This document shows positions 1-64,000 of a stretch of 64,000 nt of DNA, piece after piece; position 1 is the first letter of the stretch, and the number at the start of each line of letters is the position of its first letter. The position numbers were made by a program, and so were the translations under genes. The notes beneath the pieces were generated by a model, which was not told the DNA's origin, did not search any database, and saw nothing but the letters and a program-made list of their open reading frames with translations. The DNA comes from Terriglobia bacterium (GTDB taxonomy: Bacteria > Acidobacteriota > Terriglobia > Acidiferrales > UBA7541), in NCBI GenBank assembly GCA_020072785.1, contig JAIQGG010000007.1, forward strand, positions 43,794 through 107,793, read 5' to 3'.

Positions 1-441
1 GGGGTTCATGAAGTGCATGCCCACGAAGCGGTCGGGGCGCCCGGTGAGCGCGGCGAGGGTGGTGATGGCGATGGAGGAGGTGTTGCTGGCGAGGATGGCG
101 TCCGGGCGGAGGATCCCGTCGGCCTCCTGCAGGACGGCGCGCTTGATCTCCAGCTTTTCCGGGACGGCTTCGACCACGAAATCGGCGGCGGCGATGGCCT
201 GCATGTCGGTGACCGGCTGGAGGCGGGCGAGGACGGCGGCGCGGTCGGCTTCGGCGAGCTTGCCCTTCTTGATCTCGCGGTCGAGATTCTTGCCGATGGT
301 TTCCAGGCCGCGGTCGAGGAAGCGGGGCTCGACGTCGCGCAGGATCACGGAGAAGCCCGCGCGGGCAAAGACATGCGCGATGCCGTTGCCCATGGTGCCT
401 GCGCCCAGCACGGCAACGGTTTTGATTGCGTCCACGGTCAT
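1..441 (-). CDS. hbd: 3-hydroxybutyryl-CoA dehydrogenase, N-terminal part (runs off the window)
   Basis: The first 147 residues are visible and the gene continues beyond base 1. The protein opens with a Rossmann NAD-binding loop, VAVLGAGTMGNGIAHV, and later has ASNTSSIAIT and RFVGMHFMNP. These are the landmarks of the NAD-binding domain of 3-hydroxyacyl-CoA dehydrogenases, which interconvert 3-hydroxyacyl-CoA and 3-ketoacyl-CoA in the cytosol. The ATG at 441-439 follows a GGAGG ribosome-binding site six bases upstream. It lies 63 bp after the zinc-ribbon gene and downstream of a thiolase, so the two enzymes probably serve one short-chain acyl-CoA pathway (acetoacetyl-CoA formation and reduction, or beta-oxidation). 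The C-terminal substrate domain is not in the window, so the exact chain-length class is unproven. Confidence 0.9.
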   Translation of the reverse strand, partial: MTVDAIKTVAVLGAGTMGNGIAHVFARAGFSVILRDVEPRFLDRGLETIGKNLDREIKKGKLAEADRAAVLARLQPVTDMQAIAAADFVVEAVPEKLEIKRAVLQEADGILRPDAILASNTSSIAITTLAALTGRPDRFVGMHFMNP

Positions 442-504
442 AGCAATCCTCCGAACTACGCTTTCCATTTGGATGGAGGGCAGTTTACTACAGGCGGGCA
501 CGCC

Positions 505-1146
505 TCACCGAGGCGGCGTGCCTTCGCGGACTTCGCGGAGGATTTCGCGGGCGGCAGGTTCGTCGGCGGGCATGACGAAGAGGCGCAGCGTGCCGGGCTC
601 GGCGCCTTCACGGCGGACGCCGATGCGATTTTCGCGCAGGCAATCTTCGAGGATCCGGGCGAGGCCGACGTCCTCGCCGCTCCAAATCTCCGCGGTGGCT
701 TGTTGGGGGTTCCACCCAGCCGCGCGGCGTTCTTCTATTTTTTCGGCCTCTTCTGCTTCCCTTGTTTCTTGTTCCTCTTCCTCCCCCGGTTCCCTGAAGG
801 CGAAAGGCGAAGACTGATAGATGGGCTCGAGCAGTTCGCGCGCGCGTTGCGCATCGGAGCGGAAGACGCGCACCTCGTATTTCGGCCGCGGCATGCCTAG
901 CTCAAAAACAAAATGGTCCTGGGTGGCCTTCACGTGGTGCGGGATGCCGGCTTCGCGCAGAGCGGCAATAGCCTGGCTAACGGCCACGGGATCGCCGCTT
1001 TTCCAGACCATGTCGATGCGCTCCTTGCGCTCTTTTTCATGGAGCGGGCGGCCGCGTAGGGCCTCGGGCACCAGCTCGACGCCGCACATCGTACAGCGGC
1101 CGTAGCCGGCGGCGTATTCGGCATCGCATAGCGGGCAGTAGTTCAT
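505..1146 (-). CDS. zinc-ribbon protein with DUF2007-like (putative signal-transducing) domain
   Basis: A 213-aa soluble protein. Residues 4-21 hold CPLC followed by CTMC, a treble-clef zinc ribbon. Residues about 40-95 look like a DUF2007-type ferredoxin-like fold (alternating strands around IPHHVKATQDHFVFELG, then YEVRVFRSDAQRARELLE). A glutamate-rich linker (about 115-135) precedes a second, weaker repeat of the same kind ending in LRLFVMPADEPAAREIL. The start was chosen at 1146 because GAGG stands upstream and the zinc ribbon begins at once; an upstream in-frame extension to 1263 lacks family signal. It sits between the thiolase and the dehydrogenase. No enzymatic role can be assigned. 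Confidence 0.75.
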   Translation of the reverse strand: MNYCPLCDAEYAAGYGRCTMCGVELVPEALRGRPLHEKERKERIDMVWKSGDPVAVSQAIAALREAGIPHHVKATQDHFVFELGMPRPKYEVRVFRSDAQRARELLEPIYQSSPFAFREPGEEEEQETREAEEAEKIEERRAAGWNPQQATAEIWSGEDVGLARILEDCLRENRIGVRREGAEPGTLRLFVMPADEPAAREILREVREGTPPR

Positions 1147-1180
1147 AGTTTGCTTCGTTCCTCGCCCCTGGGAAGGATTC

Positions 1181-1209
1181 AAGAGAAAAGCCGCGGGGCT
1201 GTCGCCCCG
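1181..1209 (-). terminator. hairpin with T-rich tail after the thiolase gene
   Basis: Read on the minus strand, CGGGGC (1209-1204) pairs with GCCCCG (1199-1194) around a four-base loop, followed by CGGC and then TTTTCTCTT. It lies 22 bp past the thiolase stop and before the zinc-ribbon start. It may terminate or attenuate between the two genes, or it may be a dispersed palindromic element. Confidence 0.45.
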
Positions 1210-1231
1210 TGCTACAGCGCTACCCGACAGT

Positions 1232-2416
1232 TCAAAAGCGCTCGATGGCCAGGGCCACGGCATTGCCGCCGCCGAGGCAGAGAGCGGCGACGCCGCGCTG
1301 GAGGTTGCGGCGCTGCAGCTCGTAGAGCAGGGTGACGAGGATGCGCGCGCCGGAAGCGCCGATGGGGTGGCCGAGGGCCACCGCTCCGCCGTTGACGTTG
1401 ACCTTTGCGGAATTCAGCTTGAGTTGGCGGGTGACGGCGAGAGCGGCGACGGAGAAGGCCTCATTCAGCTCGAAGAGGTCCACGTCCTTGTCGCGGTTCC
1501 AACCGGTCTTGGCGAGGAGTTTTTCCACGGCGTCCACCGGAGCCATCATGACCCACTTGGGCTCGAGGCCGCTGACGGCCTGGGCGACGATGCGGGCGAT
1601 GGGCTGTTTGCCGAGCTGCGCGGCCTTGCGCTCGCTGGTGACCACCAGGGCGGCGGCGCCGTCGTTGGTGCTGGGGGCGTTGCCGGCGGTGACCGTGCCG
1701 TCTTTTTTGAAAGCGGGCTTGAGCCGGGCGAGGGCTTCCACGGAAGTGTCCTCGCGGGGCGATTCGTCGTGCTGGACGACGAGGGGAGCGCCCTTCTTCT
1801 GGGGGATCTCGATGGGCAGGATCTGCGAGGTGAAGAGGCCCTCTTTGCGGGCGCGCACGGCCTTCTGGTGGCTTTCGAAAGCGAAGCGGTCCTGCTCCTC
1901 GCGGGTGATGGAATATTTTTCGGCGACGAGTTCGCCGGTCATGCCCATGTGGAAGTTTTCGTAAGCGTCCCACAGGCCGTCGTTGATCATGGAATCGATG
2001 ATCTTGCCGTCACCAAGACGGTAGCCGGTGCGCGCCTGGGGAAGCAAGTAGGGGCAGTTGGACATGGACTCCATGCCGCCGGCGACGAGGAGTTCGGATT
2101 CCCCGGTCTGCACGGCCTGCGCGGCGAGGGCTACGGCCTTGAGGCCGGAGCCGCAGACCTTATTAATGGTCATGGCGGCGACGCGGGGATCGCAGCCGCC
2201 TTTGAGGGCGGCCTGGCGCGCGGGATTCTGGCCGAGGCCGGCCTGCACGACGTTGCCGAGAATGGCTTCGTCCACTAGCTTCGCGTCAATGCCGGCGCGG
2301 CGGATAGCTTCGGCGACAACCTTGCCGCCGAGCTCGGGGGCGGAAAAGCCGGCGAGGCCGCCCTGGAATTTACCGATGGCCGTGCGGACGGCGGAAAGAA
2401 TAACGGGATTTTCCAT
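1232..2416 (-). CDS. atoB: acetyl-CoA acetyltransferase (thiolase)
   Basis: A 394-aa enzyme of normal length for biosynthetic/degradative thiolases. It condenses two acetyl-CoA to acetoacetyl-CoA or cleaves 3-ketoacyl-CoA. The nucleophilic cysteine is C88 in [11 protein letters not shown], the histidine is H350 in [13 protein letters not shown], and the second catalytic cysteine is C380 in LCLGGGNA. All are present, so the enzyme should be active. The N-terminus [19 protein letters not shown] is typical of the family. The ATG at 2416 follows GGAGG with good spacing; an open frame continues upstream to 2584 but has no thiolase sequence. It is followed by the zinc-ribbon gene and 3-hydroxybutyryl-CoA dehydrogenase on the same strand. 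Confidence 0.93.
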
Positions 2417-2525
2417 GGTGAGCCTCCGGGGAGCGACGCACTCGATTATACAGCGATGCAAAGGAGGAGAAGACGCCGGAAAGAATTTTGGGGGCGGTGG
2501 GAAGACCGCCCCCCAGAGAACGGGT

Positions 2526-3062
2526 TTAGTTTGCGGCAGCAGCTTCGGCTGAGCCCATCTGGCCTTCGTCGGCGCTGGGGCCATAGAGCGCGGGCACCGG
2601 AATATTCAGCAGGCGGAAGTAGACGGTGAGCTGGGCGCGATGATGGATTAGATGGTTCATCACCATGCCGCGGAGAACGGCGACCTTGGGCAAGGTGAAG
2701 ATCGTCTTTCCACCAGCGAGAAGAGTCCAAGGTTTCATCATGTCCTGATCGCTGGCAGAAGCGAGGGCGGCGCGCCCCTCGGCGCATTGTTTATCGAAGA
2801 CAGCGAGAAGCTCTTTGCGAGAATCCGTTTTGGGAGGCACGTAAGCAGGACCGCCCACCGGGGCATAATCGAGCTGCTCCGTATTGAGGGTGACGGTGGC
2901 CCACCCGGGCATGGTCGCGATGTGGCCGGCGAGCCAGCCGAGGGTGCCGGACTTATCGTGGGGCTTCCAATTCCATCTGTCGTCAGGGACGCGCTCGAGG
3001 GTTTTGCGCGTGTTCTGCATTTCCTGGTCGTATTCACCGAGCATCATTTGGCCGATAGTCAT
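2526..3062 (-). CDS. DinB-family protein
   Basis: A 178-aa four-helix-bundle protein of the DinB/YfiT type. The metal-binding triad is visible: H47 in GHIAT, then H137 and H141 in [10 protein letters not shown]. Family members bind a divalent metal and often act as thiol-dependent transferases or are of unknown function; DinB itself is induced by DNA damage in Bacillus. GGAG lies nine bases before the ATG at 3062. It is transcribed divergently from another DinB-fold gene (3257-3805), with about 195 bp between. The substrate is unknown. Confidence 0.85.
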
Positions 3063-3109
3063 GACTGCTGCTCCTTTCGATGCGGATGGCTGCTAAGGCT
3101 TCCTCTATC

Positions 3110-3132
3110 TCTGTGACCGCAGAGCGGTCAAC
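3110..3132. repeat. dispersed palindromic repeat, copy 1
   Basis: A 23-bp element with a perfect GACCGC/GCGGTC stem around a three-base loop. A second copy with 21 of 23 bases identical lies at 18227-18249. The only differences are in the loop (AGA here, GAA there). This copy is intergenic, between the two DinB-fold genes. Confidence 0.6.
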
Positions 3133-3256
3133 GGAAAACCGCGGGGAAACGGCGCGACAAACAGTAGCATCAAGGCGAACAAAAAGCAAATACTCTTTGC
3201 AACCCCAAAACCCCTATCCCCTTGCCTGTGGCGGCCCATGGCGGGACAATCCCGGC

Positions 3257-3805
3257 ATGGCACACGAATTCACGACCTCGTATTTGAAGGATGCACTCGA
3301 CCTGTTCCGCTATTACAAGCGGCTGGGCGAGCGGGCGATGGAGCAGTGCCCGGAGGAAGGGCTGTTTGCCGCGCTGGACGCGGAGTCCAATTCCATCGCC
3401 ATCACGGTGAAGCACCTGGCGGGGAACATGCGCTCGCGGTGGACGGATTTTCTGACCACCGACGGCGAGAAGCCCGACCGCAACCGGGACACGGAGTTTG
3501 AAGCGCCGCCGAAGACGCGCGCGGAGCTGCTGGCGCTGTGGGAGGCGGGTTGGAAGCAAGTGTTTGCGGCGCTGGAGCCGCTGACGGATGCCGATCTGAC
3601 GCGGCGGGTGCTGATCCGCACCGAGCCGCATTCCGTGCTGCAGGCGGTCCAGCGGCAAATCGCGCATTACGCGTACCACGTGGGACAGATCGTGTACCTG
3701 GGGAAGCACTTCGCGGGCGGGGGCTGGACGGCACTGACCGTGCCGCGCAGGAAATCGGCGGAGTTCAACGCGAACGTCGCCTCCGGGAAGACTTCGCAGC
3801 GCTAA
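3257..3805 (+). CDS. DUF1572 (DinB-like) protein
   Basis: A 182-aa protein of the DinB superfamily, DUF1572 type. H53 in VKHLAGNM, and H137 and H141 in QIAHYAYHVGQIVYL, form the expected three-histidine metal site. The ATG at 3257 was chosen because the conserved domain starts within a few residues (FTTSYLKDALDLF); an open frame to 3080 upstream runs across the palindromic repeat and is unlikely to be translated. The function of this family is not established. The paired, divergent DinB-fold genes suggest duplication. Confidence 0.85.
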   Translation: MAHEFTTSYLKDALDLFRYYKRLGERAMEQCPEEGLFAALDAESNSIAITVKHLAGNMRSRWTDFLTTDGEKPDRNRDTEFEAPPKTRAELLALWEAGWKQVFAALEPLTDADLTRRVLIRTEPHSVLQAVQRQIAHYAYHVGQIVYLGKHFAGGGWTALTVPRRKSAEFNANVASGKTSQR

Positions 3806-3885
3806 GGAGCCGCCGTGATAGCTGAATTGCCGTTGTTTCCTACGCGTGCTAGGCTCTTGGCTATCGAGGAGCCGATCGAGGGCAT

Positions 3886-4110
3886 ATGGCGACGAATCAG
3901 CAGAGCGAACTCGTTTTCGAAATCACGCAGGACAGCGACGGCGGCTTTACGGCGGAATGTCTCACCGAAGCCATCATCACACAAGGAGACACCTGGAACG
4001 AACTGCGCGCCAACGTGAAGGAAGCAGTTCAGGCCTATTTTTTTGACCGGCCTGCTCCTCAAACGATCCGGCTGCATCTTGTGCGCGACGAAGTGCTCGC
4101 CATCGGATGA
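3886..4110 (+). CDS. hicB: HicB-type antitoxin-like protein
   Basis: A 74-aa protein with the partial RNase H-like fold of HicB antitoxins: EITQDSDGGFTAECLTEAI, a WNELRANVKEAVQAYF helix and a basic C-terminus. HicB proteins neutralise the HicA mRNA interferase and bind their own operator. The stop codon overlaps an ATG (ATGA at 4107-4110), the usual hicBA junction. The gene that follows is a broken hicA, so this antitoxin may be an orphan. GAGGG lies close upstream of the start. Confidence 0.75.
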   Translation: MATNQQSELVFEITQDSDGGFTAECLTEAIITQGDTWNELRANVKEAVQAYFFDRPAPQTIRLHLVRDEVLAIG

Positions 4111-4263
4111 AACTCCCTCCTAGAAACGGACCAGCCCACCGCTCAGCGCATTGCAATCCCCGCGCACCAGGCACTCCGAATTGGAACACTCCATGCCATT
4201 CTCAAATCAGTTGCCACTCATAAAGGCGTTTCCCGCGAAGCCCTCCTCGAATCGATCTCCTGA
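4107..4263 (+). pseudogene. hicA: hicA toxin remnant, internally deleted
   Basis: The ATG overlaps the hicB stop and opens with MKLP, as HicA toxins often do, but the frame then shifts. From about 4126 a different frame reads a recognisable HicA C-terminal half, with QRIAIPAHQALRIGTLHAIL followed by REALLESIS and a stop at 4263. The middle of the gene, including the region expected to carry the G-S-H catalytic histidine, is missing, and the two pieces are out of frame. No active RNase toxin can be made. Confidence 0.7.
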
Positions 4264-4315
4264 AACACACTCTCCCGCTTTCCCAATGGTGTGAAGTCCG
4301 GTACGCTCTCTATTG

Positions 4316-7309
4316 ATGGCAACACTCTTTGATCTGGGACCACAGGACGATCCGCTGGCCGGGCTGAATGAGGCGCAGCAGCGCGCAGTAACGCACAGCG
4401 AGGGGCCGCTGCTGGTGATCGCCGGTGCGGGCACGGGCAAGACCAAGGTCATCACCGAGCGGATCCGGCATCTGCTGGCCTCCAATCCCGAGCTGGGCGG
4501 GGAAAACATACTGGGGCTGACGTTCACGGACAAGGCCGCGGCAGAGATGAAGCACCGCGTGGTGGCCGCGGCGGGAGAGCGCGCCGAGAGCGTGACGCTG
4601 GCGACGTTCCATTCCTTCTGCAAAGAGCTGCTGGCGGAGCTGGAGCCGGAACGCGTGCTGCTGGACCAGGTGGACCACTGGATCCTGCTGCGGCGAAACC
4701 TGGCGCGGCTGCGGCTGGAGAAATTCCGGCGGCTGGCGGATCCCGGTCAATTTTTGAGCGACTTCGTGGAATTCTTCTCGCGCTGCCAGGACGAGCTAGT
4801 GAGCAGCGCGGAGTACCAGCGCTACGCCGACGCGCTGGCCGCGCAACTGGAAGCCGAGCGGGCCACGCTGGACGAGGAGACCTGCAAGGAGCGGGGCGAG
4901 CAGGCGGCGCTGCAACAGGAGATCGCGCGCGCCTACCGCACCAGCGAGGAGCTGCTGCGGGAAAAGAACCGGCTGACGTTCGGGGCGCTGCTGGCGGAGA
5001 CGGCGACGCGGCTGCGCAGCGATGCGGCGCTGCGCGCGCGGCTGCAGCAGCGCTACCAGCACATCCTGGTGGACGAATTCCAGGACACCAACATCGCGCA
5101 GCTGGAGCTGCTCTATCTGCTGGCGGCGGAACCGCGCAATATCCTGGTGGTGGGCGACAACGACCAGGCCATCTACCGCTTTCGCGGGGCGTCGTTCGGA
5201 AGCTTCACGATTTTTCTGGAGCGCTTTGCGGGGTGGCGGCGCGGAGCGGATTCCGGGCCGTGGCGGGTAACGCTGACGGAAAACTACCGGTCGATGGCCA
5301 AGATTCTGCGGGTGGCGACGCAGGTGATCACGCAGAACGAGGTGAGCGAGGATTTTCCGAAGAAGGTGCTGAGCACGGCGCGGGGCGAGGGCGAGAAGAT
5401 CCGCATCGTGGAGCTGGGGACGGCCGCGGACGAAGCACGCTGGGTGCGCGGGGAGCTGCAGCGGCTGCACGGCGCGGGGCACCGCTGGCGGGAGTTCGCG
5501 ATTCTCTACCGGCAGCATGCGCACCGCGACGCGCTGGTGGCCGAACTGCGGCGCGCGGGAATTCCGTTTTTCATCGCCAAGCTGTCGATCCTGAAGCACG
5601 GGCTGGTGCGCGACGTCCTGGCCTACCTGCGGCTGGTGGCGCGGCCCTACGACGACATTTCCTGCGCGCGGGTGCTGGCCGCGCCCGCGTGGGGTCTGGA
5701 CGCCACGGGGCTGATGCGGCTGACGGAACGCGCGGCGAAGAAGCGCGGCACGCCGCTCTACGACGTGCTGCAGGCGCCGCAGGCGGAGCTGACATTCGGC
5801 GCGGCGCAGCCGGACACGAGCGGGCTGCTGGAGTTTCTCTCGGCGCAGCGCAAGACGATGCGGCGGAAGACGGCCCGGGAGATCCTGGGCGAGCTGCTGG
5901 ACTGGCTGGAGCTGGCGGAGCGCGTTCCGGAAGAGGACCGGCGGTACGTGGAGCAGATGGTGAGCTTCCTGAAGGAGTGGGAGCCGAAGAGCGAGACGCG
6001 TTCGCTGCCGGAATTTCTGGAATATCTGGACTTCTACGAGCAGGCCGGCGGGACGATCAGCCTGGCGGAAGAAGGGCCGCGGGACGCGGTGCGGCTGATG
6101 ACCGTGCACGGGGCCAAGGGGCTGGAGTTTCCGCACGTGTTCATTCTGCGGATGAACGCGGGGGCGTTTCCGGTGCGGCCGCGCTCGCACGTGTTTGAGT
6201 TTCCGGAAGCGCTCATCAAAGAGGAGCGGCCGCAGGGCGATTTCCACATCCAGGAGGAGCGGCGGCTATTCTATGTGGCGCTGACGCGGGCACGGGACCG
6301 GCTGACGCTGACGACGCTGACGGACAAGAAGTCCAAGCGCTCGCCGTTTCTCGATGATTTCCTGATGGAGGCGCCGATCAAGAAGCGGGACGTGACGCAG
6401 AGCGCGCCGAATGTGCCGCCGGCGGCGGAAGCAGAGGCTGCATCCGCGGAGGCCGCGGGCCCGGGTTCGCTCTTCCCTGCTTCGGGAGCGCCGCCGCGGT
6501 TATTTTCGCGGATCGGGACGTGGGCGGAAAGTTTTCATCCGCCGGCGCCGATGCCGCTGCAACTGAGCGCCTCGGCGATCGATTCCTACCGCTCCTGCCC
6601 GCAGCGCTATCTCTTTTCGAAATTCTGGCAGCTGCCGGAAGGGCCGCGGGCGGCGATGAGCTTCGGCAGCGTGATGCACACGACGATCAAGCGTTTCGTG
6701 GGGGAACTGCGCAAGGGCAACCGCCTGCCGTTCGAAGAGGTGGCGCACATTTTCGAAACCGAGTGGACCTCGGCGGGCTTCGAGGACGACTACCAGGAAG
6801 GCGAATACAAGAAGGATGGCCTCGAGCAGCTGCGGGTGTTTCACGCGGCGCTGTTGGCGGAGCCGCCGCAGGTGCTGGAACAGGAAAAGAGCTTCGAGCT
6901 GCCGCTGGACAACAACATCGTGATCACGGGGCGAATCGACCAGATCAATTCCTTGGGCGGGCGGGACGTGGAGATCGTGGATTACAAGACGGGCAAGCCG
7001 AAACCGGACGCCGCAGCGCGCAAGGACCTGCAGTTGAGCATCTATGCGCTGGCGGCGCGGGAGATTCTGGAGCTGAACCCGGTGGACCTGACGTTTCATT
7101 ACCTGCTGACGAACGAAAAGCAGGTGACCTCGCGGGACGCGAAGCAACTGGACGAGGCGGTGCGCATCGTCCAAGAAGTCGCGGCGGATATCCGCGCGGG
7201 GGAGTTTCCGGCGAAGCTGGGGTTCCAGTGCCGGAGCTGCGCGTACCGGACGATCTGTCCGGCGCAGGAGGAAAGCCAAAAAGTCCAGGAGTTGCAAAAA
7301 AGGCCATAG
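4316..7309 (+). CDS. UvrD/PcrA-type DNA helicase fused to a C-terminal Fe-S PD-(D/E)XK nuclease
   Basis: A 997-aa protein. Residues 1-700 are a superfamily-1A helicase: Walker A GAGTGKT at 37-43, Walker B DEFQD from D253, GDNDQAIYRFRG (motif III) and VALTRARD at 654-661 (motif VI). After a proline/alanine linker, residues about 750-990 form a RecB-family nuclease: C761 in SYRSCPQRYLF, the active-site VDYKTG with D889 and K891, and C972, C975 and C981 near the end. The four cysteines match the 4Fe-4S staple of AddB/Dna2-type nucleases. A role in double-strand break end processing is likely. A TTG one codon upstream is an alternative start. It follows the hicA remnant by about 50 bp. Confidence 0.88.
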   Translation: MATLFDLGPQDDPLAGLNEAQQRAVTHSEGPLLVIAGAGTGKTKVITERIRHLLASNPELGGENILGLTFTDKAAAEMKHRVVAAAGERAESVTLATFHSFCKELLAELEPERVLLDQVDHWILLRRNLARLRLEKFRRLADPGQFLSDFVEFFSRCQDELVSSAEYQRYADALAAQLEAERATLDEETCKERGEQAALQQEIARAYRTSEELLREKNRLTFGALLAETATRLRSDAALRARLQQRYQHILVDEFQDTNIAQLELLYLLAAEPRNILVVGDNDQAIYRFRGASFGSFTIFLERFAGWRRGADSGPWRVTLTENYRSMAKILRVATQVITQNEVSEDFPKKVLSTARGEGEKIRIVELGTAADEARWVRGELQRLHGAGHRWREFAILYRQHAHRDALVAELRRAGIPFFIAKLSILKHGLVRDVLAYLRLVARPYDDISCARVLAAPAWGLDATGLMRLTERAAKKRGTPLYDVLQAPQAELTFGAAQPDTSGLLEFLSAQRKTMRRKTAREILGELLDWLELAERVPEEDRRYVEQMVSFLKEWEPKSETRSLPEFLEYLDFYEQAGGTISLAEEGPRDAVRLMTVHGAKGLEFPHVFILRMNAGAFPVRPRSHVFEFPEALIKEERPQGDFHIQEERRLFYVALTRARDRLTLTTLTDKKSKRSPFLDDFLMEAPIKKRDVTQSAPNVPPAAEAEAASAEAAGPGSLFPASGAPPRLFSRIGTWAESFHPPAPMPLQLSASAIDSYRSCPQRYLFSKFWQLPEGPRAAMSFGSVMHTTIKRFVGELRKGNRLPFEEVAHIFETEWTSAGFEDDYQEGEYKKDGLEQLRVFHAALLAEPPQVLEQEKSFELPLDNNIVITGRIDQINSLGGRDVEIVDYKTGKPKPDAAARKDLQLSIYALAAREILELNPVDLTFHYLLTNEKQVTSRDAKQLDEAVRIVQEVAADIRAGEFPAKLGFQCRSCAYRTICPAQEESQKVQELQKRP

Positions 7310-7325
7310 CGGTGAGGCGGCAAAG

Positions 7326-7709
7326 ATGGATCGGGAATGCTTCGTCAAGCTCGTGGAGGAAGTACTGGAGGCACTTCCGGCGGAGTTTCGTAAACGGATA
7401 CATAACCTCGCTGTTCTAGTCGAAAACCGACCACCCAAACGATCATCGAGAAAAACACGCGGGAGTGCTCAGAAGGCTGGCTTCGAGAAGACTGCTCGTG
7501 TGGTCTTAGGAATCTATCAAGGCGTCCCAGCTACCAAGAGGAGTGTGTTTGACCCATCCGCTGGGCCAGACCGCATCGTCCTCTACCAGAAGAACATCGA
7601 GGAGGTCTGCTCCAATGAAGCCGAAATCCGTCACGAGGTCAGGCAGACAGTCCTCCACGAACTGGGGCATTATTTCGGGATGGACGAGGCCCAACTGAAG
7701 GATGTCTAG
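7326..7709 (+). CDS. small zincin-like metallopeptidase (Zincin_1 family)
   Basis: A 127-aa protein with HELGHYFGMDE at 111-121, matching HExxHxxGx(D/E) of the small metallopeptidase-like proteins (PF06262). The preceding segment RIVLYQKNIEEVC is also typical of that family. A basic, low-complexity insert lies at about residues 36-52. It starts 16 bp after the helicase stop with GAGG upstream, so it may be cotranscribed. Biological substrates of this family are not known. Confidence 0.8.
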   Translation: MDRECFVKLVEEVLEALPAEFRKRIHNLAVLVENRPPKRSSRKTRGSAQKAGFEKTARVVLGIYQGVPATKRSVFDPSAGPDRIVLYQKNIEEVCSNEAEIRHEVRQTVLHELGHYFGMDEAQLKDV

Positions 7710-7785
7710 GCATTGCTAGCGGGAGAGATTTTTCTGCGCCCCGGGCGCCTCGAAATGCCGGGGTTGAGTTTTTCCGCAGCCGGCG

Positions 7786-7824
7786 AAAAGGAAAAGGGCG
7801 CTGACGGTGCGGCTGCCAGCGCCC
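7786..7824 (-). terminator. rho-independent terminator of the 18-codon gene
   Basis: Read on the minus strand, GGGCGCTG (7824-7817) pairs perfectly with CAGCGCCC (7803-7796) around a 13-base loop and is followed by TTTTCCTTTT. It lies 21 bp beyond the stop of the small peptide gene and is the clearest intrinsic terminator in this part of the window. Confidence 0.7.
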
Positions 7825-7845
7825 TGAGGATCCCGAGAACGATAC

Positions 7846-7902
7846 TTACTTGCCCTTTTTCTTGGGCTGTTTCTTTGCTTCCCTCTTGGGTTTGTTCTTC
7901 AT
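7846..7902 (-). CDS. 18-residue lysine-rich peptide
   Basis: The reading frame encodes MKNKPKREAKKQPKKKGK, 18 residues of which 9 are lysine. It is preceded by an almost ideal ribosome-binding site (AAGGAGGTTCACG then ATG) and followed by a strong intrinsic terminator. It is far too short for routine gene calling. The ribosome-binding site, the clean frame and the terminator together argue that it is translated from a short transcript of its own or as a leader. Function is unknown; binding to nucleic acid or ribosomes is a guess from charge alone. Confidence 0.6.
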   Translation of the reverse strand: MKNKPKREAKKQPKKKGK

Positions 7903-7996
7903 CGTGAACCTCCTTCCAGATGCATGCGGCGATCCGCGGGCGAACGCGGCGCGCGCCCCGCAGTTGCGATGCGGGCATCGTCCTGCCGCGTCCAGG

Positions 7997-8002
7997 ATAT
8001 TA
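7997..8002 (-). promoter_or_regulatory. possible -10 box for the small peptide gene
   Basis: On the minus strand TAATAT occurs 95 bp upstream of the small peptide start and just past the stop of the VWFA gene. No good -35 hexamer is seen at the proper distance, so this is weak. Confidence 0.3.
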
Positions 8003-8022
8003 CTGCAGAAGGGCCCGGCACG

Positions 8023-9111
8023 CTATGGCAAACCGACAAAATAACCGTCGCGAGCGAGAATGGAGAGGCCGGGGCGCTTCACGCGGATTTCGATGGAGTG
8101 GTAGTCGAGGGAGCGGTCGGTGCCGCGAGGGGTGTAGGCGAGGGTGTACTGGTTGCGGGCCTCTTCGGAAACGGCGGAGTACAGGCGCTCCATCTCCTCG
8201 CGCTGCGCCGCGTAGAAAACGTCGCCGCCGGTGGCATGGGCGAATTTCGAAAGCGTGGTAAGGCGGCGGTTGAAGAAAGCGTTGCCGACGCCAACGCCAT
8301 AGACGGAGATGCCCGCGGTGAGCAGGGAGCGCACCGTGTCGTCGAAGCTCATGGAGTTGTGCTTGGAATTGACGCCGTCGGAGATGAGGAAGATGAGCTT
8401 GCGGCGGTCGCGGCCGCGGTCCTTGAGCAACTGGGCGGCGGCATAGACGGCGTCGTCCACGGCCTTGGTGGGCTGGCCCTTGAGGATCCTGGCCGAAGGC
8501 GGAATCTGCGAAGCGCCGGGCGCGGGGATACCGTTGATCTTGGGGCCGGAACCGAGAGGCCCGCCGGCGGGAGCGGGAGCAGGGGAGCTTCTGACGGTGA
8601 CGCGCTGGAGCTGGGTGAGGAGGACGTCGGGATCCGAGGTGAAGCCCTTGCCCGGGTAGAAAAACTGGTCGAAGCGGGCGACGCAGACCTCGTCATTGCG
8701 GCTGAAGCCCGCGGCCAGCGTGGGGAGCGTGGCGGCGACCTGTTCGGCGACGCGGTTCTCGAGGTCGTTGTCAATCAGGATGACGACAGAGAGCGGGAAG
8801 GGGTCGCTTGAGAAGACGTCAATGTGCTGTTCGACGTCGTCCTCCAAGACCCGAAATTCGTCGCGGGTCAAATCGGGGACGATACGGCCTGCGGCGTCCT
8901 TGACGATGACCGGGACGACGACGAGGCTGGTAGTAACGCGGATGCGCGTCTGCACATCCTCCTGCTGCGGGGGAGGCGGGCTCGCCGGGGCGGGGCGCGG
9001 CGGGGAAGTCTGGGTCTGGGCCGCCAGGAAAGGTCCCGGGAGCAGGAGCAGAATGCACAACAGGAAGGCGAGGCTGCAGACGGCGGTGCGAGTTTTGCGT
9101 GTACAATTCAT
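8023..9111 (-). CDS. secreted VWFA-related protein (acidobacterial type), altered MIDAS
   Basis: A 362-aa protein. Residues 1-31 form a signal peptide (CSLAFLLCILLLLPG), followed by a proline-rich stretch, a beta segment (VTTSLVVVPVIVKDAAG, LTRDEFRVLED) and a VWA domain. The C-terminus has EEARNQYTLAYTP and the RPGLSILARDGYF ending shared with the other three paralogues here. The metal-site motif is D114-N-D-L-E instead of DxSxS, so classical Mg-dependent adhesion is doubtful. The family is abundant in Acidobacteriota and its role is unknown. It is divergent from the next VWFA gene, with 130 bp between. Confidence 0.88.
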   Translation of the reverse strand: MNCTRKTRTAVCSLAFLLCILLLLPGPFLAAQTQTSPPRPAPASPPPPQQEDVQTRIRVTTSLVVVPVIVKDAAGRIVPDLTRDEFRVLEDDVEQHIDVFSSDPFPLSVVILIDNDLENRVAEQVAATLPTLAAGFSRNDEVCVARFDQFFYPGKGFTSDPDVLLTQLQRVTVRSSPAPAPAGGPLGSGPKINGIPAPGASQIPPSARILKGQPTKAVDDAVYAAAQLLKDRGRDRRKLIFLISDGVNSKHNSMSFDDTVRSLLTAGISVYGVGVGNAFFNRRLTTLSKFAHATGGDVFYAAQREEMERLYSAVSEEARNQYTLAYTPRGTDRSLDYHSIEIRVKRPGLSILARDGYFVGLP

Positions 9112-9241
9112 GGTTGTGAGGTCCGACGTTCCGCGCGATCCGGGTGACGCATCTTCCCGGGCACGAGCTGCATCCTAAGATGCCGGGGACGGTGGATGGC
9201 GATGTCTCCGGAGAAACGCTCCCTTTCGAGGCGATTATACA

Positions 9242-10204
9242 ATGCACAGGGCAAAGAACTGGATGTGGATCGCGATGCTGTCTCTCGGGGGAGGACTGCT
9301 GGCCTGGACCGCGGGGGCGCAGGAGCCCATCGCGCAGGCGCCGGTGATCCGCACACAGGTGAACCTGGTCAACGTGTTTGCGACGGTGCGGGACAAGAAC
9401 AAGCGCATCGTGACGGACCTGAAACAGGACAATTTCCGGGTCTTCGAGGACAACAAGGAAGAGAAGATCGCGTTCTTCTCCCGGGAAACGGCGTTGCCGG
9501 TGACCCTGGGGCTGCTGATCGACACCAGCGGCAGCGAAAGCAACCGGCTGGGCGCGGAGCAGGAAGCGGCGTCGCGATTTTTGAACCGGGTGCTGCGCAA
9601 GGGCGACCTGGCCATGGAGATCAGCTTTGACACGGACGTGGACCTGCTCTCGGACTTTACCGACGACCGCGGGCAACTGGAGCGCGGGATCCAGCGGGCC
9701 CGGATCAACGCGCCGAGCGGCGGGGGCATCAACCCCGGGCCGATCCCGCAAAGCCAGACCGGGGGTACGCATTTCTATGACGCGGTGTACCTGGCATGCA
9801 CGGACAAGCTGGCCACGGAAGCGGGGCGCAAGGCGCTGGTGATCATCACCGACGCGTTCGACGAGGGGAGCAAGCTGCGCGTGGAGGAAGCCATCGAAGC
9901 GGCGCAGCGCACGGATACGGTCATCCACATTCTGCTGGTGCACGATCCGGGTTATCCGACCGGCGCGGGAATCGCGAAGAAGATCACGGAAGAGACGGGC
10001 GGACGGCTGATCGACGTGTACAGCGAGAAGCGGCTGGAAGAGGCGTTCGATCAGATTTCGGAAGAATTGCGCAGCCAGTACACGCTGGGCTACTACCCGA
10101 GCAACACCAACCATGACGGGAAGTACCGCAAGATCAAGATCGAGATGAGCAGCAAAGACCTGAAGGTGCTGGCGCGCAAGGGATATTACGCGCCGAAGAG
10201 CTAG
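9242..10204 (+). CDS. secreted VWFA-related protein (acidobacterial type)
   Basis: A 320-aa protein with a signal peptide (residues 1-26, ending TAGAQ), the conserved VNLVNVFATVRDKNKRIV segment, and LKQDNFRVFEDN before the VWA domain. The MIDAS motif is intact as D94-T-S-G-S. The C-terminus reads ELRSQYTLGYYPSN and ARKGYYAPKS, the hallmark ending of this family. It was probably produced by duplication with the neighbours at 8023-9111 and 10423-11475. Role unknown; a metal-dependent extracytoplasmic interaction is plausible. Confidence 0.9.
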   Translation: MHRAKNWMWIAMLSLGGGLLAWTAGAQEPIAQAPVIRTQVNLVNVFATVRDKNKRIVTDLKQDNFRVFEDNKEEKIAFFSRETALPVTLGLLIDTSGSESNRLGAEQEAASRFLNRVLRKGDLAMEISFDTDVDLLSDFTDDRGQLERGIQRARINAPSGGGINPGPIPQSQTGGTHFYDAVYLACTDKLATEAGRKALVIITDAFDEGSKLRVEEAIEAAQRTDTVIHILLVHDPGYPTGAGIAKKITEETGGRLIDVYSEKRLEEAFDQISEELRSQYTLGYYPSNTNHDGKYRKIKIEMSSKDLKVLARKGYYAPKS

Positions 10205-10409
10205 GAGCGGCACCGCAAACTGCGCCCCTACCTAGGCTGATATTGCAGCAACGGGATGAATTGCGGCTGATGCCGCAGAGAGCGAAACCACGAGTTGCCG
10301 CCCTCCCCGCGGCGCCGAGTTAATTTGCGGGCGGCGGCACAAAACCTTCCTGAAGCGCGCGGCCGCGGATTTCCCAAAAAACAAGCGAATGGTCCGGCGA
10401 TCCCGGCGA

Positions 10410-10438
10410 AACAAGCCTGCCGCTATTTTGCGGCGGGC
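10410..10438 (-). terminator. possible hairpin at the end of the third VWFA gene
   Basis: GCCTGCCGC at 10415-10423 can pair with GCGGCGGGC at 10430-10438, with one mismatch, around a six-base loop; TTGTTT follows on the minus strand. The stem overlaps the stop codon, so the fit is only moderate. The intergenic stretch 10205-10422 holds nothing else recognisable. Confidence 0.35.
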
Positions 10439-11475
10439 CTGCCGGGAGTGGTGTCGATCACGCGGGCGTAGTAGCCGCGGCGAGCGCGGACCTGTAGGCC
10501 CTTGCGGTCCACCACCTCGATTTTGATCTTGTGATACTTGCCGTTGGCCACGTAGTTGGTGGGGTTGTAGGCGAGCGAATACTGGTTGCGGAGCTCGTCG
10601 CCGATATCCTGGAAGGACTGGTCGAGATCGTCGACGTGATAGGGGAAGAAGGCGCGGCCGCCGGTCTCTTCGGCGATATCCTCGAGGATTTTGTCGCCGT
10701 CGGTCTTGGCAAACTTGCGATCGCCGGTCTTGGAGGGGTCGGTCTGGCTGAGGGAGACCCACTGCGTGCTGGTGCTGATGGTATAGATGACCACGCTGGT
10801 GCGCTGGGCCATTTCGATGGCTTCGGCGCGGGTATGTTCGGAGAGATTGTCCTCGCCGTCGCTGATGAGGATCATGACGCGGCGGACGACGTCGGGCTGG
10901 TCGCCGGGGGGGCGCGGGGGGTGGCTGAGTTCGTTGCTGCAGGCTGCGTAGATGGCGTCGTAGACGGCGGTGCCGCCACCGGCCTTCATCTTCATGATTT
11001 CGTCGCGCAGCCGCCCGGCGTCCTCGGTGAAGCCCTGCAGGACGTAGGGGCGGTCGTCGAAGGTCATGACGAAGGACTGGTCCTTGCCGCGGCGCAGGAC
11101 GTTGTAGAGGAAGCCGACGGCGGCGTCCTTTTCAAACTGGATGCGCTCGCGGATGCTGTTGGAGGTGTCGAGCAGCATGCCGATGCGCAGTGGCAGATCG
11201 GTCTGGCGGCTGAAGTAGCGGATGTCCTGGGGCTTGCCGTCGTCGAAAACGCGGAAGCTGTCCTTGTCGAGGTCGGCGACGAGCTTGTTGCGGCGGTTGA
11301 GGACCGTAAAGAGGACGTCGACGAGGTTGATCTCGCGAGTGATGGCCTGGGCGGAGCGCTGCGGCGCGGGCTCCTGCGGCGGAGGAGGCGGCGGAGTCGG
11401 CTGCTGGGCGGAAGTGCCCGCCGCAGTGAGGAGAGCCGCGAGGAGAAGCAGGGGAAGGGCTTTGCGTCGCATCAT
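10423..11475 (-). CDS. secreted VWFA-related protein (acidobacterial type)
   Basis: A 350-aa protein. A signal peptide (MMRRKALPLLLLAALLTAAG, cleaved near AQQ) leads into a proline-rich stretch, EINLVDVLFTVLNRRNKLV and DKDSFRVFDDGK. The VWA domain has an intact MIDAS, D103-T-S-N-S. The C-terminus again has ELRNQYSLAYNPTN and ARRGYYAR. AGGA lies four bases before the ATG pair at 11475/11472; an upstream extension to 11523 adds non-signal sequence. It is convergent with the VWFA gene at 9242-10204. Confidence 0.9.
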   Translation of the reverse strand: MMRRKALPLLLLAALLTAAGTSAQQPTPPPPPPQEPAPQRSAQAITREINLVDVLFTVLNRRNKLVADLDKDSFRVFDDGKPQDIRYFSRQTDLPLRIGMLLDTSNSIRERIQFEKDAAVGFLYNVLRRGKDQSFVMTFDDRPYVLQGFTEDAGRLRDEIMKMKAGGGTAVYDAIYAACSNELSHPPRPPGDQPDVVRRVMILISDGEDNLSEHTRAEAIEMAQRTSVVIYTISTSTQWVSLSQTDPSKTGDRKFAKTDGDKILEDIAEETGGRAFFPYHVDDLDQSFQDIGDELRNQYSLAYNPTNYVANGKYHKIKIEVVDRKGLQVRARRGYYARVIDTTPGRPAAK

Positions 11476-11519
11476 GTTCCTGTGCACCTGAAAAGTATAG
11501 AGACGCGGCGGACGAAGCG

Positions 11520-12509
11520 TCAATGCGCGGCGTCCAGTTGTGCGTCCAGCCGCCGCGGGTCTTCGCCGGCGGCCGCGGCGAGCTGCCGCAGATAGCCGCG
11601 CAGCGCTTCCGGCAGCGGGGCGCGCACGTCGAGGGTCTCGCCGGTGCGCGGATGCGCGAAGACCAGGCGCGCGGCGTGCAGGAAATTGCGGCCCAGCGCG
11701 GGCAGCTCCGTCTTGCCGACATGCTCGCAGCGCTCCGCGCCGTACAGCGTGTCCCCCACGACGGGATGGCGCAGCGCGGAGAAGTGTACCCGAATCTGAT
11801 GCGTTCTGCCCGTGTGCAGTTGCACTTCGACTAGAGTGCAGCCGCCGACGCGGGCCAGGACGCGCCAGTCGGTGCGGGCCTCGCGGGAGCGGCCGGCGGT
11901 CTTCTTGCGGGCGCTCATGCGCGTGCGCTGGCGGAGGTCGCGGCCGATGGCCATCTCGATGCGGCCGTGCTCCTGGGAGAGCTGGCCCTCGACGAGGGCC
12001 ACGTAGGTCTTGGAGATTTCGCGGCGCTGGAAGATGTCGCTGAGGCGGGCGTGGGCGAAATCGTTTTTGGCGACAATGATGGCGCCGGAGGTGTCCTTGT
12101 CGAGACGATGGACGATGCCCGGGCGAAGGATGCCGCCGCCCTTGGAGAGGGCCTGGCCGCGGCCGAGGAGGGCGTTGACGAGGGTGCCGCTGGGGTGGCC
12201 GGCGCCGGCGTGCACGATCATGCCCGCGGGCTTGTTGACCACGAGCAGATCGTCGTCTTCGTAAAGGATTTCGAGGGGGATGGATTCTGGCGCGGCGTGC
12301 GGGACGGGGCGGGGCTGTGGTTCGATCTCCACGCGCTCGGCGCCGCGCAGGCGCAGAGCGCCTTTGGCGGGAGCGCCGTTGACACGGACCAGGCCGGCTT
12401 CAATCAGCTCCTGGATGCGGGTGCGGCTGAGCTCTGGGATGCGGGCGGCAAGGTAGCGGTCGAGGCGGAGGCCCGCGTCTTCGGAGGCGACGAGGAATTG
12501 CTTTTTCAT
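11520..12509 (-). CDS. rluD: RluA/RluD-family 23S rRNA pseudouridine synthase
   Basis: A 329-aa protein. Residues 10-65 are an S4 RNA-binding domain (DAGLRLDRYLAARI, LVRVNG). The catalytic domain carries HRLDKDTSG with the catalytic D137 and later LHTGRTHQIRVH. It isomerises uridines in helix 69 of 23S rRNA if it is a true RluD; the exact target is inferred. The ATG overlaps the lspA stop (ATGA), so translation is coupled. It is the last gene of ileS-lspA-rluD, a common bacterial gene order. A longer upstream frame is only read-through of lspA in another frame. Confidence 0.9.
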   Translation of the reverse strand: MKKQFLVASEDAGLRLDRYLAARIPELSRTRIQELIEAGLVRVNGAPAKGALRLRGAERVEIEPQPRPVPHAAPESIPLEILYEDDDLLVVNKPAGMIVHAGAGHPSGTLVNALLGRGQALSKGGGILRPGIVHRLDKDTSGAIIVAKNDFAHARLSDIFQRREISKTYVALVEGQLSQEHGRIEMAIGRDLRQRTRMSARKKTAGRSREARTDWRVLARVGGCTLVEVQLHTGRTHQIRVHFSALRHPVVGDTLYGAERCEHVGKTELPALGRNFLHAARLVFAHPRTGETLDVRAPLPEALRGYLRQLAAAAGEDPRRLDAQLDAAH

Positions 12510-13021
12510 CCGGGATGTTTCCGCGCGGTTTCCGGTGCGGGGCGTCTGCCGCCGAAGAAGGCGTCGAGGAGGACCAGGGCGGCGCCGATGGTGATGGCGG
12601 AATCGGCGACGTTGAAGGCGGGCCAGTGATAGGTGCCCAGCCAGACTTCGAGGAAGTCGGTGACCGCGCCATGGACAATGCGGTCGGTGAGGTTGCCGGT
12701 GGCGCCGCCGAGGAGCAATGCCAGGCCCGCGGCGGAGAGGCGGCCGCTGCTGCGGTCGGCGACGAGAAACCAGGCGAGCGCGCCAATGACCACGAGGGAG
12801 CCGGCGATGAGGGCGACGCGCAGCCAGGGCGAGGCGGTGCCGGAGAACATGCCGAAGGCGATGCCGGGATTGCGGCTGTGCACGAGATAGACAAAGTGGG
12901 GGAAAAGCTCGTGGCGGTAGCCTTCGGGCGTCTGGGTCTCGAACCAGGCCTTGGTGGCGCGGTCGGCGAGAACCACCGCGAGGGTGAGCCAGAGCCAGCG
13001 GAGGCGGGAAGTAAACGTCAT
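12506..13021 (-). CDS. lspA: lipoprotein signal peptidase (signal peptidase II)
   Basis: A 171-aa inner-membrane aspartyl protease with four predicted membrane segments. The catalytic aspartates are D113 in GNLTDRIVHG and D140 in FNVADSAIT; RNPGIAFGMF is the conserved N-terminal box. It removes signal peptides from diacylglyceryl-modified prolipoproteins, and would serve the Big2-type lipoprotein at 41971. It lies between ileS and rluD and its stop overlaps the rluD start. Confidence 0.95.
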   Translation of the reverse strand: MTFTSRLRWLWLTLAVVLADRATKAWFETQTPEGYRHELFPHFVYLVHSRNPGIAFGMFSGTASPWLRVALIAGSLVVIGALAWFLVADRSSGRLSAAGLALLLGGATGNLTDRIVHGAVTDFLEVWLGTYHWPAFNVADSAITIGAALVLLDAFFGGRRPAPETARKHPG

Positions 13022-13044
13022 GAGATTCTCGGGGAAGAGAAAAG

Positions 13045-13071
13045 CAGATTCCTCGCTTCGCTCGGAATGAC
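13045..13071. repeat. dispersed-type intergenic repeat between ileS and lspA
   Basis: The 27-bp stretch contains ATTCCTCGCTTCGCTCGGAA, a partly self-complementary string that I recall from intergenic regions of many unrelated bacterial genomes. Only this one copy is seen in the window, so the repeat assignment rests on memory, not on local evidence. Confidence 0.4.
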
Positions 13072-13155
13072 ACTGAGGCGATGGAGGGTCAATTCAGTCA
13101 TGGGCGATGGGCCGTGGCACTCCAATGATGGTGCGTTGTAGCGCAAGTCAGTATG

Positions 13156-16008
13156 TCAGGTTACCGCTACGCTTGCGGGTCCCTGTCCCTCGATTTCGGC
13201 GAGGGCTTCGGTGCAGCGCTCGCAGACGGCCGGGTAGCGGGCGTTCTCGCCCACGTGCGTTGAGTAGTTCCAGCAGCGCTCGCATTTTTTGCCGTCGGCG
13301 CGCTCGATCTTGATGGCCAGGGCAGGGAGCAGTTCGCTCGCGGCCGCGCCCTCGGGCGCGGCGGCGGCGACCACGGCCTGGGAGACGATGAACAGCGCCG
13401 GGAGCTCCGCGTGCTTTTCCTCGAGCAACTTTTGCAGCGCGGCGGCTTCGCCTGCGGCGTGCAGGATCACTTTGGCTTCCAGCGACCCGCCGATCTGCTT
13501 GGCGGCGCGGGCCTGTTCGAGGGCGACGAGCACCGCGGCGCGGGCGCGCGCGAGTTGCGCCCACTTCTCGGCGGCTTCCTTGCTGATGCCGGAGGCCAGC
13601 GCGGCCGCTTCCGGGAAGAGGGCGATGTGCACGCTCGAGGGTTCGCCGGGCTGCTTGGGCAGATATTGCCAGATCTCCTCAGCAGTGAAGACGAGGATGG
13701 GGGTGAGCAGGCGCGTGAGGGCGCTGGCGATCTTGTAGATGGCGGTCTGCGCGGAACGCCGCGAAGCGCTCCGGGGGGCCTTGGTGTACAGGCGGTCCTT
13801 GAGGACGTCGAAATAGAAGGCGCTGAGGTCCACGACGCAGTAGTCGTGGATGGCGTGATAGACGCGGTGGAATTCGTAGGCGTCGTACCACTCGCGGCAC
13901 TTCTGGACCAGCTCGGCGGTGCGCTCGAGCATCCAGCGGTCGATCTCCTCGAGCTGCTCGTTGGGGAGAGCATCGCGCGAGGGATCGAAGCCTCCGAGAT
14001 TGCCGAGAGCGAAGCGGAAGGTGTTGCGGATCTTGCGGTAGGCCTCGGAGAGCTGGGTCATGACGCGGTCGGACATCTTCACGTCGGACTGGTATTCCTG
14101 GGAGGCGACCCACAGGCGCAGCAGGTCGGCGCCCCACTTCTCGCAGATCTCGCTGGGGAGGACGACATTGCCGAGGGATTTGGACATGGGGCGGCCGTGC
14201 TCGTCGAGGGTCCAGCCGTGGGTGACCACCTGGCGGTAGGGCGAATGGTGCTTGACGCCGACGCCGATGAGCAGCGAGCTGTGGAACCAGCCGCGATACT
14301 GGTCGGGGCCTTCGAGATAGACGTCGGCGGGCCATTCGCCCTTGCCGGTAAGCACGGCGAGGTGCGAGGAGCCGGAATCGAACCACACGTCGAGGATGTC
14401 GTTCTCTTTTTTCCATTGGGCGGCGCCGCAGGAACATGTGGTTCCGGCGGGGAGCAGCTCTTCCGGCGAGTGGCGGTACCAGGCGTCGGCGCCCTCTTTT
14501 TCGAACCACTTTACGACGTTGCGCAGGGCGGCAAAATCCGCGAGCTGCTTGCCGCAGGCTGCGCAGAAGAAAACGATGATGGGCACGCCCCAGAAACGCT
14601 GGCGGGAGACGCACCAGTCGGGGCGCTCGGCGATCATCTCGTGGATGCGCTCTTCGCCCCAGGAGGGGATCCACTTGACGCGATGGATCTCTTCGAGGGC
14701 TTCCTGGCGCAAGGTTTTGGAAGAGCCGTGCGCGGCCTGGTCCATCTTGATGAACCACTGCTCGGTGGCGCGGAAGATGACGGGATTGTGGCAGCGCCAG
14801 CAGTGCGGGTAGCTGTGCTTGTACTCGGCATGGCCGAGCAGCGCGCCGCGCGCGCCGAGAAGCTTGACGATAACGGGGTTGGCGGCGAAGACATCCTTGC
14901 CCTTGTACTCGGGGAGGCCTTCGAGGAAGACGCCCTGGTCGTCGAGCGGGGCGTGAGTCTCCAGGCCGTAGCGCTGGCCGGTGAAGAAGTCGTCGGCGCC
15001 GTGGCCCGGCGCGGTGTGCACGATGCCGCTGCCCTGATCGAGGGTGACGTAGTCGGCGAGAACGCCGGGAACCTCGAGGGGGAGGAAGGGATGCTGAAAA
15101 TGCACGCCTTCGAGGTCGCGGCCCTTGTAAGTGGCGCGAACCCTGGCTTCCCGAATGCCGCATTCGATCTGAAAAGCGGCAACGCGCTCGGCGGCGAGGA
15201 GGAAGACGCCGCGCTCGGTCTCGACGATGGCGTATTCAAAATCGGGATGAAAGGCCAGACCGCGGTTGTGGGGCAGCGTCCAGGGGGTAGTGGTCCAGAT
15301 GATGGCGCTGACTTCCTTGCCGATGGCTTCGGTGCCGCCCTTGCGGCCGTCGACGACAGCGAATTTCACCCACACGGAGGGGCTGACGTGATCTTCGTAT
15401 TCGACTTCGGCTTCGGCGAGCGCCGTGCGGTCGTGGATGCACCAGTAAACGGGTTTGCGGCCGCGATAGACGTAGCCCTTTTCGATGAAGTCGAGGAAGG
15501 CCCCGGCGATGGTGGCCTCGTACTGATTGCTCATGGTCAAGTAGGGTTCTTCCCAGCGTCCGAAGACGCCGAGGCGCTTGAAGTCGCGGCGGTGCTGATC
15601 GACGTAGCGCGTGGCGTATTCCCGGCAGAGGCGCCGGAATTCCGCCGGAGCAACCTTTCCTTTGCCCCCGAGCTCCTTTTCCACCTGGGTCTCGATGGGC
15701 AGGCCGTGGCAATCCCAGCCGGGGATGTAGGGGGCCTGGAAGCCGGCCATGTTCTTGGACTTGACGATCATGTCCTTGAGGATCTTGTTCAGACCGGTGC
15801 CGAGATGAATGGTGCCGGTGGGATAAGGGGGGCCGTCGTGCAGGACGAAGAGGGGGCGGTCCTTGCGGGCGGCAAGGATCTGCTCGTAGAGATGGACCTG
15901 CTGCCAGGCGGCCAGCTGCCTGGGTTCGTTGAGGGGCAGGCCGGCCTTCATGGGGAAGTCGGTCCTGGGCAGGTTGATCGTCTTTTTCAGTTCGAGCGGG
16001 TCGGCCAT
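13156..16008 (-). CDS. ileS: isoleucyl-tRNA synthetase
   Basis: A 950-aa class-I aminoacyl-tRNA synthetase charging tRNA-Ile. The HIGH-type motif is PYPTGTIHLGTG at about 61-72, and the KMSKS loop appears as MSKSLGN. The editing domain lies in between (TTPWTLPHNRG). The C-terminal zinc finger has CERCWNYSTHVG followed by CERC. The ATG at 16008 gives the usual start (ADPLELKKTINLPRTDFPM); a GTG at 16071 would add 21 residues without homology. First gene of the ileS-lspA-rluD operon. No T-box leader is visible upstream. Confidence 0.96.
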   Translation of the reverse strand: MADPLELKKTINLPRTDFPMKAGLPLNEPRQLAAWQQVHLYEQILAARKDRPLFVLHDGPPYPTGTIHLGTGLNKILKDMIVKSKNMAGFQAPYIPGWDCHGLPIETQVEKELGGKGKVAPAEFRRLCREYATRYVDQHRRDFKRLGVFGRWEEPYLTMSNQYEATIAGAFLDFIEKGYVYRGRKPVYWCIHDRTALAEAEVEYEDHVSPSVWVKFAVVDGRKGGTEAIGKEVSAIIWTTTPWTLPHNRGLAFHPDFEYAIVETERGVFLLAAERVAAFQIECGIREARVRATYKGRDLEGVHFQHPFLPLEVPGVLADYVTLDQGSGIVHTAPGHGADDFFTGQRYGLETHAPLDDQGVFLEGLPEYKGKDVFAANPVIVKLLGARGALLGHAEYKHSYPHCWRCHNPVIFRATEQWFIKMDQAAHGSSKTLRQEALEEIHRVKWIPSWGEERIHEMIAERPDWCVSRQRFWGVPIIVFFCAACGKQLADFAALRNVVKWFEKEGADAWYRHSPEELLPAGTTCSCGAAQWKKENDILDVWFDSGSSHLAVLTGKGEWPADVYLEGPDQYRGWFHSSLLIGVGVKHHSPYRQVVTHGWTLDEHGRPMSKSLGNVVLPSEICEKWGADLLRLWVASQEYQSDVKMSDRVMTQLSEAYRKIRNTFRFALGNLGGFDPSRDALPNEQLEEIDRWMLERTAELVQKCREWYDAYEFHRVYHAIHDYCVVDLSAFYFDVLKDRLYTKAPRSASRRSAQTAIYKIASALTRLLTPILVFTAEEIWQYLPKQPGEPSSVHIALFPEAAALASGISKEAAEKWAQLARARAAVLVALEQARAAKQIGGSLEAKVILHAAGEAAALQKLLEEKHAELPALFIVSQAVVAAAAPEGAAASELLPALAIKIERADGKKCERCWNYSTHVGENARYPAVCERCTEALAEIEGQGPASVAVT

Positions 16009-16217
16009 CGGCGTCAGTGTTTTCTCAGTCCCTTCGTCACCCGTACCCAGGTCCAGTGATACGGTGGGCACATCGGTCAGCAGTGTAAATGCGTATGTTA
16101 CAATGATCTTTGGCTGGTGTCAGCCGATTCGCTCGTGCAACCCAGCACGGCTGGGGCGAATCGAAAGAAATTACAAGCACTCGAATGGGGCTTGGCGCGT
16201 CTAACTGAGGGAGAACG

Positions 16218-17471
16218 GTGCCGGAATCTTTTACCAATCTGTTGCCGCCGGATCTAAAGAGGCCGAAAGTGTCCTCGCCGGGCGCGTCGAACGCGACGAA
16301 TGGTCCCGTGCCGGCGTCGGCGGTGCCTCGGTTCGGACCGCCCGCCCATCTGATCCTCGACAACTTCTGGTCCAATTTCCGCGATTTCCTGCTGGAGCGT
16401 CCGGCGAAGCTAGGGCCGGCGCGCGCGGGCACACCCTTCCGGCAGATGAGCTTCGGTGGCGGGGTCTTCGAGAATCTCAAGGATTTTCTGAGCAGCAAGC
16501 CGGCGCTGCCGCGGACGGCGGGCACGAGCCGGCTGGAAGTGAACTGGGGCTCGGGTTTCGGCAGCTTCGGACAGCGGGTGAAGGAAGCGTTCTTCCCGCC
16601 GCAGTTGCCGCCGCTGAAGGTGACCAGCCAGCCGGTCAAGGTCAAGGACATCTGGTCAAAGGACGAGAATTTCGGGCGCACCCAGGCGATTTCCATCGGG
16701 CTGCACGTCGCGGTGATCCTGCTGCTGCTGGTGCCGATCGTCGGCAACATGATGCCGGAAACCACGCAGGCCAACACGAAATTTGATGTCACGCCGCTGG
16801 ACATCTCTCCCTACATTTCGAAGCTGCCCGCGGGCGCAAACAAGGCCGGCGGTGGCGGTGGCGGAGGCGACCGCTCGCACCTGCCGCCGACGAAGGGCAA
16901 GGCGCCGCGCTTTGCCATGACGCAGTTCACGCCACCCTCGGCGACAATCAAGAACCCGCATCCCAAGCTGCCGATGGACCCTGCGTTGCTGGGACCGCCG
17001 GAATTGAAGGTGGCGAATCCGGTGCTCTCGAATTACGGGGATCCGCTGGCGGCCACGGTGAATCTCTCGAATGGGCCGGGCGGGGGCAGCGGTATCGGGA
17101 CGGGAGAAGGCGGCGGGATCGGCTCGGGTGAAGGCGGGGGGCTGGGCCCCGGCTCGGGCGGCGGCACGGGCGGCGGAGCGTTTCGCGCCGGAGTGAACGG
17201 CGTCGGGATTCCCGTGTGCCTGTATTGCCCGGACCCGCAGTATTCGGAAGAGGCGCGCAAGGCCAAGTATATGGGCTCCGTCGTGCTGCAGGTGATCATC
17301 ACCGCGGACGGCCGGGCCACGAACATCACCGTCGTGAAGGGCCCCGGACTGGGCCTGGAAGAAGAAGCGATCAAGGCCGTGAAGGGCTGGCGCTTCAAGC
17401 CGGCCGTGGGACCGAGCGGCAAACCCGTGCCGGTGATCGTACCGATCGAAGTCACCTTCCGGCTCTTCTAA
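16218..17471 (+). CDS. TonB-family protein with long cytoplasmic N-terminus
   Basis: A 417-aa protein starting with GTG behind GAGGGAGAAC. Residues 1-155 are soluble and proline/glycine-rich. One membrane segment follows (about 157-178, AISIGLHVAVILLLLVPIVG), then a periplasmic linker with glycine runs, and a TonB C-terminal domain (about 330-417: YSEEARKAKYMGSVVLQVII, AIKAVKGWRFKPA, VPIEVTFRLF). A CLYC pair lies just before the domain. TonB links the proton-motive force to outer-membrane transporters. The long N-terminal extension is unusual for TonB itself. No exbB/exbD is nearby. Confidence 0.82.
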   Translation: MPESFTNLLPPDLKRPKVSSPGASNATNGPVPASAVPRFGPPAHLILDNFWSNFRDFLLERPAKLGPARAGTPFRQMSFGGGVFENLKDFLSSKPALPRTAGTSRLEVNWGSGFGSFGQRVKEAFFPPQLPPLKVTSQPVKVKDIWSKDENFGRTQAISIGLHVAVILLLLVPIVGNMMPETTQANTKFDVTPLDISPYISKLPAGANKAGGGGGGGDRSHLPPTKGKAPRFAMTQFTPPSATIKNPHPKLPMDPALLGPPELKVANPVLSNYGDPLAATVNLSNGPGGGSGIGTGEGGGIGSGEGGGLGPGSGGGTGGGAFRAGVNGVGIPVCLYCPDPQYSEEARKAKYMGSVVLQVIITADGRATNITVVKGPGLGLEEEAIKAVKGWRFKPAVGPSGKPVPVIVPIEVTFRLF

Positions 17472-17525
17472 CACTCTTCGGATCGAATCTCTCACGCAAC
17501 CAGTAGTAAGAACTGCGGTTGCCAA

Positions 17526-18014
17526 TCATCGGCCGGTCATCGGACGATCCTCACGCTCAATCCGGAAGTCGTAGCATCCCGCCTCTGTGTCACGAACCTG
17601 AATGTAATCCACATCCACACGTGTGAATAGCTCTTCGACAACCCCTTCGAGCCTGCCATCCGTCACGAACTCCCGCGCCAGAAGCCGCCGGCCGCGGCCA
17701 TAGGCGTTGAGCGTCAGCGGATGCGAGCGCAGGTCCTCCGGAAAGCCGGCATCCTCTGGATAACGGTCGCAGGCTTCGGCATGTATGAAAACAGGCCCCG
17801 GCAGGGGAAGACGCTCGATCTCTTCGAAAGGGTCATAGGTAAACAGAATTCGGCGGTCAACACCGACAGTGAATGTGCGCAGGCAATGCCGGCACGGCCC
17901 GTGTCCGCTGGCTGTCTCGGTATGCGCTGGGTGCCCATAACCGGGCGAGCGCAGCGTCGTACGCACGGCGTTCACCGTTCTTGTCGGAATGGCCACAACT
18001 CGGAATGAACTCAT
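17526..18014 (-). CDS. DUF1203 domain protein
   Basis: A 162-aa cytosolic protein resembling the DUF1203 family: [15 protein letters not shown] at the N-terminus, CRHCLRTF in the middle, [20 protein letters not shown], and a C-terminal strand region with [24 protein letters not shown] precedes the ATG at 18014. The function of the family is unknown; the CxxC pair could bind metal. It is divergent from the ABC transporter operon. Confidence 0.75.
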
Positions 18015-18189
18015 GTTGCACCCCTCGCCTGATCTTGGAACTCTCGGCCGCCGCTCGGCATGGCCGGCCAGGCCAAGCATGAAGCACAGGCGGTATTCGT
18101 TCTATCCGGAATCTGCTCCCAAATTCGGAGAGCGCAGCCCGGGAGTCTTCTGCGGTACCATGGTCGGGACCGAAGGGCAGTCGCTGGTC

Positions 18190-18972
18190 ATGGCCTTCCT
18201 GCACAAAGCCCGCCGCAACGACTCTTTCTGTGACCGCGAAGCGGTCAACTCTCCCGAAGAAAAGAGCGCCGATTCCGTCTTTCACGTACACGGGATCACC
18301 AAGATCTACCGCATGGGCGAAGTGGAAGTGCCGGCGCTGTGCGGCGTGGACCTGGACCTTTATCCCGGGGAGTTCGTGGTGCTGCTGGGGCCGTCGGGGA
18401 GCGGGAAATCGACACTGCTGAATATCCTGGGCGGACTGGACGTGCCGAGCAGCGGCGAAGTCTTCTACCGCGACCACAATCTCACCACCGCGGACACCGA
18501 GGAGCTGACGCGCTACCGGCGCGAACACGTCGGCTTCGTCTTCCAGTTCTACAACCTGATACCGAGCCTGACGGCGCTGGAGAACACGGCGCTGGTGACG
18601 GAGATCGCGGAAAACCCGATGGACCCGGAAGAGTGTCTGCGGATGGTGGGGTTGGGCGACCGGTTGCAGCACTTTCCGGCGCAGCTTTCCGGCGGGGAAC
18701 AGCAGCGCGTGGCCATTGCGCGGGCAGTGGTGAAGCGGCCGGAGGTACTGCTGTGCGACGAGCCCACCGGGGCGCTGGACTACGCCACGGGCAAGCTGGT
18801 GCTGGACGTGCTGGAGCGCGTGAACCGCGAGTTGCACACGATCACCGTGGTGATCACGCACAACGCCGCCATCGCGGCGATGGCCGACCGCGTGATCCGC
18901 ATCAGCAGCGGGCGCATCGTGGAGATCCGGCGCAACGAGAAGAAGGCTACGCCGGCGGAGCTGGCGTGGTGA
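18190..18972 (+). CDS. ABC transporter ATP-binding protein (MacB/LolD type)
   Basis: A 260-aa nucleotide-binding subunit. Walker [10 protein letters not shown], signature LSGGEQQR, Walker [12 protein letters not shown] and switch histidine in VVITHN are all present. [15 protein letters not shown] is typical of the MacB/LolD exporter family. The start is uncertain: ATG 18190 is the last in-frame start before the domain, and 18160 is an alternative. The N-terminal 35 residues are encoded partly by a palindromic repeat (18227-18249). Seven bases separate it from the permease gene, and an HlyD-type adaptor follows. Confidence 0.9.
18227..18249. repeat. dispersed palindromic repeat, copy 2, inside a coding region
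   Basis: It matches the element at 3110-3132 at 21 of 23 positions and keeps the GACCGC/GCGGTC stem intact. It falls in frame within the poorly conserved N-terminus of the ABC ATPase, so the protein tolerates it as a linker. Confidence 0.6.
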
Positions 18973-18979
18973 GGCGGTC

Positions 18980-21343
18980 ATGACGGCGCTGCAGAAAAAG
19001 CTGGTGCGCGACCTGTGGCATCTGCGCAGCCAGGTGCTGACGATCGCCGCGGTGGCGGCGTGCGGCATCGCCACCTACGTGACGATGCGCGGGGCCTACG
19101 AATCGCTCACCACGGCGCAGAGCGGCTACTACGCGCGGTATCACTTCGCCGACGTTTTCGTGCAAGTGAAGCGCGCGCCGCGGGCGCTGGCCGCGCGGGT
19201 GGCCCAGATCCCCGGAGTGGCCACGGTGGAGACGCGGGTGGTGGAGGAGGTGACGCTGGACGTGCCGGGGCTGGCGGAGCCGGCGCTGGGGCGGCTGGTC
19301 TCCATCCCGGAACGGCGCGAGCCGCTGTTGAATGCGCTGTGCCTGCGCGAGGGGCGCTGGATCGAACCGGGCGCGGGCAACGAAGTGCTGGCGAGCGAGG
19401 CTTTCGCAAATGCCAACGGGCTGAAGCCCGGCGACACGCTGGGGGCGGTGATCAACGGGCGCTGGGAGCGGCTGTACCTCGCGGGGATCGTGCTGTCGCC
19501 GGAATACGTTTACGAGATACGCGGCGCGGAAGTATTCCCGGACAACCGGCGCTTCGGCGTGCTGTGGATGAGCCGGGAGGCGCTGGGGCCGCCGTTCCAG
19601 ATGGAGGGTGCGTTCAACGACGTGGCGCTGACGCTGGCGCCGGGAGCGAGCGAAGCGGAAGTTTTGACGCGGCTCGATTCCCTGCTCGAGCCCTACGGCG
19701 GGCTGGGGGCCTACGGGCGGGCAGACCAGATCTCGCACCGCTTTCTGAGCGACGAACTGGCGCAGGACCGGGTGACGGGGATTTTCGTGCCCACCATTTT
19801 CCTGGGGGTGGCGGCGTTTCTGATTCATGTGGTGCTGACGCGGCTGGTGAGCACGCAGCGTAATGCGGTGGGGCTGCTGAAGGCGTTCGGCTATGGCAAT
19901 GCCGCGATCGGCGTGCATTACCTGCAGTTCGCGCTGGCGGCCGTGCTGGTGGGAACAGCGGGAGGCGTGCCTCTGGGCATCTGGCTGGGACGCGGGCTGG
20001 CGCGGCTATATGCCGGCTATTTCCGTTTTCCAGAGCTGCACTTCGTGGCCGGGGGCGGGCTGCTGCTGATGGCCATTGCGCTGAGCAGCGCTGCGGCGGC
20101 GCTGGGCGCGCTGACGGCGGTGCGCGCCGCGGCGGCCCTGCCCCCGGCGGAAGCGATGCGCCCGGAATCGCCTCCGGAGTTCCGCGCGGGGCTGGCGGAG
20201 CGCCTGGGGCTGCAGGAATATTTCACGATCTACACGCGGATGATCCTACGCAACCTGGAGCGGCGGCCGTGGAAGGCGGGGCTGACGGTGCTGGGAATGT
20301 CGCTGGCGGTAGCCATCCTGATCGTGGGGTTCTATTTTTACGACGCGATTGATTATCTGGTGCGCGTGGAATTTCAGACGGCGCAGCGGGACGACGTCAC
20401 GCTGACGTTTGCCACCGAGCAGGGAGCCACGGCGCGGCACGATATCGAGCACCTGCCCGGGGTGCTGCGCAGCGAACCTTTCCGCATGGTACCGGCGCGG
20501 CTGCGCCACGAGCACCGCACGCGGCGCGTGGGAATCCTGGGCCTGGACCCCGGCGGGGAGCTGCGGCGGCTGGTGAACCGGCGGCTGGAAACCGTGCAGC
20601 TGCCTCCGGAAGGCGTGGTGCTCTCGGCGAAGCTGGCGGAAATTCTCGGGGTGCGGCCGGGGGATGAGCTGACCATCGAAGTGCTGGAAGGCAAGCGGCC
20701 GGTGCGCAGCGTGCGCGTGGCCGGAACCGTGGACGAACTGATCGGAGTCTCCGCGTATATGGACAAGCGCGCGCTGAACCGCATGCTGCGCGAGGGGGAT
20801 ACGCTTTCCGGAGCCTACCTGGCGGTGGACGCGCGTGCCGCGCCGCGGCTGTACGCGCTGCTGAAGCAGACGCCGGCGGTGAGCGGGGTGGCGGTGCGGG
20901 AAGCAATGCTGCAAAGCTTTTACGCGACCATCGCCGAGAGCCTGCGTATCTCCACGGGCGCACTGGTATTGTTTGCATCGGTAATTGCGGTGGGCATGGT
21001 CTACAATGGCGCGCGGATAGCGCTCTCCGAACGCGGGCAGGAACTGGGGTCGCTGCGCGTGCTGGGGTTCACGCAGCGGGAGATCGGCTGGATGCTGCTG
21101 GGCGAGCAGGGCCTTCTGGCGCTGCTGGCGGTGCCGGCGGGGTTTTTGTTTGGCTATGGGTTCTGCGCGCTGCTGACGGCGGCGATGCAGACGGAGCTGT
21201 ACCGGATGCCGCTGGTAATCAGCGGGCGGACCTACGCGGTGTCGTTTTTCGTGGTGGCGGCGGCCTCGGCGCTGACCGGGCTGCTGATCTTCCGGCGGCT
21301 GCGGCGCATGGACCTGATCGCGGTGCTGAAGACGAGGGAATAG
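18980..21343 (+). CDS. ABC transporter permease with two FtsX domains
   Basis: A 787-aa inner-membrane protein. A first membrane helix near residues 15-35 is followed by a periplasmic MacB-like domain (about 50-250), then an FtsX module (about 265-390, [29 protein letters not shown]). A second helix, periplasmic domain and FtsX module follow (about 650-780, [21 protein letters not shown]). The sequence ends [13 protein letters not shown]. Such proteins use ATP hydrolysis for periplasmic export or lipoprotein/peptide extrusion rather than classical translocation. It is followed one base later by the adaptor gene, forming a three-gene efflux operon. Substrate unknown. Confidence 0.88.
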
Positions 21344-21344
21344 C

Positions 21345-22547
21345 GTGCCCTTTCCCAAGAAACGGCGGAAATCGTATGCGTGGCTGGTCGCGCCGGCGCT
21401 GGCGGCGCTCCTGGTTTACGCGCTGTGGCCCGCGGCGGTGCCCGTGGAAACGGCGCGGGCGGAGCGCGGAGCGCTGCGGGTGACCGTGGATGAAGAGGGT
21501 GAGACGCGCGCGCAAGATCGCTTCGTGGTGGCCGCGCCGGTTCCGGGGCGGCTGCTGCGCATCCAGCTGGAAGAAGGCGACGCGGTAAAGCAAGACCAGG
21601 TGGTGGCGACGATCGAGCCTTCGCCGCTCAGCCAGCGCGAGCGGGAAGAAGTGCTGGCACGGGTGGCGGCCGCGGAGGCAGCGCAGCGACAGGCGGAAGC
21701 GCGGCTGGCGCACGCCCGCGCCGATTACGATATGGCGCAGACGGAACGGCAGCGCGGCGAACAACTGGCGCGCAACGGCGTGATCTCCAAGCAGGCGCTG
21801 GATCAGGTGCGCACCGCAGAGCGTTCCACGGCCGAAGAGCTGAAGGCGGCGCAATATGCCGTGCAGGTGGCGGCGGCGGAAATCAAAGTGGCGCGCGCCG
21901 GGCTGGTGGGGCTGGAAACGCAGGGCGACAGGCGGAAACCGGTCGCGGTGCGCTCGCCGGTGGCCGGGCGAGTGCTGCATATCACGGAAGAGAGCGAGCG
22001 CGTGGTGGGCGCGGGAATGCCGCTGCTGGTGCTGGGGGATCCAAAGAAGATCGAGGTGGTGGTGGACGTGCTCTCCACGGATGCGGTGAAAATCGCGCCG
22101 GGTGCGGAGATGCTGCTGGAAGGTTGGGGCGGGGAGCACCCTCTGCGCGCGAAAGTGCGCCTGGTGGAGCCGGCGGGGTTCACGAAGATCTCGGCGCTGG
22201 GGGTGGAGGAGAAGCGGGTGCACGTGATCGGCGATTTCGTGGAAGCCCCGGGACCGCTGGGTGACGCGTACCGGGTGGAAGCGCGGATTGTGGTGTGGGC
22301 GGGCGAAGGCGTGTTGAAGGTTCCAGCGAGCGCCGTGTTCCGGAAGGGCGAGACATGGAGCGCGTTCACGGTCGAAAGCGGGCGGGCGCGGCTGCGCAGG
22401 ATCGAGATCGGACACCGCAGCGAGACGGAAGTGGAAGTGTTGCTCGGGATCGAAGACGGCGCGGAGATCATCGCGCATCCGCCGAACCAGGTGCGCGACG
22501 GCGTGCGCGTGCGAGCGCTGAGTTCCCTGCCCCGTGGAAATCGCTGA
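21345..22547 (+). CDS. HlyD-type periplasmic adaptor of the ABC exporter
   Basis: A 400-aa membrane-fusion protein starting with GTG, one base after the permease stop. A membrane anchor (about 11-27, SYAWLVAPALAALLVYALW) is followed by a biotinyl-lipoyl half (VAAPVPGRLLRIQLEEGDAV), a coiled-coil hairpin (about 100-190, alanine/glutamate-rich), the second lipoyl half (AVRSPVAGRVLHI) and beta-barrel domains. It would bridge the FtsX-type permease to an outer-membrane exit duct, which is not encoded here. Confidence 0.9.
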   Translation: MPFPKKRRKSYAWLVAPALAALLVYALWPAAVPVETARAERGALRVTVDEEGETRAQDRFVVAAPVPGRLLRIQLEEGDAVKQDQVVATIEPSPLSQREREEVLARVAAAEAAQRQAEARLAHARADYDMAQTERQRGEQLARNGVISKQALDQVRTAERSTAEELKAAQYAVQVAAAEIKVARAGLVGLETQGDRRKPVAVRSPVAGRVLHITEESERVVGAGMPLLVLGDPKKIEVVVDVLSTDAVKIAPGAEMLLEGWGGEHPLRAKVRLVEPAGFTKISALGVEEKRVHVIGDFVEAPGPLGDAYRVEARIVVWAGEGVLKVPASAVFRKGETWSAFTVESGRARLRRIEIGHRSETEVEVLLGIEDGAEIIAHPPNQVRDGVRVRALSSLPRGNR

Positions 22548-22584
22548 GTGGCCGCGGGGGAAGAAGAAAGACGGGCGCGGCGGT

Positions 22585-22607
22585 CCTTCGGCGGGCTCAG
22601 GGCAGGC
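22585..22607. repeat. dispersed-type intergenic repeat
   Basis: TTCGGCGGGCTCAGGGCAGG lies between the adaptor gene and the next gene. I recall closely similar strings as widespread intergenic repeats in bacterial genomes. Only one copy is seen here, so this is tentative. Confidence 0.3.
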
Positions 22608-22705
22608 GCCACGCTCCGACGAACCAGGAGCGGGCGGCGGGATCAAGAAACAGCGGGCGCAAGAGTCCTACTGCTGTGTGCCCGGCATCTGCTAGGATGA
22701 GCTCG

Positions 22706-23572
22706 ATGCGTATTCCAATGAAGTTCTCTGGGTTTTTTCTGGGGCTGGCGTTGGCCGCGCTGGCGCCAGGAGCGCGGGCGCAGGCGGCGCCAGGCGGCAC
22801 GGGCGCGCTTGAATTTCAGGCGCGGATCACGCCGACGGGAGCGCGGCCCGAGCCGGTGCGGCAGTTCACGTTTTATCTGCTGCGCAAGAGCTACGCGGAA
22901 ATCGCGCGGGAGGCCGAGGCGGCCGATCCCTTGCCGACGCGCGAACAGTTTATCGACGGGCTGAAGGTCTCCGCGAAGCTGAAGGAGTGGCTGAAGAAGC
23001 ACGAGGCCATGGATCTCACCTCCTCCGAGATCGACGACATGCTCACCGCGGATGACATCATTGCCATCCCGGAATTTCTGGAAGCCTACCTGCGCTCCAA
23101 CAGCGGCGGAGTGACCCAGGGCTTGCCGCGGCCGAAATTCAAGGAAACCGACAAGACCGCGGACCCCGAGCGCTACAAAGTGCTCCACGAGGAGTATCTG
23201 GCGGCGCTGCGCAAATTCATTACCACGAACCTGCAGACGCTCGGCGGTATGGAAGCGTATCTCGATGGGGTCAACCCGGCGCAGCAGTGGAACCAGATTC
23301 GCAGCGAACACCGCCGCCGGCTCGAGCGCCGGATTCCGGAGCTTGCCCAGACCGGCTATCTGGCGGCCAAGGCCGATACGGATCTCGATGGCCGGGCCGC
23401 CCTCAGCGGCCTCCCGGCGGGCGACTACTGGCTGAGCACGCTGGGGCTGGACGCCGCCGCGGGCGACGTGCGCCTGCGCTGGGACGTTGCGGTGCGGGTG
23501 AACGCCGGACAGACCACGCACGCCGAACTCAGCAACCTGAATGGCACGGAAGCGCACGCGGCCACGCCGTAA
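22706..23572 (+). CDS. secreted protein of unknown function
   Basis: A 288-aa protein with a signal peptide (KFSGFFLGLALAALAPGARAQA). The mature part starts with LEFQARITPTGARPEPVRQF and contains a long helical, charged middle (about 60-200). It ends with a beta-rich segment (AALSGLPAGDYWLSTLG, WDVAVRVNAGQTTHAELSN) that reads like a carboxypeptidase-regulatory or transthyretin-like fold. AGGA lies eight bases before ATG 22706; 22697 and 22718 are alternative starts. I do not recognise the family; it is possibly specific to acidobacteria. Confidence 0.65.
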   Translation: MRIPMKFSGFFLGLALAALAPGARAQAAPGGTGALEFQARITPTGARPEPVRQFTFYLLRKSYAEIAREAEAADPLPTREQFIDGLKVSAKLKEWLKKHEAMDLTSSEIDDMLTADDIIAIPEFLEAYLRSNSGGVTQGLPRPKFKETDKTADPERYKVLHEEYLAALRKFITTNLQTLGGMEAYLDGVNPAQQWNQIRSEHRRRLERRIPELAQTGYLAAKADTDLDGRAALSGLPAGDYWLSTLGLDAAAGDVRLRWDVAVRVNAGQTTHAELSNLNGTEAHAATP

Positions 23573-23593
23573 TTCCCGGCGCATCCACTCTTC

Positions 23594-24574
23594 ATGGCAC
23601 TCCTGGCAGCTCTGACCGGCACAGCAGCGATGGCGGGAATCGGCACTCCCTGGCACTGGTTCGCATTCCTGCTCTTCGTACTGCTGGCGGTGGCCCTGGA
23701 TCTGGGCGTCTTTCACCGCAATGCACACCCGGTGCGCTGGCGCGAGGCGGCGGCCTGGAGCCTGGTGTGGGTCGCCATCTCCGTGCTCTTCGGGCTGGGG
23801 ATTCTGCGCTGGTACGGGACACAGCCCGCGCTGGAATATTTCACCGGCTACGTCATCGAGAAATCGCTGAGCGTGGACAACCTGTTCGTCTTCCTGATCG
23901 TCTTCCGGACGTTCCGGGTGGACGCGCGCTACCAGCATCGCATCCTGGGCTGGGGCATCCTGGGTGCGCTGGTGATGCGCGGGGTGATGATCGCGGCGGG
24001 CGTGGCGCTGCTGGCGCGCTTCGCGTGGATCACCTATCTGTTCGGCGGGTTTCTGCTCTACGCGGGGCTGCACATGCTGGTGGCGCGGGAAAAAGAAGCG
24101 CACCCGGAGCAGAACATCATCTTTCGGTTCGCGAAGAGGCACCTGCGCGTGGCCGAGAAGTACCACGACGCAAGCTTTTTCATCCGCGAGGGCGGGCGCT
24201 GGCTGGCCACTCCGCTGTTCCTGGTGCTGCTGGTGATCGAGACCGCCGACGTAACCTTCGCGCTGGACTCCATCCCGGCGGTCTTCGGGATCACGCGCGA
24301 CCCGTTCATCGTCTTCACCTCCAACGTTTTCGCCATCCTGGGTCTGCGCGCGCTCTATTTCCTGCTGGCGGGGGTGCTGGACTATTTCTCCTATCTCAGC
24401 ACGGGGCTGGCGCTGGTGCTGCTGTTCATCGGAAGCAAGATGATCGCGGAGCCGTGGGTGCACATTCCCGTGCACCTCTCGCTGGCCATCGTCGGGGGAA
24501 TTCTGCTGGCGGCGCTGCTGGCGTCGCTGCTGCGCCCGCCCCGCAAGGCGGATGCTCCCGCGCAAAAAGGGTAA
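23594..24574 (+). CDS. TerC-family integral membrane protein
   Basis: A 326-aa protein with about nine membrane segments. It has EKSLSVDNLFVFLIVF and IETADVTFALDSIPAVFGIT, the two acidic motifs of TerC/Alx proteins, which are implicated in manganese export and metal loading of exported enzymes. The gene starts only 21 bp after the preceding stop, so no yybP-ykoY manganese riboswitch can be fitted directly upstream. Length is normal for the family. Confidence 0.9.
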   Translation: MALLAALTGTAAMAGIGTPWHWFAFLLFVLLAVALDLGVFHRNAHPVRWREAAAWSLVWVAISVLFGLGILRWYGTQPALEYFTGYVIEKSLSVDNLFVFLIVFRTFRVDARYQHRILGWGILGALVMRGVMIAAGVALLARFAWITYLFGGFLLYAGLHMLVAREKEAHPEQNIIFRFAKRHLRVAEKYHDASFFIREGGRWLATPLFLVLLVIETADVTFALDSIPAVFGITRDPFIVFTSNVFAILGLRALYFLLAGVLDYFSYLSTGLALVLLFIGSKMIAEPWVHIPVHLSLAIVGGILLAALLASLLRPPRKADAPAQKG

Positions 24575-24713
24575 AGGACGGCGGCTGTTGCGGCCTGCTG
24601 CTGCGGCAGTTCGCGGCGAGGAACTAAAAAGCAGAATGCCGGGCTCCCGTGCCAGGATGAATTCCGCGCGGCGCCACAAAACGAAAATTCACGGTAGAAT
24701 GTTTTCCCGAACC

Positions 24714-25292
24714 ATGGCCAACCCTCTCGCCGCTTCCATTGCTGCACTTGCCGCACCGGATGCTTCCGCTCGCGCCGCCGCCGCCGCCGAACTGTACGAG
24801 GCGGGCCGCGCGCTGTCCGAGCCGGTGGTGCGGCGCTGGCGCAGCGATGCGGAACTGGCGCGGCTGCTCGGCGGAGCCACGCCGCAGATCACCGTGGGAA
24901 TCGCCGTGACGCCGGAAACGTTTGCGCGGATCAGCGCGGCCAACGGCTCGCCGCGGCAGGCCGAGGTGCCGGCGGAACAGGACGCCCGGGAATTCGAGCT
25001 GCACTTCGACGGCGGAATCTCCCTGGACATCCTGACGACGCGGGACCCGGCCGGCAGCGGAGCCGTGGCGCGCTATCTGGCGAAACTGGGCGAAGGCATC
25101 CAGCAGGTGGAGTACCGCACGGAAGACGTGGAGCGCGCGACGCGCATCGTGAAGGAGCGCTACAGCGTGCCGCCGGTCTATCCGGAAACGCGGCCCGGGG
25201 CGAACGGAACGCGGATCAATTTTTTTCTGGCGCCGACGATCGAGAACGGCCGCGTGCTCATCGAGCTGTACGAGGCGCCGGAAAAGACGTGA
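24714..25292 (+). CDS. VOC-superfamily protein resembling methylmalonyl-CoA epimerase
   Basis: A 192-aa protein. Residues 1-90 are alanine-rich and helical. The second half, from about 100, reads GISLDILTTRDPAG, IQQVEYRTEDVERATRIVKE, RINFFLAPTIENGRVLIELYE. The order of strands and the final glutamate resemble the vicinal-oxygen-chelate fold of methylmalonyl-CoA epimerases. Whether the full set of metal ligands is present cannot be judged by eye. ATG 24699 is an alternative start. The enzymatic role is inferred only at fold level. Confidence 0.6.
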   Translation: MANPLAASIAALAAPDASARAAAAAELYEAGRALSEPVVRRWRSDAELARLLGGATPQITVGIAVTPETFARISAANGSPRQAEVPAEQDAREFELHFDGGISLDILTTRDPAGSGAVARYLAKLGEGIQQVEYRTEDVERATRIVKERYSVPPVYPETRPGANGTRINFFLAPTIENGRVLIELYEAPEKT

Positions 25293-25401
25293 GGAGGGGC
25301 GAGCGGCGCGGAGTTCAGTTCCAGCGAGCTCGATCCCGGTGCGCTACGGAGTTCTCCCGCAATACAAAGGACCACGACGGATGACATCCCAGGAGGGTCG
25401 C

Positions 25402-27636
25402 ATGGCTTCCCAGAGAATTGGCGGGAGGATTGGGTGGGTAGTCTTGTGCGCGCTGTTGGGCGTGCCAGCGCTGGTGGCGCGGCCGGCGGTCGCGCAGACG
25501 GCGGCGGCGCCGGCGGCGGGCAAGGCGCTCACCGTGGAGCGCATCTACGGGCAGCCCAGTCTGGGCGGGCGGCTGCTGCGCGGGCTGGCGTGGAGTCCCG
25601 ACGGCCAGCGTCTGGCCTATTTCCAGGGGGATGGGGAGGCGACCGAGCTGTGGGTGACGGACGCGGCGACAGGCGCGCGCAGCCTGCTGCTCTCCGCGGA
25701 AAAACTTTCCTCCCTGCTGCCGGCGGATCCCGCGCAGCCAACGCAGGCCACCGGACTGGGGCGGCGCGCTCCCGCGAGCGAGCAGTGGGCGCCGCGTGGC
25801 GATGCCCTGCTCTTCGCCGGGGCCACGTCGCTGGCCTGGTACGACCTGAAGACACAGAGCGCGCGCAGCCTGGTCACCGGCAAAGAAGCCATCGCGGACG
25901 CCAAGATTTCGCCCGACGGGCGCTGGGTGAGTTTCCTGCGCGAGCACAACCTGTGGCTGGTGAACGTGGCCAGCGGGGAAACGCGGGCGTTCACCACCGG
26001 CGGCACGGAGGACCTGCGCAAGGGCGAGCTGGACTGGGTCTATCCCGAGGAACTGGAGAACAAAACCGCGTACTGGTGGGCGCCGGACTCCTCCGCCATC
26101 GCCTATTTCGAAATGGACGAGCGCCCGGTAACGCGTTACCCCCTCCAGGACTTCACCTCCTACACTGGCGCGACGGCGTACATGCGCTATCCCAAGGCGG
26201 GCGGCGCCAACCCCATCGTACACGTGTACGTGGCCGGCATCGCGGGCGGCGCGGCGCGCCGGATGGACACCGGCAAGGAGACGGACATCTACCTGGCGCG
26301 GGTGAACTGGCTGCCGGATTCCAAGCGCCTGGCGATCCAGCGGCTCAACCGCGCGCAGAATGCGCTGGAGTTGCTCTTCGCCGACGCGGCCACGGGGCAG
26401 ACCCAGGCCGTGCTCACGGAGAAGGATGCCTGCTGGATCAATATCAGCGACGATCTGAATTTCCTGCGCGATGGCAAGCGCTTCCTGTGGTCGAGCGAGC
26501 GCAGCGGCTACCGCCACCTCTATCTGTACCAGACGAACGGCACGCAGCTCGCGCAATTGACCCGCGGGGAGTGGGAGGTCCGGCAGATCGAATCGGTGGA
26601 TGAAGCGAAGGGGCTGGTCTACTTCACCGCCACGGAAAAGAGCCCGCTGGAGCGGCATCTCTATCGCGTGGGGCTGGATGGAACGGATTTTGCGCGGGTC
26701 ACCCGCGAAGAGGGCACGCACGCGGTGAACTTCGCGCCGGACGGGCGCAGCTTCGTGGACACCTACTCGAACACCCAGGCGCCGCCGCGGCAGGAACTGC
26801 TGCGCGCCGACGGCTCGCTCGTGGCTGCGCTCAACGAAAACAAGGTAGCCGAGCTGGCGGAGTACAGGCTTTCGCCGGTGGAATTCCTCACGGTCACGGC
26901 GCGCGACGGAGCGCAGCTCAACGCCATGATGATCAAGCCGCCGGAGTTCAATCCCGCGCGCAAGTATCCGGTCCTCGTCTACACCTACGGGGGGCCGCGC
27001 GCGCAGGTGGTACTGAACGCCTGGGGCGGCAACAATTTTCTGTGGCATCAGATGATGGCCCAGAAGGGCTACATTATTTTTGCGGTGGATAACCGCGGCT
27101 CGGCCGGGCGCGGGCACGCCTTCGAAACGCCGATTCACCTGCACCTGGGTAAGCAGGAGCTCTCCGACCAGCGCGACGGCGCGGCCTATCTGCGCTCGCT
27201 GCCCTACGTGGACGCAGGGCGCATCGGCATCTGGGGCTGGAGCTACGGCGGACACATGACGCTGCACGCCCTGTTCGAGGCCGGCGACGATTTCAAGGCG
27301 GGCTTCGCGGGCGGGCCGGTGACCGCCTGGCGGCAGTACGACACCATCTACACCGAGCGCTACATGGCCCGGCCGCAGGACAACCCCGAGGGCTACCGCG
27401 ACTCCTCGCCGATCAGCCATGTGGAGGGGCTGAAGGGCAAGCTGCTCATCGCCCACGGCACGAGCGATGACAACGTGCATGTGGCGAATACGCTTTCGCT
27501 CGTCAACGAACTGATCGCCAAGGGCAAGTACGTGGAGGTGGCGCTCTTCCCCGGGCGCGGTCACCCGGTCAGCGATCCCCCGGCGCGCATCGTGCTCTTC
27601 CGCCGCGTCACGCAGTTCTTCCTCGACAATCTCTGA
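25402..27636 (+). CDS. S9 family dipeptidyl-peptidase IV-type serine peptidase
   Basis: A 744-aa secreted enzyme. The ATG at 25402 follows AGGAGGG and opens a signal peptide ending ARPAVAQ. A beta-propeller (about 60-490) carries DWVYPEEL, the double-glutamate region that anchors the substrate N-terminus in DPP-IV. The alpha/beta-hydrolase domain has S614 in GWSYGG, D689 in GTSDDNVH and H721 in GRGHP; the Asp-His spacing of 32 equals that of human DPP4. It would release N-terminal dipeptides, preferably after proline or alanine. A periplasmic or surface location fits peptide scavenging. Confidence 0.93.
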   Translation: MASQRIGGRIGWVVLCALLGVPALVARPAVAQTAAAPAAGKALTVERIYGQPSLGGRLLRGLAWSPDGQRLAYFQGDGEATELWVTDAATGARSLLLSAEKLSSLLPADPAQPTQATGLGRRAPASEQWAPRGDALLFAGATSLAWYDLKTQSARSLVTGKEAIADAKISPDGRWVSFLREHNLWLVNVASGETRAFTTGGTEDLRKGELDWVYPEELENKTAYWWAPDSSAIAYFEMDERPVTRYPLQDFTSYTGATAYMRYPKAGGANPIVHVYVAGIAGGAARRMDTGKETDIYLARVNWLPDSKRLAIQRLNRAQNALELLFADAATGQTQAVLTEKDACWINISDDLNFLRDGKRFLWSSERSGYRHLYLYQTNGTQLAQLTRGEWEVRQIESVDEAKGLVYFTATEKSPLERHLYRVGLDGTDFARVTREEGTHAVNFAPDGRSFVDTYSNTQAPPRQELLRADGSLVAALNENKVAELAEYRLSPVEFLTVTARDGAQLNAMMIKPPEFNPARKYPVLVYTYGGPRAQVVLNAWGGNNFLWHQMMAQKGYIIFAVDNRGSAGRGHAFETPIHLHLGKQELSDQRDGAAYLRSLPYVDAGRIGIWGWSYGGHMTLHALFEAGDDFKAGFAGGPVTAWRQYDTIYTERYMARPQDNPEGYRDSSPISHVEGLKGKLLIAHGTSDDNVHVANTLSLVNELIAKGKYVEVALFPGRGHPVSDPPARIVLFRRVTQFFLDNL

Positions 27637-27639
27637 AAA

Positions 27640-27664
27640 GCCGAGGGGCCGGTCTGCCCTCGGC
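27640..27664 (+). terminator. hairpin after the S9 peptidase
   Basis: GCCGAGGG at 27640-27647 pairs perfectly with CCCTCGGC at 27657-27664 around nine bases, three bases past the stop. No T-run follows, so it may act in transcript stability or rho-dependent ending rather than intrinsic termination. Confidence 0.4.
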
Positions 27665-27704
27665 CAGCGCCGGCCGGAGCGGGTGGGGGACAGACCTGCG
27701 GGCG

Positions 27705-27731
27705 TTGACAAACGGCGAAAAGTGGTAAACT
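27705..27731 (+). promoter_or_regulatory. sigma-70-like promoter candidate
   Basis: TTGACA at 27705-27710 and TAAACT at 27726-27731 are separated by 15 bp, slightly short. It lies 50 bp upstream of the ATG at 27781 and downstream of the hairpin that follows the peptidase gene. Confidence 0.45.
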
Positions 27732-27780
27732 TTCTTTAGCCGGAGCTACCCTTCCTCAATACCGGCGATGGACGACCCGC

Positions 27781-28179
27781 ATGCCAAGAAAAAAGACGAT
27801 CCGCAAAAACAACAAAAAGCAGAGCCTTCACGCGAAAGCGGCACGCCGCAAAAAGCCGGTCCGCAAAAAGCCGGTCCGCAAGAAGCCCCTCCGCGGCATG
27901 AACGAGGCCGTGGAAATCGCGGCGGTCGAGCTGAGGGGGCTGGGAGCACGTTCGGGCGGCCAGTCCGGCGATATCCAGGGACTCTCCCGCTTGCAGATTG
28001 GCAATTCCGAGAGCGTGGAAGAGCTGGTGGAAGAGGGCCAGGACCGGGAGGCCGAAATGGTGAGCGCCGTGGAGAACGTTCCGGACGCAGATGCCACGGT
28101 GCTTCCGAGGAAAGAAGGGGAAGCGGAGGCGGAAGAGTTGCCCGAAGAAGAGGTCCCGCCGGAGTACACGGGGAAGTAA
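27781..28179 (+). CDS. small protein with basic N-terminus and acidic C-terminus
   Basis: A 132-aa protein. Residues 1-39 are extremely basic (MPRKKTIRKNNKKQ, then three tandem KKPVR/KKPLR units encoded by a 15-bp direct repeat). Residues 39-100 are mixed (MNEAVEIAAVELRGLG, SGDIQGLSRLQ). The last 30 are acidic (GEAEAEELPEEEVPPE). The basic repeats resemble histone-H1-like tails and suggest nucleic-acid binding; this is inference from composition. It has its own promoter candidate and a strong terminator. A second open frame (27768-28214) overlaps it but lacks this organised pattern. Confidence 0.6.
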   Translation: MPRKKTIRKNNKKQSLHAKAARRKKPVRKKPVRKKPLRGMNEAVEIAAVELRGLGARSGGQSGDIQGLSRLQIGNSESVEELVEEGQDREAEMVSAVENVPDADATVLPRKEGEAEAEELPEEEVPPEYTGK

Positions 28180-28242
28180 GAAGCAGTCCTCGAAGCGGGG
28201 GATCTCGCCGCTAACGGCCGCGACTTGCCGGCGTATTCTCCC

Positions 28243-28278
28243 GCAGGGGCGCGCAATCGCATGCCCCTGCGTTTTGTG
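28243..28278 (+). terminator. rho-independent terminator
   Basis: GCAGGGGC at 28243-28250 pairs perfectly with GCCCCTGC at 28263-28270 around twelve bases and is followed by GTTTTGTG. It lies 63 bp beyond the small basic/acidic protein gene. Confidence 0.6.
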
Positions 28279-28320
28279 CGTCACTCCTGCGCGATGGCAA
28301 ATCCATTCTTTGCCGCTCGC

Positions 28321-29256
28321 TCATTTTTTCCCAAGCAACTTGACGATCTGCAGGGCGTCGACCCGGGCGCGGCTGACGGTCAGGCCCCAGTGCAGGTGCG
28401 GTCCGGTGACACGCCCCGTGGCGCCTACTTTCCCCAGCAGCGCGCCCGCCTCCACTGCTTCACCGGCGGTGACGGCGAGTGATTCCAGATGGCCGTAGAA
28501 AGTGTAAATCCCCAGGCCGTGGTCTATGACCACGGTATTGCCGGAGAAGAAGAGCGGCTCGGCCAGGACCACGCGGCCGCGCTGCGCCGCATGCACGGGC
28601 GTGCCGGCCGCCGCCGGAAAATCCACGCCGCTGTGCGGCGAGCCGGGATGGCCGTTGAGGATGCGGCGGCGGCCGAAGTTGCCGCCGGTGGTGACGCCGT
28701 CGAGCGGGACGCGGAAGCCGCCCTGCCACAGGCGCTCGGGAGTGACCTGGTCGAAGAGCTCGCGCAGGCGCTGGAGTTCTTCCTGGGCGCGCTTGAGCTC
28801 TTCGGGGCTGGGCTCCACGAACTGTTTCTGCACGGTCAGGCGCTCGGTGGCGAAGCGCCCGGCCTTCACCCGCACCAGCGCGCGGCAGCTCACCGCCGCG
28901 CCGCGCTGCGTTTGCGCCGTCAGCGTCAGCGCATAGGCCCCCGCCGGCTTCTCGAGGTCCACGCCCAGGAGTGCGCGGCGCAGGTCGCGCGGCCCATCCT
29001 CTCGCCAGAACGGCACGGCGCGCCCGCCCCACTCGCCTTTCAGCTCGGCCAGCGGCTTGGCGCTGCGCACCTCGACCAGCAACAAGCTCCCCTGGGTCGA
29101 TAGCGGCGCGCTCAGGCGCAGCTGCACGCCCGGAGCGCACTGGATCGCCGGGGCCGCCAGCGCCAGCAGCGGCAGCACCAAGAACAACGCACACCCGGCG
29201 GCAATCGTCTGGAAAAATCGTGTTGCCGCTGTTCGCAAGGAAATCTCGATTCGCAT
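28321..29256 (-). CDS. M23 family (LytM-type) peptidase
   Basis: A 311-aa exported protein. A signal peptide or anchor lies at about 10-33 (FFQTIAAGCALFLVLPLLALA). A beta-sandwich region (about 40-130) and a helical segment (about 140-170) precede the LytM domain: GHPGSPHSGVDFPAAAGTPV holds the first histidine and aspartate, and GPHLHWGL is the HxH motif. All zinc ligands are present, so it should cleave peptidoglycan cross-links or glycine-rich peptides. GGAG lies six bases before ATG 29256; ATG 29277 is an alternative. Confidence 0.88.
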   Translation of the reverse strand: MRIEISLRTAATRFFQTIAAGCALFLVLPLLALAAPAIQCAPGVQLRLSAPLSTQGSLLLVEVRSAKPLAELKGEWGGRAVPFWREDGPRDLRRALLGVDLEKPAGAYALTLTAQTQRGAAVSCRALVRVKAGRFATERLTVQKQFVEPSPEELKRAQEELQRLRELFDQVTPERLWQGGFRVPLDGVTTGGNFGRRRILNGHPGSPHSGVDFPAAAGTPVHAAQRGRVVLAEPLFFSGNTVVIDHGLGIYTFYGHLESLAVTAGEAVEAGALLGKVGATGRVTGPHLHWGLTVSRARVDALQIVKLLGKK

Positions 29257-29395
29257 TTCACTCCGTCGCACTCCCATGTAACCACACAATGGAGGCGGGC
29301 GGCAGGGTGCACATTCCTCCCGTGCCCAATCCTCACCTTCACGCGATGGAATTCGCACGGGTTCGCGCCCAGCCATGTCGTTCTTTTTGTCCTTT

Positions 29396-30835
29396 CTACT
29401 TCCCTGTTTCCTGCAGTGAGGCGGCCACTTTCTTACCGTATTCGCGGGCCTTGGCAATGACTTCGCTTTCGTGCAAGGTGAGGACGCGGCCGGCCTGCAG
29501 GACGGTGCGGCCGGCGATGACCACGGTCTCCACGTCGCTGGCCTTCAGGGCGTAGACGATCTGCGAGTAGACGTCATACATGGGCACGGCGTGCGGCGCG
29601 TCCAGGCCGATGACGATGAGGTCGGCCTTCTTGCCGGGTTCGAGCGAACCGATCTCCTTTTCCATGTGCAGCGCCCGCGCCCCTTCGATCGTGGCCATTT
29701 CCAGCGCGGCCATCGCACCGAGCGCCTGCGGATCCATCTTGGAGATTTTCTGGAGCTTGGCGGCGAGGTCCATCTCTTCCATGAGGTTGAAGTCGTTGTT
29801 GCTGCCGGCGGGGCCGTCCGTGCCGAGGCCCACGCGTACTCCGGCGGCGCGCATTTCGGGGATGGGCGAAACGCCGCTGGCCAGCATCATGTTGCTTGAA
29901 GGATTGTGCACGCAGCCGGCCTGGCGCGCGGCCAGCAGCTTGCGATCGGCTTCGTCCACCCAGATGCAGTGCGCGGCGAGGACGTCGGGGCCGAGCAGGC
30001 CGATGCGGTCGAGATAAGCAACGGGGGTGGCGCCGTTTTGGGCGCGGCTGTCCTCGAGCTCCTTTTTGGTTTCGGCGAGGTGAATAAGGATGGGGGCGTG
30101 ATATTTGCGGGCCAGGGCCGCGGAGTCGCGCAGGGTCTGCTCCGAGTTCGTATAGATCGCATGCGGCGCTACGGCGGCGTGGATCAGCGGATCGCCCTGC
30201 CAGCGCTTCAGGAATTTTTCGGTGTAGGCGAGGGTCTCGGCGGGGGTCTTGTTGTCCGGAGCGGGAAATTCGATCAGGGTTTCCCCGAGGATGGCGCGCA
30301 TGCCGGCAGCCTTGGTCTCTTCGGCGATGGCGTCCTCGAAGTAGTACATGTCGGCGAAGGTGGTGGTGCCGCTGCGGATCATCTCCAGGGCGGCGAGGCG
30401 CGTACCCCAGCGCACGAACTCCTCGGTGACATTTTTGGCTTCCGCGGGAAAGATAAATTTGGTCAGCCATTCCTGGAGCGTGACGTCGTCCTTCAAGCCG
30501 CGGAAGAGCGTCATGGGCACGTGGGTGTGGCCGTTGATGAGGCCGGGGAGGACGAGCTTGCCGAGGGCGTTGATGCGGCGCGAGGCGGTGTAGCGCGCCT
30601 CGATCTCCGCGCGCGGGCCGACCGCGAGGATGGTGTCGCCTTTCACCACGATGGCGCCGTCCTCGATCAGGCGGCGGGAGGCATCCATGGTGACGAGGGT
30701 GCCGCCGGAGACGATCAGGTCGGCGCGCTTCAGCTTCTTCGGCGGCGCGGGCTGCTTTTCCGCCGTCTGCGCGCGGACGCCTCCCGCGCAAAAAACGAAC
30801 ATCGCCAGAACAATTGTTGCCACTCCTCTGTTCAC
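29396..30835 (-). CDS. exported amidohydrolase of the adenosine/S-adenosylhomocysteine deaminase type
   Basis: A 479-aa metal-dependent hydrolase. GLINGHTHVPMTLFRGLKDD carries the first HxH, and HAAVAPHAIYT, ILIHLAETKKE, AAHCIWVDE and GLGTDGPAGSNN carry the rest of the zinc site, as in MTA/SAH/deoxyadenosine deaminases. The start is set at GTG 30835 because AAGGAGGGAGGAC lies just before it; an ATG at 30853 would place that site inside the gene. The N-terminus ATIVLAMFVFCAGGVRAQ is a signal peptide, which is unusual for this enzyme class. Last in a nucleoside-salvage gene set. The exact substrate is uncertain. Confidence 0.85.
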   Translation of the reverse strand: MNRGVATIVLAMFVFCAGGVRAQTAEKQPAPPKKLKRADLIVSGGTLVTMDASRRLIEDGAIVVKGDTILAVGPRAEIEARYTASRRINALGKLVLPGLINGHTHVPMTLFRGLKDDVTLQEWLTKFIFPAEAKNVTEEFVRWGTRLAALEMIRSGTTTFADMYYFEDAIAEETKAAGMRAILGETLIEFPAPDNKTPAETLAYTEKFLKRWQGDPLIHAAVAPHAIYTNSEQTLRDSAALARKYHAPILIHLAETKKELEDSRAQNGATPVAYLDRIGLLGPDVLAAHCIWVDEADRKLLAARQAGCVHNPSSNMMLASGVSPIPEMRAAGVRVGLGTDGPAGSNNDFNLMEEMDLAAKLQKISKMDPQALGAMAALEMATIEGARALHMEKEIGSLEPGKKADLIVIGLDAPHAVPMYDVYSQIVYALKASDVETVVIAGRTVLQAGRVLTLHESEVIAKAREYGKKVAASLQETGK

Positions 30836-30948
30836 GTCCTCCCTCCTTGTCATGCCCAAGCCCGATTTCAGGCGTGTCATCCTGGGGGCCGGCAAAGCCG
30901 GCCCGAAAAATCCCAGCCGCTCCCCTGCCGCAGTCTTACACCGGCGAC

Positions 30949-31341
30949 CTATAGATTGGAAGCGTCGAAGGGCCTGGGAAAGAGTTCGCGCATCTGGTGG
31001 ACTTCGACGGCGCCTTGGAGGTTGGCGAGGACCACCGGGACGTCGCCGCAGAATTCCCAGATCAACTGGCGGCAGGCCCCGCAGGGCGGCGTGAGCTTTT
31101 CGGCGTCGGTGACCACGGCGATGGCGTCAAAGCCACGCTCCCCTTCAGAGATGGCCTTGAAGATGGCCACGCGCTCCGCGCAGACGGTGAGGCCATAGGA
31201 GGCGTTTTCCACGTTGCAGCCGCCAAAGATGCGGCCGGAAGAGGCGCGCAAGGCGGCGCCAACGCGGAAATTGGAGTAGGGGGCGTAGGCATTTTCGCGG
31301 GCGGCGCGGGCCGCGGCGATCAAGGTATCGAAGGCGCTCAT
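30949..31341 (-). CDS. cdd: cytidine deaminase
   Basis: A 130-aa protein of standard length. Zinc ligands C54, C87 and C90 and the catalytic E56 sit in TVCAERVAI and PPCGACRQ. YAPYSNFRVGAAL is the conserved N-terminal box. It converts cytidine and deoxycytidine to uridine and deoxyuridine, feeding the pyrimidine phosphorylase encoded upstream. The ATG overlaps the purine nucleoside phosphorylase stop (ATGA), so translation is coupled. Confidence 0.95.
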   Translation of the reverse strand: MSAFDTLIAAARAARENAYAPYSNFRVGAALRASSGRIFGGCNVENASYGLTVCAERVAIFKAISEGERGFDAIAVVTDAEKLTPPCGACRQLIWEFCGDVPVVLANLQGAVEVHQMRELFPRPFDASNL

Positions 31342-32195
31342 GCGACGGCCTCCGCGATGCGCGGGAGCAGGGCCTTCAGCAGGGCGATGAACTGGCCCTT
31401 CACGCGTTCGCCGGTTTCCAGGACTTCTTCGTGGTTGATGGGCTGGTCCAGAATGCCCGCAGCCATGTTCGTGACGCAGGAGATGCCCAGGACGCGCAGG
31501 CCGGCGTGGCGCGCGGCAAGCACTTCCGGCACGGTGGACATGCCGACAAGATCCCCGCCAATGGTGCGGAAGAAACGGATCTCCGCGGGAGTTTCATAAT
31601 TGGGGCCGGCAAGCGCCACATAGACGCCTTCATGCTGCGGCAAGCCGAGACGTTTCTCTTCCTCAGCGGCGAACCGGCGGAATTCGCGGTCGTAAGCGTG
31701 GGACATGTCCGGAAAGCGCGGACCGAAGCGCTCGTCGTTGAGGCCGGAGAGGGGGTTCACGCCCTGCAGGTTGATGTGGTCCTTGAGAGTGACCAGGCAG
31801 CCCTGTGAAAACTCCCGGTTGATGCCGCCGGCGGCGTTGGTGAGAATCACCGCGCGCACCCCCAGGCGCGCAAAGACGCGCACCGGAAAGGCCACCTCTT
31901 TCGCCGAGTAGCCTTCGTAGAGATGCACGCGCCCTTGCATTGCCGCGACGGCCAGGCCCGCAAAGGTGCCGAGGACGAGCTGTCCGGCATGCCCGATGGC
32001 CGTGGAGCGCGGAAAATGCGGGATCTTGGCGTAGGGGATTTTCACCGCGCGCTCGAATTCGCCGGCGAATGCGCCCAGGCCGGAGCCGAGGACCAGCGCG
32101 ATTTTCGGGCGGAGTCTGGTCTTGGAACGAATGAACTTCGCGGCGCGTTCGGCGCGCGCAAACTCCCGGCTCGCGGCTGCTCTCTTCGCGCTCAC
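31338..32195 (-). CDS. punA: purine nucleoside phosphorylase (trimeric type)
   Basis: A 285-aa protein of the inosine/guanosine phosphorylase family. LVLGSGLGAFAGE is the phosphate-binding loop; QGRVHLYEGY, LTNAAGGIN, GPNYETPAE and GMSTVPEV are conserved; CVTNMAAG carries the base-contacting asparagine. It splits purine nucleosides to base and ribose-1-phosphate. The start is GTG 32195, overlapping the nupC stop (GTGA). About 15 extra basic residues precede the usual beginning of the family. Confidence 0.95.
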   Translation of the reverse strand: MSAKRAAASREFARAERAAKFIRSKTRLRPKIALVLGSGLGAFAGEFERAVKIPYAKIPHFPRSTAIGHAGQLVLGTFAGLAVAAMQGRVHLYEGYSAKEVAFPVRVFARLGVRAVILTNAAGGINREFSQGCLVTLKDHINLQGVNPLSGLNDERFGPRFPDMSHAYDREFRRFAAEEEKRLGLPQHEGVYVALAGPNYETPAEIRFFRTIGGDLVGMSTVPEVLAARHAGLRVLGISCVTNMAAGILDQPINHEEVLETGERVKGQFIALLKALLPRIAEAVA

Positions 32196-33424
32196 AGCAG
32201 CATCCCCACGATGGCGGCGGAGAGGAGATTGGCCATGGTTCCGGCAAGCATGGCGCGAATGCCGAAGCGGGCGAGCTGCCCGCGCTGGCCGGGTGCCAGG
32301 GCGCCAATGCCGCCGATCTGGATGCCGATGGAGCTGAAGTTGGCAAAGCCGCAGAGGGCGAAGGTGGCGATGGTGAAGGAGCGCGGATCAAGCGCGCCGC
32401 GCATCGTGCTGAGCTGCTGGAAGGCCACCAGTTCGTTGACCACCATGCGCGTGCCCAGCAGATTGCCGATGGCCGCGGCCTCGTGCCAGGGGATGCCGAT
32501 GAGCCAGGCCACGGGCGCAAAGACCCAGCCGAAGATCTGCTGCAGGCTCGCGGGGAACCAGGCCATGCCGTGGCCGGCGAGCCAGGTGTGCGCGCCGCCG
32601 ATGAGGAAATTGACGAGGGCCAGCATGGCGAGGAAGGAGATGAGCATGGCGCCGACGTTGATGGCCAGGTGCAGGCCGTCGCTGGTGCCGCGGGCCAGCG
32701 CGCCGAGGGAGTTGGCTTCCTTTTCCATGGGCGGCATCTCCACGCGCCCGGCGGTGAGCGGCTTCTCGGTTTCGGGAACGAGCATCTTGGACATGAGCAG
32801 CGTGCCCGGCGCGGTCATGATCACGGCGGAGAGCAGGTGCTTGGGCTCGATGCCGAAGGCGATGTAGGCGGCCATGATGCCGCCGGAGACGTGAGCCATG
32901 CCGCTGGTCATCACGCACATGAGCTCGGACTTGGTGAGCTTTTCGAGAAAGGGGCGGATGGTGAGCGGGGCTTCGGTCTGGCCCATGAAGATGCTGGCGG
33001 CGACGTTCAGGGATTCCGCGCCGCTGGCGCCCATGACCCGGGTCATGACCCAGGCGGCAGCGCGGATGAGCAACTGCATCACGCCGAGATGATAGAGCAG
33101 GGCGAAGAAGGCGGCGATGAAGATGATCGTGGGCAGGACCTGGAAGGCGAAGTAGAAACCGAGCGAGGAGCCTTTGCGGCCCAGTTCGCCGAAGACGAAC
33201 TCCGAGCCCACGAAGGCGAAGCTCAGCAGGCGGTTGACGGCGTCGCCCGCTTTCTGGAACAGGAGACGTCCCGGCTCGAAGCGCAGGACGAAAACGGCGA
33301 AGGTGAACTGCAGGCCGAGCCCCCAGGCCACGGTCTTCAGCCGGATGGCCTTGCGGTCGGTGGAAAAGAGCCAGGCAAGCGCGAGGATTGCGGCGATCCC
33401 GAACAGCCCTGCCAGTCTTCCCAT
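32192..33424 (-). CDS. nupC: NupC-type concentrative nucleoside transporter
   Basis: A 410-aa inner-membrane permease of the CNT family: gate-region sequences FYFAFQVLPTIIFIAAFF, FMGQTEAPLTIRPF, SGMAHVSGGIMAAYIAFG and ALCGFANFSSIGIQIGGIGA are characteristic. It imports nucleosides with H+ or Na+. AAGGAG precedes ATG 33424. The downstream stop overlaps the phosphorylase start, so import and breakdown are produced together. 50 bp separate it from the upstream pyrimidine phosphorylase. Confidence 0.95.
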   Translation of the reverse strand: MGRLAGLFGIAAILALAWLFSTDRKAIRLKTVAWGLGLQFTFAVFVLRFEPGRLLFQKAGDAVNRLLSFAFVGSEFVFGELGRKGSSLGFYFAFQVLPTIIFIAAFFALLYHLGVMQLLIRAAAWVMTRVMGASGAESLNVAASIFMGQTEAPLTIRPFLEKLTKSELMCVMTSGMAHVSGGIMAAYIAFGIEPKHLLSAVIMTAPGTLLMSKMLVPETEKPLTAGRVEMPPMEKEANSLGALARGTSDGLHLAINVGAMLISFLAMLALVNFLIGGAHTWLAGHGMAWFPASLQQIFGWVFAPVAWLIGIPWHEAAAIGNLLGTRMVVNELVAFQQLSTMRGALDPRSFTIATFALCGFANFSSIGIQIGGIGALAPGQRGQLARFGIRAMLAGTMANLLSAAIVGMLL

Positions 33425-33474
33425 GACGCTCCTTTTGCGTGCTACGCGATGGCCCTTCGCCCGCCCATTGCCAA

Positions 33475-34785
33475 TCAGGCGCCGATCAGGCGTTTCACCA
33501 GCTTTGGAATTTCCTGCGGCGGTTGCGCGGCGATCTCGCAGCTGTCCGCGAGCAGTTCCTGCGCCGCGGCCAGGCGGCGCTGGTCATTGTAATGGATCGT
33601 GAGCAGGGCGTCGCCCGCGGCGACGCGATCGCCGATGCGCTTGTGAAATTCCAGGCCCACGGCGTGGTCGATCGAGTCTTCTTTCTTCTCGCGGCCGCCG
33701 CCGAGCACGGCCAGTGCAGTGCCGAACTGCGCGCACTTCGTGGCCACCAGGTAGCCGGACGCGGGGCTGGGGATCTGTGCGCGGAGTGCGGCCTTGGGCA
33801 GGCGGTCCGGCTCGTCCACGACGCGCGCGTCGCCGCCCTGCCGGTGGATGCACTCCCGGAATTTGTCCTTGGCCTTCCCGCTGGCGATCATCTCTTCGGC
33901 AAGACGGCGGCCTTCGTCCAGGCTGGGGGTGCGTTCGCCGAGGAAAAACATCCAGGCGGAAAGCTCAAGGCTGAGCGCCCGAAGATCGGCGGGGCCCCGT
34001 CCGCTGAGGACCTCGAGGGACTCGATCACTTCGACGGAATGGCCGGCCATGCGGCCCAGCGGCTGGTTCATATCGGTGATGAGGGCCACGACTTTTTTGC
34101 CCATGCCCCGGCCGGCCTCCACCATGAGCTCGGCCAGACGCACGGAATCTTCTTCCTGGCGCAGAAAAGCGCCGGAGCCGGTCTTGACGTCCAGGACCAA
34201 GGCGTCCAGGCCCTCGGCAAGCTTCTTGCTCATGATGGAGGCGCAGATGAGGCCGAGATTTTCGACGGTGGCGGTGACGTCGCGCAAGGCGTAGATTTTT
34301 TTGTCGGCTGGAGCGATCTCCGCGGTCTGGCCGATCAGGGCCATGCCGCATTCGCGGAGGACGCGGCGGAAGTCGGCGAGCGAAAGATTCACGTTGAAGC
34401 CCGGAATGGATTCGAGTTTGTCGAGCGTGCCGCCGGTGTGGCCCAGGCCGCGGCCGCTGATCATGGGCACGTAGAGGCCGCCGGCCGCGACGATCGGAGC
34501 GAGGATGAGCGAGGTCTTGTCGCCGACGCCGCCGGTGGAATGCTTGTCCACTTTCCCGGCGGGGAGATCGGAGAAGTCCACAACCTCGCCGGAATGCAAC
34601 ATGGCTTCGGTGAGCGCGGCGGTTTCGGCACGGGACAACCCGCGCAGCCACGCGGCCATGAGCCAGGCGGCCATCTGATAGTCGGGGATTTCGCCGCGGG
34701 TATAGGCGGTGATGAGAAAACCGATCTCTTCGCGGGAATGTTCCCCGGAGTCGCGTTTCTTGCGGATCAGGTCGACGGCACGCAT
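33475..34785 (-). CDS. deoA: pyrimidine-nucleoside/thymidine phosphorylase
   Basis: A 436-aa enzyme. The family signature is KVDKHSTGGVGDKTSL. MRAVDLIRKKRDSGEHSREE at the N-terminus matches bacterial PyNP/DeoA starts, so ATG 34785 is preferred over 34818. It phosphorolyses thymidine or uridine to the base and (deoxy)ribose-1-phosphate. First gene of the apparent operon deoA-nupC-punA-cdd-amidohydrolase. Whether it is thymidine-specific cannot be told. Confidence 0.94.
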   Translation of the reverse strand: MRAVDLIRKKRDSGEHSREEIGFLITAYTRGEIPDYQMAAWLMAAWLRGLSRAETAALTEAMLHSGEVVDFSDLPAGKVDKHSTGGVGDKTSLILAPIVAAGGLYVPMISGRGLGHTGGTLDKLESIPGFNVNLSLADFRRVLRECGMALIGQTAEIAPADKKIYALRDVTATVENLGLICASIMSKKLAEGLDALVLDVKTGSGAFLRQEEDSVRLAELMVEAGRGMGKKVVALITDMNQPLGRMAGHSVEVIESLEVLSGRGPADLRALSLELSAWMFFLGERTPSLDEGRRLAEEMIASGKAKDKFRECIHRQGGDARVVDEPDRLPKAALRAQIPSPASGYLVATKCAQFGTALAVLGGGREKKEDSIDHAVGLEFHKRIGDRVAAGDALLTIHYNDQRRLAAAQELLADSCEIAAQPPQEIPKLVKRLIGA

Positions 34786-34978
34786 GAGAACGGGAGCAAC
34801 GCTGCGCGAGGGTAGCATTGCGCGGGAGAAGCGTCAACGCAGCGAGCCGGCGCCCCGGCTCTCCCGGGCGGTCCAGGCGGCGCGCTGCGGGGGAGACTTC
34901 CACGGCGAGGAGAGGTAAAATTGCGTTCTGTTTTTTCCCATCGCCGGGAAATTGGCCCGGTGCGACGGACAGAGACGC

Positions 34979-36031
34979 ATGAGCCAGCACGACGCAAAGA
35001 ACGGAGGGATCACGGCCGAGCGGGAGCGCCGCCAGAAGGCGAGGCGCGAGCAACTCCTGTACCTGGAGCTGGGGCCGGAAAACGGGGGCGTGGTGCTGGA
35101 TGTCTCCGAGGGCGGCATCCGCTTTCAGGCGGTGAGCCCGCTTCAGGAAGGCGCCCGCGTGCATTTCCGGGTCGACCTGGATGAGACGCGGCACGTGGAA
35201 GGATACGGCCAACTGGTGTGGACGGACGAAACCGGGAGAATCGCCGGGCTCAGCTTCACGGAGTTGTCGGACACCGCCCGCAGGCAGATCCGGGGATACC
35301 TGCAGCAGCCGGCCGGTACGCGGGTGGCCGCAAGTGAGGACGTCGAGAAACCGCGCGGAAATGAAGTCGAGCGCTTGGCGGTGCCGGAATTTCTGCTGGA
35401 GAGCCGGCCGCCGAGCAACCCCTGGCTCGATCCTGAGAACGTGGCCAGGGCGGTCCGCGCCATGCTGCTGGTAACGCTGGTGGCGACACTGGGAGTGGCG
35501 CTGTTCGTGGGCCGCCGCGAGCTCGGCGGGGCACTCGCCTCGCTCGGCGGAACGATTGCCGAAAAGGCCAGGGATCTGCGAACAACGGTGGGGAAAGCAT
35601 CAGCGCGCGCAGCGCGTCCGGCGCTGGTCACGAGCTCCGGAAACAGCAAGCGCGCTACCGATAAGCCGCCCGCAAAGGTGGCGCCCCCCGTCACGTCCGG
35701 GAATGCAGGAAGCATCGTAGCAGCGGCGGCACCCGCTCCTCCCTTCGCTCCTGCCCCTGCGGACGCTGGGGAAGCGGAAGTCACGGCCGCGCAGCAGATT
35801 CTGCGCCGGGGAAAAGAGATGGGCAATCCCGCGGAGGCGGTGGGGCTGCTGTGGGCCGCAGTCGAGAAAGGCAATACGCGCGCGGAACTGCTGTTGGCCG
35901 ACCTGTATGTGCAGGGCTTGGGCGTGGCGAAGAATTGCGACCAGGCCCGGGTGCTGCTCACAGCGGCGTCGAAAAAATATAAGGAAGCGCGGCAACAGCT
36001 GGCGCTGCTGGGCGCTTCCGGCTGCCCTTAG
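34979..36031 (+). CDS. PilZ domain protein with one membrane segment and C-terminal Sel1-like repeats
   Basis: A 350-aa protein. Residues about 15-105 are a PilZ domain: a basic RxxxR stretch (RERRQKARR) and LDVSEGGIRF, the (D/N)xSxxG motif, so it should bind cyclic di-GMP. A single helix follows at about 162-180 (MLLVTLVATLGVALFVG). A proline/alanine linker and Sel1-type helices (EAVGLLWAAVEKGNTRAELLLADLYVQGLGV) complete the protein. Topology predicts PilZ in the cytosol and Sel1 in the periplasm, a possible inside-out c-di-GMP signalling device. Confidence 0.8.
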   Translation: MSQHDAKNGGITAERERRQKARREQLLYLELGPENGGVVLDVSEGGIRFQAVSPLQEGARVHFRVDLDETRHVEGYGQLVWTDETGRIAGLSFTELSDTARRQIRGYLQQPAGTRVAASEDVEKPRGNEVERLAVPEFLLESRPPSNPWLDPENVARAVRAMLLVTLVATLGVALFVGRRELGGALASLGGTIAEKARDLRTTVGKASARAARPALVTSSGNSKRATDKPPAKVAPPVTSGNAGSIVAAAAPAPPFAPAPADAGEAEVTAAQQILRRGKEMGNPAEAVGLLWAAVEKGNTRAELLLADLYVQGLGVAKNCDQARVLLTAASKKYKEARQQLALLGASGCP

Positions 36032-36249
36032 GCGCCCGCTATTTCTTCTTTCCGGCATTTTCTTTTCGTTTTTTTTCTACCCGGGCCTCTCCTGGCCCTG
36101 AACATCCGGCATAGGGCGGCCTTGTGCCCGCTGGACTGCACCAGGGCTCGCGTGAGTGGACGGCGCAAGGAGAGGGACCGTTTGCGTTTCCCTGCGCCGA
36201 CTCTGCTAGAATCCTGACTTCGTTTGCAGTGCCAACTTCCGGAGGAGCC

Positions 36250-37383
36250 ATGACCGATCTTTCCCTTGGGGAGCGCGCCAAGCCGTTTTCGCGGCGGACT
36301 TTTCTGGCCGGGACATCGTGGTGCGCGGCGGCCTACGCGCTGGCGCGGCTGATCCCCACGCCGGCGCTGGCGGCATCGCTGGCCGCGGATGCGCGGGTGG
36401 CGCAGGCGCCGCTGGTGGACAAGGGCTTTGCGGCCGTGCGCAAGATCGGCGAGGGACTGTACGCGACGATCTCCGACGGGTCCAAGGGCGCGCAAACGAT
36501 GTGCAACGGCGGCTTCCTCGCGGGGAAGGACGGGGCGCTGCTGATCGAGGGCTATGCCAGCACGGCGGGCGCGGCGTTCCAGTTGGAGGCCCTGCGCATG
36601 GTGAGCCAGGCTCCGGTGCACGCGGCGCTGAACACCCATTATCACTTCGACCATTCGCTGGGCAACGCCTTCTACGGCGGACAGAATATCCCGCTCTGGG
36701 GACACGCCCAGACAGCCAGCCGGATCGCCTCGAGCTACATTCCACTGCAGGGAACGGACCGTGCGGCGGTGCTGGCTCCTCTGGAGAAGCGCGCGAAGGA
36801 AGCGAAGTCGGAGACCGAACGGCAGCATGCGCAGAGCGACGTGCGCACCATGGGCTCGGTTTTCGATATTCTGCAGAACGCCGTGCTGGCGGTGCCCAAT
36901 CACCCCCTGGACCCCGCAAAGCTGCCCTTGACGGTGGACCTGGGCGGAGTGCGGGCCGTGCTGGAGAGTTTCCCGGGGCATTCGGGCACCGACATCATCG
37001 TGAGCGTGCCGGAGCAGAACGTGGTGTACGCGGGCGACCTGCTCTTCCACGGCATGTATCCGGTGTGCTTCGATGAAAAAGCCACGGTTTCCGGCTGGCG
37101 CGCGACGCTGAAGACCTTCGCGTCCTACAGCAAGGAGACGCTCTTCGTGCCGGGACACGGGCAGATTTGCGGGCAGGATGGGATCCAGCAGTTGCGCGAC
37201 ATTTTTGATGACCTCTCGGAGCAGGCGGAGAAGCTGTACCAGGCGGGGGTGCCGGCGGAAGCGGCGGCGCACCTCTACACCCCGCCGGAAAAATTCAAGA
37301 GCCTGGGGATTTTTGCGTGGGGCTTCACCATCGGCCCGGCGATCACCAAGCTGTACGAGGAGTGGCAGGGCAAAAAAGCCTGA
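36250..37383 (+). CDS. Tat-exported metallo-beta-lactamase-fold hydrolase
   Basis: A 377-aa protein. GGAGGAGCC precedes ATG 36250. The N-terminus SRRTFLAGTSWCAAAYALA has a twin-arginine export signal. The MBL metal site is THYHFDHSLGN (HxHxDH), with FPGHSGTDI and VVYAGDLLF further on and FVPGHG near the end. Members hydrolyse varied substrates (lactams, thioesters, sulfate esters); none can be chosen here. The preceding 36032-36249 stretch holds TAGAAT, a possible -10 box, and little else. Confidence 0.85.
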   Translation: MTDLSLGERAKPFSRRTFLAGTSWCAAAYALARLIPTPALAASLAADARVAQAPLVDKGFAAVRKIGEGLYATISDGSKGAQTMCNGGFLAGKDGALLIEGYASTAGAAFQLEALRMVSQAPVHAALNTHYHFDHSLGNAFYGGQNIPLWGHAQTASRIASSYIPLQGTDRAAVLAPLEKRAKEAKSETERQHAQSDVRTMGSVFDILQNAVLAVPNHPLDPAKLPLTVDLGGVRAVLESFPGHSGTDIIVSVPEQNVVYAGDLLFHGMYPVCFDEKATVSGWRATLKTFASYSKETLFVPGHGQICGQDGIQQLRDIFDDLSEQAEKLYQAGVPAEAAAHLYTPPEKFKSLGIFAWGFTIGPAITKLYEEWQGKKA

Positions 37384-37419
37384 CCGGGATGGCCTGCTTT
37401 CGCCCGCAGGGAACGCGGG

Positions 37420-38226
37420 TCAGCGCTGGAGCGGGGCCGCGGGGTAGCGGCGGGCGATGTCGGCGGCGACGCGCTGCATTTCGGCGTGCACCAGGGTATT
37501 GCTGGCGAGGATGGAGCGGCCGCCGAGGCGGTAGGGCTCCCCGGCGAGGTCGCTGATCTTTCCGCCGGCCTCTTCGACGAGCAGCACTCCGGCAGCGGTG
37601 TCCCAGGGCTTCAGGCCGAACTCCCAGAACGCGTCGAAGCGCCCGGCGGCCACGCAGGCCAGATCGAGCGCGGCGGAGCCGTCGCGGCGCACGCCGTGGG
37701 AGCGCAGCGTGAAATCCCAGTAGTAGTGGATGTTGGGATGGGCCTGGCGCTTGTGGTTGGGAAAGCCCGTGCAGAGCAGGCTGGTGGCCAGGGTGGCGTT
37801 CTTGGAAACGCGCATGGGTTGGCCGTTGAAGGTGGCGCCTGCGCCGCGCGCGGCGGCGAAGAGTTCGTCGTAGATGGGGTTGTAGACCACGCCGGCGAGG
37901 AGCGCGTCGCCCTGCGCGAGGGCAATGGAGACGGCGAAGCAGGGGTAGCCGTGGGCGAAATTCGTGGTGCCGTCGAGCGGGTCGACGTGCCAGCAGAATT
38001 CCGAAGCGCTCTCGCGCCCGCTGCCCTCTTCCGCGGCGATGCCGTGTTCCGGAAAATATTTGTGCAGGCGCGTGACGATGACCTCCTCGGCGCGCCGGTC
38101 GGCTTGCGTCACCAGGTCAAAATCGCCCTTGTAGGCGATGTCCGGGGGACGCGCGTACTCCTCGCGCAGGACCTTCCCGGCTTCCCGGGCGATTTCGACG
38201 GCGGCTTCGAGATAGTTCTTAGACAT
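37420..38226 (-). CDS. suhB: inositol monophosphatase family protein
   Basis: A 268-aa enzyme of usual length. The Mg-binding acidic residues are E67 (AAEEGSG) and the box DPLDGTTNF at 82-90; WDTAAG in the C-terminal half completes the site. It removes phosphate from inositol-1-phosphate or related sugar phosphates; SuhB also takes part in rRNA antitermination in Escherichia coli. It is convergent with the MBL gene. Confidence 0.93.
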   Translation of the reverse strand: MSKNYLEAAVEIAREAGKVLREEYARPPDIAYKGDFDLVTQADRRAEEVIVTRLHKYFPEHGIAAEEGSGRESASEFCWHVDPLDGTTNFAHGYPCFAVSIALAQGDALLAGVVYNPIYDELFAAARGAGATFNGQPMRVSKNATLATSLLCTGFPNHKRQAHPNIHYYWDFTLRSHGVRRDGSAALDLACVAAGRFDAFWEFGLKPWDTAAGVLLVEEAGGKISDLAGEPYRLGGRSILASNTLVHAEMQRVAADIARRYPAAPLQR

Positions 38227-38342
38227 GTCGGATGCTCGGGAACAGCGTCTGCTTCTTACTCCGCGTACTGCGCGAATCCCTTCTCCACTTTACCATCTGC
38301 AGCAAAGAAGAACAGTTCCGCGGCAATGGCTTCGCCCTCGCG

Positions 38343-39317
38343 CTATTCCGGTGCGGTGAAATAGCCTTTGCGGTGCCGGACTTCGTAGTCGCCCTGGACT
38401 TTGACTTCGATGGTGCGGAAGGAGCCGGCGGGGCCGCGCGGCTTCGGGTAGTAGGCCAGGCGGTACTGGGTGCGCAGCTCGCGGTCGATGCGCTCGAAGA
38501 TGGCGTCGAGGTCCTGCGAGGAATCCGGAAAAAACAGGGCGCCGCCGGTGGTGTCGGTAATGGTCTCCAGGGCGTGTTCGCCGGCGGTATTGCGGCCGCT
38601 CTCGCCCCGGATGGAGCGGATGACGATGGTGTAGAGGAGCGCGCCGGAGCGCACGGCCTCCTTGCGCGCGGTGTCGAAATCGGAGTGGCTGGTAGTTTCC
38701 CCGGCGTCGGTGACCAGGATGATGACGCGGCGGCGCTCGTCGCCGCGGCGCTCGAGGGCCCGGGCGCCGAGCAGCACGGCGTCATAGATTGAGGTGCCGG
38801 CGCCCTCGGAGACGCGGCGGACGGCGCTCTGCAATCGCGCCACGTCGTTGGTGAAGGGCACCAGCTGCGTGACCGTTTCGTCAAATTCGTAGAGGGCCAT
38901 TTGGTCGCTCGTGCGCAGGACCTGGCGGATGAAGCGCGCAGCGGCTTCGCGCTCGGCAGCCATCTCCTTCTGCGCGCTGAGGCTGGAATCGATCATCAAA
39001 ACGAGATCGAGGGGCTGCTGGGTTTCGGATTCGAAGACCTCGATCTTCTGCGGCACGCCCTCTTCTTCGATGACAAAGGCGCCGCGGGTCAGATCGGGCA
39101 CCGGGCGGTGACGGGCGTCGGAGACGCTGACGAGGACGTTGACCAGGTCGACCTGCACGCGGATGCGGCCTCGTTCCTGCTGCAAGGCTGCGTCGGCGCG
39201 GCCCCGCGCCGCGCGGGGCTCGGCGCCGCGCAGGAGAGACAAGGGAAGAAGCGTGGCCGCGGCCGCGAGGAGCAGCAGGCCGAAGAAAAATGGAAAACGC
39301 CGGGACGGGAGTCGCAT
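38343..39317 (-). CDS. secreted VWFA-related protein (acidobacterial type)
   Basis: A 324-aa protein with a signal peptide (PFFFGLLLLAAAATLLPLSL), VQVDLVNVLVSVSDARHRPV and LTRGAFVIEEEG. The MIDAS motif is intact as D110-S-S-L-S. The C-terminus has ELRTQYRLAYYPKPRG and RHRKGYFTAP. It is the fourth copy in the window. The ATG follows the moaE stop directly, so it appears to be the last gene of a moaD-moaE-VWFA transcript, an odd partnership. Confidence 0.9.
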   Translation of the reverse strand: MRLPSRRFPFFFGLLLLAAAATLLPLSLLRGAEPRAARGRADAALQQERGRIRVQVDLVNVLVSVSDARHRPVPDLTRGAFVIEEEGVPQKIEVFESETQQPLDLVLMIDSSLSAQKEMAAEREAAARFIRQVLRTSDQMALYEFDETVTQLVPFTNDVARLQSAVRRVSEGAGTSIYDAVLLGARALERRGDERRRVIILVTDAGETTSHSDFDTARKEAVRSGALLYTIVIRSIRGESGRNTAGEHALETITDTTGGALFFPDSSQDLDAIFERIDRELRTQYRLAYYPKPRGPAGSFRTIEVKVQGDYEVRHRKGYFTAPE

Positions 39318-39812
39318 CTAGGAGTGAGACTCCGGCGGAGGCGGCGGGGTTGCCGGGGGGGTGGGAGGCATTTCGCCGTCGGCCCAGACGGCGCCGTCCG
39401 CGAAGAACTCCTTTTTCCAGATGGGCACGGTTTTCTTGAGGGTGTCGATGGCCAAGCGGCAGGCCTCGAAGGCCGGGCCGCGGTGCGGAGCACTGACGGC
39501 AATGAAGACGCTGGTCTCGCCGATCTCCAGCTTTCCCAGGCGGTGCACGATGGCCACGCGGTCGATGGCCAAGCGGGAGTGCATCTCGGCGGCGATCTCG
39601 CGCATCTTGGCCAGGGCCATGGCCTCGTAGCCCTCGTATTCGAGATAGAGCGTGGCGCGCCCGCGGGAGTTGTTGCGCACGCAGCCGTCGAAGGTGGCCA
39701 CGGCCCCGTCGCCGGGGGCGCGCACGTGGGCGATGAGAGCCAGCGGCTCGATGGGCTCGCGGACGAGCCGGATGAGGTCCTGGGCGTTGCTCATGGGGCT
39801 GGGCGGCGTCAT
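39318..39812 (-). CDS. moaE: molybdopterin synthase catalytic subunit
   Basis: A protein of about 164 aa. EPIEPLALIAHVRAPGDGA, LYLEYEGYEAMALAKM, VAIVHRLGKLEIGE and HRGPAFEACRLAIDTLKKTVPIWKKE (given here in parts) include the conserved H-R and the lysines of the active site. It inserts sulfur into cPMP together with MoaD. ATG 39812 is chosen; a GTG at 39836 would overlap the moaD stop. A proline-rich tail of about 15 residues is unusual. moaA, moaB and moaC are not in the window. Confidence 0.92.
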   Translation of the reverse strand: MTPPSPMSNAQDLIRLVREPIEPLALIAHVRAPGDGAVATFDGCVRNNSRGRATLYLEYEGYEAMALAKMREIAAEMHSRLAIDRVAIVHRLGKLEIGETSVFIAVSAPHRGPAFEACRLAIDTLKKTVPIWKKEFFADGAVWADGEMPPTPPATPPPPPESHS

Positions 39813-39825
39813 GGCGGGATGCTTA

Positions 39826-40071
39826 TCAGCCTCCACTCACGGGAGGAAGGAAGGCGACTTCGTCACCGGAGGCCAGCGGCGCGCTCCAGGGGGCGAATTC
39901 CTGGTTGCGCGAGGCAACCAGAGAAGGCCGGTAAGGGGCGAGCTCGGGGTGGAGCTGGCGATAGCGGGTAAAGAGATCTTCGATGCGTGCGCCTTCGACC
40001 ATGTTCACGGAGTCCTCCGCGCGTCCCACGATCTCCTTGAGGCGGCCGAAGAAGAGTACGCGTATCTGCAT
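39826..40071 (-). CDS. moaD: molybdopterin synthase sulfur-carrier subunit
   Basis: An 81-aa ubiquitin-like protein, MQIRVLFFGRLKEIVGRAED at the start and ending LPPVSGG, the C-terminal Gly-Gly that is thiocarboxylated. It donates sulfur to MoaE. Its end lies 14 bp before moaE ATG 39812, or overlaps moaE if the GTG start is used. Confidence 0.93.
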   Translation of the reverse strand: MQIRVLFFGRLKEIVGRAEDSVNMVEGARIEDLFTRYRQLHPELAPYRPSLVASRNQEFAPWSAPLASGDEVAFLPPVSGG

Positions 40072-40230
40072 AAAGCCTTCCGGATGATTCTAACCTGCCG
40101 GGAGCGCTGCGGGCCACTGCCAGAAAGACGGCCGGCGGAATTGCCGGTTTGTGCTTGACCGCAGGCGAAGGGGGTCGTAGGTTTCGAGAGGGACCACTTC
40201 CCTTTCGCGCGGGCCACGAGGAAATCAACG

Positions 40231-41184
40231 ATGAAGATTCTGGTGACGGGAGCGAGCGGGCTGGTGGGGACCGCGCTGGGCAAGGCGCTGGCGCGCGACG
40301 GGCATACGGTCTGCCGGCTGCTGCGCCCGGGGAGCCGGACGGCCAGCGAAAAGGGCGCCGCTGCCGGAACCGGCTTCGATGTGGCGTGGAATCCTGCGAC
40401 GGGCGAGATGGGCGGAGCGGCCGTCGGCGCCGACGCGGTAGTGCATCTGGCGGGGGCGCCGATTGCGGAAGGACGCTGGACGGCGGGGCGGAAAGAGCTG
40501 CTGCGTTCGAGCCGGGTGGAGACGACGCGGGCGCTGGTGAATGCGCTCGCGAAGATGAGCGTGCGGCCGCGGGTGCTGGTGTGCGCTTCGGCGACCGGCT
40601 ACTACGGCGACCGCGGGGAGGAAGTGCTCACGGAGGAGAGTCCCGCGGGCACGGATTTCCTGGCGGGCATCGGACAGCAGTGGGAAGGGGAAGCGGTGAA
40701 GGCGGAAGTTCTGGGGATCCGCGTGGTGCGCGCGCGCCTGGGCATGGTGCTGGCCAGGCATGGCGGGGCGCTGGCGAAGATGCTGCTGCCCTTCCGCTTG
40801 GGCGTGGGCGGGCGGTTCGGCTCCGGGCGGCAGTGGATGCCCTGGGTGACGCTGGAAGACGTCGTGGGCATCTTCCGCTTCGCGCTGGAGGAGGCCCCGG
40901 CGGGAAGCGTGCTGAGCCGCATGCCGCTGAGCGGCGCCGTGAACGCGGTGGCGCCTCAACCGGTGCGCAACGCTGAGTTCACCCAGGCGCTGGCGCGGGC
41001 CCTGCATCGCCCGGCGATCTTTCCCGTGCCGGCGCTGGCTCTGCGCCTGACGCTGGGCGAGATGGCCGGCGCGCTGCTGCTCTCCAGCCAGCGCGTGCTG
41101 CCGCAAAAGCTCGAGCAGTGCGGCTATCGCTTCCGCCATCCGGAACTGCGCGCGGCGCTCGCCGCCGTCCTCGCCGCGGATTGA
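40231..41184 (+). CDS. TIGR01777-type NAD-dependent epimerase/SDR protein
   Basis: A 317-aa extended SDR. MKILVTGASGLVGTALGKAL is the Rossmann loop; VVHLAGAPIAEGRW, SASATGYYGD-like (CASATGYYGDRGEE) and PWVTLEDVVGIF are typical of the YfcH/SDR39U family, as is the C-terminal PAIFPVPALALRLTLGEMA. Plant and cyanobacterial members act in plastid or cell division; the bacterial function is unknown. It is divergent from moaD. Confidence 0.9.
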   Translation: MKILVTGASGLVGTALGKALARDGHTVCRLLRPGSRTASEKGAAAGTGFDVAWNPATGEMGGAAVGADAVVHLAGAPIAEGRWTAGRKELLRSSRVETTRALVNALAKMSVRPRVLVCASATGYYGDRGEEVLTEESPAGTDFLAGIGQQWEGEAVKAEVLGIRVVRARLGMVLARHGGALAKMLLPFRLGVGGRFGSGRQWMPWVTLEDVVGIFRFALEEAPAGSVLSRMPLSGAVNAVAPQPVRNAEFTQALARALHRPAIFPVPALALRLTLGEMAGALLLSSQRVLPQKLEQCGYRFRHPELRAALAAVLAAD

Positions 41185-41237
41185 ACGGCAGGGCTCTCCT
41201 TCGATTGCACGGTTTAACTGTTCGACCGTTCTACTTT

Positions 41238-41642
41238 TCAACTCTTCGGGCGGTCGGGGTCGAGACGCTCGAGCAGGACGTCGAGGTTGGACTCATCCAC
41301 AAAGAGCTGCGCCCCTCTGCCGGCTCTATCGCCGGCCGGAGGTGCGGCAAGGGATTCGTCCTCGTCGAAGGCCTGGAAGAGACGCAGCTTGGCCACCGCG
41401 TACTCTTCGGTCCCCGTGAGGGCGTGGCCGGCGCGCTTCTTCCACGCTTCCACCGCGGCGCCATCTACGAAGATGCGCAGGGGGAAGGTGGCTTTGCGAT
41501 CGGCGGAGATCATATAGCAGTATTCGGTGCCGGACTTGGCTCCGCGGCACACGCGCTCCACTTCGAAAAAGTAGTATTGGAAGACATAGCCGGTCGCCGC
41601 GGAATACGCTTTTACGCGGCGGGCAGCGTCGGGGCGAGGCAT
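41238..41642 (-). CDS. hypothetical protein
   Basis: A 134-aa soluble protein, not recognised. It reads as one alpha/beta domain: YVFQYYFFEVERVCRG, EYCYMISADRKATFPLRIFV, HALTGTEEYAVAKLRLFQAF, then an acidic tail ending LFVDESNLDVLLERLDP. Convergent with the epimerase gene. The compact hydrophobic pattern and codon use suggest a real gene. Confidence 0.6.
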   Translation of the reverse strand: MPRPDAARRVKAYSAATGYVFQYYFFEVERVCRGAKSGTEYCYMISADRKATFPLRIFVDGAAVEAWKKRAGHALTGTEEYAVAKLRLFQAFDEDESLAAPPAGDRAGRGAQLFVDESNLDVLLERLDPDRPKS

Positions 41643-41970
41643 GGGCGGATTATTCGGTGTGCGGTGGAGTCTGTCAATGGATGGCCAGCGAAGATTTGCA
41701 GGTAGTCGGAGATGGAAGAATCAATAAAGGAATTCCGAAGTGGGAATGAGCCATCCTGGTGCAGTGCCAAAACGAAACTTTCCACTGCCATACTCGGCCA
41801 CGAGAATTCGCGCTAAGCTTACTGCGGTTTGCAAGAATACAGCCAGACATCTCCCATAACTCTTTGTTCCACAGTTGCTTAGAGATAAGTCATGGCTCCT
41901 CCAATGGAGCCCTGCGGCCAAAAACCATTCTTCGACGTTCGCTGGCCCTTCGCCTGCTTTTCTTGCGGGC
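41643..41970. other. 328-bp stretch without a gene
   Basis: This stretch is less GC-rich than its surroundings and separates a minus-strand gene from the lipoprotein operon. It presumably holds the promoters of the plus-strand operon. No convincing -35/-10 pair, hairpin, tRNA or riboswitch is seen. A TTG at 41875 opens the lipoprotein frame but lacks a ribosome-binding site. Confidence 0.5.
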
Positions 41971-44301
41971 ATGCCGCCCCTCTCCGAGCATCGCAAACGA
42001 ATCGTTGCCGCACACGGATTTCTTGTTCTCCTCACGGCGAGTGCGTGCACGCTGGGCTGCGGCGGGGGAGGCGCAAGCCCTGTAGCGCCCCCGCCGCCTT
42101 CACCTCCCCCTTCTCCGCCCCCGGCGGTAACGGTGAACCTGACGCCCGGGAGTGCCTCCATCCTCTTGGGCAACACGCAAGCGTTCACGGCCACGGTCAG
42201 CGGCACAACCGACGCCGCCGTCTCCTGGACGGTGAACGGCGTGGCCGGAGGTAATGCCACCCTGGGAACGATCTCCGCCGCCGGGCTGTACACCGCCCCG
42301 GCCGATCTGCCGTCTCCCGCCACGGTAGAGGTGCGTGCCACCAGCCATGCCGATAGCACCCGGTACGCCGCAGCGCAAGTCACCGTCACCAGCGACATTG
42401 CCCTCAGCCTCGCGCCGGGCGCGGCCAGCGTGGAGCTGGGCGCGGTGCAGAGTTTTCACGCCACGCTCGCAAGCAGCGGCCATCCGGACACCGCGGTGCG
42501 CTGGAGCCTCAGCGGAGCGGCATGTCCGGCGGCCTGCGGCGCGGTGGATGGCAGCGGCAACTACACGGCGCCAGCGATCCTGCCCTCCTCGCCAAGCGTC
42601 ACCGTCACCGCGCGGAGCGCCGCGGACAGTTCCAAACAGGCCACGGCGACAATCAACATAACCAGCAGCTTCATTCTGACAATTGCGGCGCCGGCGAGCG
42701 AGCCCGCGGGCGGAACGGCCAGCCTCACGGCCACGCTGCAGCCGGTCTCCGGCTCGAACCCGGATTCGGTGCTGAGTTGGTCGCTCTCCGGGGCGGGCTG
42801 CACGGGGAGCGCCTGCGGCACCCTGACCAGCACCGGCAGCGCTTCGTCCGCGGGCGGCGCTACCACCGCCTCGGCCACGTACACCGCGCCGGCCACGCAG
42901 CCGAATCCGGCGAGCGTGGTCATCACCGTGACCCCCGCGGCCGATCCCGCGCGAAAGGTCCAGGCCACGGTGACCATTACAGCCGTGGTATCGGTCGGCG
43001 TCTCGCCTGCCTCCGCCACGCGGGCGATAAACCACCGCCTCACGCTGAGCGTGACGGTCGGGGGAACGGCGAATGCCACCGTCACCTGGAACGTCAACGG
43101 CGTGGCCGGCGGTAACGCCGGCGTGGGACAAATCTGCGTGGCCGGCTCAAACCCCTGCCAGGCCGTGACCACCAGCAGCAACGCCCAGGTGGACTACCTC
43201 GCGCCCGGCGCTCTGCCCCTGCCCAATCCGGTGACCGTGCAGGCGGTCAGCCAGGCCGATCCCACCAAGAACGCCGCGGCGCAGATCACCATCATCGCCC
43301 ACATCCTGGTGACCGTCGCGCCGGCCAGCGTGACGCTCGCGCCCGCGGCGGCGCAGGCATTCGCCGCCAGCGTTCTGGGCACGGACAACCAAAACGTCGT
43401 CTGGCAAGTGCAGGGCGCGGCCTGCGGCGGCGCCGGAGCGCCCTGCGGAACGATCAACGCCAACGGCATCTATACCGCGCCGGTCAGCGCGCCGTCGCCG
43501 AACACCCTGCAAGTGGTGGCCGTCAGTTCCGAGGACACTGCGCAGACGGGTACGGCCAACGTCACTTTGACGTCCGGCCCGGCCATTCTGGGGCTCCTCC
43601 CGGCGAGCATCTATGCCGGGGGTACGGCGGGATTCACGCTGAAAACGGAGGGCAGCGGGTTTGTCGCGGCGAGTCCGGGGCCGGGTTCGACGCTGCTCCT
43701 TGGCGGAGCAGCGCGCACCACTACGTGCAACTCGGCGCTGGAATGCACCGCGGCGGTGGCCCCCGCGGACGTGGCCGCGGCGGGCACGCTGGCAGTGCAG
43801 GTCAGGAATCCGGACGGCTCGCTCTCGAACAGCGTCTCGCTGGTGGTTCTGGCGGCGCCGGGCAGCGCGGAAGTGATCGCGCTGACGGCCGCCGCACCGC
43901 AGGCCGGCGGAAAAGACCTCGTGGTGGTGCAGCCCACCACGGCGGGGGTTTCCTCGCCCGGCGCCAGCGTGGACCTGAACGTGGCGGCGCTGGGCCTGTT
44001 TTCGACGGCCAACAACTCCTGCACGCTCGGCGGAAATCCCGTCGCGCTGCTGCGCCCCGCGTCGGGAACCGCCGCCGTGGATATCTGTCTGTTTTCAGAG
44101 AGCGGCCTGGACACCAGCATGACCTACACGGTCTCCGGGCCGGGCGACGTCCTGGTCATCGCCAAGCAGCCGGCGGGACTGGGGATTATCCACCTGACGC
44201 TGCAGCTCGCGAGCACCACGCTGCCGGGCGCGCGCACGCTCTTCATCCAAAACACCAATCTGGACGAGACCGCGGCCAGCGGCGCCCTGGAGGTCGAGTG
44301 A
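41971..44301 (+). CDS. surface lipoprotein with tandem Big2-like immunoglobulin domains
   Basis: A 776-aa protein. The N-terminus FLVLLTASACTLGCGGGG looks like a lipoprotein signal with cysteine near residue 26-30, followed by a PPPPSPPPSPPP linker. Then come about six repeats of roughly 95 residues, each beginning V(T/S)VxPxxxxxxxG and ending with a Y(T/L)AP motif (GLYTAPA, GNYTAPA, ATYTAPA, VDYLAPG, GIYTAPV), and finally an IPT-like module (PASIYAGGTAGFTLKTEGSG). Such proteins are surface or adhesion components. The next two secreted-protein genes follow 1 and 13 bp apart. Confidence 0.8.
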   Translation: MPPLSEHRKRIVAAHGFLVLLTASACTLGCGGGGASPVAPPPPSPPPSPPPAVTVNLTPGSASILLGNTQAFTATVSGTTDAAVSWTVNGVAGGNATLGTISAAGLYTAPADLPSPATVEVRATSHADSTRYAAAQVTVTSDIALSLAPGAASVELGAVQSFHATLASSGHPDTAVRWSLSGAACPAACGAVDGSGNYTAPAILPSSPSVTVTARSAADSSKQATATINITSSFILTIAAPASEPAGGTASLTATLQPVSGSNPDSVLSWSLSGAGCTGSACGTLTSTGSASSAGGATTASATYTAPATQPNPASVVITVTPAADPARKVQATVTITAVVSVGVSPASATRAINHRLTLSVTVGGTANATVTWNVNGVAGGNAGVGQICVAGSNPCQAVTTSSNAQVDYLAPGALPLPNPVTVQAVSQADPTKNAAAQITIIAHILVTVAPASVTLAPAAAQAFAASVLGTDNQNVVWQVQGAACGGAGAPCGTINANGIYTAPVSAPSPNTLQVVAVSSEDTAQTGTANVTLTSGPAILGLLPASIYAGGTAGFTLKTEGSGFVAASPGPGSTLLLGGAARTTTCNSALECTAAVAPADVAAAGTLAVQVRNPDGSLSNSVSLVVLAAPGSAEVIALTAAAPQAGGKDLVVVQPTTAGVSSPGASVDLNVAALGLFSTANNSCTLGGNPVALLRPASGTAAVDICLFSESGLDTSMTYTVSGPGDVLVIAKQPAGLGIIHLTLQLASTTLPGARTLFIQNTNLDETAASGALEVE

Positions 44302-44302
44302 A

Positions 44303-44866
44303 ATGAACTTTGCGCAACGTCGCCGCTTTCTGTGGATCCTGTTTCTGGGCGGGCTGCTGCTCATCGCCCTGGTGGCCAACGCCACGACCTTCATCCGGCT
44401 GCCCTTCGGCGCGCTGGCGCAGCAGGCCGCGGCGGTGGCGCGCCTGCGCTGCCTCGCGACGGAGAGCCGCTGGGAGCAGGGCGTGATCTGGACGGACACG
44501 CGCTTCGCCGTGCTGGAAGCGGAGAAAGGGACGCTGCCGCGGCAGATCACGGTGCGCACCCCGGGCGGCCGGGTCGGCGGGCTGCAGGCGCACGTGGACG
44601 GCGCTCCGCGCTTCCGTCCGGGCGAAGAGGTCTACCTCTTTCTGTGGGCGCCTGCGGGCGAGCCCTACCGCGTGCTGGGCTGGGCCCAGGGCACGTTTCG
44701 CATCGCGAAGAATCCGCGGACCAGGCAGGAGACGGTCACGCAGGAATCCGCGGCGATGCCCGTCTTCGACCCGCAAAGGCGCGAGTTTCGCAGCGCAGGT
44801 TTCCGGCGGGTGCCGCTGGCGGAATTCCGCGAACGGCTGCGGCGGGCCGTGGCCGAAGCGCGATAG
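44303..44866 (+). CDS. secreted or membrane-anchored protein of unknown function
   Basis: A 187-aa protein. Residues 8-28 form a signal or anchor (FLWILFLGGLLLIALVANA). The exported part begins TTFIRLPFGALAQQAAAVAR and contains WTDTRFAVLEAEKGTLP, ITVRTPGG and RFRPGEEVYLFLW. This layout occurs in uncharacterised proteins that accompany exported matrixin-like proteases. Its ATG follows the lipoprotein stop by one base, indicating an operon. Confidence 0.7.
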   Translation: MNFAQRRRFLWILFLGGLLLIALVANATTFIRLPFGALAQQAAAVARLRCLATESRWEQGVIWTDTRFAVLEAEKGTLPRQITVRTPGGRVGGLQAHVDGAPRFRPGEEVYLFLWAPAGEPYRVLGWAQGTFRIAKNPRTRQETVTQESAAMPVFDPQRREFRSAGFRRVPLAEFRERLRRAVAEAR

Positions 44867-44879
44867 GAGGTATGCACAG

Positions 44880-46103
44880 ATGCAGCGTTGCCTTTACAGA
44901 TTCACCGCGGGCGCCCTGGCGCTGTGCCTGACTCTGTTTTCGGCGCAGACGGCTCGGGGCTATGCCTTCAACCAGGTCGTGCCCGACCTGCGGCTCTCCC
45001 CCAGCGTGGCGGGCAGCTCCGCGTGCCCCATCCCGGCGCATCAACTGACGGCCGCGGGAAGCCTCACGGTGCAGTGGAGCACAATCCTGGGAACGAACCC
45101 GCTAACCATCCTGACGCAGGACCAATCCACGTCCGGGCGGCTCAATGAAATCGAGCAGGCTATCCAGCAATCGCTGAACGTGTGGACGGGCGTTTCGGGG
45201 AGCGCGCTGCAGCCCGCCGTGCTCGCCCCGCTCGTGCGCGCGGCCTCGGCAAACATCTGCGCCGCGGACGGCCTCAACTCCATCTGCTTCGACCAGAGCG
45301 ACGCCGCGTTCACTCCGGGCGTGCTGGCCTTCACGCGCGTGCTCACCGCGGACCACATCGGCGCGCAGGTGGGCAGCGGCGCGCCGGCGACGGAGCTGGG
45401 GGAAATTCTGGACGCGGACCTCTATTTCAATCCGGGAGATTCGCGCATCACCTTCGCCACGCCGCAGGCGCTCGCCGCTGCGCCCGCCGCGTATGACCTG
45501 GAATCGGTGCTGACGCACGAACTGGGGCACCTTTTCGGCTTCAGCCATTCCGCCGTCTGGAGCGCGATGATGAATCCTTTCGCGCCCGCGCCCGGCAACT
45601 ACACCGGAGCGCGCCCCACCGCGCAGCAGCCGGACGCGCCGCTCGGCGAAGACGACCGCACCGGCCTGCGCGTCCTGTATCCCAGCGCGGGCGACACCAC
45701 ACACATCGGGAGCATCACCGGACGCGTTCTCCCGGCCAATGCCCTCGCCCTGCCCGCGGCGCCCGCGGGCGTCACCGGCATCTTCGGCGCGCACGTGGTG
45801 GCCGTGGATGCCTCCAGCGGCGCGGTGATCGCCGGCGTCCTGGGCGGGTGGAGCTGCAGCGGAGCGGGGCCGCCGCAATTCGACGGCAGCTATCGCTTCG
45901 ACCGCCTCGCGGTGGGCGCGGCACAAAGCTATCAGGTCTACGCGGAGCCGCTCAACGGAGCCGTGGATCCCTCGGCGGTCAGCAATGCCCTGGGCGCGCT
46001 GTGCCGCAACGTCTCGACCGACCCGGGCTGGCCCTCCGCGGCGGCGTGCGTCGTGCCCCCGGTGGATATCGAATTCACCACCCGCATCCGGACATCTCCT
46101 TGA
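44880..46103 (+). CDS. secreted matrixin-like zinc metalloprotease
   Basis: A 407-aa protein. A signal peptide (FTAGALALCLTLFSAQTARG) precedes a catalytic domain with HELGHLFGFSH at 213-223 (three zinc histidines and E214) and SAMMNPF, the Met-turn. The C-terminal 140 residues form a beta-rich domain (GSITGRVLPANA, GAHVVAVDASSG) like a carboxypeptidase-regulatory fold. AGGAGG lies nine bases before the ATG. It probably processes surface or extracellular proteins; the upstream lipoprotein is a possible partner. Confidence 0.88.
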   Translation: MQRCLYRFTAGALALCLTLFSAQTARGYAFNQVVPDLRLSPSVAGSSACPIPAHQLTAAGSLTVQWSTILGTNPLTILTQDQSTSGRLNEIEQAIQQSLNVWTGVSGSALQPAVLAPLVRAASANICAADGLNSICFDQSDAAFTPGVLAFTRVLTADHIGAQVGSGAPATELGEILDADLYFNPGDSRITFATPQALAAAPAAYDLESVLTHELGHLFGFSHSAVWSAMMNPFAPAPGNYTGARPTAQQPDAPLGEDDRTGLRVLYPSAGDTTHIGSITGRVLPANALALPAAPAGVTGIFGAHVVAVDASSGAVIAGVLGGWSCSGAGPPQFDGSYRFDRLAVGAAQSYQVYAEPLNGAVDPSAVSNALGALCRNVSTDPGWPSAAACVVPPVDIEFTTRIRTSP

Positions 46104-46255
46104 GCGCGGGAACCCGCCCAAATATGCCGCACGAGAAATCCCCAAGGTGTAAAATGTTTTTCTAGGGAGTTCGCCTCGGAATTTCCGGACAACGTGTCCG
46201 AATTCGGTCGTTCCTCCCGGGATTGGCAGCGCAGTAAAGTCTGGAGAGCGCGAAA

Positions 46256-47116
46256 ATGAGCACCCGACCGAACAACCCCGCCGATATCAAAGAGACCGTG
46301 CGCCAGGAATGGACCGGCGCCGCGCCGCTTTGGAAAAAGTGGAATCACAAGTCCGTCGTGCAGTCGCACGCGGCCACGCAACTGGTCGTGCAGGGGGCGG
46401 AGTTGCAGCCCGGGATGCACGTGCTGGATCTGGCCAGCGGCACGGGCGAGCCCTCGCTCAGCCTGGCGAAGGCCGTGGGATCCGCAGGGCGCGTGGTGGC
46501 CACCGACCTGGTGCCGGAGATGCTCGAAGCGGCCCGCGAAAACGCGCGCGCGCAGGGACTCTCCCAGATGGAGTTTCAGGTGGCGGACGCGGAGCACCTG
46601 CCCTTCCAGGCCGGTGAATTCGACCGCGTCACTTGCCGCTTCGGCCTGATGTTCTTCCCCGAGGTCCAGAAGGCGCTGGCGGAAATTCGCCGTGTGCTGA
46701 AGCCCGCCGGGCGCGTTTCCTTCGTCGTCTGGGGCGCCTTCGAGGAAAACCCCCTCTTCTCCCTCACCCTCGGACCGTTCCTGAAACATGTGCAGATGCC
46801 GCCGGCCCCTCCGGATGCGCCGGGTGTGTTCCGCTTCGCCGACCAGGCGCATCTCACCGCGACGCTCACCGCGGCGGGAATCCGCAATGTGCGCACGGCC
46901 AAAAACCACGTGGCCTGGCCCTGGCCGGGCCCCGCGGAAGAGGCCTGGGAGTCCATCCGCGAGCGCGCAGCTCCGTTCAAGAAGCTGGTCGCGGCCCTTC
47001 CTCCGGAAAAAACTCCGGAAGTGATGCACGAAGTTCTGGAAGGCCTGCGCCGCTTCCACGACGGCGAAAAGATCGGCTTGACGGCCACGCTGATCTCCGC
47101 CACCGGCGCGGCCTGA
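46256..47116 (+). CDS. class I SAM-dependent methyltransferase (UbiE-like)
   Basis: A 286-aa protein. Motif I is VLDLASGTGEPSLSLA, followed by VVATDLVPEMLEAARENA (acidic ribose-binding residue), FQVADAEHLPF and FDRVTCRFGLMFFPE. This is the UbiE/Coq5-like pattern. The C-terminal part (about 200-286) is helical. The substrate is unknown. It stands alone after the matrixin gene and is convergent with the M20 peptidase. Confidence 0.88.
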   Translation: MSTRPNNPADIKETVRQEWTGAAPLWKKWNHKSVVQSHAATQLVVQGAELQPGMHVLDLASGTGEPSLSLAKAVGSAGRVVATDLVPEMLEAARENARAQGLSQMEFQVADAEHLPFQAGEFDRVTCRFGLMFFPEVQKALAEIRRVLKPAGRVSFVVWGAFEENPLFSLTLGPFLKHVQMPPAPPDAPGVFRFADQAHLTATLTAAGIRNVRTAKNHVAWPWPGPAEEAWESIRERAAPFKKLVAALPPEKTPEVMHEVLEGLRRFHDGEKIGLTATLISATGAA

Positions 47117-47141
47117 AGGGCCGCGCTTCGCGCCATCCCCT

Positions 47142-48338
47142 TTACGCCGCGCCCGGCGCGGAACAGACCGCAGCGATCAGCTCGGCCAGGACCCGCGCGC
47201 AGATTTCCACCGAAGCGAGCTCCACGTACTCTTCCCGTCCATGCAGGCCCCGGCCCGCGGGACCGAAGACAACTCCCGGGATGCCTGCCGCGGCCAGCAG
47301 CGCGGTGTCCGTCCAGGGAGCCATGCCCGCCAGGCGCACACTGCCCGTGACCGCACGGATGGCCGCGGCCGCGGCGCGCGCGATGGGCGCTTCTGGCGAA
47401 ATTTCGTACGCGGGGCGCGCGCCGAGTGGCCGGACGGTGGCCGCAAACTCGGGATTGCCGGCGCGCAGCTCCGCGAGACACCGCTCCAGCTCTTCCCGCG
47501 CGGACTGCTCCGTCTCCCCCGGCAGGAGCCTGCGCTCGTATTTCAGGCGGCACTCCGCGGGATAGCTGGATAGCTCCTGCCCGCCGGCGATCAACGAAGC
47601 GTGCAGCGAGGCCTGGCCGAGCAGCGGGTGCGGCGGCGGAAGACGCAGGCGCGCTTCCACCTCATCGAGGGCCCGCAGAACGCGGCCCATCGCGCGGATG
47701 GCGTCGCGGCCTTCGCCGGGCATGCTGCCGTGCGCGGCGCGCCCCTGCGTGGTCACTTCGAACCACGCGTAGCCCTTGTGCGCGACGACCAACTGCAGAT
47801 CGGTGGGCTCGAGAACCACGGCGCAGCCGGCAGTGACATGCTCGAGAAGTGCCGCGGTCCCCAGGCTGTTGCACTCTTCATCCACCACGGCGGCGAAAAA
47901 GAGCGGCTGGGCCAGAGCTTGGCCGCTGCGCGCAATGGCCACCGCCGCGGCGGCCATCGCTGCCACGCCGCTCTTGATGTCCAGCGCCCCGCGCCCGTAG
48001 AGCCGTCCTTCCTTCTCCCGGGGCGTGAACGCCTCGGGCATGTCCCCCGCGCCGACGGTGTCCATGTGCGCCAGGATCGCCAACCCGGCGCGCGGTTTGC
48101 CGCCGGCCCCGGCCGGGGCCTGCGGACCGAGCCAGGCGGTGACGTTGGGGCGGCCGGGCGCGGCTTCCGCGAGTTCCGCTTGAATTCCCTGCTGGCGCAA
48201 AAATGCGCAGAAAAATTCCGCGGCCGCTTTTTCGCCTTGGGCCCCCGGAACCAGCGTGGAATTGACGGAATCGATGGCCACCAGATCGCGCAGCAGCGCG
48301 TCCAGCAGCGCGCGGTCGATTTCGTGCGGCGCGCTCAT
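47142..48338 (-). CDS. M20 family metallopeptidase (ArgE/DapE type)
   Basis: A 398-aa di-zinc hydrolase. LAILAHMDTVGAG gives H91 and D93; GRGALDIKSG gives the bridging D120; VVDEECNSLG gives E154 and E155. The lid domain (about 190-300) has HGSMPGEGRDA. Family members remove acyl groups from amino acids or split dipeptides. The ATG overlaps the stop of the upstream ACP-ketosynthase gene (ATGA); it is the last gene of a five-gene operon. A larger open frame running to 49130 is only the upstream gene read out of phase. Confidence 0.9.
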   Translation of the reverse strand: MSAPHEIDRALLDALLRDLVAIDSVNSTLVPGAQGEKAAAEFFCAFLRQQGIQAELAEAAPGRPNVTAWLGPQAPAGAGGKPRAGLAILAHMDTVGAGDMPEAFTPREKEGRLYGRGALDIKSGVAAMAAAAVAIARSGQALAQPLFFAAVVDEECNSLGTAALLEHVTAGCAVVLEPTDLQLVVAHKGYAWFEVTTQGRAAHGSMPGEGRDAIRAMGRVLRALDEVEARLRLPPPHPLLGQASLHASLIAGGQELSSYPAECRLKYERRLLPGETEQSAREELERCLAELRAGNPEFAATVRPLGARPAYEISPEAPIARAAAAAIRAVTGSVRLAGMAPWTDTALLAAAGIPGVVFGPAGRGLHGREEYVELASVEICARVLAELIAAVCSAPGAA

Positions 48339-49639
48339 GCCCCGCTCGCGACCGGCTCGACCCAGCCGCCGCCGAAGAGCAGCCCTGGACCGAGGGAAGC
48401 CAGGAACACGGGCTGGCGCTCCGCGGCCGGAACCGAGGCCTGCGCGGCGAGCGCCGCATGCAACGCCGCGCCACAGGTGGACGATCCAAGATTTCCGCAG
48501 GTTCTGGCGATCAGCGGGAATTTCCCCGCGGGCACGCCGAGATGCCGCGCGAGTAGCTCGACCAGCCGCGGGTTGGGCTGGTGCGTGGCAAAGCCCGCGG
48601 CCTCGGCCAGCGCAAAGCCGCTGCGCAGGGCGGCGGCGCGCAACACTTTTTCCATGCGCGAGACGGCCGCGCGGGAGAGCGCCTCTCCATCGAACTGCAC
48701 ATCCAGCGTTCCGCCCGGTGCGCCGGCATCGGCGGGCGCCACGCGAATGGCCGCCGCATATTGCCCGGCGCAGCCGAACTGGAATTCCCCCAGCCGGTAG
48801 GCGTTCTCTCCGGCGGCACGTGCCTGCAGGAGAAACGCGCTGGCGCCATCGCCGAAAAGCCCGCCGAATTCGCCAACCACGCGCCCCGGCGCGAGAATGC
48901 GGCTGTGCACGTCGGCGGAGACCACCAGAATCGTCCGGGCCAGCCCCGCGGCAAGATAAGCCCGCGCCGCGGCCATAGCGTTGAGCAGCCCGAGGCAGGC
49001 GCCGCCGATATCCAATGCGCCGCAGTTTTCCCGTGCCAGCAGCCGCGAGTGCAACTGCGCGCCGAGCGAAGGATAGGAGTGCTGCGTCTCGCTGGTGGCC
49101 AGGATCCAGTCGATTTTCCCCGCGCCGCAACCCGCTATGCGCAGCGCCTGCTGCGCCGCCTGCGCCCCCAGCGTCAGCTCGCTCTCGCCTTCCCCCGCCC
49201 GCGCAATGGACTCGATCCCCGCGCGCTTCCGCAGCTTGCCAACAGGCATCCCGAATTCCCGGTCCACCACCTCGGAAGGAACGGTCCGCGACCCAAAAGC
49301 CGTGCCAGAACTGATGAGAAAGCCTCCTTCTACGGGGTCGCTCGCGATCACAGCGGTTTTCACTGGAAGTTCGGCAACTGCTGGCCCATCCGACGCGGCG
49401 ATGGCCGCCAGGATGCTTTCGATGCTCGACGGCCTGCCCATCAACAGCGCGCCCAGGTCGGGTGCACCGGTGGACGATTCGAGGGCGCGGAGGAAACTCA
49501 CCCAGGCCATGGAATCGAGAACGCCTTCTTCCACGAGATCCACGTTTTCGCGTGGAAGAGCTGCGTCCGGGGCAAGCTCCCTGCGCAGACAGCTTTCGAT
49601 CAAGCGGCGTGCGCGGCTGGCATCCATGGTCTTGGGCAT
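48335..49639 (-). CDS. acyl-carrier-protein domain fused to a FabH-like ketosynthase III
   Basis: A 434-aa two-domain protein. Residues 1-82 look like an acyl carrier protein: VDLVEEGVLDSMAWVSFL, with S43 in the DS(M/L) position that normally receives phosphopantetheine. Residues about 95-434 are a KAS III-type thiolase fold: C215 in DIGGACLGLL, H353 in ATHQPNPRL and N383 in RTCGNLGSST, the complete Cys-His-Asn triad. Such enzymes condense acyl-CoA with malonyl-ACP or transfer acyl groups. ATG 49639 has GAGGAG upstream and overlaps the previous stop by one base (TGATG). The product is unknown. Confidence 0.82.
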   Translation of the reverse strand: MPKTMDASRARRLIESCLRRELAPDAALPRENVDLVEEGVLDSMAWVSFLRALESSTGAPDLGALLMGRPSSIESILAAIAASDGPAVAELPVKTAVIASDPVEGGFLISSGTAFGSRTVPSEVVDREFGMPVGKLRKRAGIESIARAGEGESELTLGAQAAQQALRIAGCGAGKIDWILATSETQHSYPSLGAQLHSRLLARENCGALDIGGACLGLLNAMAAARAYLAAGLARTILVVSADVHSRILAPGRVVGEFGGLFGDGASAFLLQARAAGENAYRLGEFQFGCAGQYAAAIRVAPADAGAPGGTLDVQFDGEALSRAAVSRMEKVLRAAALRSGFALAEAAGFATHQPNPRLVELLARHLGVPAGKFPLIARTCGNLGSSTCGAALHAALAAQASVPAAERQPVFLASLGPGLLFGGGWVEPVASGA

Positions 49640-50352
49640 CAAAACTCCTCGAGCCATTCCCGGCTGGGCAAAGGAAATAGTGTATCCAACATCACCCAGC
49701 AACGGTCATGGAAAGGCCGCGTGAGGCCCAGGCGAATATAGTGATGCGGGCAGCAGATGACTTTGTTGTGAAAACGGGAGTTGAAGAAGCGTTCGAGGCG
49801 GGCATGGCGGTTGGCGCCGCGATGCTCGGCGAGCGCGGCTTCCATGAACTCGTTCCAGTCACGATCCACCATGGGCAGATCGCGGAGCGCCTCACCCGAA
49901 GGAAGAACGAGCGAGGCGCGCAACTCGTTGCCGCAGAGCTCGAGCCGCACGTTCTGCGTTTCGCAGCCGCAGATCGAGCGCTGCGCCTCGGCTGGCGCGG
50001 CGTACAAGCCCGCGCCGCGCCGGCTCTCGCGGATTTTGCAGCCGAATAGTTCGGCGAGGGAACGCGCAGTTTCCGCTTTGCGCAGGTAGGGGACAATTTC
50101 CGCCTCCGCTACTTCCCCAACTTTCTGCAGCCCTCTTGTGGAAGTCCGGTCCTCGACGTGTGGCGGAGGCGCGGGAAGGCTCAGGAGACTGCCTTCGAGA
50201 ATGTCGCCGCGGCGATGCGGAAAATACGCCCATCCTTTGCCGCGCGGCGGCAGAGGCCGCAGGGAATGGATTTTTTCGGCTTCGCGCGCGAGGCCGATGA
50301 TACAAAACGCCGGCCCCATCCGGGTGATTTCCGTAATGAGGAGTTTCGTCAC
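49639..50352 (-). CDS. unrecognised protein, possibly dual OB-fold type, in the DUF488 operon
   Basis: A 237-aa protein starting with GTG one base after the upstream DUF488 stop. The first half is beta-rich: KLLITEITRMGPAFCIIGLA, then HSLRPLPPRGKGW, RRGDILEGSLL and PPPHVEDRTST. This order (small-residue strand with a cysteine, then RP, then GD, then P-H-x-E-D) reminds me of dual OB-fold proteins, but I cannot verify it. The second half has three cysteines (SICGCETQNVRLELCG) and a late CCPHHYIRLGL. It overlaps the ACP-ketosynthase gene. Function unknown. Confidence 0.6.
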   Translation of the reverse strand: MTKLLITEITRMGPAFCIIGLAREAEKIHSLRPLPPRGKGWAYFPHRRGDILEGSLLSLPAPPPHVEDRTSTRGLQKVGEVAEAEIVPYLRKAETARSLAELFGCKIRESRRGAGLYAAPAEAQRSICGCETQNVRLELCGNELRASLVLPSGEALRDLPMVDRDWNEFMEAALAEHRGANRHARLERFFNSRFHNKVICCPHHYIRLGLTRPFHDRCWVMLDTLFPLPSREWLEEF

Positions 50353-50353
50353 G

Positions 50354-50857
50354 CTAGGCGCTCCGGGGCGGGCGTTTCTTGCGGGGAGGCTTGTATTTTT
50401 CGGAGACGAGATGGCGCACTTCGACGGAGTGACCCTGCCCGCGCCACCATTCAGCCAAACAATCAGCAGCGATGCGGCGGTGGCATTTCTCGGGACCCGG
50501 TTCGGAACACAGCAGAGCCATGGGCGCATCGGGCGGTGGCATCTCGAGAGAATGCGGCACGTCACGTTCTTTCAGCAACGCAAGAAAGGCGGCTTCGTAG
50601 CAGTTCCAGTCCTTCGTGGTGCGATAGGTCTTCAACAGCTCCGGCGTGGGCGCGAGCAGCACCTGGTGCTTATAGGAGATGCCGGCGAGGCGCTCCAGAA
50701 AGTAGGCCAGATCGGGATGCTTGGCGAAGCCCGAAAGCTGGCCGCCGCGGTGCTGGCGTATGTCGAGTACTTGTTTCACGCCGGCCGCCTGCAGCAAGGA
50801 AAAAAACTCCTCGGCCGTCTTGCCCGCGAAGCCGATGGTGCAGAGTAGGATGTGCAT
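50354..50857 (-). CDS. DUF488 family protein (second copy)
   Basis: A 167-aa protein. CTIGFAGKTAEEFFSLL, VLDIRQHRGGQLSGF and LLCSEPGPEKCHRRIAA are the family landmarks; the cysteine-histidine-arginine box at the end is shared with the neighbour. A basic tail (KYKPPRKKRPPR) may contact nucleic acid. DUF488 has no established activity. Five bases separate it from the preceding DUF488 gene and one base from the next gene. Confidence 0.85.
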   Translation of the reverse strand: MHILLCTIGFAGKTAEEFFSLLQAAGVKQVLDIRQHRGGQLSGFAKHPDLAYFLERLAGISYKHQVLLAPTPELLKTYRTTKDWNCYEAAFLALLKERDVPHSLEMPPPDAPMALLCSEPGPEKCHRRIAADCLAEWWRGQGHSVEVRHLVSEKYKPPRKKRPPRSA

Positions 50858-50862
50858 GGCGG

Positions 50863-51492
50863 CTAGAAAGATTCCAGCGCTTCGGGCGAAACCCGGAAGG
50901 CATATTTCTCGGACTGGAGGCGCAGGGCGTCCTCGAGGGCGGCGTCGCGGCCGGAAGTGAAGAGCGCGTCACTGGTCACATCCGCAAAACCGTGCAGGGC
51001 GAGGAGGCGATCTTCCGCTTCGCGCTGCGATTCGAGCGCACCGCCGCGGCGGATGTGCTGCGGCGCAACTCCGGCGGCCACCAGCGCGGGGCAGATGAGC
51101 AGAAAGCGATGGCATTCCAGGGGGTCTTCCTCCGCGCACAGCAGGGCGATATTGCCTCCGTGCGCGAGGGCGAGGCCGCGGTCGAGGCCGCTGCGAAACT
51201 CCGCGGAGTTGCGGCGCTTCGCATAGTCCACGAGACCGTCAGAGCGGTACGCGCGGGGGTCGCCGGGGCGGCCCCCCAGCTCCTCCCCGAGAAATTCGTA
51301 GCGGATGCCGGCGGAGGCCAGCGCTTCCTCTAAGAATTCGCGGTTGAACTGGGGAAAACGCGAACTGGCAGGGCGGCTGCGGACATCGCCAAGGATGCCA
51401 ATGGAATGGCGCTGCAAGGCGGCGAGGAGCGCCTCGGCCTCCAGATTCGAGTGACCAACGGTGAAGAAAGCGCCGGATTGTGACGGGGGCAT
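50863..51492 (-). CDS. DUF488 family protein (first copy)
   Basis: A 209-aa protein. FTVGHSNLEAEALLAAL, LGDVRSRPASSRFPQFNRE and LLCAEEDPLECHRFLL are the conserved DUF488 boxes. The C-terminus adds an RREAEDR-like charged helix and about 40 residues absent from the second copy. First gene of the operon. ATG 51492 is used; a GTG directly before it is equally possible. No clear ribosome-binding site is seen. The (GAGTTTC)7 array lies about 110 bp upstream. Confidence 0.83.
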   Translation of the reverse strand: MPPSQSGAFFTVGHSNLEAEALLAALQRHSIGILGDVRSRPASSRFPQFNREFLEEALASAGIRYEFLGEELGGRPGDPRAYRSDGLVDYAKRRNSAEFRSGLDRGLALAHGGNIALLCAEEDPLECHRFLLICPALVAAGVAPQHIRRGGALESQREAEDRLLALHGFADVTSDALFTSGRDAALEDALRLQSEKYAFRVSPEALESF

Positions 51493-51602
51493 CACGGGAA
51501 GCCAGCGGGCGTATTCTGCCGAATTCTGCGGCCAGGAACAAGGGCGGTCTTCAAAGACAGGGGGAACGAGACGAAATTCGAAAGCGCCTAATGAGGAAGA
51601 AC

Positions 51603-51654
51603 GAGTTTCGAGTTTCGAGTTTCGAGTTTCGAGTTTCGAGTTTCGAGTTTCGAG
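51603..51654 (+). repeat. heptamer tandem array, (GAGTTTC)7 plus GAG
   Basis: Seven perfect copies of GAGTTTC. It lies 42 bp past the stop of the HD hydrolase gene (minus strand) and upstream of the DUF488 operon. A 15-bp flank AGACGAAATTCGAAA (51569-51583) is also found next to the second array at 62088. Confidence 0.95.
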
Positions 51655-51696
51655 GTATGACAGAGTTCAATGCATTTTTCTAACAGCAACAACCTG

Positions 51697-52329
51697 TCAG
51701 TCGGCAGGGCGGGCGCGGCGTTCCAGCGCGGAGACCACGCGGTCGAGCTCCTCGACGAGCGGCGTCACTCCGGCGGCGCGGAACTCCTCGACCAGAGCGC
51801 GGTAGTACCACAGCGTGCCTTCTTTGCGCCCGTGAAAGCGCTCGAAGACCGCGTCGCCGAGCAGGCGATGGTCGGCGAGAATCTCGCGTACGTTGGAAAG
51901 CTTGTCGGCGGCGGAAACCAGGCGGACCTCGGGCGATTCCCGGCGCACGCGGCGGATGTAGCGCTCCTTGCGTTCGCGCCACGGCGGGCGGAAGGTTTCG
52001 TCGGTGTCCGTGCAGCCCGCGACGATGCGCGCCACGCGCGTCCCGAACTTGCGGCGAATCTCGCGCAACCGCGGCAGGCCGCCCTGATCCTCCACGGCGT
52101 CGTGCAGCAGCGCGGCGATGACCGCGTTCTCGTCGCCGCCATACTGGATCACAATGGAAGCCACGGCCAGGAGATGCCCGACGTAGGGGTGTTCCTTGCC
52201 CTTGCGCGTCTGCCGGGCGTGGATGCGCGCGGCGTAGCCCAGCGCGCGGATGAAGCGGGAGGTCAGGGCGGGCGCGTGCGGCGCTTTCTTTGGCGGCGTG
52301 CGGCGCGCTCTTTTTTTCGGCGTGGACAT
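51697..52329 (-). CDS. HD-domain (p)ppGpp hydrolase-like protein (MESH1/SpoT type)
   Basis: A 210-aa protein with a basic N-terminal 20 residues (KKRARRTPPKKAP). HPYVGHLLAVASI, AALLHDAVEDQ (HD-ED) and RLVSAADKLSN carry the metal and nucleotide residues of the small alarmone hydrolase family. No synthetase, TGS or ACT domain follows. It should cleave the 3'-pyrophosphate of (p)ppGpp or a related molecule. No ribosome-binding site is evident at ATG 52329. It is divergent from the DinB-like gene. Confidence 0.88.
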   Translation of the reverse strand: MSTPKKRARRTPPKKAPHAPALTSRFIRALGYAARIHARQTRKGKEHPYVGHLLAVASIVIQYGGDENAVIAALLHDAVEDQGGLPRLREIRRKFGTRVARIVAGCTDTDETFRPPWRERKERYIRRVRRESPEVRLVSAADKLSNVREILADHRLLGDAVFERFHGRKEGTLWYYRALVEEFRAAGVTPLVEELDRVVSALERRARPAD

Positions 52330-52337
52330 ATGCGCTG

Positions 52338-52353
52338 ATACGTATACTAGTAT
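52338..52353. promoter_or_regulatory. two overlapping palindromes between divergent genes
   Basis: ATACGTAT (52338-52345) and ATACTAGTAT (52344-52353) are each perfectly self-complementary and share two bases. They sit 9 bp upstream of the HD hydrolase ATG and 66 bp from the opposite gene, and contain TATACT, a possible -10 box. An operator or promoter is plausible. Confidence 0.35.
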
Positions 52354-52418
52354 GCCACGGGAACGAAGACGAGGACGGCGGAACGAAACGCAAATTATTG
52401 TATGCTCGGCAGCGAATT

Positions 52419-53285
52419 ATGAATGCAGCGGAACCCATCGTGGTGACCCAGGTCTACCCGCAGGTGGAAGCCCGCCTCATCGAGTTGCTGCGCGCGCTTT
52501 CTCCCGAAGACTGGCGCCGCGCGACCCTCTGCCCCGGCTGGACCGTGAAGGACATCGCCGCGCACCTGCTGGATACTAACCTGCGCCGCCTGTCTATGGC
52601 CCGCGACGCATTTTTCGGCGAGGCGCCGGAGAACGCGAACAGCTACGAGGGCCTGGTGCGCTTTCTCGACCGCTTGAATGCCGATTGGGTGCGCGCCGCC
52701 CGGCGCATCAGCCCGCGCCTGCTCACCGATTGGATGGAGATCACCAGCCGCGAGGTCTGCGCGCACTTCGCTGCGCTCGATCCCTTCGCCAAGGCGCCGT
52801 TCTCCGTGGCCTGGGCCGGCGAGAGCGAATCGCTCAACTGGTTCGATATCGCCCGCGAGTACACCGAGCGCTGGCACCACCAGCAGCAGATCCGCCTGGC
52901 GGTGGCGCGCCCGGGCAGCTCCACGGCCTCGGACATCCTGACCCGCGAGCTCTACTATCCCGTGCTGGATACCTTCATGCGCGCGCTGCCGCGGACGTAT
53001 GCGCAGGTGGACGCTCCGGAAGGCACAACCGTGAAAGTGACCGTGACCGGCGAGGCCGGCGGCGCCTGGCTTCTCCTCCGCCGCGCCGCCGCGTGGCAGC
53101 TCACAAATACGGAGCCGGCTTCCCTCGCCGCCGAAGCCGCCATCCCGCCAGATCTCGCCTGGCGCCTCTTCACCAACAGCCTCCCCGCCGAAGCGCGCCG
53201 CGCCGTGCAGACGCGCGGCGACGCGCGCCTCACTGCTCCGCTCTTCCAGGCCGTCGCCGTCATGGCCACGCCGAAAAGTCATTAG
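52419..53285 (+). CDS. DinB-fold protein of the maleylpyruvate isomerase N-terminal family
   Basis: A 288-aa protein. Residues 10-160 have the mycothiol-dependent maleylpyruvate isomerase/DinB pattern: LSPEDWRRATLCPGWTVKD, IAAHLLDTNLRRL with a metal histidine, and YTERWHHQQQIRLAV with further histidines. The C-terminal part resembles the companion MDMPI C-terminal domain (VTVTGEAGGAWLLLRRA). The substrate thiol cannot be told. ATG 52419 starts the domain; an upstream frame to 52290 crosses the divergent promoter. Confidence 0.8.
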   Translation: MNAAEPIVVTQVYPQVEARLIELLRALSPEDWRRATLCPGWTVKDIAAHLLDTNLRRLSMARDAFFGEAPENANSYEGLVRFLDRLNADWVRAARRISPRLLTDWMEITSREVCAHFAALDPFAKAPFSVAWAGESESLNWFDIAREYTERWHHQQQIRLAVARPGSSTASDILTRELYYPVLDTFMRALPRTYAQVDAPEGTTVKVTVTGEAGGAWLLLRRAAAWQLTNTEPASLAAEAAIPPDLAWRLFTNSLPAEARRAVQTRGDARLTAPLFQAVAVMATPKSH

Positions 53286-53317
53286 TGAAATTGGGTTGGG
53301 GACCAGATGCCAGGTGC

Positions 53318-54022
53318 CTATTTCGCTTGGGTCGTGGAAACCGGACGTAGTGAATAGAGGATGGTATTGATATCTGCTTGGGAAGGTCTGTTTTTCGAGC
53401 CGCGTTCCGCCCCGATCAAAATCTCAATTTTACGATCCTGCGCATCGAATGCCTCAATGTTGACCACATCGTCTTGTGCCGGACCGCCCTTTTGGAAGCC
53501 TCGAAACCGGCTGGTCTCGAAGGAATACAAACCACCTTTGATCCCCGTCATCCATATTTGCTTCAGGGTGAGGAAAACCGAGTTGCTCACCATTTCCTGC
53601 CTGGAGGAAAGCAACCGTAAGTCTCCGGGGGTAAGGTTCCACATCCAGGAACGCAGTGCATATCTTGAACGCACAGCCTCGTCACCAAGCACAGCCCGGA
53701 GCTCCACTCCACGCTTCGTCGAGCTCTGCTTCATTAGATCCAGTTCATTGGCACTTTGCGCTGAGTCAAAAATCGTAACGAATTGCCCGCCTGAGAAGTT
53801 GAGCGTGGCGACCGACTCAAATTTTCTTTCTCGCTTCACGTCGGTCCATGGCGATTCGAATTCGTATCCGAAATAGGAGAATGTCCTTCCTTTGGATGGC
53901 TCGGTCGCGACGACGGGCAGCGGCGTCGGCACAACCCATAACTCGGCCGCATTGCGAACCTCCCACTTCGTATAAAGAAGAACGCCAATCGGGCGTGCAT
54001 AGATGGCAAGGAACACACCCAT
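53318..54022 (-). CDS. hypothetical protein with N-terminal membrane segment
   Basis: A 234-aa protein. The first 17 residues (MGVFLAIYARPIGVLLY) are hydrophobic and could be an anchor. The rest is a soluble domain with FSYFGYEFESPWTDVKRE, LNFSGGQFVTIFD, RYALRSWMWNLTPGDLRLL and a C-terminal IEILIGAERGSK. Not recognised. Base composition is clearly lower in GC than most of the window and codon choice is mixed, suggesting foreign origin. ATG 54022 is preferred to a TTG at 54070. The next 245 bp (54023-54267) hold no convincing gene. Confidence 0.6.
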   Translation of the reverse strand: MGVFLAIYARPIGVLLYTKWEVRNAAELWVVPTPLPVVATEPSKGRTFSYFGYEFESPWTDVKRERKFESVATLNFSGGQFVTIFDSAQSANELDLMKQSSTKRGVELRAVLGDEAVRSRYALRSWMWNLTPGDLRLLSSRQEMVSNSVFLTLKQIWMTGIKGGLYSFETSRFRGFQKGGPAQDDVVNIEAFDAQDRKIEILIGAERGSKNRPSQADINTILYSLRPVSTTQAK

Positions 54023-54267
54023 GACAACGCACCTGATTGTCGAGGGCCTTAGGATGCGCCGAACGCTCAAGAGATTCGGAATGCCTCGTTTGGAACTTGT
54101 ACGAATGATTTACTTAAGCCCCGCATCGTACACCCGCTTTACCCGCTTCTACAACACTCTGGAATGCGCACACTCAGGAAGCGAGTCCGCATTTCTCGTG
54201 CTCCCCCTGCAAAACGGGACACGTAGGTTAGGTAGGGACTGGGGCCTCCCAGATCAACTTCATCGGG

Positions 54268-54615
54268 CTACGAGCGAATCATCGTCAGCAGCATTTTGAA
54301 TCGGGTGAGCGCCTTCAGCGAGTGCGGTTGATTTGCCGGCATGAGGACCGCTTCTCCGGCTCTCGCCATCAGCGGTTTGCCGGAAATCACGATTTCCACT
54401 TCGCCCTCTAAGACATGCGCCAGCGCGTCGAACGGTGCGGTATGCTCGCTGAGACCCTGGCCCTCGTCGAAAGCGAACAGCGTAACGGTCCCTGTGGCGC
54501 GCTTCACCAGCGTCCGGCTGACCACTGCTCCATCTTGATACGCCACCAGCTCCGCCAGCGAAACCGCTTCCGCCGCGGGCATCTCGCCCTTGCTTGGTGC
54601 ATTTGGTGAACTCAT
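54268..54615 (-). CDS. cupin-domain protein
   Basis: A 115-aa single-domain cupin. TLFAFDEGQGLSEHTAPFDA and HVLEGEVEIVISGKPL form motif 1, and AGEAVLMPANQPHSLKAL forms motif 2, with the metal-binding histidines and glutamate present. Small cupins of this type act as sensors or isomerases; no substrate can be named. It lies just before the IS element. Confidence 0.85.
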   Translation of the reverse strand: MSSPNAPSKGEMPAAEAVSLAELVAYQDGAVVSRTLVKRATGTVTLFAFDEGQGLSEHTAPFDALAHVLEGEVEIVISGKPLMARAGEAVLMPANQPHSLKALTRFKMLLTMIRS

Positions 54616-54735
54616 CTTTAACCGCCTCCGCTGCGACTCTCTGACGGTATCACGAGCGATCTGAAAATAGGCGCTTCCCGGAAGCGTACCGGGAGTCAGA
54701 GGATGAAAACGGGAAAAGTTGGTGGCCTAGAAGCC

Positions 54736-54757
54736 ATCTGGCTCTGTTGACATCCTC
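54736..54757 (+). repeat. left inverted repeat of the IS element
   Basis: 22 bp starting ATCTGGCTCTG and ending GACATCCTC, an exact reverse complement of 55724-55745. Confidence 0.95.
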
Positions 54758-54827
54758 GTGACAACTATGAAAATTCGCAGGAGCCGACGGGTCGAGTTTG
54801 TTGTTTGCTACGGAGGCAGGAGGCGCG

Positions 54828-55754
54828 ATGGCCGAAGTCGGACTCCTGCCTTTTGCTCGCATCGCCCTGCAAGTCTCCAAGGCGGTGCTTCCGCGTTACC
54901 GCAGCCGTTTCAGCAGGCGCCAATTCACGCAGCCGCAGTTGCTGGCCGTCCTCTGTCTGATGCGCTACGAGGACTGGACCTTTCGCGAAGCCCAGGTGCG
55001 ATTGGGCGGGCACCGCGAATTGCGTCAGACGTTGGGGCTCGTGAGTGTGCCCGATTTCACGACTCTGTATCGCTTCCTGAAGCGTCTCGACGACCAGACC
55101 ATCGATCGAGCGGTCGGCGAGGCGGTGCGCCGGTTGCGCGGTTCGCGATGCCGGGGGCGCAGGCGGGCTCGCGTGGCCGTGGACGCGACGGGCTTGGCGC
55201 AGGGAGCGGTCAGCACGTTCTTTGTGCGGCGCATGCATCATCACGGGTAAAAACCGCTGTCGTGGCGCCACTGGCTGAAGTGGGTGGTCGTGGCGGATCT
55301 GGATCAACAGTTCTTGTTGTCGCAGATCGCGCGACGCGGTCCGTGCAACGACTGCGCGAATTTGCCCGCCGTCGTCGAAGCGGCTTCCGAGCAAACGCGC
55401 ATCGGGCTGGTCCTGGCCGACGCCGAGTTCGACAGCGGGAGAAATCGCACGTATATCCGGCAGCATCTCGGGGCGCGGAGGGTGATCCCCGCCAAGCGCG
55501 GAAAGAAAACGTGGCGCGTGCGTGGAGTGCGTGCCGAGATGCGGCGGGCGTTTCCGCGAAAGCTCTACCGGCGCCGCGCCCTGATCGAAACCCTGTTCTC
55601 TTCGGTGAAGCGCAAGCTCTCGGCTCGCGCACCGGGTCGCTCGCTGCGGATGCAGATGCGCCAAGCCCTGCGGCTCGGACTGAGTTTCAATCTGTATCGC
55701 TTGAGGCATCGCTATCCTTTCCTGAGGATGTCAACAGAGCCAGATAACTTTTAG
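54828..55754 (+). pseudogene. DDE transposase interrupted by an in-frame TAA
   Basis: AGGAGGCGCG precedes ATG 54828. The first 140 codons carry FTQPQLLAVLCLMRYEDWTF and the first catalytic aspartate in RVAVDATGLAQG. A TAA at 55248-55250 stops translation, but the same frame continues with the second aspartate in VLADAEFDSGRN and the glutamate in ALIETLFSSVKRKLS. Without that stop it would be a normal-length enzyme of about 308 aa. The frame reads through the right inverted repeat and stops at 55754, outside the element. It is non-functional unless the stop is suppressed or the base is a sequencing error. Confidence 0.85.
55724..55745 (-). repeat. right inverted repeat of the IS element
   Basis: 22 bp, exact reverse complement of 54736-54757. 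Confidence 0.95.
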
Positions 55755-55839
55755 AATGATCTGCCTTTTTCTGTTGACTTTGGCTCTTGATGTGCCTCAT
55801 TCTTTCTATCCTGGCCGAAAAAACTCACAGGAGAGTTCT

Positions 55840-56187
55840 ATGCGACTCCGAACAGTTCTTTCGCTGGCCACCCTCTTTGTACTCTGCTTTACCGTCGCTG
55901 TGTGGTCGCTACCCGTGAACACCCGCCCTTTGCTCAGCGGCCTCGCATCGTCAAATCCCACAGTCACGGGAAAACTCTCCGCGATTGGAGTTGCCTCGCT
56001 CACCAATGATGTGAAGAAATCACAAGACGCCGAACCCATGCAATTCCTCATTGATGACAACACCAAACTCGAAGGGAAGCTTACAGTCGGTGCGCAAGCA
56101 ACGGTCGAATACCGCGCGTCGGACAATGGTAAAAACGTTGCCCTGCACGTTGTCGTTCAGCCGGTGGCATCTCTTCACGAACATTAA
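55840..56187 (+). CDS. small exported protein, DUF5666-like
   Basis: A 115-aa protein with a signal peptide (TVLSLATLFVLCFTVAVWSL). The mature domain reads TVTGKLSAIGVASLT, MQFLIDDNTKLEGKL and ATVEYRASDNGKNVALHVVV, a small beta-barrel pattern like DUF5666. GGAGAG precedes ATG 55840. It begins 95 bp after the IS right end and about 105 bp before the trehalose operon, possibly sharing its transcript. Confidence 0.7.
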   Translation: MRLRTVLSLATLFVLCFTVAVWSLPVNTRPLLSGLASSNPTVTGKLSAIGVASLTNDVKKSQDAEPMQFLIDDNTKLEGKLTVGAQATVEYRASDNGKNVALHVVVQPVASLHEH

Positions 56188-56292
56188 TTGCAACGGCTCA
56201 TTTTTCTCTTGCTAGCCGAATCCTTCTGAACCCATTCGCGCTCGACGCATCCAGCCTCCCTGCGCGATATTTTTTGAACCGCGAGGCGACTG

Positions 56293-58569
56293 ATGCGCAC
56301 GACTCTGAAAATGATCCTGCCCCTCATTATCAGCGTGTCCGCTGTCTCTCTGCTGTTCGCTGGTTATCAGGTCCGCACAGAGCGCCGCAATCTACGCCGG
56401 GATCTCTCGCGACGCTCCCAAGTTCTTGCAGAAAGCCTGCAGACAAACATCGAGCCTCTCTTCGAACGCGCGAATGAAAAAAACAATGAAAGGTATATGC
56501 AGCGTCTCGTGGAGCGGTTCGGCAAGCACGATCAATTCAAAGGTATCGCCGTCTATGACACGGCTGGCACTGCTCTAGCCATGACTTCCGGCCTCGCCGC
56601 GCTGCTCCGCACCTGCCCGGCCACCGCAGCGCACGCCGTCCAACAAGATGCGGCCACCGAGGACTATGTCGTCATCGGCGACGCTCCGTTCCAGATCTAC
56701 GCTCTGCCGCTACATCGGGCTGGAGAAATCGTGGGGGCACTGGCGCTCGTCAATGACACTGCTTACATCGATGCCCAGGTCTCCCACACGCTTCGCGATT
56801 CACTGGTGAATGCCGGCGTTCAGACTCTGCTCATCGCCGGACTCGCTCTTCTCCTCGTCCGCTGGAATTTCATTGCCCCGCTCGCGCGAACTGCAAAATG
56901 GCTCAGCATCCTTCGCACCGGCCAGCCGCATGCTCCTCCGGCTCTTTCGCAGAGCGAAATCTTTGCTCAGTTCAATCAAGAGGTCACGCACCTCGCCAAC
57001 GATCTCACCTCTGCCCGCGCCGTCGCCGAAGAAGAAGCCCGCCTGCGCGACTCCCATGTTTCTCTATGGACCGCCGAGCGCCTGCGCGTCAGCTTCCGCG
57101 CCAAGCTGCAGGGCACGCCCCTTTTTGTGGTTTCCAATCGCCAGCCGTACATCCACACCTTCAACGGAAAAAAATCCATCGAAGTCATCGTCCCGGCGAG
57201 TGGGCTGGTCACCGCGCTCGAACCCGTCCTCCTGGCGTGCGACGGCACTTGGGTTGCCCACGGCTCGGGCAGCGCCGACCGCGCAGTCGTGGACGCGCAC
57301 GACCGTCTCCGTGTGCCGCCCGATCATCCGAGTTACACGCTGCGCCGCGTCTGGCTCACCCCCGAAGAGGAGCGCGGCTACTATGCCGGCTTTTCCAATG
57401 AAGGCCTCTGGCCGCTCTGCCACATCGCGCACACCCGCCCGGTCTTCCGCCCGCAGGATTGGGAGCGCTACCAGGAAGTCAATCGCCACTTCGCCGACAC
57501 CATCCTCCAGGAAATGCAGGGCACCGAATCACCGATACTTCTGGCGCAGGACTATCACTTTGCTCTGCTGCCGCGCATGGTCAAGGAAGCTCGCCCCGAT
57601 GCCCGCGTCGCCATTTTCTGGCACATTCCCTGGCCCAATCCCGAAGTCTTCGGCATTTGTCCCTGGCAGCGCGAGCTTGTTGACGGTCTTCTCGGCGCGG
57701 ACCTCATCGGCTTTCACATTCAGTCGCACTGCAACAATTTCCTGGAAACCGTCGAGCACGCCTTGGAAGCTCTCACCGAATGGGACCGCTTCGCCGTCAA
57801 CCGCCAGGGCCATGTCACTCGCGTGCGTCCCTATCCCATCAGCGTCGCGTTTCCTGACAGCAGTCAGACGCGAGTCCCGCTGCGCTCCCCGGGCAAGGAG
57901 CGTGCCGATCTATTCGCCGAGCTCGGCGTCGAAGCCTCTCTCCTCGGCCTCGGCGTAGACCGTGTTGATTACACCAAAGGCATTCTCGAGCGCTTCCGCG
58001 GCATCGAGAGATTCCTCGAACTGTTTCCCGTCTACCTGAACCGCTTCACTTTCGTTCAGATCGGCGCACCTAGCCGCACCCACATCGACCGTTACCACCA
58101 TTATCTTGAGGAAGTCTCCGCGGAAGCCGATCGCATCAACGCCCGCTTCCAAACCGCCCTCTGGAAGCCCATCGTGCTATTGAAGCGCCACCATTCACAC
58201 GAGGAAATTGCGCGCTTTTATCATGCCGCTTCGGTGTGCCTCGTCACATCGCTCCACGACGGCATGAACCTCGTCGCCAAAGAATTTGTCGCCGCGCGCG
58301 ACGACGAGCGTGGCGTTTTAATCCTCAGCACTTTCGCCGGCGCCGCGAATGAACTCTCCGACGCGCTCCTCGTCAATCCCTATGATGTGCAACACCTGGC
58401 TCTGACCGTTTGCCGCGCCCTGGAAATGCCGGATGAGGAACAGACTGCCCGGATGCAGCGCATGCGCCGCGGCGTCCGGAAACACAACGTCTATCGTTGG
58501 GCCGCAAATCTCCTCTCTGACCTGACCGAAATTCGCATTGATACTCCGGAGCGCGCCGAAGTGCCATGA
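56293..58569 (+). CDS. otsA: membrane-anchored trehalose-6-phosphate synthase with N-terminal sensor region
   Basis: A 758-aa protein. Helix 1 lies at 7-25, an extracytoplasmic region at 26-170 with PAS/Cache-like strands ([33 protein letters not shown]), helix 2 at about 173-190, and a HAMP-like and coiled segment at 191-260. A glycosyltransferase-20 domain runs from 276: [47 protein letters not shown] and [12 protein letters not shown]. It makes trehalose-6-phosphate from a nucleotide-glucose and glucose-6-phosphate. Ordinary OtsA is about 470 aa and soluble. The stop overlaps otsB. Confidence 0.88.
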
Positions 58570-59408
58570 ACCCCGCCCAACGCCGATTCCTCATACAACC
58601 TGGAGACTTGGTCGAATCAGCCTCAGGACATCTCTCCTCTGGCCGCGTCACTCATCTTTTTTCTCAGTGGCCTATTCTCGCTCCTCCGATTCGCGAAGCT
58701 TCCCATATCGTCCTGTTCCTCGATTTTGATGGCACCTTGGTCCCCATCGCTCCGCGTCCCGGGCAAGTTCGGCTGCGGGCCGCGACACGCGGACTCCTAC
58801 GGCGCCTCGCCCCTCACCCTCGTCTCTCTCTCATCGTCATCAGCGGTCGCCGCCGCGCTGAACTCCAGCGGTTCATCGGCATTCGCGGCATCCGATATCT
58901 GGGCCTTTATGGCTGGGAACATGATGGTAAAGTGCAGCTTCCCATTCAAGCGACCACTGCCCTGCGCTGTGCCCACAACACGCTCAGAAATCTTCTTTCG
59001 GCGTCTCCCGGCGTCTGGATCGAAGACAAGCGCCATAGTCTTTCCATCCATCTTCCCGACACGGCTCAAGCATTGCGGCGCAATCTTCGCCGCACCCTTC
59101 GCGTGCTCCTTCGGCCATTCCTTGACCACCTGCACATTTTCGAAAACTGTCGCGACTTTGAAATTGTTCCGCGCTCGAATCAAGGCAAAGGCCGCGCCGT
59201 GCGTGATCTTCTCGCTCAGCCAACCTTCCGCCGCGCTTTGGTCATCTATTTCGGCGATGATCTCTCCGACGAACCCGCCTTCGCCGCCATCCCCCATGGC
59301 GTCTCCGTCCACGTCGGTTCGCCTCGCGCGACGTCCGCCCGCTATTTCCTTCGCAATTCCGCGGAAGTCACCGCCGCACTCAAACGATTGGAGGCTGCTC
59401 TTTCATGA
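58566..59408 (+). CDS. otsB: trehalose-6-phosphate phosphatase
   Basis: A 280-aa HAD-superfamily enzyme. The nucleophile motif is FLDFDGTLVPI (D53, D55), VISGRRRAEL follows, and FGDDLSDEPAF is the last acidic motif. It removes phosphate from trehalose-6-phosphate. About 45 extra N-terminal residues precede the HAD core. The ATG overlaps the otsA stop and the TGA overlaps the next ATG (both ATGA), so stoichiometry is likely fixed by coupled translation. Confidence 0.93.
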   Translation: MNPAQRRFLIQPGDLVESASGHLSSGRVTHLFSQWPILAPPIREASHIVLFLDFDGTLVPIAPRPGQVRLRAATRGLLRRLAPHPRLSLIVISGRRRAELQRFIGIRGIRYLGLYGWEHDGKVQLPIQATTALRCAHNTLRNLLSASPGVWIEDKRHSLSIHLPDTAQALRRNLRRTLRVLLRPFLDHLHIFENCRDFEIVPRSNQGKGRAVRDLLAQPTFRRALVIYFGDDLSDEPAFAAIPHGVSVHVGSPRATSARYFLRNSAEVTAALKRLEAALS

Positions 59409-60064
59409 ACATTGCCGAAACACCTTTCGAATTCTTCACCGTTGCTTATCTCACACGTATCGGCAACCAGTCCGCCTGCACGCTCTCCGAGCTGCTCTCC
59501 GGACTCGAACATTGCAGCGACAACTCCATCTTTCATCACACCTATCAAACTCTCGGTGCCCACCACTTCCTGACGGAAGGTTTTTCGAATGATTTCGCCC
59601 AGTGGGTGCTTGCCGCTGCGAACCGCGACCCGCTCGCCGAGCAGCTCGCCGCCCTCGACATCCGTGACTACGTCTCTATCGCCGCCCTCCGCAGCGATCT
59701 CTGCCGTCTCGTCCGGGATTACTGCGCCGAGCATCCGCAGTTCGCCGCGCAATCCGCCCTCGAACCTTTCTACTTCTGCGAAAGCGTCGAGGTGACCGCG
59801 CCTCTCCGCTACAAAGCCGCCACGCTCGAACAATTCCGCTACGGTCTCGAACGCCTCAGCCACGCCGCTTTCTACTTTCATTTCATTTCCTCTCGCCTTC
59901 GCCTGCACCTCCAGACCAACGATTTTTCGCTTTGGCTGAATGGCGGTCTCGGCCTTTCCACTCTCGCCTCGAGTTTCAATCGCATCGACATCTACACCAA
60001 CACGCTCGACACCGTGCGCAGCAAAATGTTCCGCCTCATCGATCGGGAACAGAGGAAACCATGA
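59405..60064 (+). CDS. DUF5752 family protein, trehalose operon member
   Basis: A 219-aa protein of largely helical pattern: FEFFTVAYLTRIGNQSACTL, SELLSGLEHCSDNSIFHHTY, FSNDFAQWVLAAANRDPLAE and HAAFYFHFISSRLRLHLQTN. It resembles DUF5752 proteins, which often sit beside glycosyltransferases. The conserved histidine cluster (IFHHTY) might bind metal. It is embedded between otsB and treT by ATGA overlaps on both sides. Function unknown; a regulatory or scaffolding role in trehalose metabolism is inferred from context. Confidence 0.7.
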   Translation: MNIAETPFEFFTVAYLTRIGNQSACTLSELLSGLEHCSDNSIFHHTYQTLGAHHFLTEGFSNDFAQWVLAAANRDPLAEQLAALDIRDYVSIAALRSDLCRLVRDYCAEHPQFAAQSALEPFYFCESVEVTAPLRYKAATLEQFRYGLERLSHAAFYFHFISSRLRLHLQTNDFSLWLNGGLGLSTLASSFNRIDIYTNTLDTVRSKMFRLIDREQRKP

Positions 60065-61287
60065 TCGAAGCGCCCGTTGCACTGCGTATCCCCCTGGATG
60101 CCTACGCCGCGCTTCTCGGCGCCGGGGAAATCGATGAGCTCCGCGCTCTCGCCGCTCCGCTCAAGGGCCGTAGGGTCCAGATGGTCAATTCCACCGCCGT
60201 CGGCGGCGGCGTCGCGGAAATTCTCAACCGCCTCGTGCCTCTCGCACAGGAGCTCGAACTCCCCATTCGCTGGGATGTCATGACCGGCGGCGAAGATTTC
60301 TTCGAAGTCACCAAATCCTTCCACAACGCCTTGCACGGCGGCTCTTATCATCCTTGCGCCAAAGACTTCGAAATCTTTCTCGCCTACAACGAACGAAATC
60401 GTGCGCGCCTCTCCTTGGACGCAGAATTCACCGTCATCCACGACCCGCAACCCGCCGCGCTCATTGATGCGCGCCGGAGCGGCTCGGGTCATTGGATCTG
60501 GCGCTGCCACATCGATCTTTCCCACCCTCATCACGCTGTCTGGACTTTTCTCGAAAGGTTCGTCTCGCACTATGACGGCGCCATCTTCTCTTCGCCCGAG
60601 TTTTCCCGGCACCTTCCCATTCCGCAATATCTGTTCTATCCCGCCATCGATCCTCTCTCCGACAAGAATCGCGATCTCGATCCCACTTTCGTATCTGGCG
60701 TTCTCGAGCGCTACAACATCGATCCCCGCCGGGTCATCCTCACCCAAATCTCCCGCTTCGATCGCCTCAAAGACCCTGTGGGCGTCATTCGCGCCTATCG
60801 CATCGTCAAGCGCTATTTCGATTGCCAGCTTGTCCTCGCCGGGGGCAGCGCCTCCGACGACCCCGAAGGCTCCGCCGTCCTAAAAGAAGTCCTCCACGAG
60901 GCCGGCAACGACCCCGACATTCACGTCCTCGAACTTCACGCCTGGGCCCCGCTCGAAGTCAACGCCCTCCAGCGCGCCTCCACTATCGTCATCCAAAAAA
61001 GTCTCCGCGAAGGTTTTGGCCTCACCGTCACCGAAGCGCTCTGGAAGAAGAAACCTGTCGTCGCCTCAGCCGTCGGCGGCATCCCCACGCAGATCATCCA
61101 TAAACACACCGGCCTCCTCGCGCATTCCGTGGAAGGCACGGCCTATCAAATACGTTATCTGTTGTCGCATCCGGAAATCGCCGCGAAACTCGGGGAGCAC
61201 GGCCACCAGCATGTCAAGGAAAACTTCCTCATCACGCACAATCTCAAGAACTACATCGTCCTCTTCTTGAGCCTCTTGCGTAAGTAA
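60061..61287 (+). CDS. treT: trehalose glycosyltransferring synthase-like GT4 glycosyltransferase
   Basis: A 408-aa GT-B enzyme. VQMVNSTAVGGGVAEIL is the N-terminal acceptor-side loop, WRCHIDLSHPHHAVW and YLFYPAIDPLSDKN are characteristic of TreT/trehalose phosphorylase-type enzymes, and REGFGLTVTEALWKKKPVVA is the E-x7-E nucleotide-sugar motif. TreT joins NDP-glucose and glucose to trehalose, reversibly. With otsA/otsB in the same operon, two trehalose routes would coexist. The start overlaps the DUF5752 stop. Confidence 0.85.
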   Translation: MIEAPVALRIPLDAYAALLGAGEIDELRALAAPLKGRRVQMVNSTAVGGGVAEILNRLVPLAQELELPIRWDVMTGGEDFFEVTKSFHNALHGGSYHPCAKDFEIFLAYNERNRARLSLDAEFTVIHDPQPAALIDARRSGSGHWIWRCHIDLSHPHHAVWTFLERFVSHYDGAIFSSPEFSRHLPIPQYLFYPAIDPLSDKNRDLDPTFVSGVLERYNIDPRRVILTQISRFDRLKDPVGVIRAYRIVKRYFDCQLVLAGGSASDDPEGSAVLKEVLHEAGNDPDIHVLELHAWAPLEVNALQRASTIVIQKSLREGFGLTVTEALWKKKPVVASAVGGIPTQIIHKHTGLLAHSVEGTAYQIRYLLSHPEIAAKLGEHGHQHVKENFLITHNLKNYIVLFLSLLRK

Positions 61288-61689
61288 TGTCTGGTTACAG
61301 ATCTACCGTAGTTTTTCCAGACATATCGCGCGGAAAGGTCCTGGGGAACTTATATCGAACGAAGAGATTGGTAGCGTTGAAAGTACAGAGTAACGTTTTC
61401 ATAGACAACGCCTCACTGCGAATCGCGAACGCAGGAAGCAGTCTCTTATTATCCATCTACCCACTGGGGCGAGGTTGATTGATACAGCGCCCAAATGCCT
61501 CCGCTCGTCTCAACTTGCTGCTAACCGCCCGATGATTGTCAAACCGGGACATACGCAGCATACCCCGCCCGTCCGGAATGTCTATTAGCAGCTACAAATC
61601 CTTCCCTTTTCGCACACCAATAAGCACTGGAAAACATTCCGATACGGCTGGAATGGTGACATATCCGCGACAACTTTCAGCCGAGCCGT
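61288..61689. other. about 400-bp non-coding stretch after the trehalose operon
   Basis: An inverted repeat ATGTCTGG (61287-61294) / CCAGACAT (61317-61324) lies right at the treT stop and could form a stem with a 22-base loop. Beyond it the sequence is AT-richer than the genome average, with short frames only. It may include decayed parts of the recombinase whose end is recognisable downstream. Confidence 0.5.
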
Positions 61690-61919
61690 CGTCAGCCTTG
61701 GCCAGTCCTTACTTCTGAATGCTCCTCGGTTCTGGGCTGAGTTGTCTTTGGAACAGCGACAAACATTGCAGCAAGTTTTTTTCGCGTGGTGTTCAGCATA
61801 GGGACAGAACTTATCGAACCGCTGAAACCAGCTTGCTTTTTCTGCAGTTAGAGACGAATCCGGTCAACAAAGAAGAGTTGGTAGCGCTAACGGGAATCGA
61901 ACCCGTATTTCAGCCTTGA
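61690..61919 (+). pseudogene. 3' remnant of a site-specific recombinase abutting tRNA-Glu
   Basis: One frame reads SLLLNAPRFWAELSLEQRQT and LQQVFF, then another frame continues SRGVQHRDRTYRTAETSLLF and NKEELVALTGIEPVFQP to a stop at 61919. The join, near 61775, is a frameshift. The pattern resembles the C-terminal ends of serine recombinases, and a GIEP-type ending is what results when such a gene runs into a tRNA 3' end. No catalytic domain remains. The family assignment is from memory of pattern. Confidence 0.5.
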
Positions 61920-61953
61920 AAGGGCCGCGTGCTAACCGTTGCACCATAGCGCC
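61879..61953 (-). tRNA. tRNA-Glu (anticodon UUC)
   Basis: The minus strand folds as a complete cloverleaf: acceptor GGCGCTA pairs with TAGCGCT, the D-loop has AACGGTTAGC, the anticodon stem CGGCC/GGCTG encloses CTTTCAA with anticodon TTC, and the T arm is CGGGTTCGATTCCCG. A CCA end is encoded (61881-61879). The 3' half overlaps the reading frame of the recombinase remnant on the other strand. Confidence 0.95.
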
Positions 61954-62087
61954 ACCGCTGTGAGGCCGTAACCTTACTAGAATAGGAGAAAACGGAGGAT
62001 TGGTCAAAGCGGCCTGGGGTGACGGGAAGAAAAAGACGAAATTCGAAACGCGAAATCCCTTAACAAACACACCCTGCGAGAGGAGAC

Positions 62088-62185
62088 GAGTTTCGAGTTT
62101 CGAGTTTCGAGTTTCGAGTTTCGAGTTTCGAGTTTCGAGTTTCGAGTTTCGAGTTTCGAGTTTCGAGTTTCGAGTTTCGAGTTTC
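62088..62185 (+). repeat. heptamer tandem array, (GAGTTTC)14
   Basis: Fourteen perfect copies of GAGTTTC, exactly twice the number in the array at 51603. It begins five bases from the iscX stop codon (62188-62190) when read on the minus strand. The flank AGACGAAATTCGAAA at 62034-62048 matches that of the first array. Translated, the array yields a seven-residue period in every frame, which explains the spurious open frames across it. Confidence 0.95.
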
Positions 62186-62187
62186 CC

Positions 62188-62406
62188 TTACCCCTGCCGG
62201 TCCTGATACTCCTCACGCCAGGCCATCTGCACCGCTTCCAGCTTGGCTTCGTTGGAGGCCTGCGGGTCGCCCGCAAAGCCGGGCAGCTCGCACACCCACT
62301 TGTGCAGGTCGGTGAAGCGCACGGTCAGCGGGTCGGTCTCCGGAAACTTGTCCGCCAGCGCGATGGCGATGTCTTCTATCTTGTCCCAACCGAATGTCGC
62401 CGGCAT
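62188..62406 (-). CDS. iscX: Fe-S cluster assembly protein IscX
   Basis: A 72-aa acidic protein. TFGWDKIEDIAIALADKFPE, DPLTVRFTDLHKWVCELPGF and DPQASNEAKLEAVQMAW align with Escherichia coli IscX throughout. IscX binds IscS and is proposed to modulate cluster assembly or donate iron. AGGAG precedes ATG 62406. Last gene of hscA-fdx-iscX, the same order as in the E. coli isc operon. The stop is followed immediately by the heptamer array. Confidence 0.93.
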   Translation of the reverse strand: MPATFGWDKIEDIAIALADKFPETDPLTVRFTDLHKWVCELPGFAGDPQASNEAKLEAVQMAWREEYQDRQG

Positions 62407-62500
62407 GCCTGGCTCCTGCAAGAAGTGGACTCGTGACGCGTGAAAGCCCGCGGGTTCGACAGTCAACAGCTTGTAAAGCTACGCCCAGCAGTAGGGTTTA

Positions 62501-62528
62501 CTGTCGACTTTCAACTGTCAACTTTTGA
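62501..62528. repeat. imperfect 14-bp direct repeat between fdx and iscX
   Basis: CTGTCGACTTTCAA (62501-62514) is followed directly by CTGTCAACTTTTGA. The 148-bp gap 62407-62554 also holds CAGTCAAC near 62460 in inverted sense. It may be a weak tandem element; nothing else is seen in the gap. Confidence 0.45.
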
Positions 62529-62554
62529 CTTCCCCCGTCACAAATCGCGTCCTC

Positions 62555-62965
62555 TCAGTGATCCAATTCTTTCGCGTAGTTCTTGTTCCACTCCGGAATC
62601 TCCACGGTGATATCCGTTGTCCCGTCGGGTACGCACTGGCAGCCCAGGCGCGACTTCGGCGTGATCCCGGGCGCTTCGTCGAGCTGGTCGAGTTCGGCGT
62701 CGGTAGCTTCGTTGCACGTCTCCATGCCCTGCTGCACGATGACGTGGCAAGTGGAGCAGGCGCACACCCCGCCACAGGCGTGGTCCAGGCCCATCTTGAA
62801 GCCCTCGGCGATGTCCAGGATGCTTCCCGGAATCCCGTTGTGGCCGTAAGGGAACTGCGCCGGATCGACCTCGACCGTCTTGCCGCTGGGAAGAAACGTA
62901 ACCTTGTATTTCTTCGTGGCGGTTTTGTATTTGACTTCGTCAATATAGGGGTTGCTGCCGCCCAT
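62555..62965 (-). CDS. fdx: isc-type [2Fe-2S] ferredoxin
   Basis: A 136-aa protein. The cluster ligands are in HACGGVCACSTCHV (C64, C70, C73) and LGCQC (C109), as in E. coli Fdx. YKVTFLPSGKTVEVDP is the N-terminal strand pair. It supplies electrons for Fe-S cluster assembly. About 20 extra residues precede the usual start. GAGGAG precedes ATG 62965. It lies 17 bp after hscA. Confidence 0.94.
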   Translation of the reverse strand: MGGSNPYIDEVKYKTATKKYKVTFLPSGKTVEVDPAQFPYGHNGIPGSILDIAEGFKMGLDHACGGVCACSTCHVIVQQGMETCNEATDAELDQLDEAPGITPKSRLGCQCVPDGTTDITVEIPEWNKNYAKELDH

Positions 62966-62982
62966 GTGATTCTCCTCTGCCC

Positions 62983-64000
62983 TCAAACCTCTGCCAGGCG
63001 CCGGCCTTCGAGGGCCGTCGAAAGCGCGCTGTTCATCATCAGCTCGGCCAGGTGCGTGGTCGCCTGGTTCAGCTCGTCAATGCGCGCGCGCACCAGCTTG
63101 TAATCGCTGCCCGCGGCCGCGGCCTGCAGCGCCGCGACACTCGCGTCAATCTTTTCGCGCTCGCCGCCGGCGAGCTGCGCGGCTGGAACCGCGGCCAGCG
63201 CCTTGGCCGTGGCGGTCAAGATCGATTCCGCCTCGGTGCGCGCTTCGATCAGTTGGCGCTCCGCAAAATCCTGCTCCGCATACTCGATGGACTCCTCCAG
63301 CATGCGCTCGACCTCGGCGTCGTTCAGCCCGTAGCTCGGCTGCACTTCCACCGTGTGCTGCTCGCCGGTGCGCAGATCTTTCGCGGCCACCTGCAGGATG
63401 CCGTTGGCGTCGATCAGGAATTTCACCTCGATGCGCGGCAGCCCCGCCGGCGCCGGCGGCACCTTCAGCGTAAAGCGCGCCAGCGAGCGGCAATCCTTGG
63501 CCATCTCGCGCTCGCCCTGCACCACGTGAATGTCGATCCCTGTCTGGTTGTCCACCCCGGTGGTGTAGAGTTCCTGCGCGCTCGCCGGAATCGTCGAATT
63601 GCGCGGGATGATCTTGGCCACCGCGCCGCCGTACGTCTCGATGCCCAGCGAAAGCGGAGCAACATCCAGCAGCAGCATGTTCTTCACCCCGCGCGCCAGG
63701 ATGTCCGCCTGCACGGCCGCACCGAGCGCCACCACTTCGTCGGGGTTCAGTTCGACGTGCGGCTTGCGGCCAAAGAATTTCTCGACCGTGCTGCGAATCA
63801 GCGGCGTGCGCGTGGTGCCGCCCACCAGCACCACTTCGTCCATCTCCGTGGGCTGCAGCTGCGCGTCGGCCAGCGCCTGGCGCACGGGCTTCATGGTGCG
63901 CTCCACCACCGGCGCGATGAGCGCATCGAGCGCCGCGCGCGTGAATTCCCGGGCATAGACGGCGCCGCCCGCCAGCGGGAAGCGCAGCGTGGCCTTATCC
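62983..64000 (-). CDS. hscA: Hsp70-family chaperone HscA, C-terminal part (runs off the window)
   Basis: The last 338 or so residues are visible. VVLVGGTTRTPLIRSTVEKF is the late ATPase-domain motif; LLLDVAPLSLGIETYGG leads into the substrate-binding domain (NSTIPASAQELYTTGVDNQT, DIHVVQGEREMAKDCRSLAR), followed by a helical lid. The position before fdx and iscX and the sequence identify HscA rather than DnaK. It helps transfer clusters from IscU. The N-terminal ATPase lobe lies beyond base 64000. Confidence 0.93.
   Translation of the reverse strand, partial: DKATLRFPLAGGAVYAREFTRAALDALIAPVVERTMKPVRQALADAQLQPTEMDEVVLVGGTTRTPLIRSTVEKFFGRKPHVELNPDEVVALGAAVQADILARGVKNMLLLDVAPLSLGIETYGGAVAKIIPRNSTIPASAQELYTTGVDNQTGIDIHVVQGEREMAKDCRSLARFTLKVPPAPAGLPRIEVKFLIDANGILQVAAKDLRTGEQHTVEVQPSYGLNDAEVERMLEESIEYAEQDFAERQLIEARTEAESILTATAKALAAVPAAQLAGGEREKIDASVAALQAAAAGSDYKLVRARIDELNQATTHLAELMMNSALSTALEGRRLAEV

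What the first reader, a model, noticed from the sequence alone, without database searches (positions are those of the whole stretch)
47142..51492. Five-gene coupled operon: two DUF488 proteins, an unrecognised protein, an ACP-ketosynthase III fusion and an M20 peptidase
The gaps and overlaps are +5, +1, -1 (TGATG) and -4 (ATGA) bases, so the five proteins are almost certainly made together. DUF488 proteins have no known biochemistry, and joining them to an acyl-transfer enzyme and an amidase-type peptidase suggests a small-molecule or modification pathway: acylation by the ACP-ketosynthase, removal by M20. I know of no described system with this set.
Basis: partly seen in the sequence, partly recalled or inferred. 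Interest (0 to 1): 0.7.

Follow-up and report, generated by a model that had tools for sequence, protein, structure and literature searches.

The report
DUF488 defence-like operon with acyl carrier
A cluster of three genes resembling an untested candidate virus-defence system is, in some Acidobacteria, tightly joined to a fatty-acid-type enzyme carrying its own acyl-carrier arm, and the three genes and that arm appear and disappear together in evolution while the rest of the enzyme stays, which suggests the arm works for the defence-like module.

Summary
The five minus-strand genes and all four junctions are exactly as described. They are not five equal partners. The core is A488-B488-C237-[ACP-KSIII], conserved in this order with tight junctions in every complete copy, across several Acidobacteriota lineages. 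A488 and B488 match PDC-M45B/C of a PADLOC candidate anti-phage system whose third member is a dual-OB protein. C237 is a very divergent dual-OB-like protein. PDC-M45 relatives elsewhere, including plasmids beside CBASS, CRISPR and restriction genes, lack the ketosynthase. Within the genus, one syntenic locus carries either the full operon or an orthologous ketosynthase missing all three genes and its ACP domain, its Cys-His-Asn triad intact. In 8 phylogenetically independent contrasts the triad of genes and the ACP change together 7-8 times, never oppositely. The ACP therefore probably belongs functionally to the DUF488/dual-OB module. M20 is optional and follows the ketosynthase. The C-H-N triad predicts carbon-carbon bond formation, not acyl transfer. 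Defence and acyl-linked nucleic-acid chemistry remain untested inferences.

The parts
50863..51492 (-). A488: DUF488 protein, 209 aa, PDC-M45B-like
   Evidence: Pfam DUF488 E 6.8e-21; PDC-M45B E 1.3e-54; CAEDP..CHR motif invariant in 16 loci
50354..50857 (-). B488: DUF488 protein, 167 aa, PDC-M45C-like, also over the cut-off of DUF488-N3a ('active' subclade)
49639..50352 (-). C237: divergent dual-OB-like protein, 237 aa, probable counterpart of PDC-M45A
49385..49639 (-). ACP domain (residues 1-85) with phosphopantetheine-site Ser43 in LDSM; present with the A-B-C genes, absent from KS-only loci
48335..49324 (-). KSIII domain (from about residue 106), triad Cys215-His353-Asn383; kept without A-B-C and ACP in many relatives
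47142..48338 (-). M20 hydrolase of ArgE/DapE type, optional neighbour of the KS
51697..52329 (-). HD_4-domain gene 204 bases upstream; frequent upstream neighbour of the locus in the family, with or without the DUF488 genes; not counted as part of the system

Best explanation
The operon is two modules in one transcription unit. Module 1 is A488-B488-C237 plus the N-terminal ACP domain. It is a divergent relative of the candidate defence cassette PDC-M45: the dual-OB protein would bind nucleic acid and the two DUF488 enzymes (rhodanese/phosphatase-type, Cys active site) would process nucleotides or nucleic-acid ends. Module 2 is a condensing KSIII with its own older function, optionally followed by an M20 hydrolase. 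The ACP arm, tethered by a flexible linker, couples the modules: it accepts the malonyl unit and holds the beta-ketoacyl product of the KS, so that the tethered acyl group becomes substrate, attached group or control signal of module 1. Shown: gene order, domains, residues, co-variation of ACP with A-B-C, KS independence, optional M20. Inferred: nucleic-acid binding, DUF488 chemistry, defence role, identity of the acyl group, and the coupling step itself.
For: Conserved A-B-C-ACP-KS order with overlaps or short gaps in distant Acidobacteriota. PDC-M45B and C profile hits; canonical DuOB-DUF488-DUF488 in G172/G196 and DUF488-DUF488-DuOB in G194. Plasmid copies beside CBASS, CRISPR type III accessory genes and a restriction-modification pair. 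C237 dual-OB evidence. The same locus carries the full operon or an ACP-less KS; full and ACP-less forms interleave on the KS tree, at least 8 changes forced by well-supported branches; 8 independent contrasts, ACP follows A-B-C in 7-8 and opposes in none, p about 0.008. G027 (full) against G012 (KS-only): flanks 92-93% identical, the difference ends at the ACP/KS linker. G030: A488 frameshift, B488 cut to 29 aa, ACP deletion removing the DSM serine, KS open.
Against: The ACP lies physically between the triad and the KS, so one deletion can remove both; the co-variation does not prove biochemical coupling. G045 keeps an ACP-KS without the triad. KS-only alleles of one subclade share the segment upstream, so some changes are exchange of alleles by recombination rather than separate losses. 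The C237-DuOB link is weak (hhalign probability 15%, 64-77%; no Pfam cut-off reached). Module 1 sits at a fixed chromosomal locus in this genus, not on an evident mobile island. No antiviral activity is known to me for PDC-M45, and most genomes compared are draft MAGs.
Confidence: 0.4

Rival explanations
1. Two independent units share one promoter: a PDC-M45-like cassette and a KSIII. The ACP serves only the KS (substrate channelling) and is lost as collateral when deletion or allele exchange removes the cassette next to it.
For: The KS persists alone with its triad; G045 has ACP-KS without the cassette; PDC-M45 elsewhere works without any KS or ACP; contiguity alone can explain joint loss.
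Against: The ACP stays fused in every complete operon over long divergence, and ACP is lost to the domain boundary in all but one KS-only genome although shorter deletions would spare it; G030 lost the ACP serine separately from the other lesions.
Confidence: 0.3
2. One reading: the ACP-KS acylates a small molecule or macromolecule and M20 removes the acyl group; the DUF488 proteins assist.
For: M20 is of the ArgE/DapE N-deacylase type and translationally coupled to the KS by ATGA.
Against: C-H-N rather than the acyltransferase triad C-H-D; M20 absent from most copies.
Confidence: 0.1
3. A lipid or fatty-acid control locus: the KS is a FabH paralogue and the DUF488/dual-OB proteins regulate it or its transcript.
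For: KSIII fold nearest FabH; the KS is nearly core in the genus (32 of 36 genomes); fixed chromosomal locus.
Against: A canonical FabH is present in 33 of 36 relatives; relatives of the DUF488/DuOB cassette lie on plasmids beside defence genes without any KS.
Confidence: 0.15

Closest known systems
PDC-M45 (PADLOC candidate system: dual-OB protein A, DUF488 proteins B and C)
   Same: A488 and B488 match the B and C models at E 1e-54 and 6e-44; three adjacent coupled genes with a dual-OB-like third member
   Different: Gene order DUF488-DUF488-dualOB rather than dualOB first; C237 does not match the PDC-M45A models; a fourth gene, ACP-KSIII, is always present in complete copies; here at a chromosomal syntenic locus
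FabH / beta-ketoacyl-ACP synthase III
   Same: Fold (TM 0.86 normalised on target), C-H-N triad
   Different: N-terminal ACP fusion; score below the FabH cut-off; a canonical FabH coexists in most relatives
KSIII-type acyltransferases CerJ / ChlB3
   Same: KSIII fold, work with ACPs (PMC9573744)
   Different: They carry Cys-His-Asp; this protein has Cys-His-Asn
D-alanyl / peptidyl carrier proteins (DltC type)
   Same: The ACP domain's only weak hits are DltC (E 0.0053) and peptidyl/D-alanyl carriers (E 0.2-1.5); shared L-D-S
   Different: Fused to a KSIII; no adenylation enzyme in the operon; the hits are not significant
ArgE/DapE M20 deacylases
   Same: M20 catalytic and dimerisation domains
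   Different: Just below the TIGR01910 cut-off (203.7 against 217.6 bits); substrate unknown; optional in the locus

Membership tests
PDC-M45 | DUF488 proteins matching PDC-M45B and PDC-M45C | tested here: met
   E 1.3e-54 and 6e-44
PDC-M45 | Third protein matching the PDC-M45A profiles | tested here: not met
   No PADLOC hit for any of 14 C237 members; the DuOB of G194 also misses these profiles though it passes Pfam DuOB. Hence called a relative, not a member
PDC-M45 | Three genes adjacent and co-directional | tested here: met
PDC-M45 | Anti-phage activity | not testable with these tools
   Most PDCs are unvalidated candidates (PMC12988326)
DuOB (PF22557) | Score over the Pfam gathering cut-off | tested here: not met
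   No hit for the window protein; best of 14 members E 0.0092
DuOB (PF22557) | Two OB-type beta domains, homologous over the length | tested here: inconclusive
   hmmsearch 20.8 bits to the L069 DuOB against a decoy maximum of 5.0 and collinear hhalign; fold matches to RPA, LEF-3, HIN-200 at Z 5.2-5.9 and Teb1 by Foldseek E 0.009, all weak
FabH (TIGR00747) | Curated score cut-off 292 bits | tested here: not met
   117 bits
KSIII | Thiolase fold with Cys-His-Asn | tested here: met
KSIII acyltransferase (CerJ/ChlB3) | Cys-His-Asp triad | tested here: not met
   Asn383 invariant; Asp in CerJ/ChlB3
Acyl carrier protein | Four-helix bundle with phosphopantetheine serine at the start of helix II | tested here: met
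   the Pfam profile itself is only weakly matched
ArgE/DapE deacylase (TIGR01910) | Curated score cut-off | tested here: not met
   203.7 against 217.6 bits; the M20 superfamily itself is met

The most novel reading that the evidence does not exclude
The DUF488/dual-OB module uses an acyl group held on the fused carrier arm, made by the ketosynthase, as a chemical group or trigger in nucleic-acid or nucleotide modification during defence: an immune-type module driven by fatty-acid-synthase chemistry.
Probability: 0.12. Interest if true: 0.9.

Novelty: new variant of a known kind. Interest (0 to 1): 0.6.

Why it matters
I found no experimental biochemistry for DUF488 proteins or PDC-M45 in the papers held. 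A lineage in which the cassette is tied to an acyl-carrier arm and a condensing enzyme narrows what the DUF488 enzymes may act on. It also gives a natural experiment: closely related genomes with and without the module at one locus, with the ACP serine as a single-residue test. If the coupling is real, it would be an unexpected bridge between fatty-acid-type chemistry and a candidate nucleic-acid-directed defence module.

Tried and rejected
Direct family search of C237 (Pfam, NCBIfam, PADLOC, PDB sequences): nothing. C237 in viral contigs: none. PDB sequence relatives of A488 and B488: none. The rhodanese-phosphatase paper of Burroughs and Aravind is not held, so their DUF488/DuOB predictions are from memory, except DUF4326 (PMC9503650). 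Chance adjacency of all five genes: rejected for A-B-C-KS, kept as possible for M20. KS as the sole housekeeping FabH: considered because G000 has no other good FabH match, rejected because 33 of 36 genus genomes carry a canonical FabH. Strictly independent deletion in every KS-only genome: rejected, because KS-only alleles L114-L117 and L122 share upstream sequence, so allele exchange is likely. The acyl-CoA ligase next to the cassette in G194 was considered as a parallel acyl link; a single case with a gap of about 190 bases, not used. Promoter/terminator scan gave nothing above chance. A phylum-wide search with the ACP-KS alignment found only the own genome, but scored only 5 candidates per genome, so absence is not shown.

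Full report
OBSERVATION. Upstream, 204 bases separate the first gene from an HD_4-domain gene; downstream, a methyltransferase gene is convergent.

WHAT THE GENES ARE. A488 and B488 are DUF488 proteins that match PDC-M45B (E 1.3e-54) and PDC-M45C (E 6e-44) of PADLOC. Both keep a C-x-E...C-H-R signature without exception in 16 loci, so both look enzymatically intact. C237 has no direct family match. Two distant homologues touch Pfam DuOB (best E 0.0092). An HMM of 18 C237 sequences finds the DuOB protein of genome G194 (confirmed by Pfam) at 20.8 bits against a best of 5.0 in 999 decoys, and hhalign is collinear over the whole length. The AF2 model (pLDDT 76.6) is nearest, weakly, to tandem-OB nucleic-acid binders: Teb1, LEF-3, HIN-200 domains, RPA. 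The fourth gene is an ACP (residues 1-85), a disordered linker and a KSIII domain (pLDDT 85), with ACP Ser43 and KS Cys215, His353 and Asn383 kept. The fifth is an M20 hydrolase of the ArgE/DapE type.

DISTRIBUTION. C237 was found in 19 of 151 relatives (one of them, G081, is a marginal hit with none of the other genes). In every complete copy, in two families of the window's class and in further Terriglobia and gp13 MAGs, the order is A488-B488-C237-ACP-KS with tight junctions. Elsewhere in the phylum (G172, G196, G194) and on plasmids of Proteobacteria, DuOB and DUF488 genes form the cassette without a KS, beside CBASS, CRISPR type III accessory genes or restriction-modification.

MODULARITY. 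A KS search over the same 151 genomes showed that genus members lacking C237 mostly hold a KS orthologue (57-73% identical) that begins after the ACP, at the same syntenic place. My tally of the 36 genus genomes: 11 full, 2 eroded (G030; G010, where C237 is cut and no KS is found), 17 KS-only, 3 with one DUF488 plus KS (G002, G034, G035), 3 with none. G014, G025 and G029 were called KS-only from the match range alone. All KS copies aligned keep C-H-N. On the KS-domain tree full and KS-only forms are interleaved; well-supported branches force at least 8 changes. In 8 phylogenetically independent contrasts the ACP follows A-B-C in 7-8 and opposes it in none (sign test p about 0.008). The pair G027/G012 has 92-93% identical flanks, and the 2.46 kb of G027, replaced by about 0.4 kb in G012, ends at the ACP/KS linker. 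G030 is an intermediate: A488 frameshifted, B488 reduced to 29 residues and fused to C237, the ACP stretch with the DSM serine deleted, KS open. KS-only alleles of one subclade share the upstream segment, so exchange between the two alleles by recombination is likely in addition to deletion; the A-B-C tree broadly agrees with the KS tree. The outgroup lineages are all full, so loss is the simpler direction, but regain is not excluded.

M20. Orthologues exist only in G000, G007, G036 and G057 among the 18 genomes tested, and in G005, where M20 follows a KS without DUF488s. M20 therefore goes with the KS and is optional.

MECHANISM. The C-H-N triad is the condensing type (established knowledge of FabH); the KSIII acyltransferases CerJ and ChlB3 have C-H-D (PMC9573744). 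The KS most likely makes a beta-ketoacyl thioester, here on its own arm. DUF4326, which I recall as belonging to the same clade as DUF488, was proposed to act on ribose-linked phosphates of ADP-ribose derivatives (PMC9503650). The simplest coupled model is a nucleic-acid-binding dual-OB protein and two nucleotide- or end-processing DUF488 enzymes that use or respond to the ACP-bound acyl group. The coupling rests on co-variation and co-linearity, not on biochemistry, and physical adjacency is a real confounder. I give the coupled model 0.4 and independence of the two units 0.3.

KNOWN OR NEW. PDC-M45 is a known candidate; most PDCs are unvalidated (PMC12988326). By the strict test this operon is not a PDC-M45 member, because C237 misses the PDC-M45A profiles; by composition it works like one. 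The ACP-KSIII fusion as a standing fourth member, and the gain and loss of the ACP with the cassette, I have not found described (papers searched).

LIMITS. Most genomes are draft MAGs without names; loci L022-L041 and L042-L060 overlap (many are the same contigs from two collections) and were not counted twice in the tree. The gene caller used was crude and is not relied on.

Noticed in passing
window 51602-51654 and 62087-62184: Perfect heptamer arrays (CGAGTTT): 7.6 copies upstream of the operon and 14 copies near the tRNA-Glu gene; the near relative G007 has only a short degenerate stretch at the first site.
   Followed up: partly
G000 whole genome: No canonical FabH is found in the window's own genome (98.9% complete), while 33 of 36 genus genomes have one; only the operon's KS matches well. 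Possibly an assembly gap, possibly a real loss.
   Followed up: partly
L069 8350-9837: In genome G194 an AMP-binding (acyl-CoA ligase type) gene lies directly upstream of a DUF488-DUF488-DuOB cassette on the same strand, a second possible acyl link.
   Followed up: no
L073 3992-5655 and L078 4004-5692: Plasmid cassettes of Klebsiella and Acinetobacter pair DuOB and one DUF488 with a DUF4326 protein, apparently in place of the second DUF488.
   Followed up: no
L125 5841-7593, L126 5905-7650, L123 5721-7201: Genomes G034 and G035 keep A488 alone, and G002 keeps B488 alone, directly before an ACP-less KS; whether these single DUF488s are functional is open.
   Followed up: no
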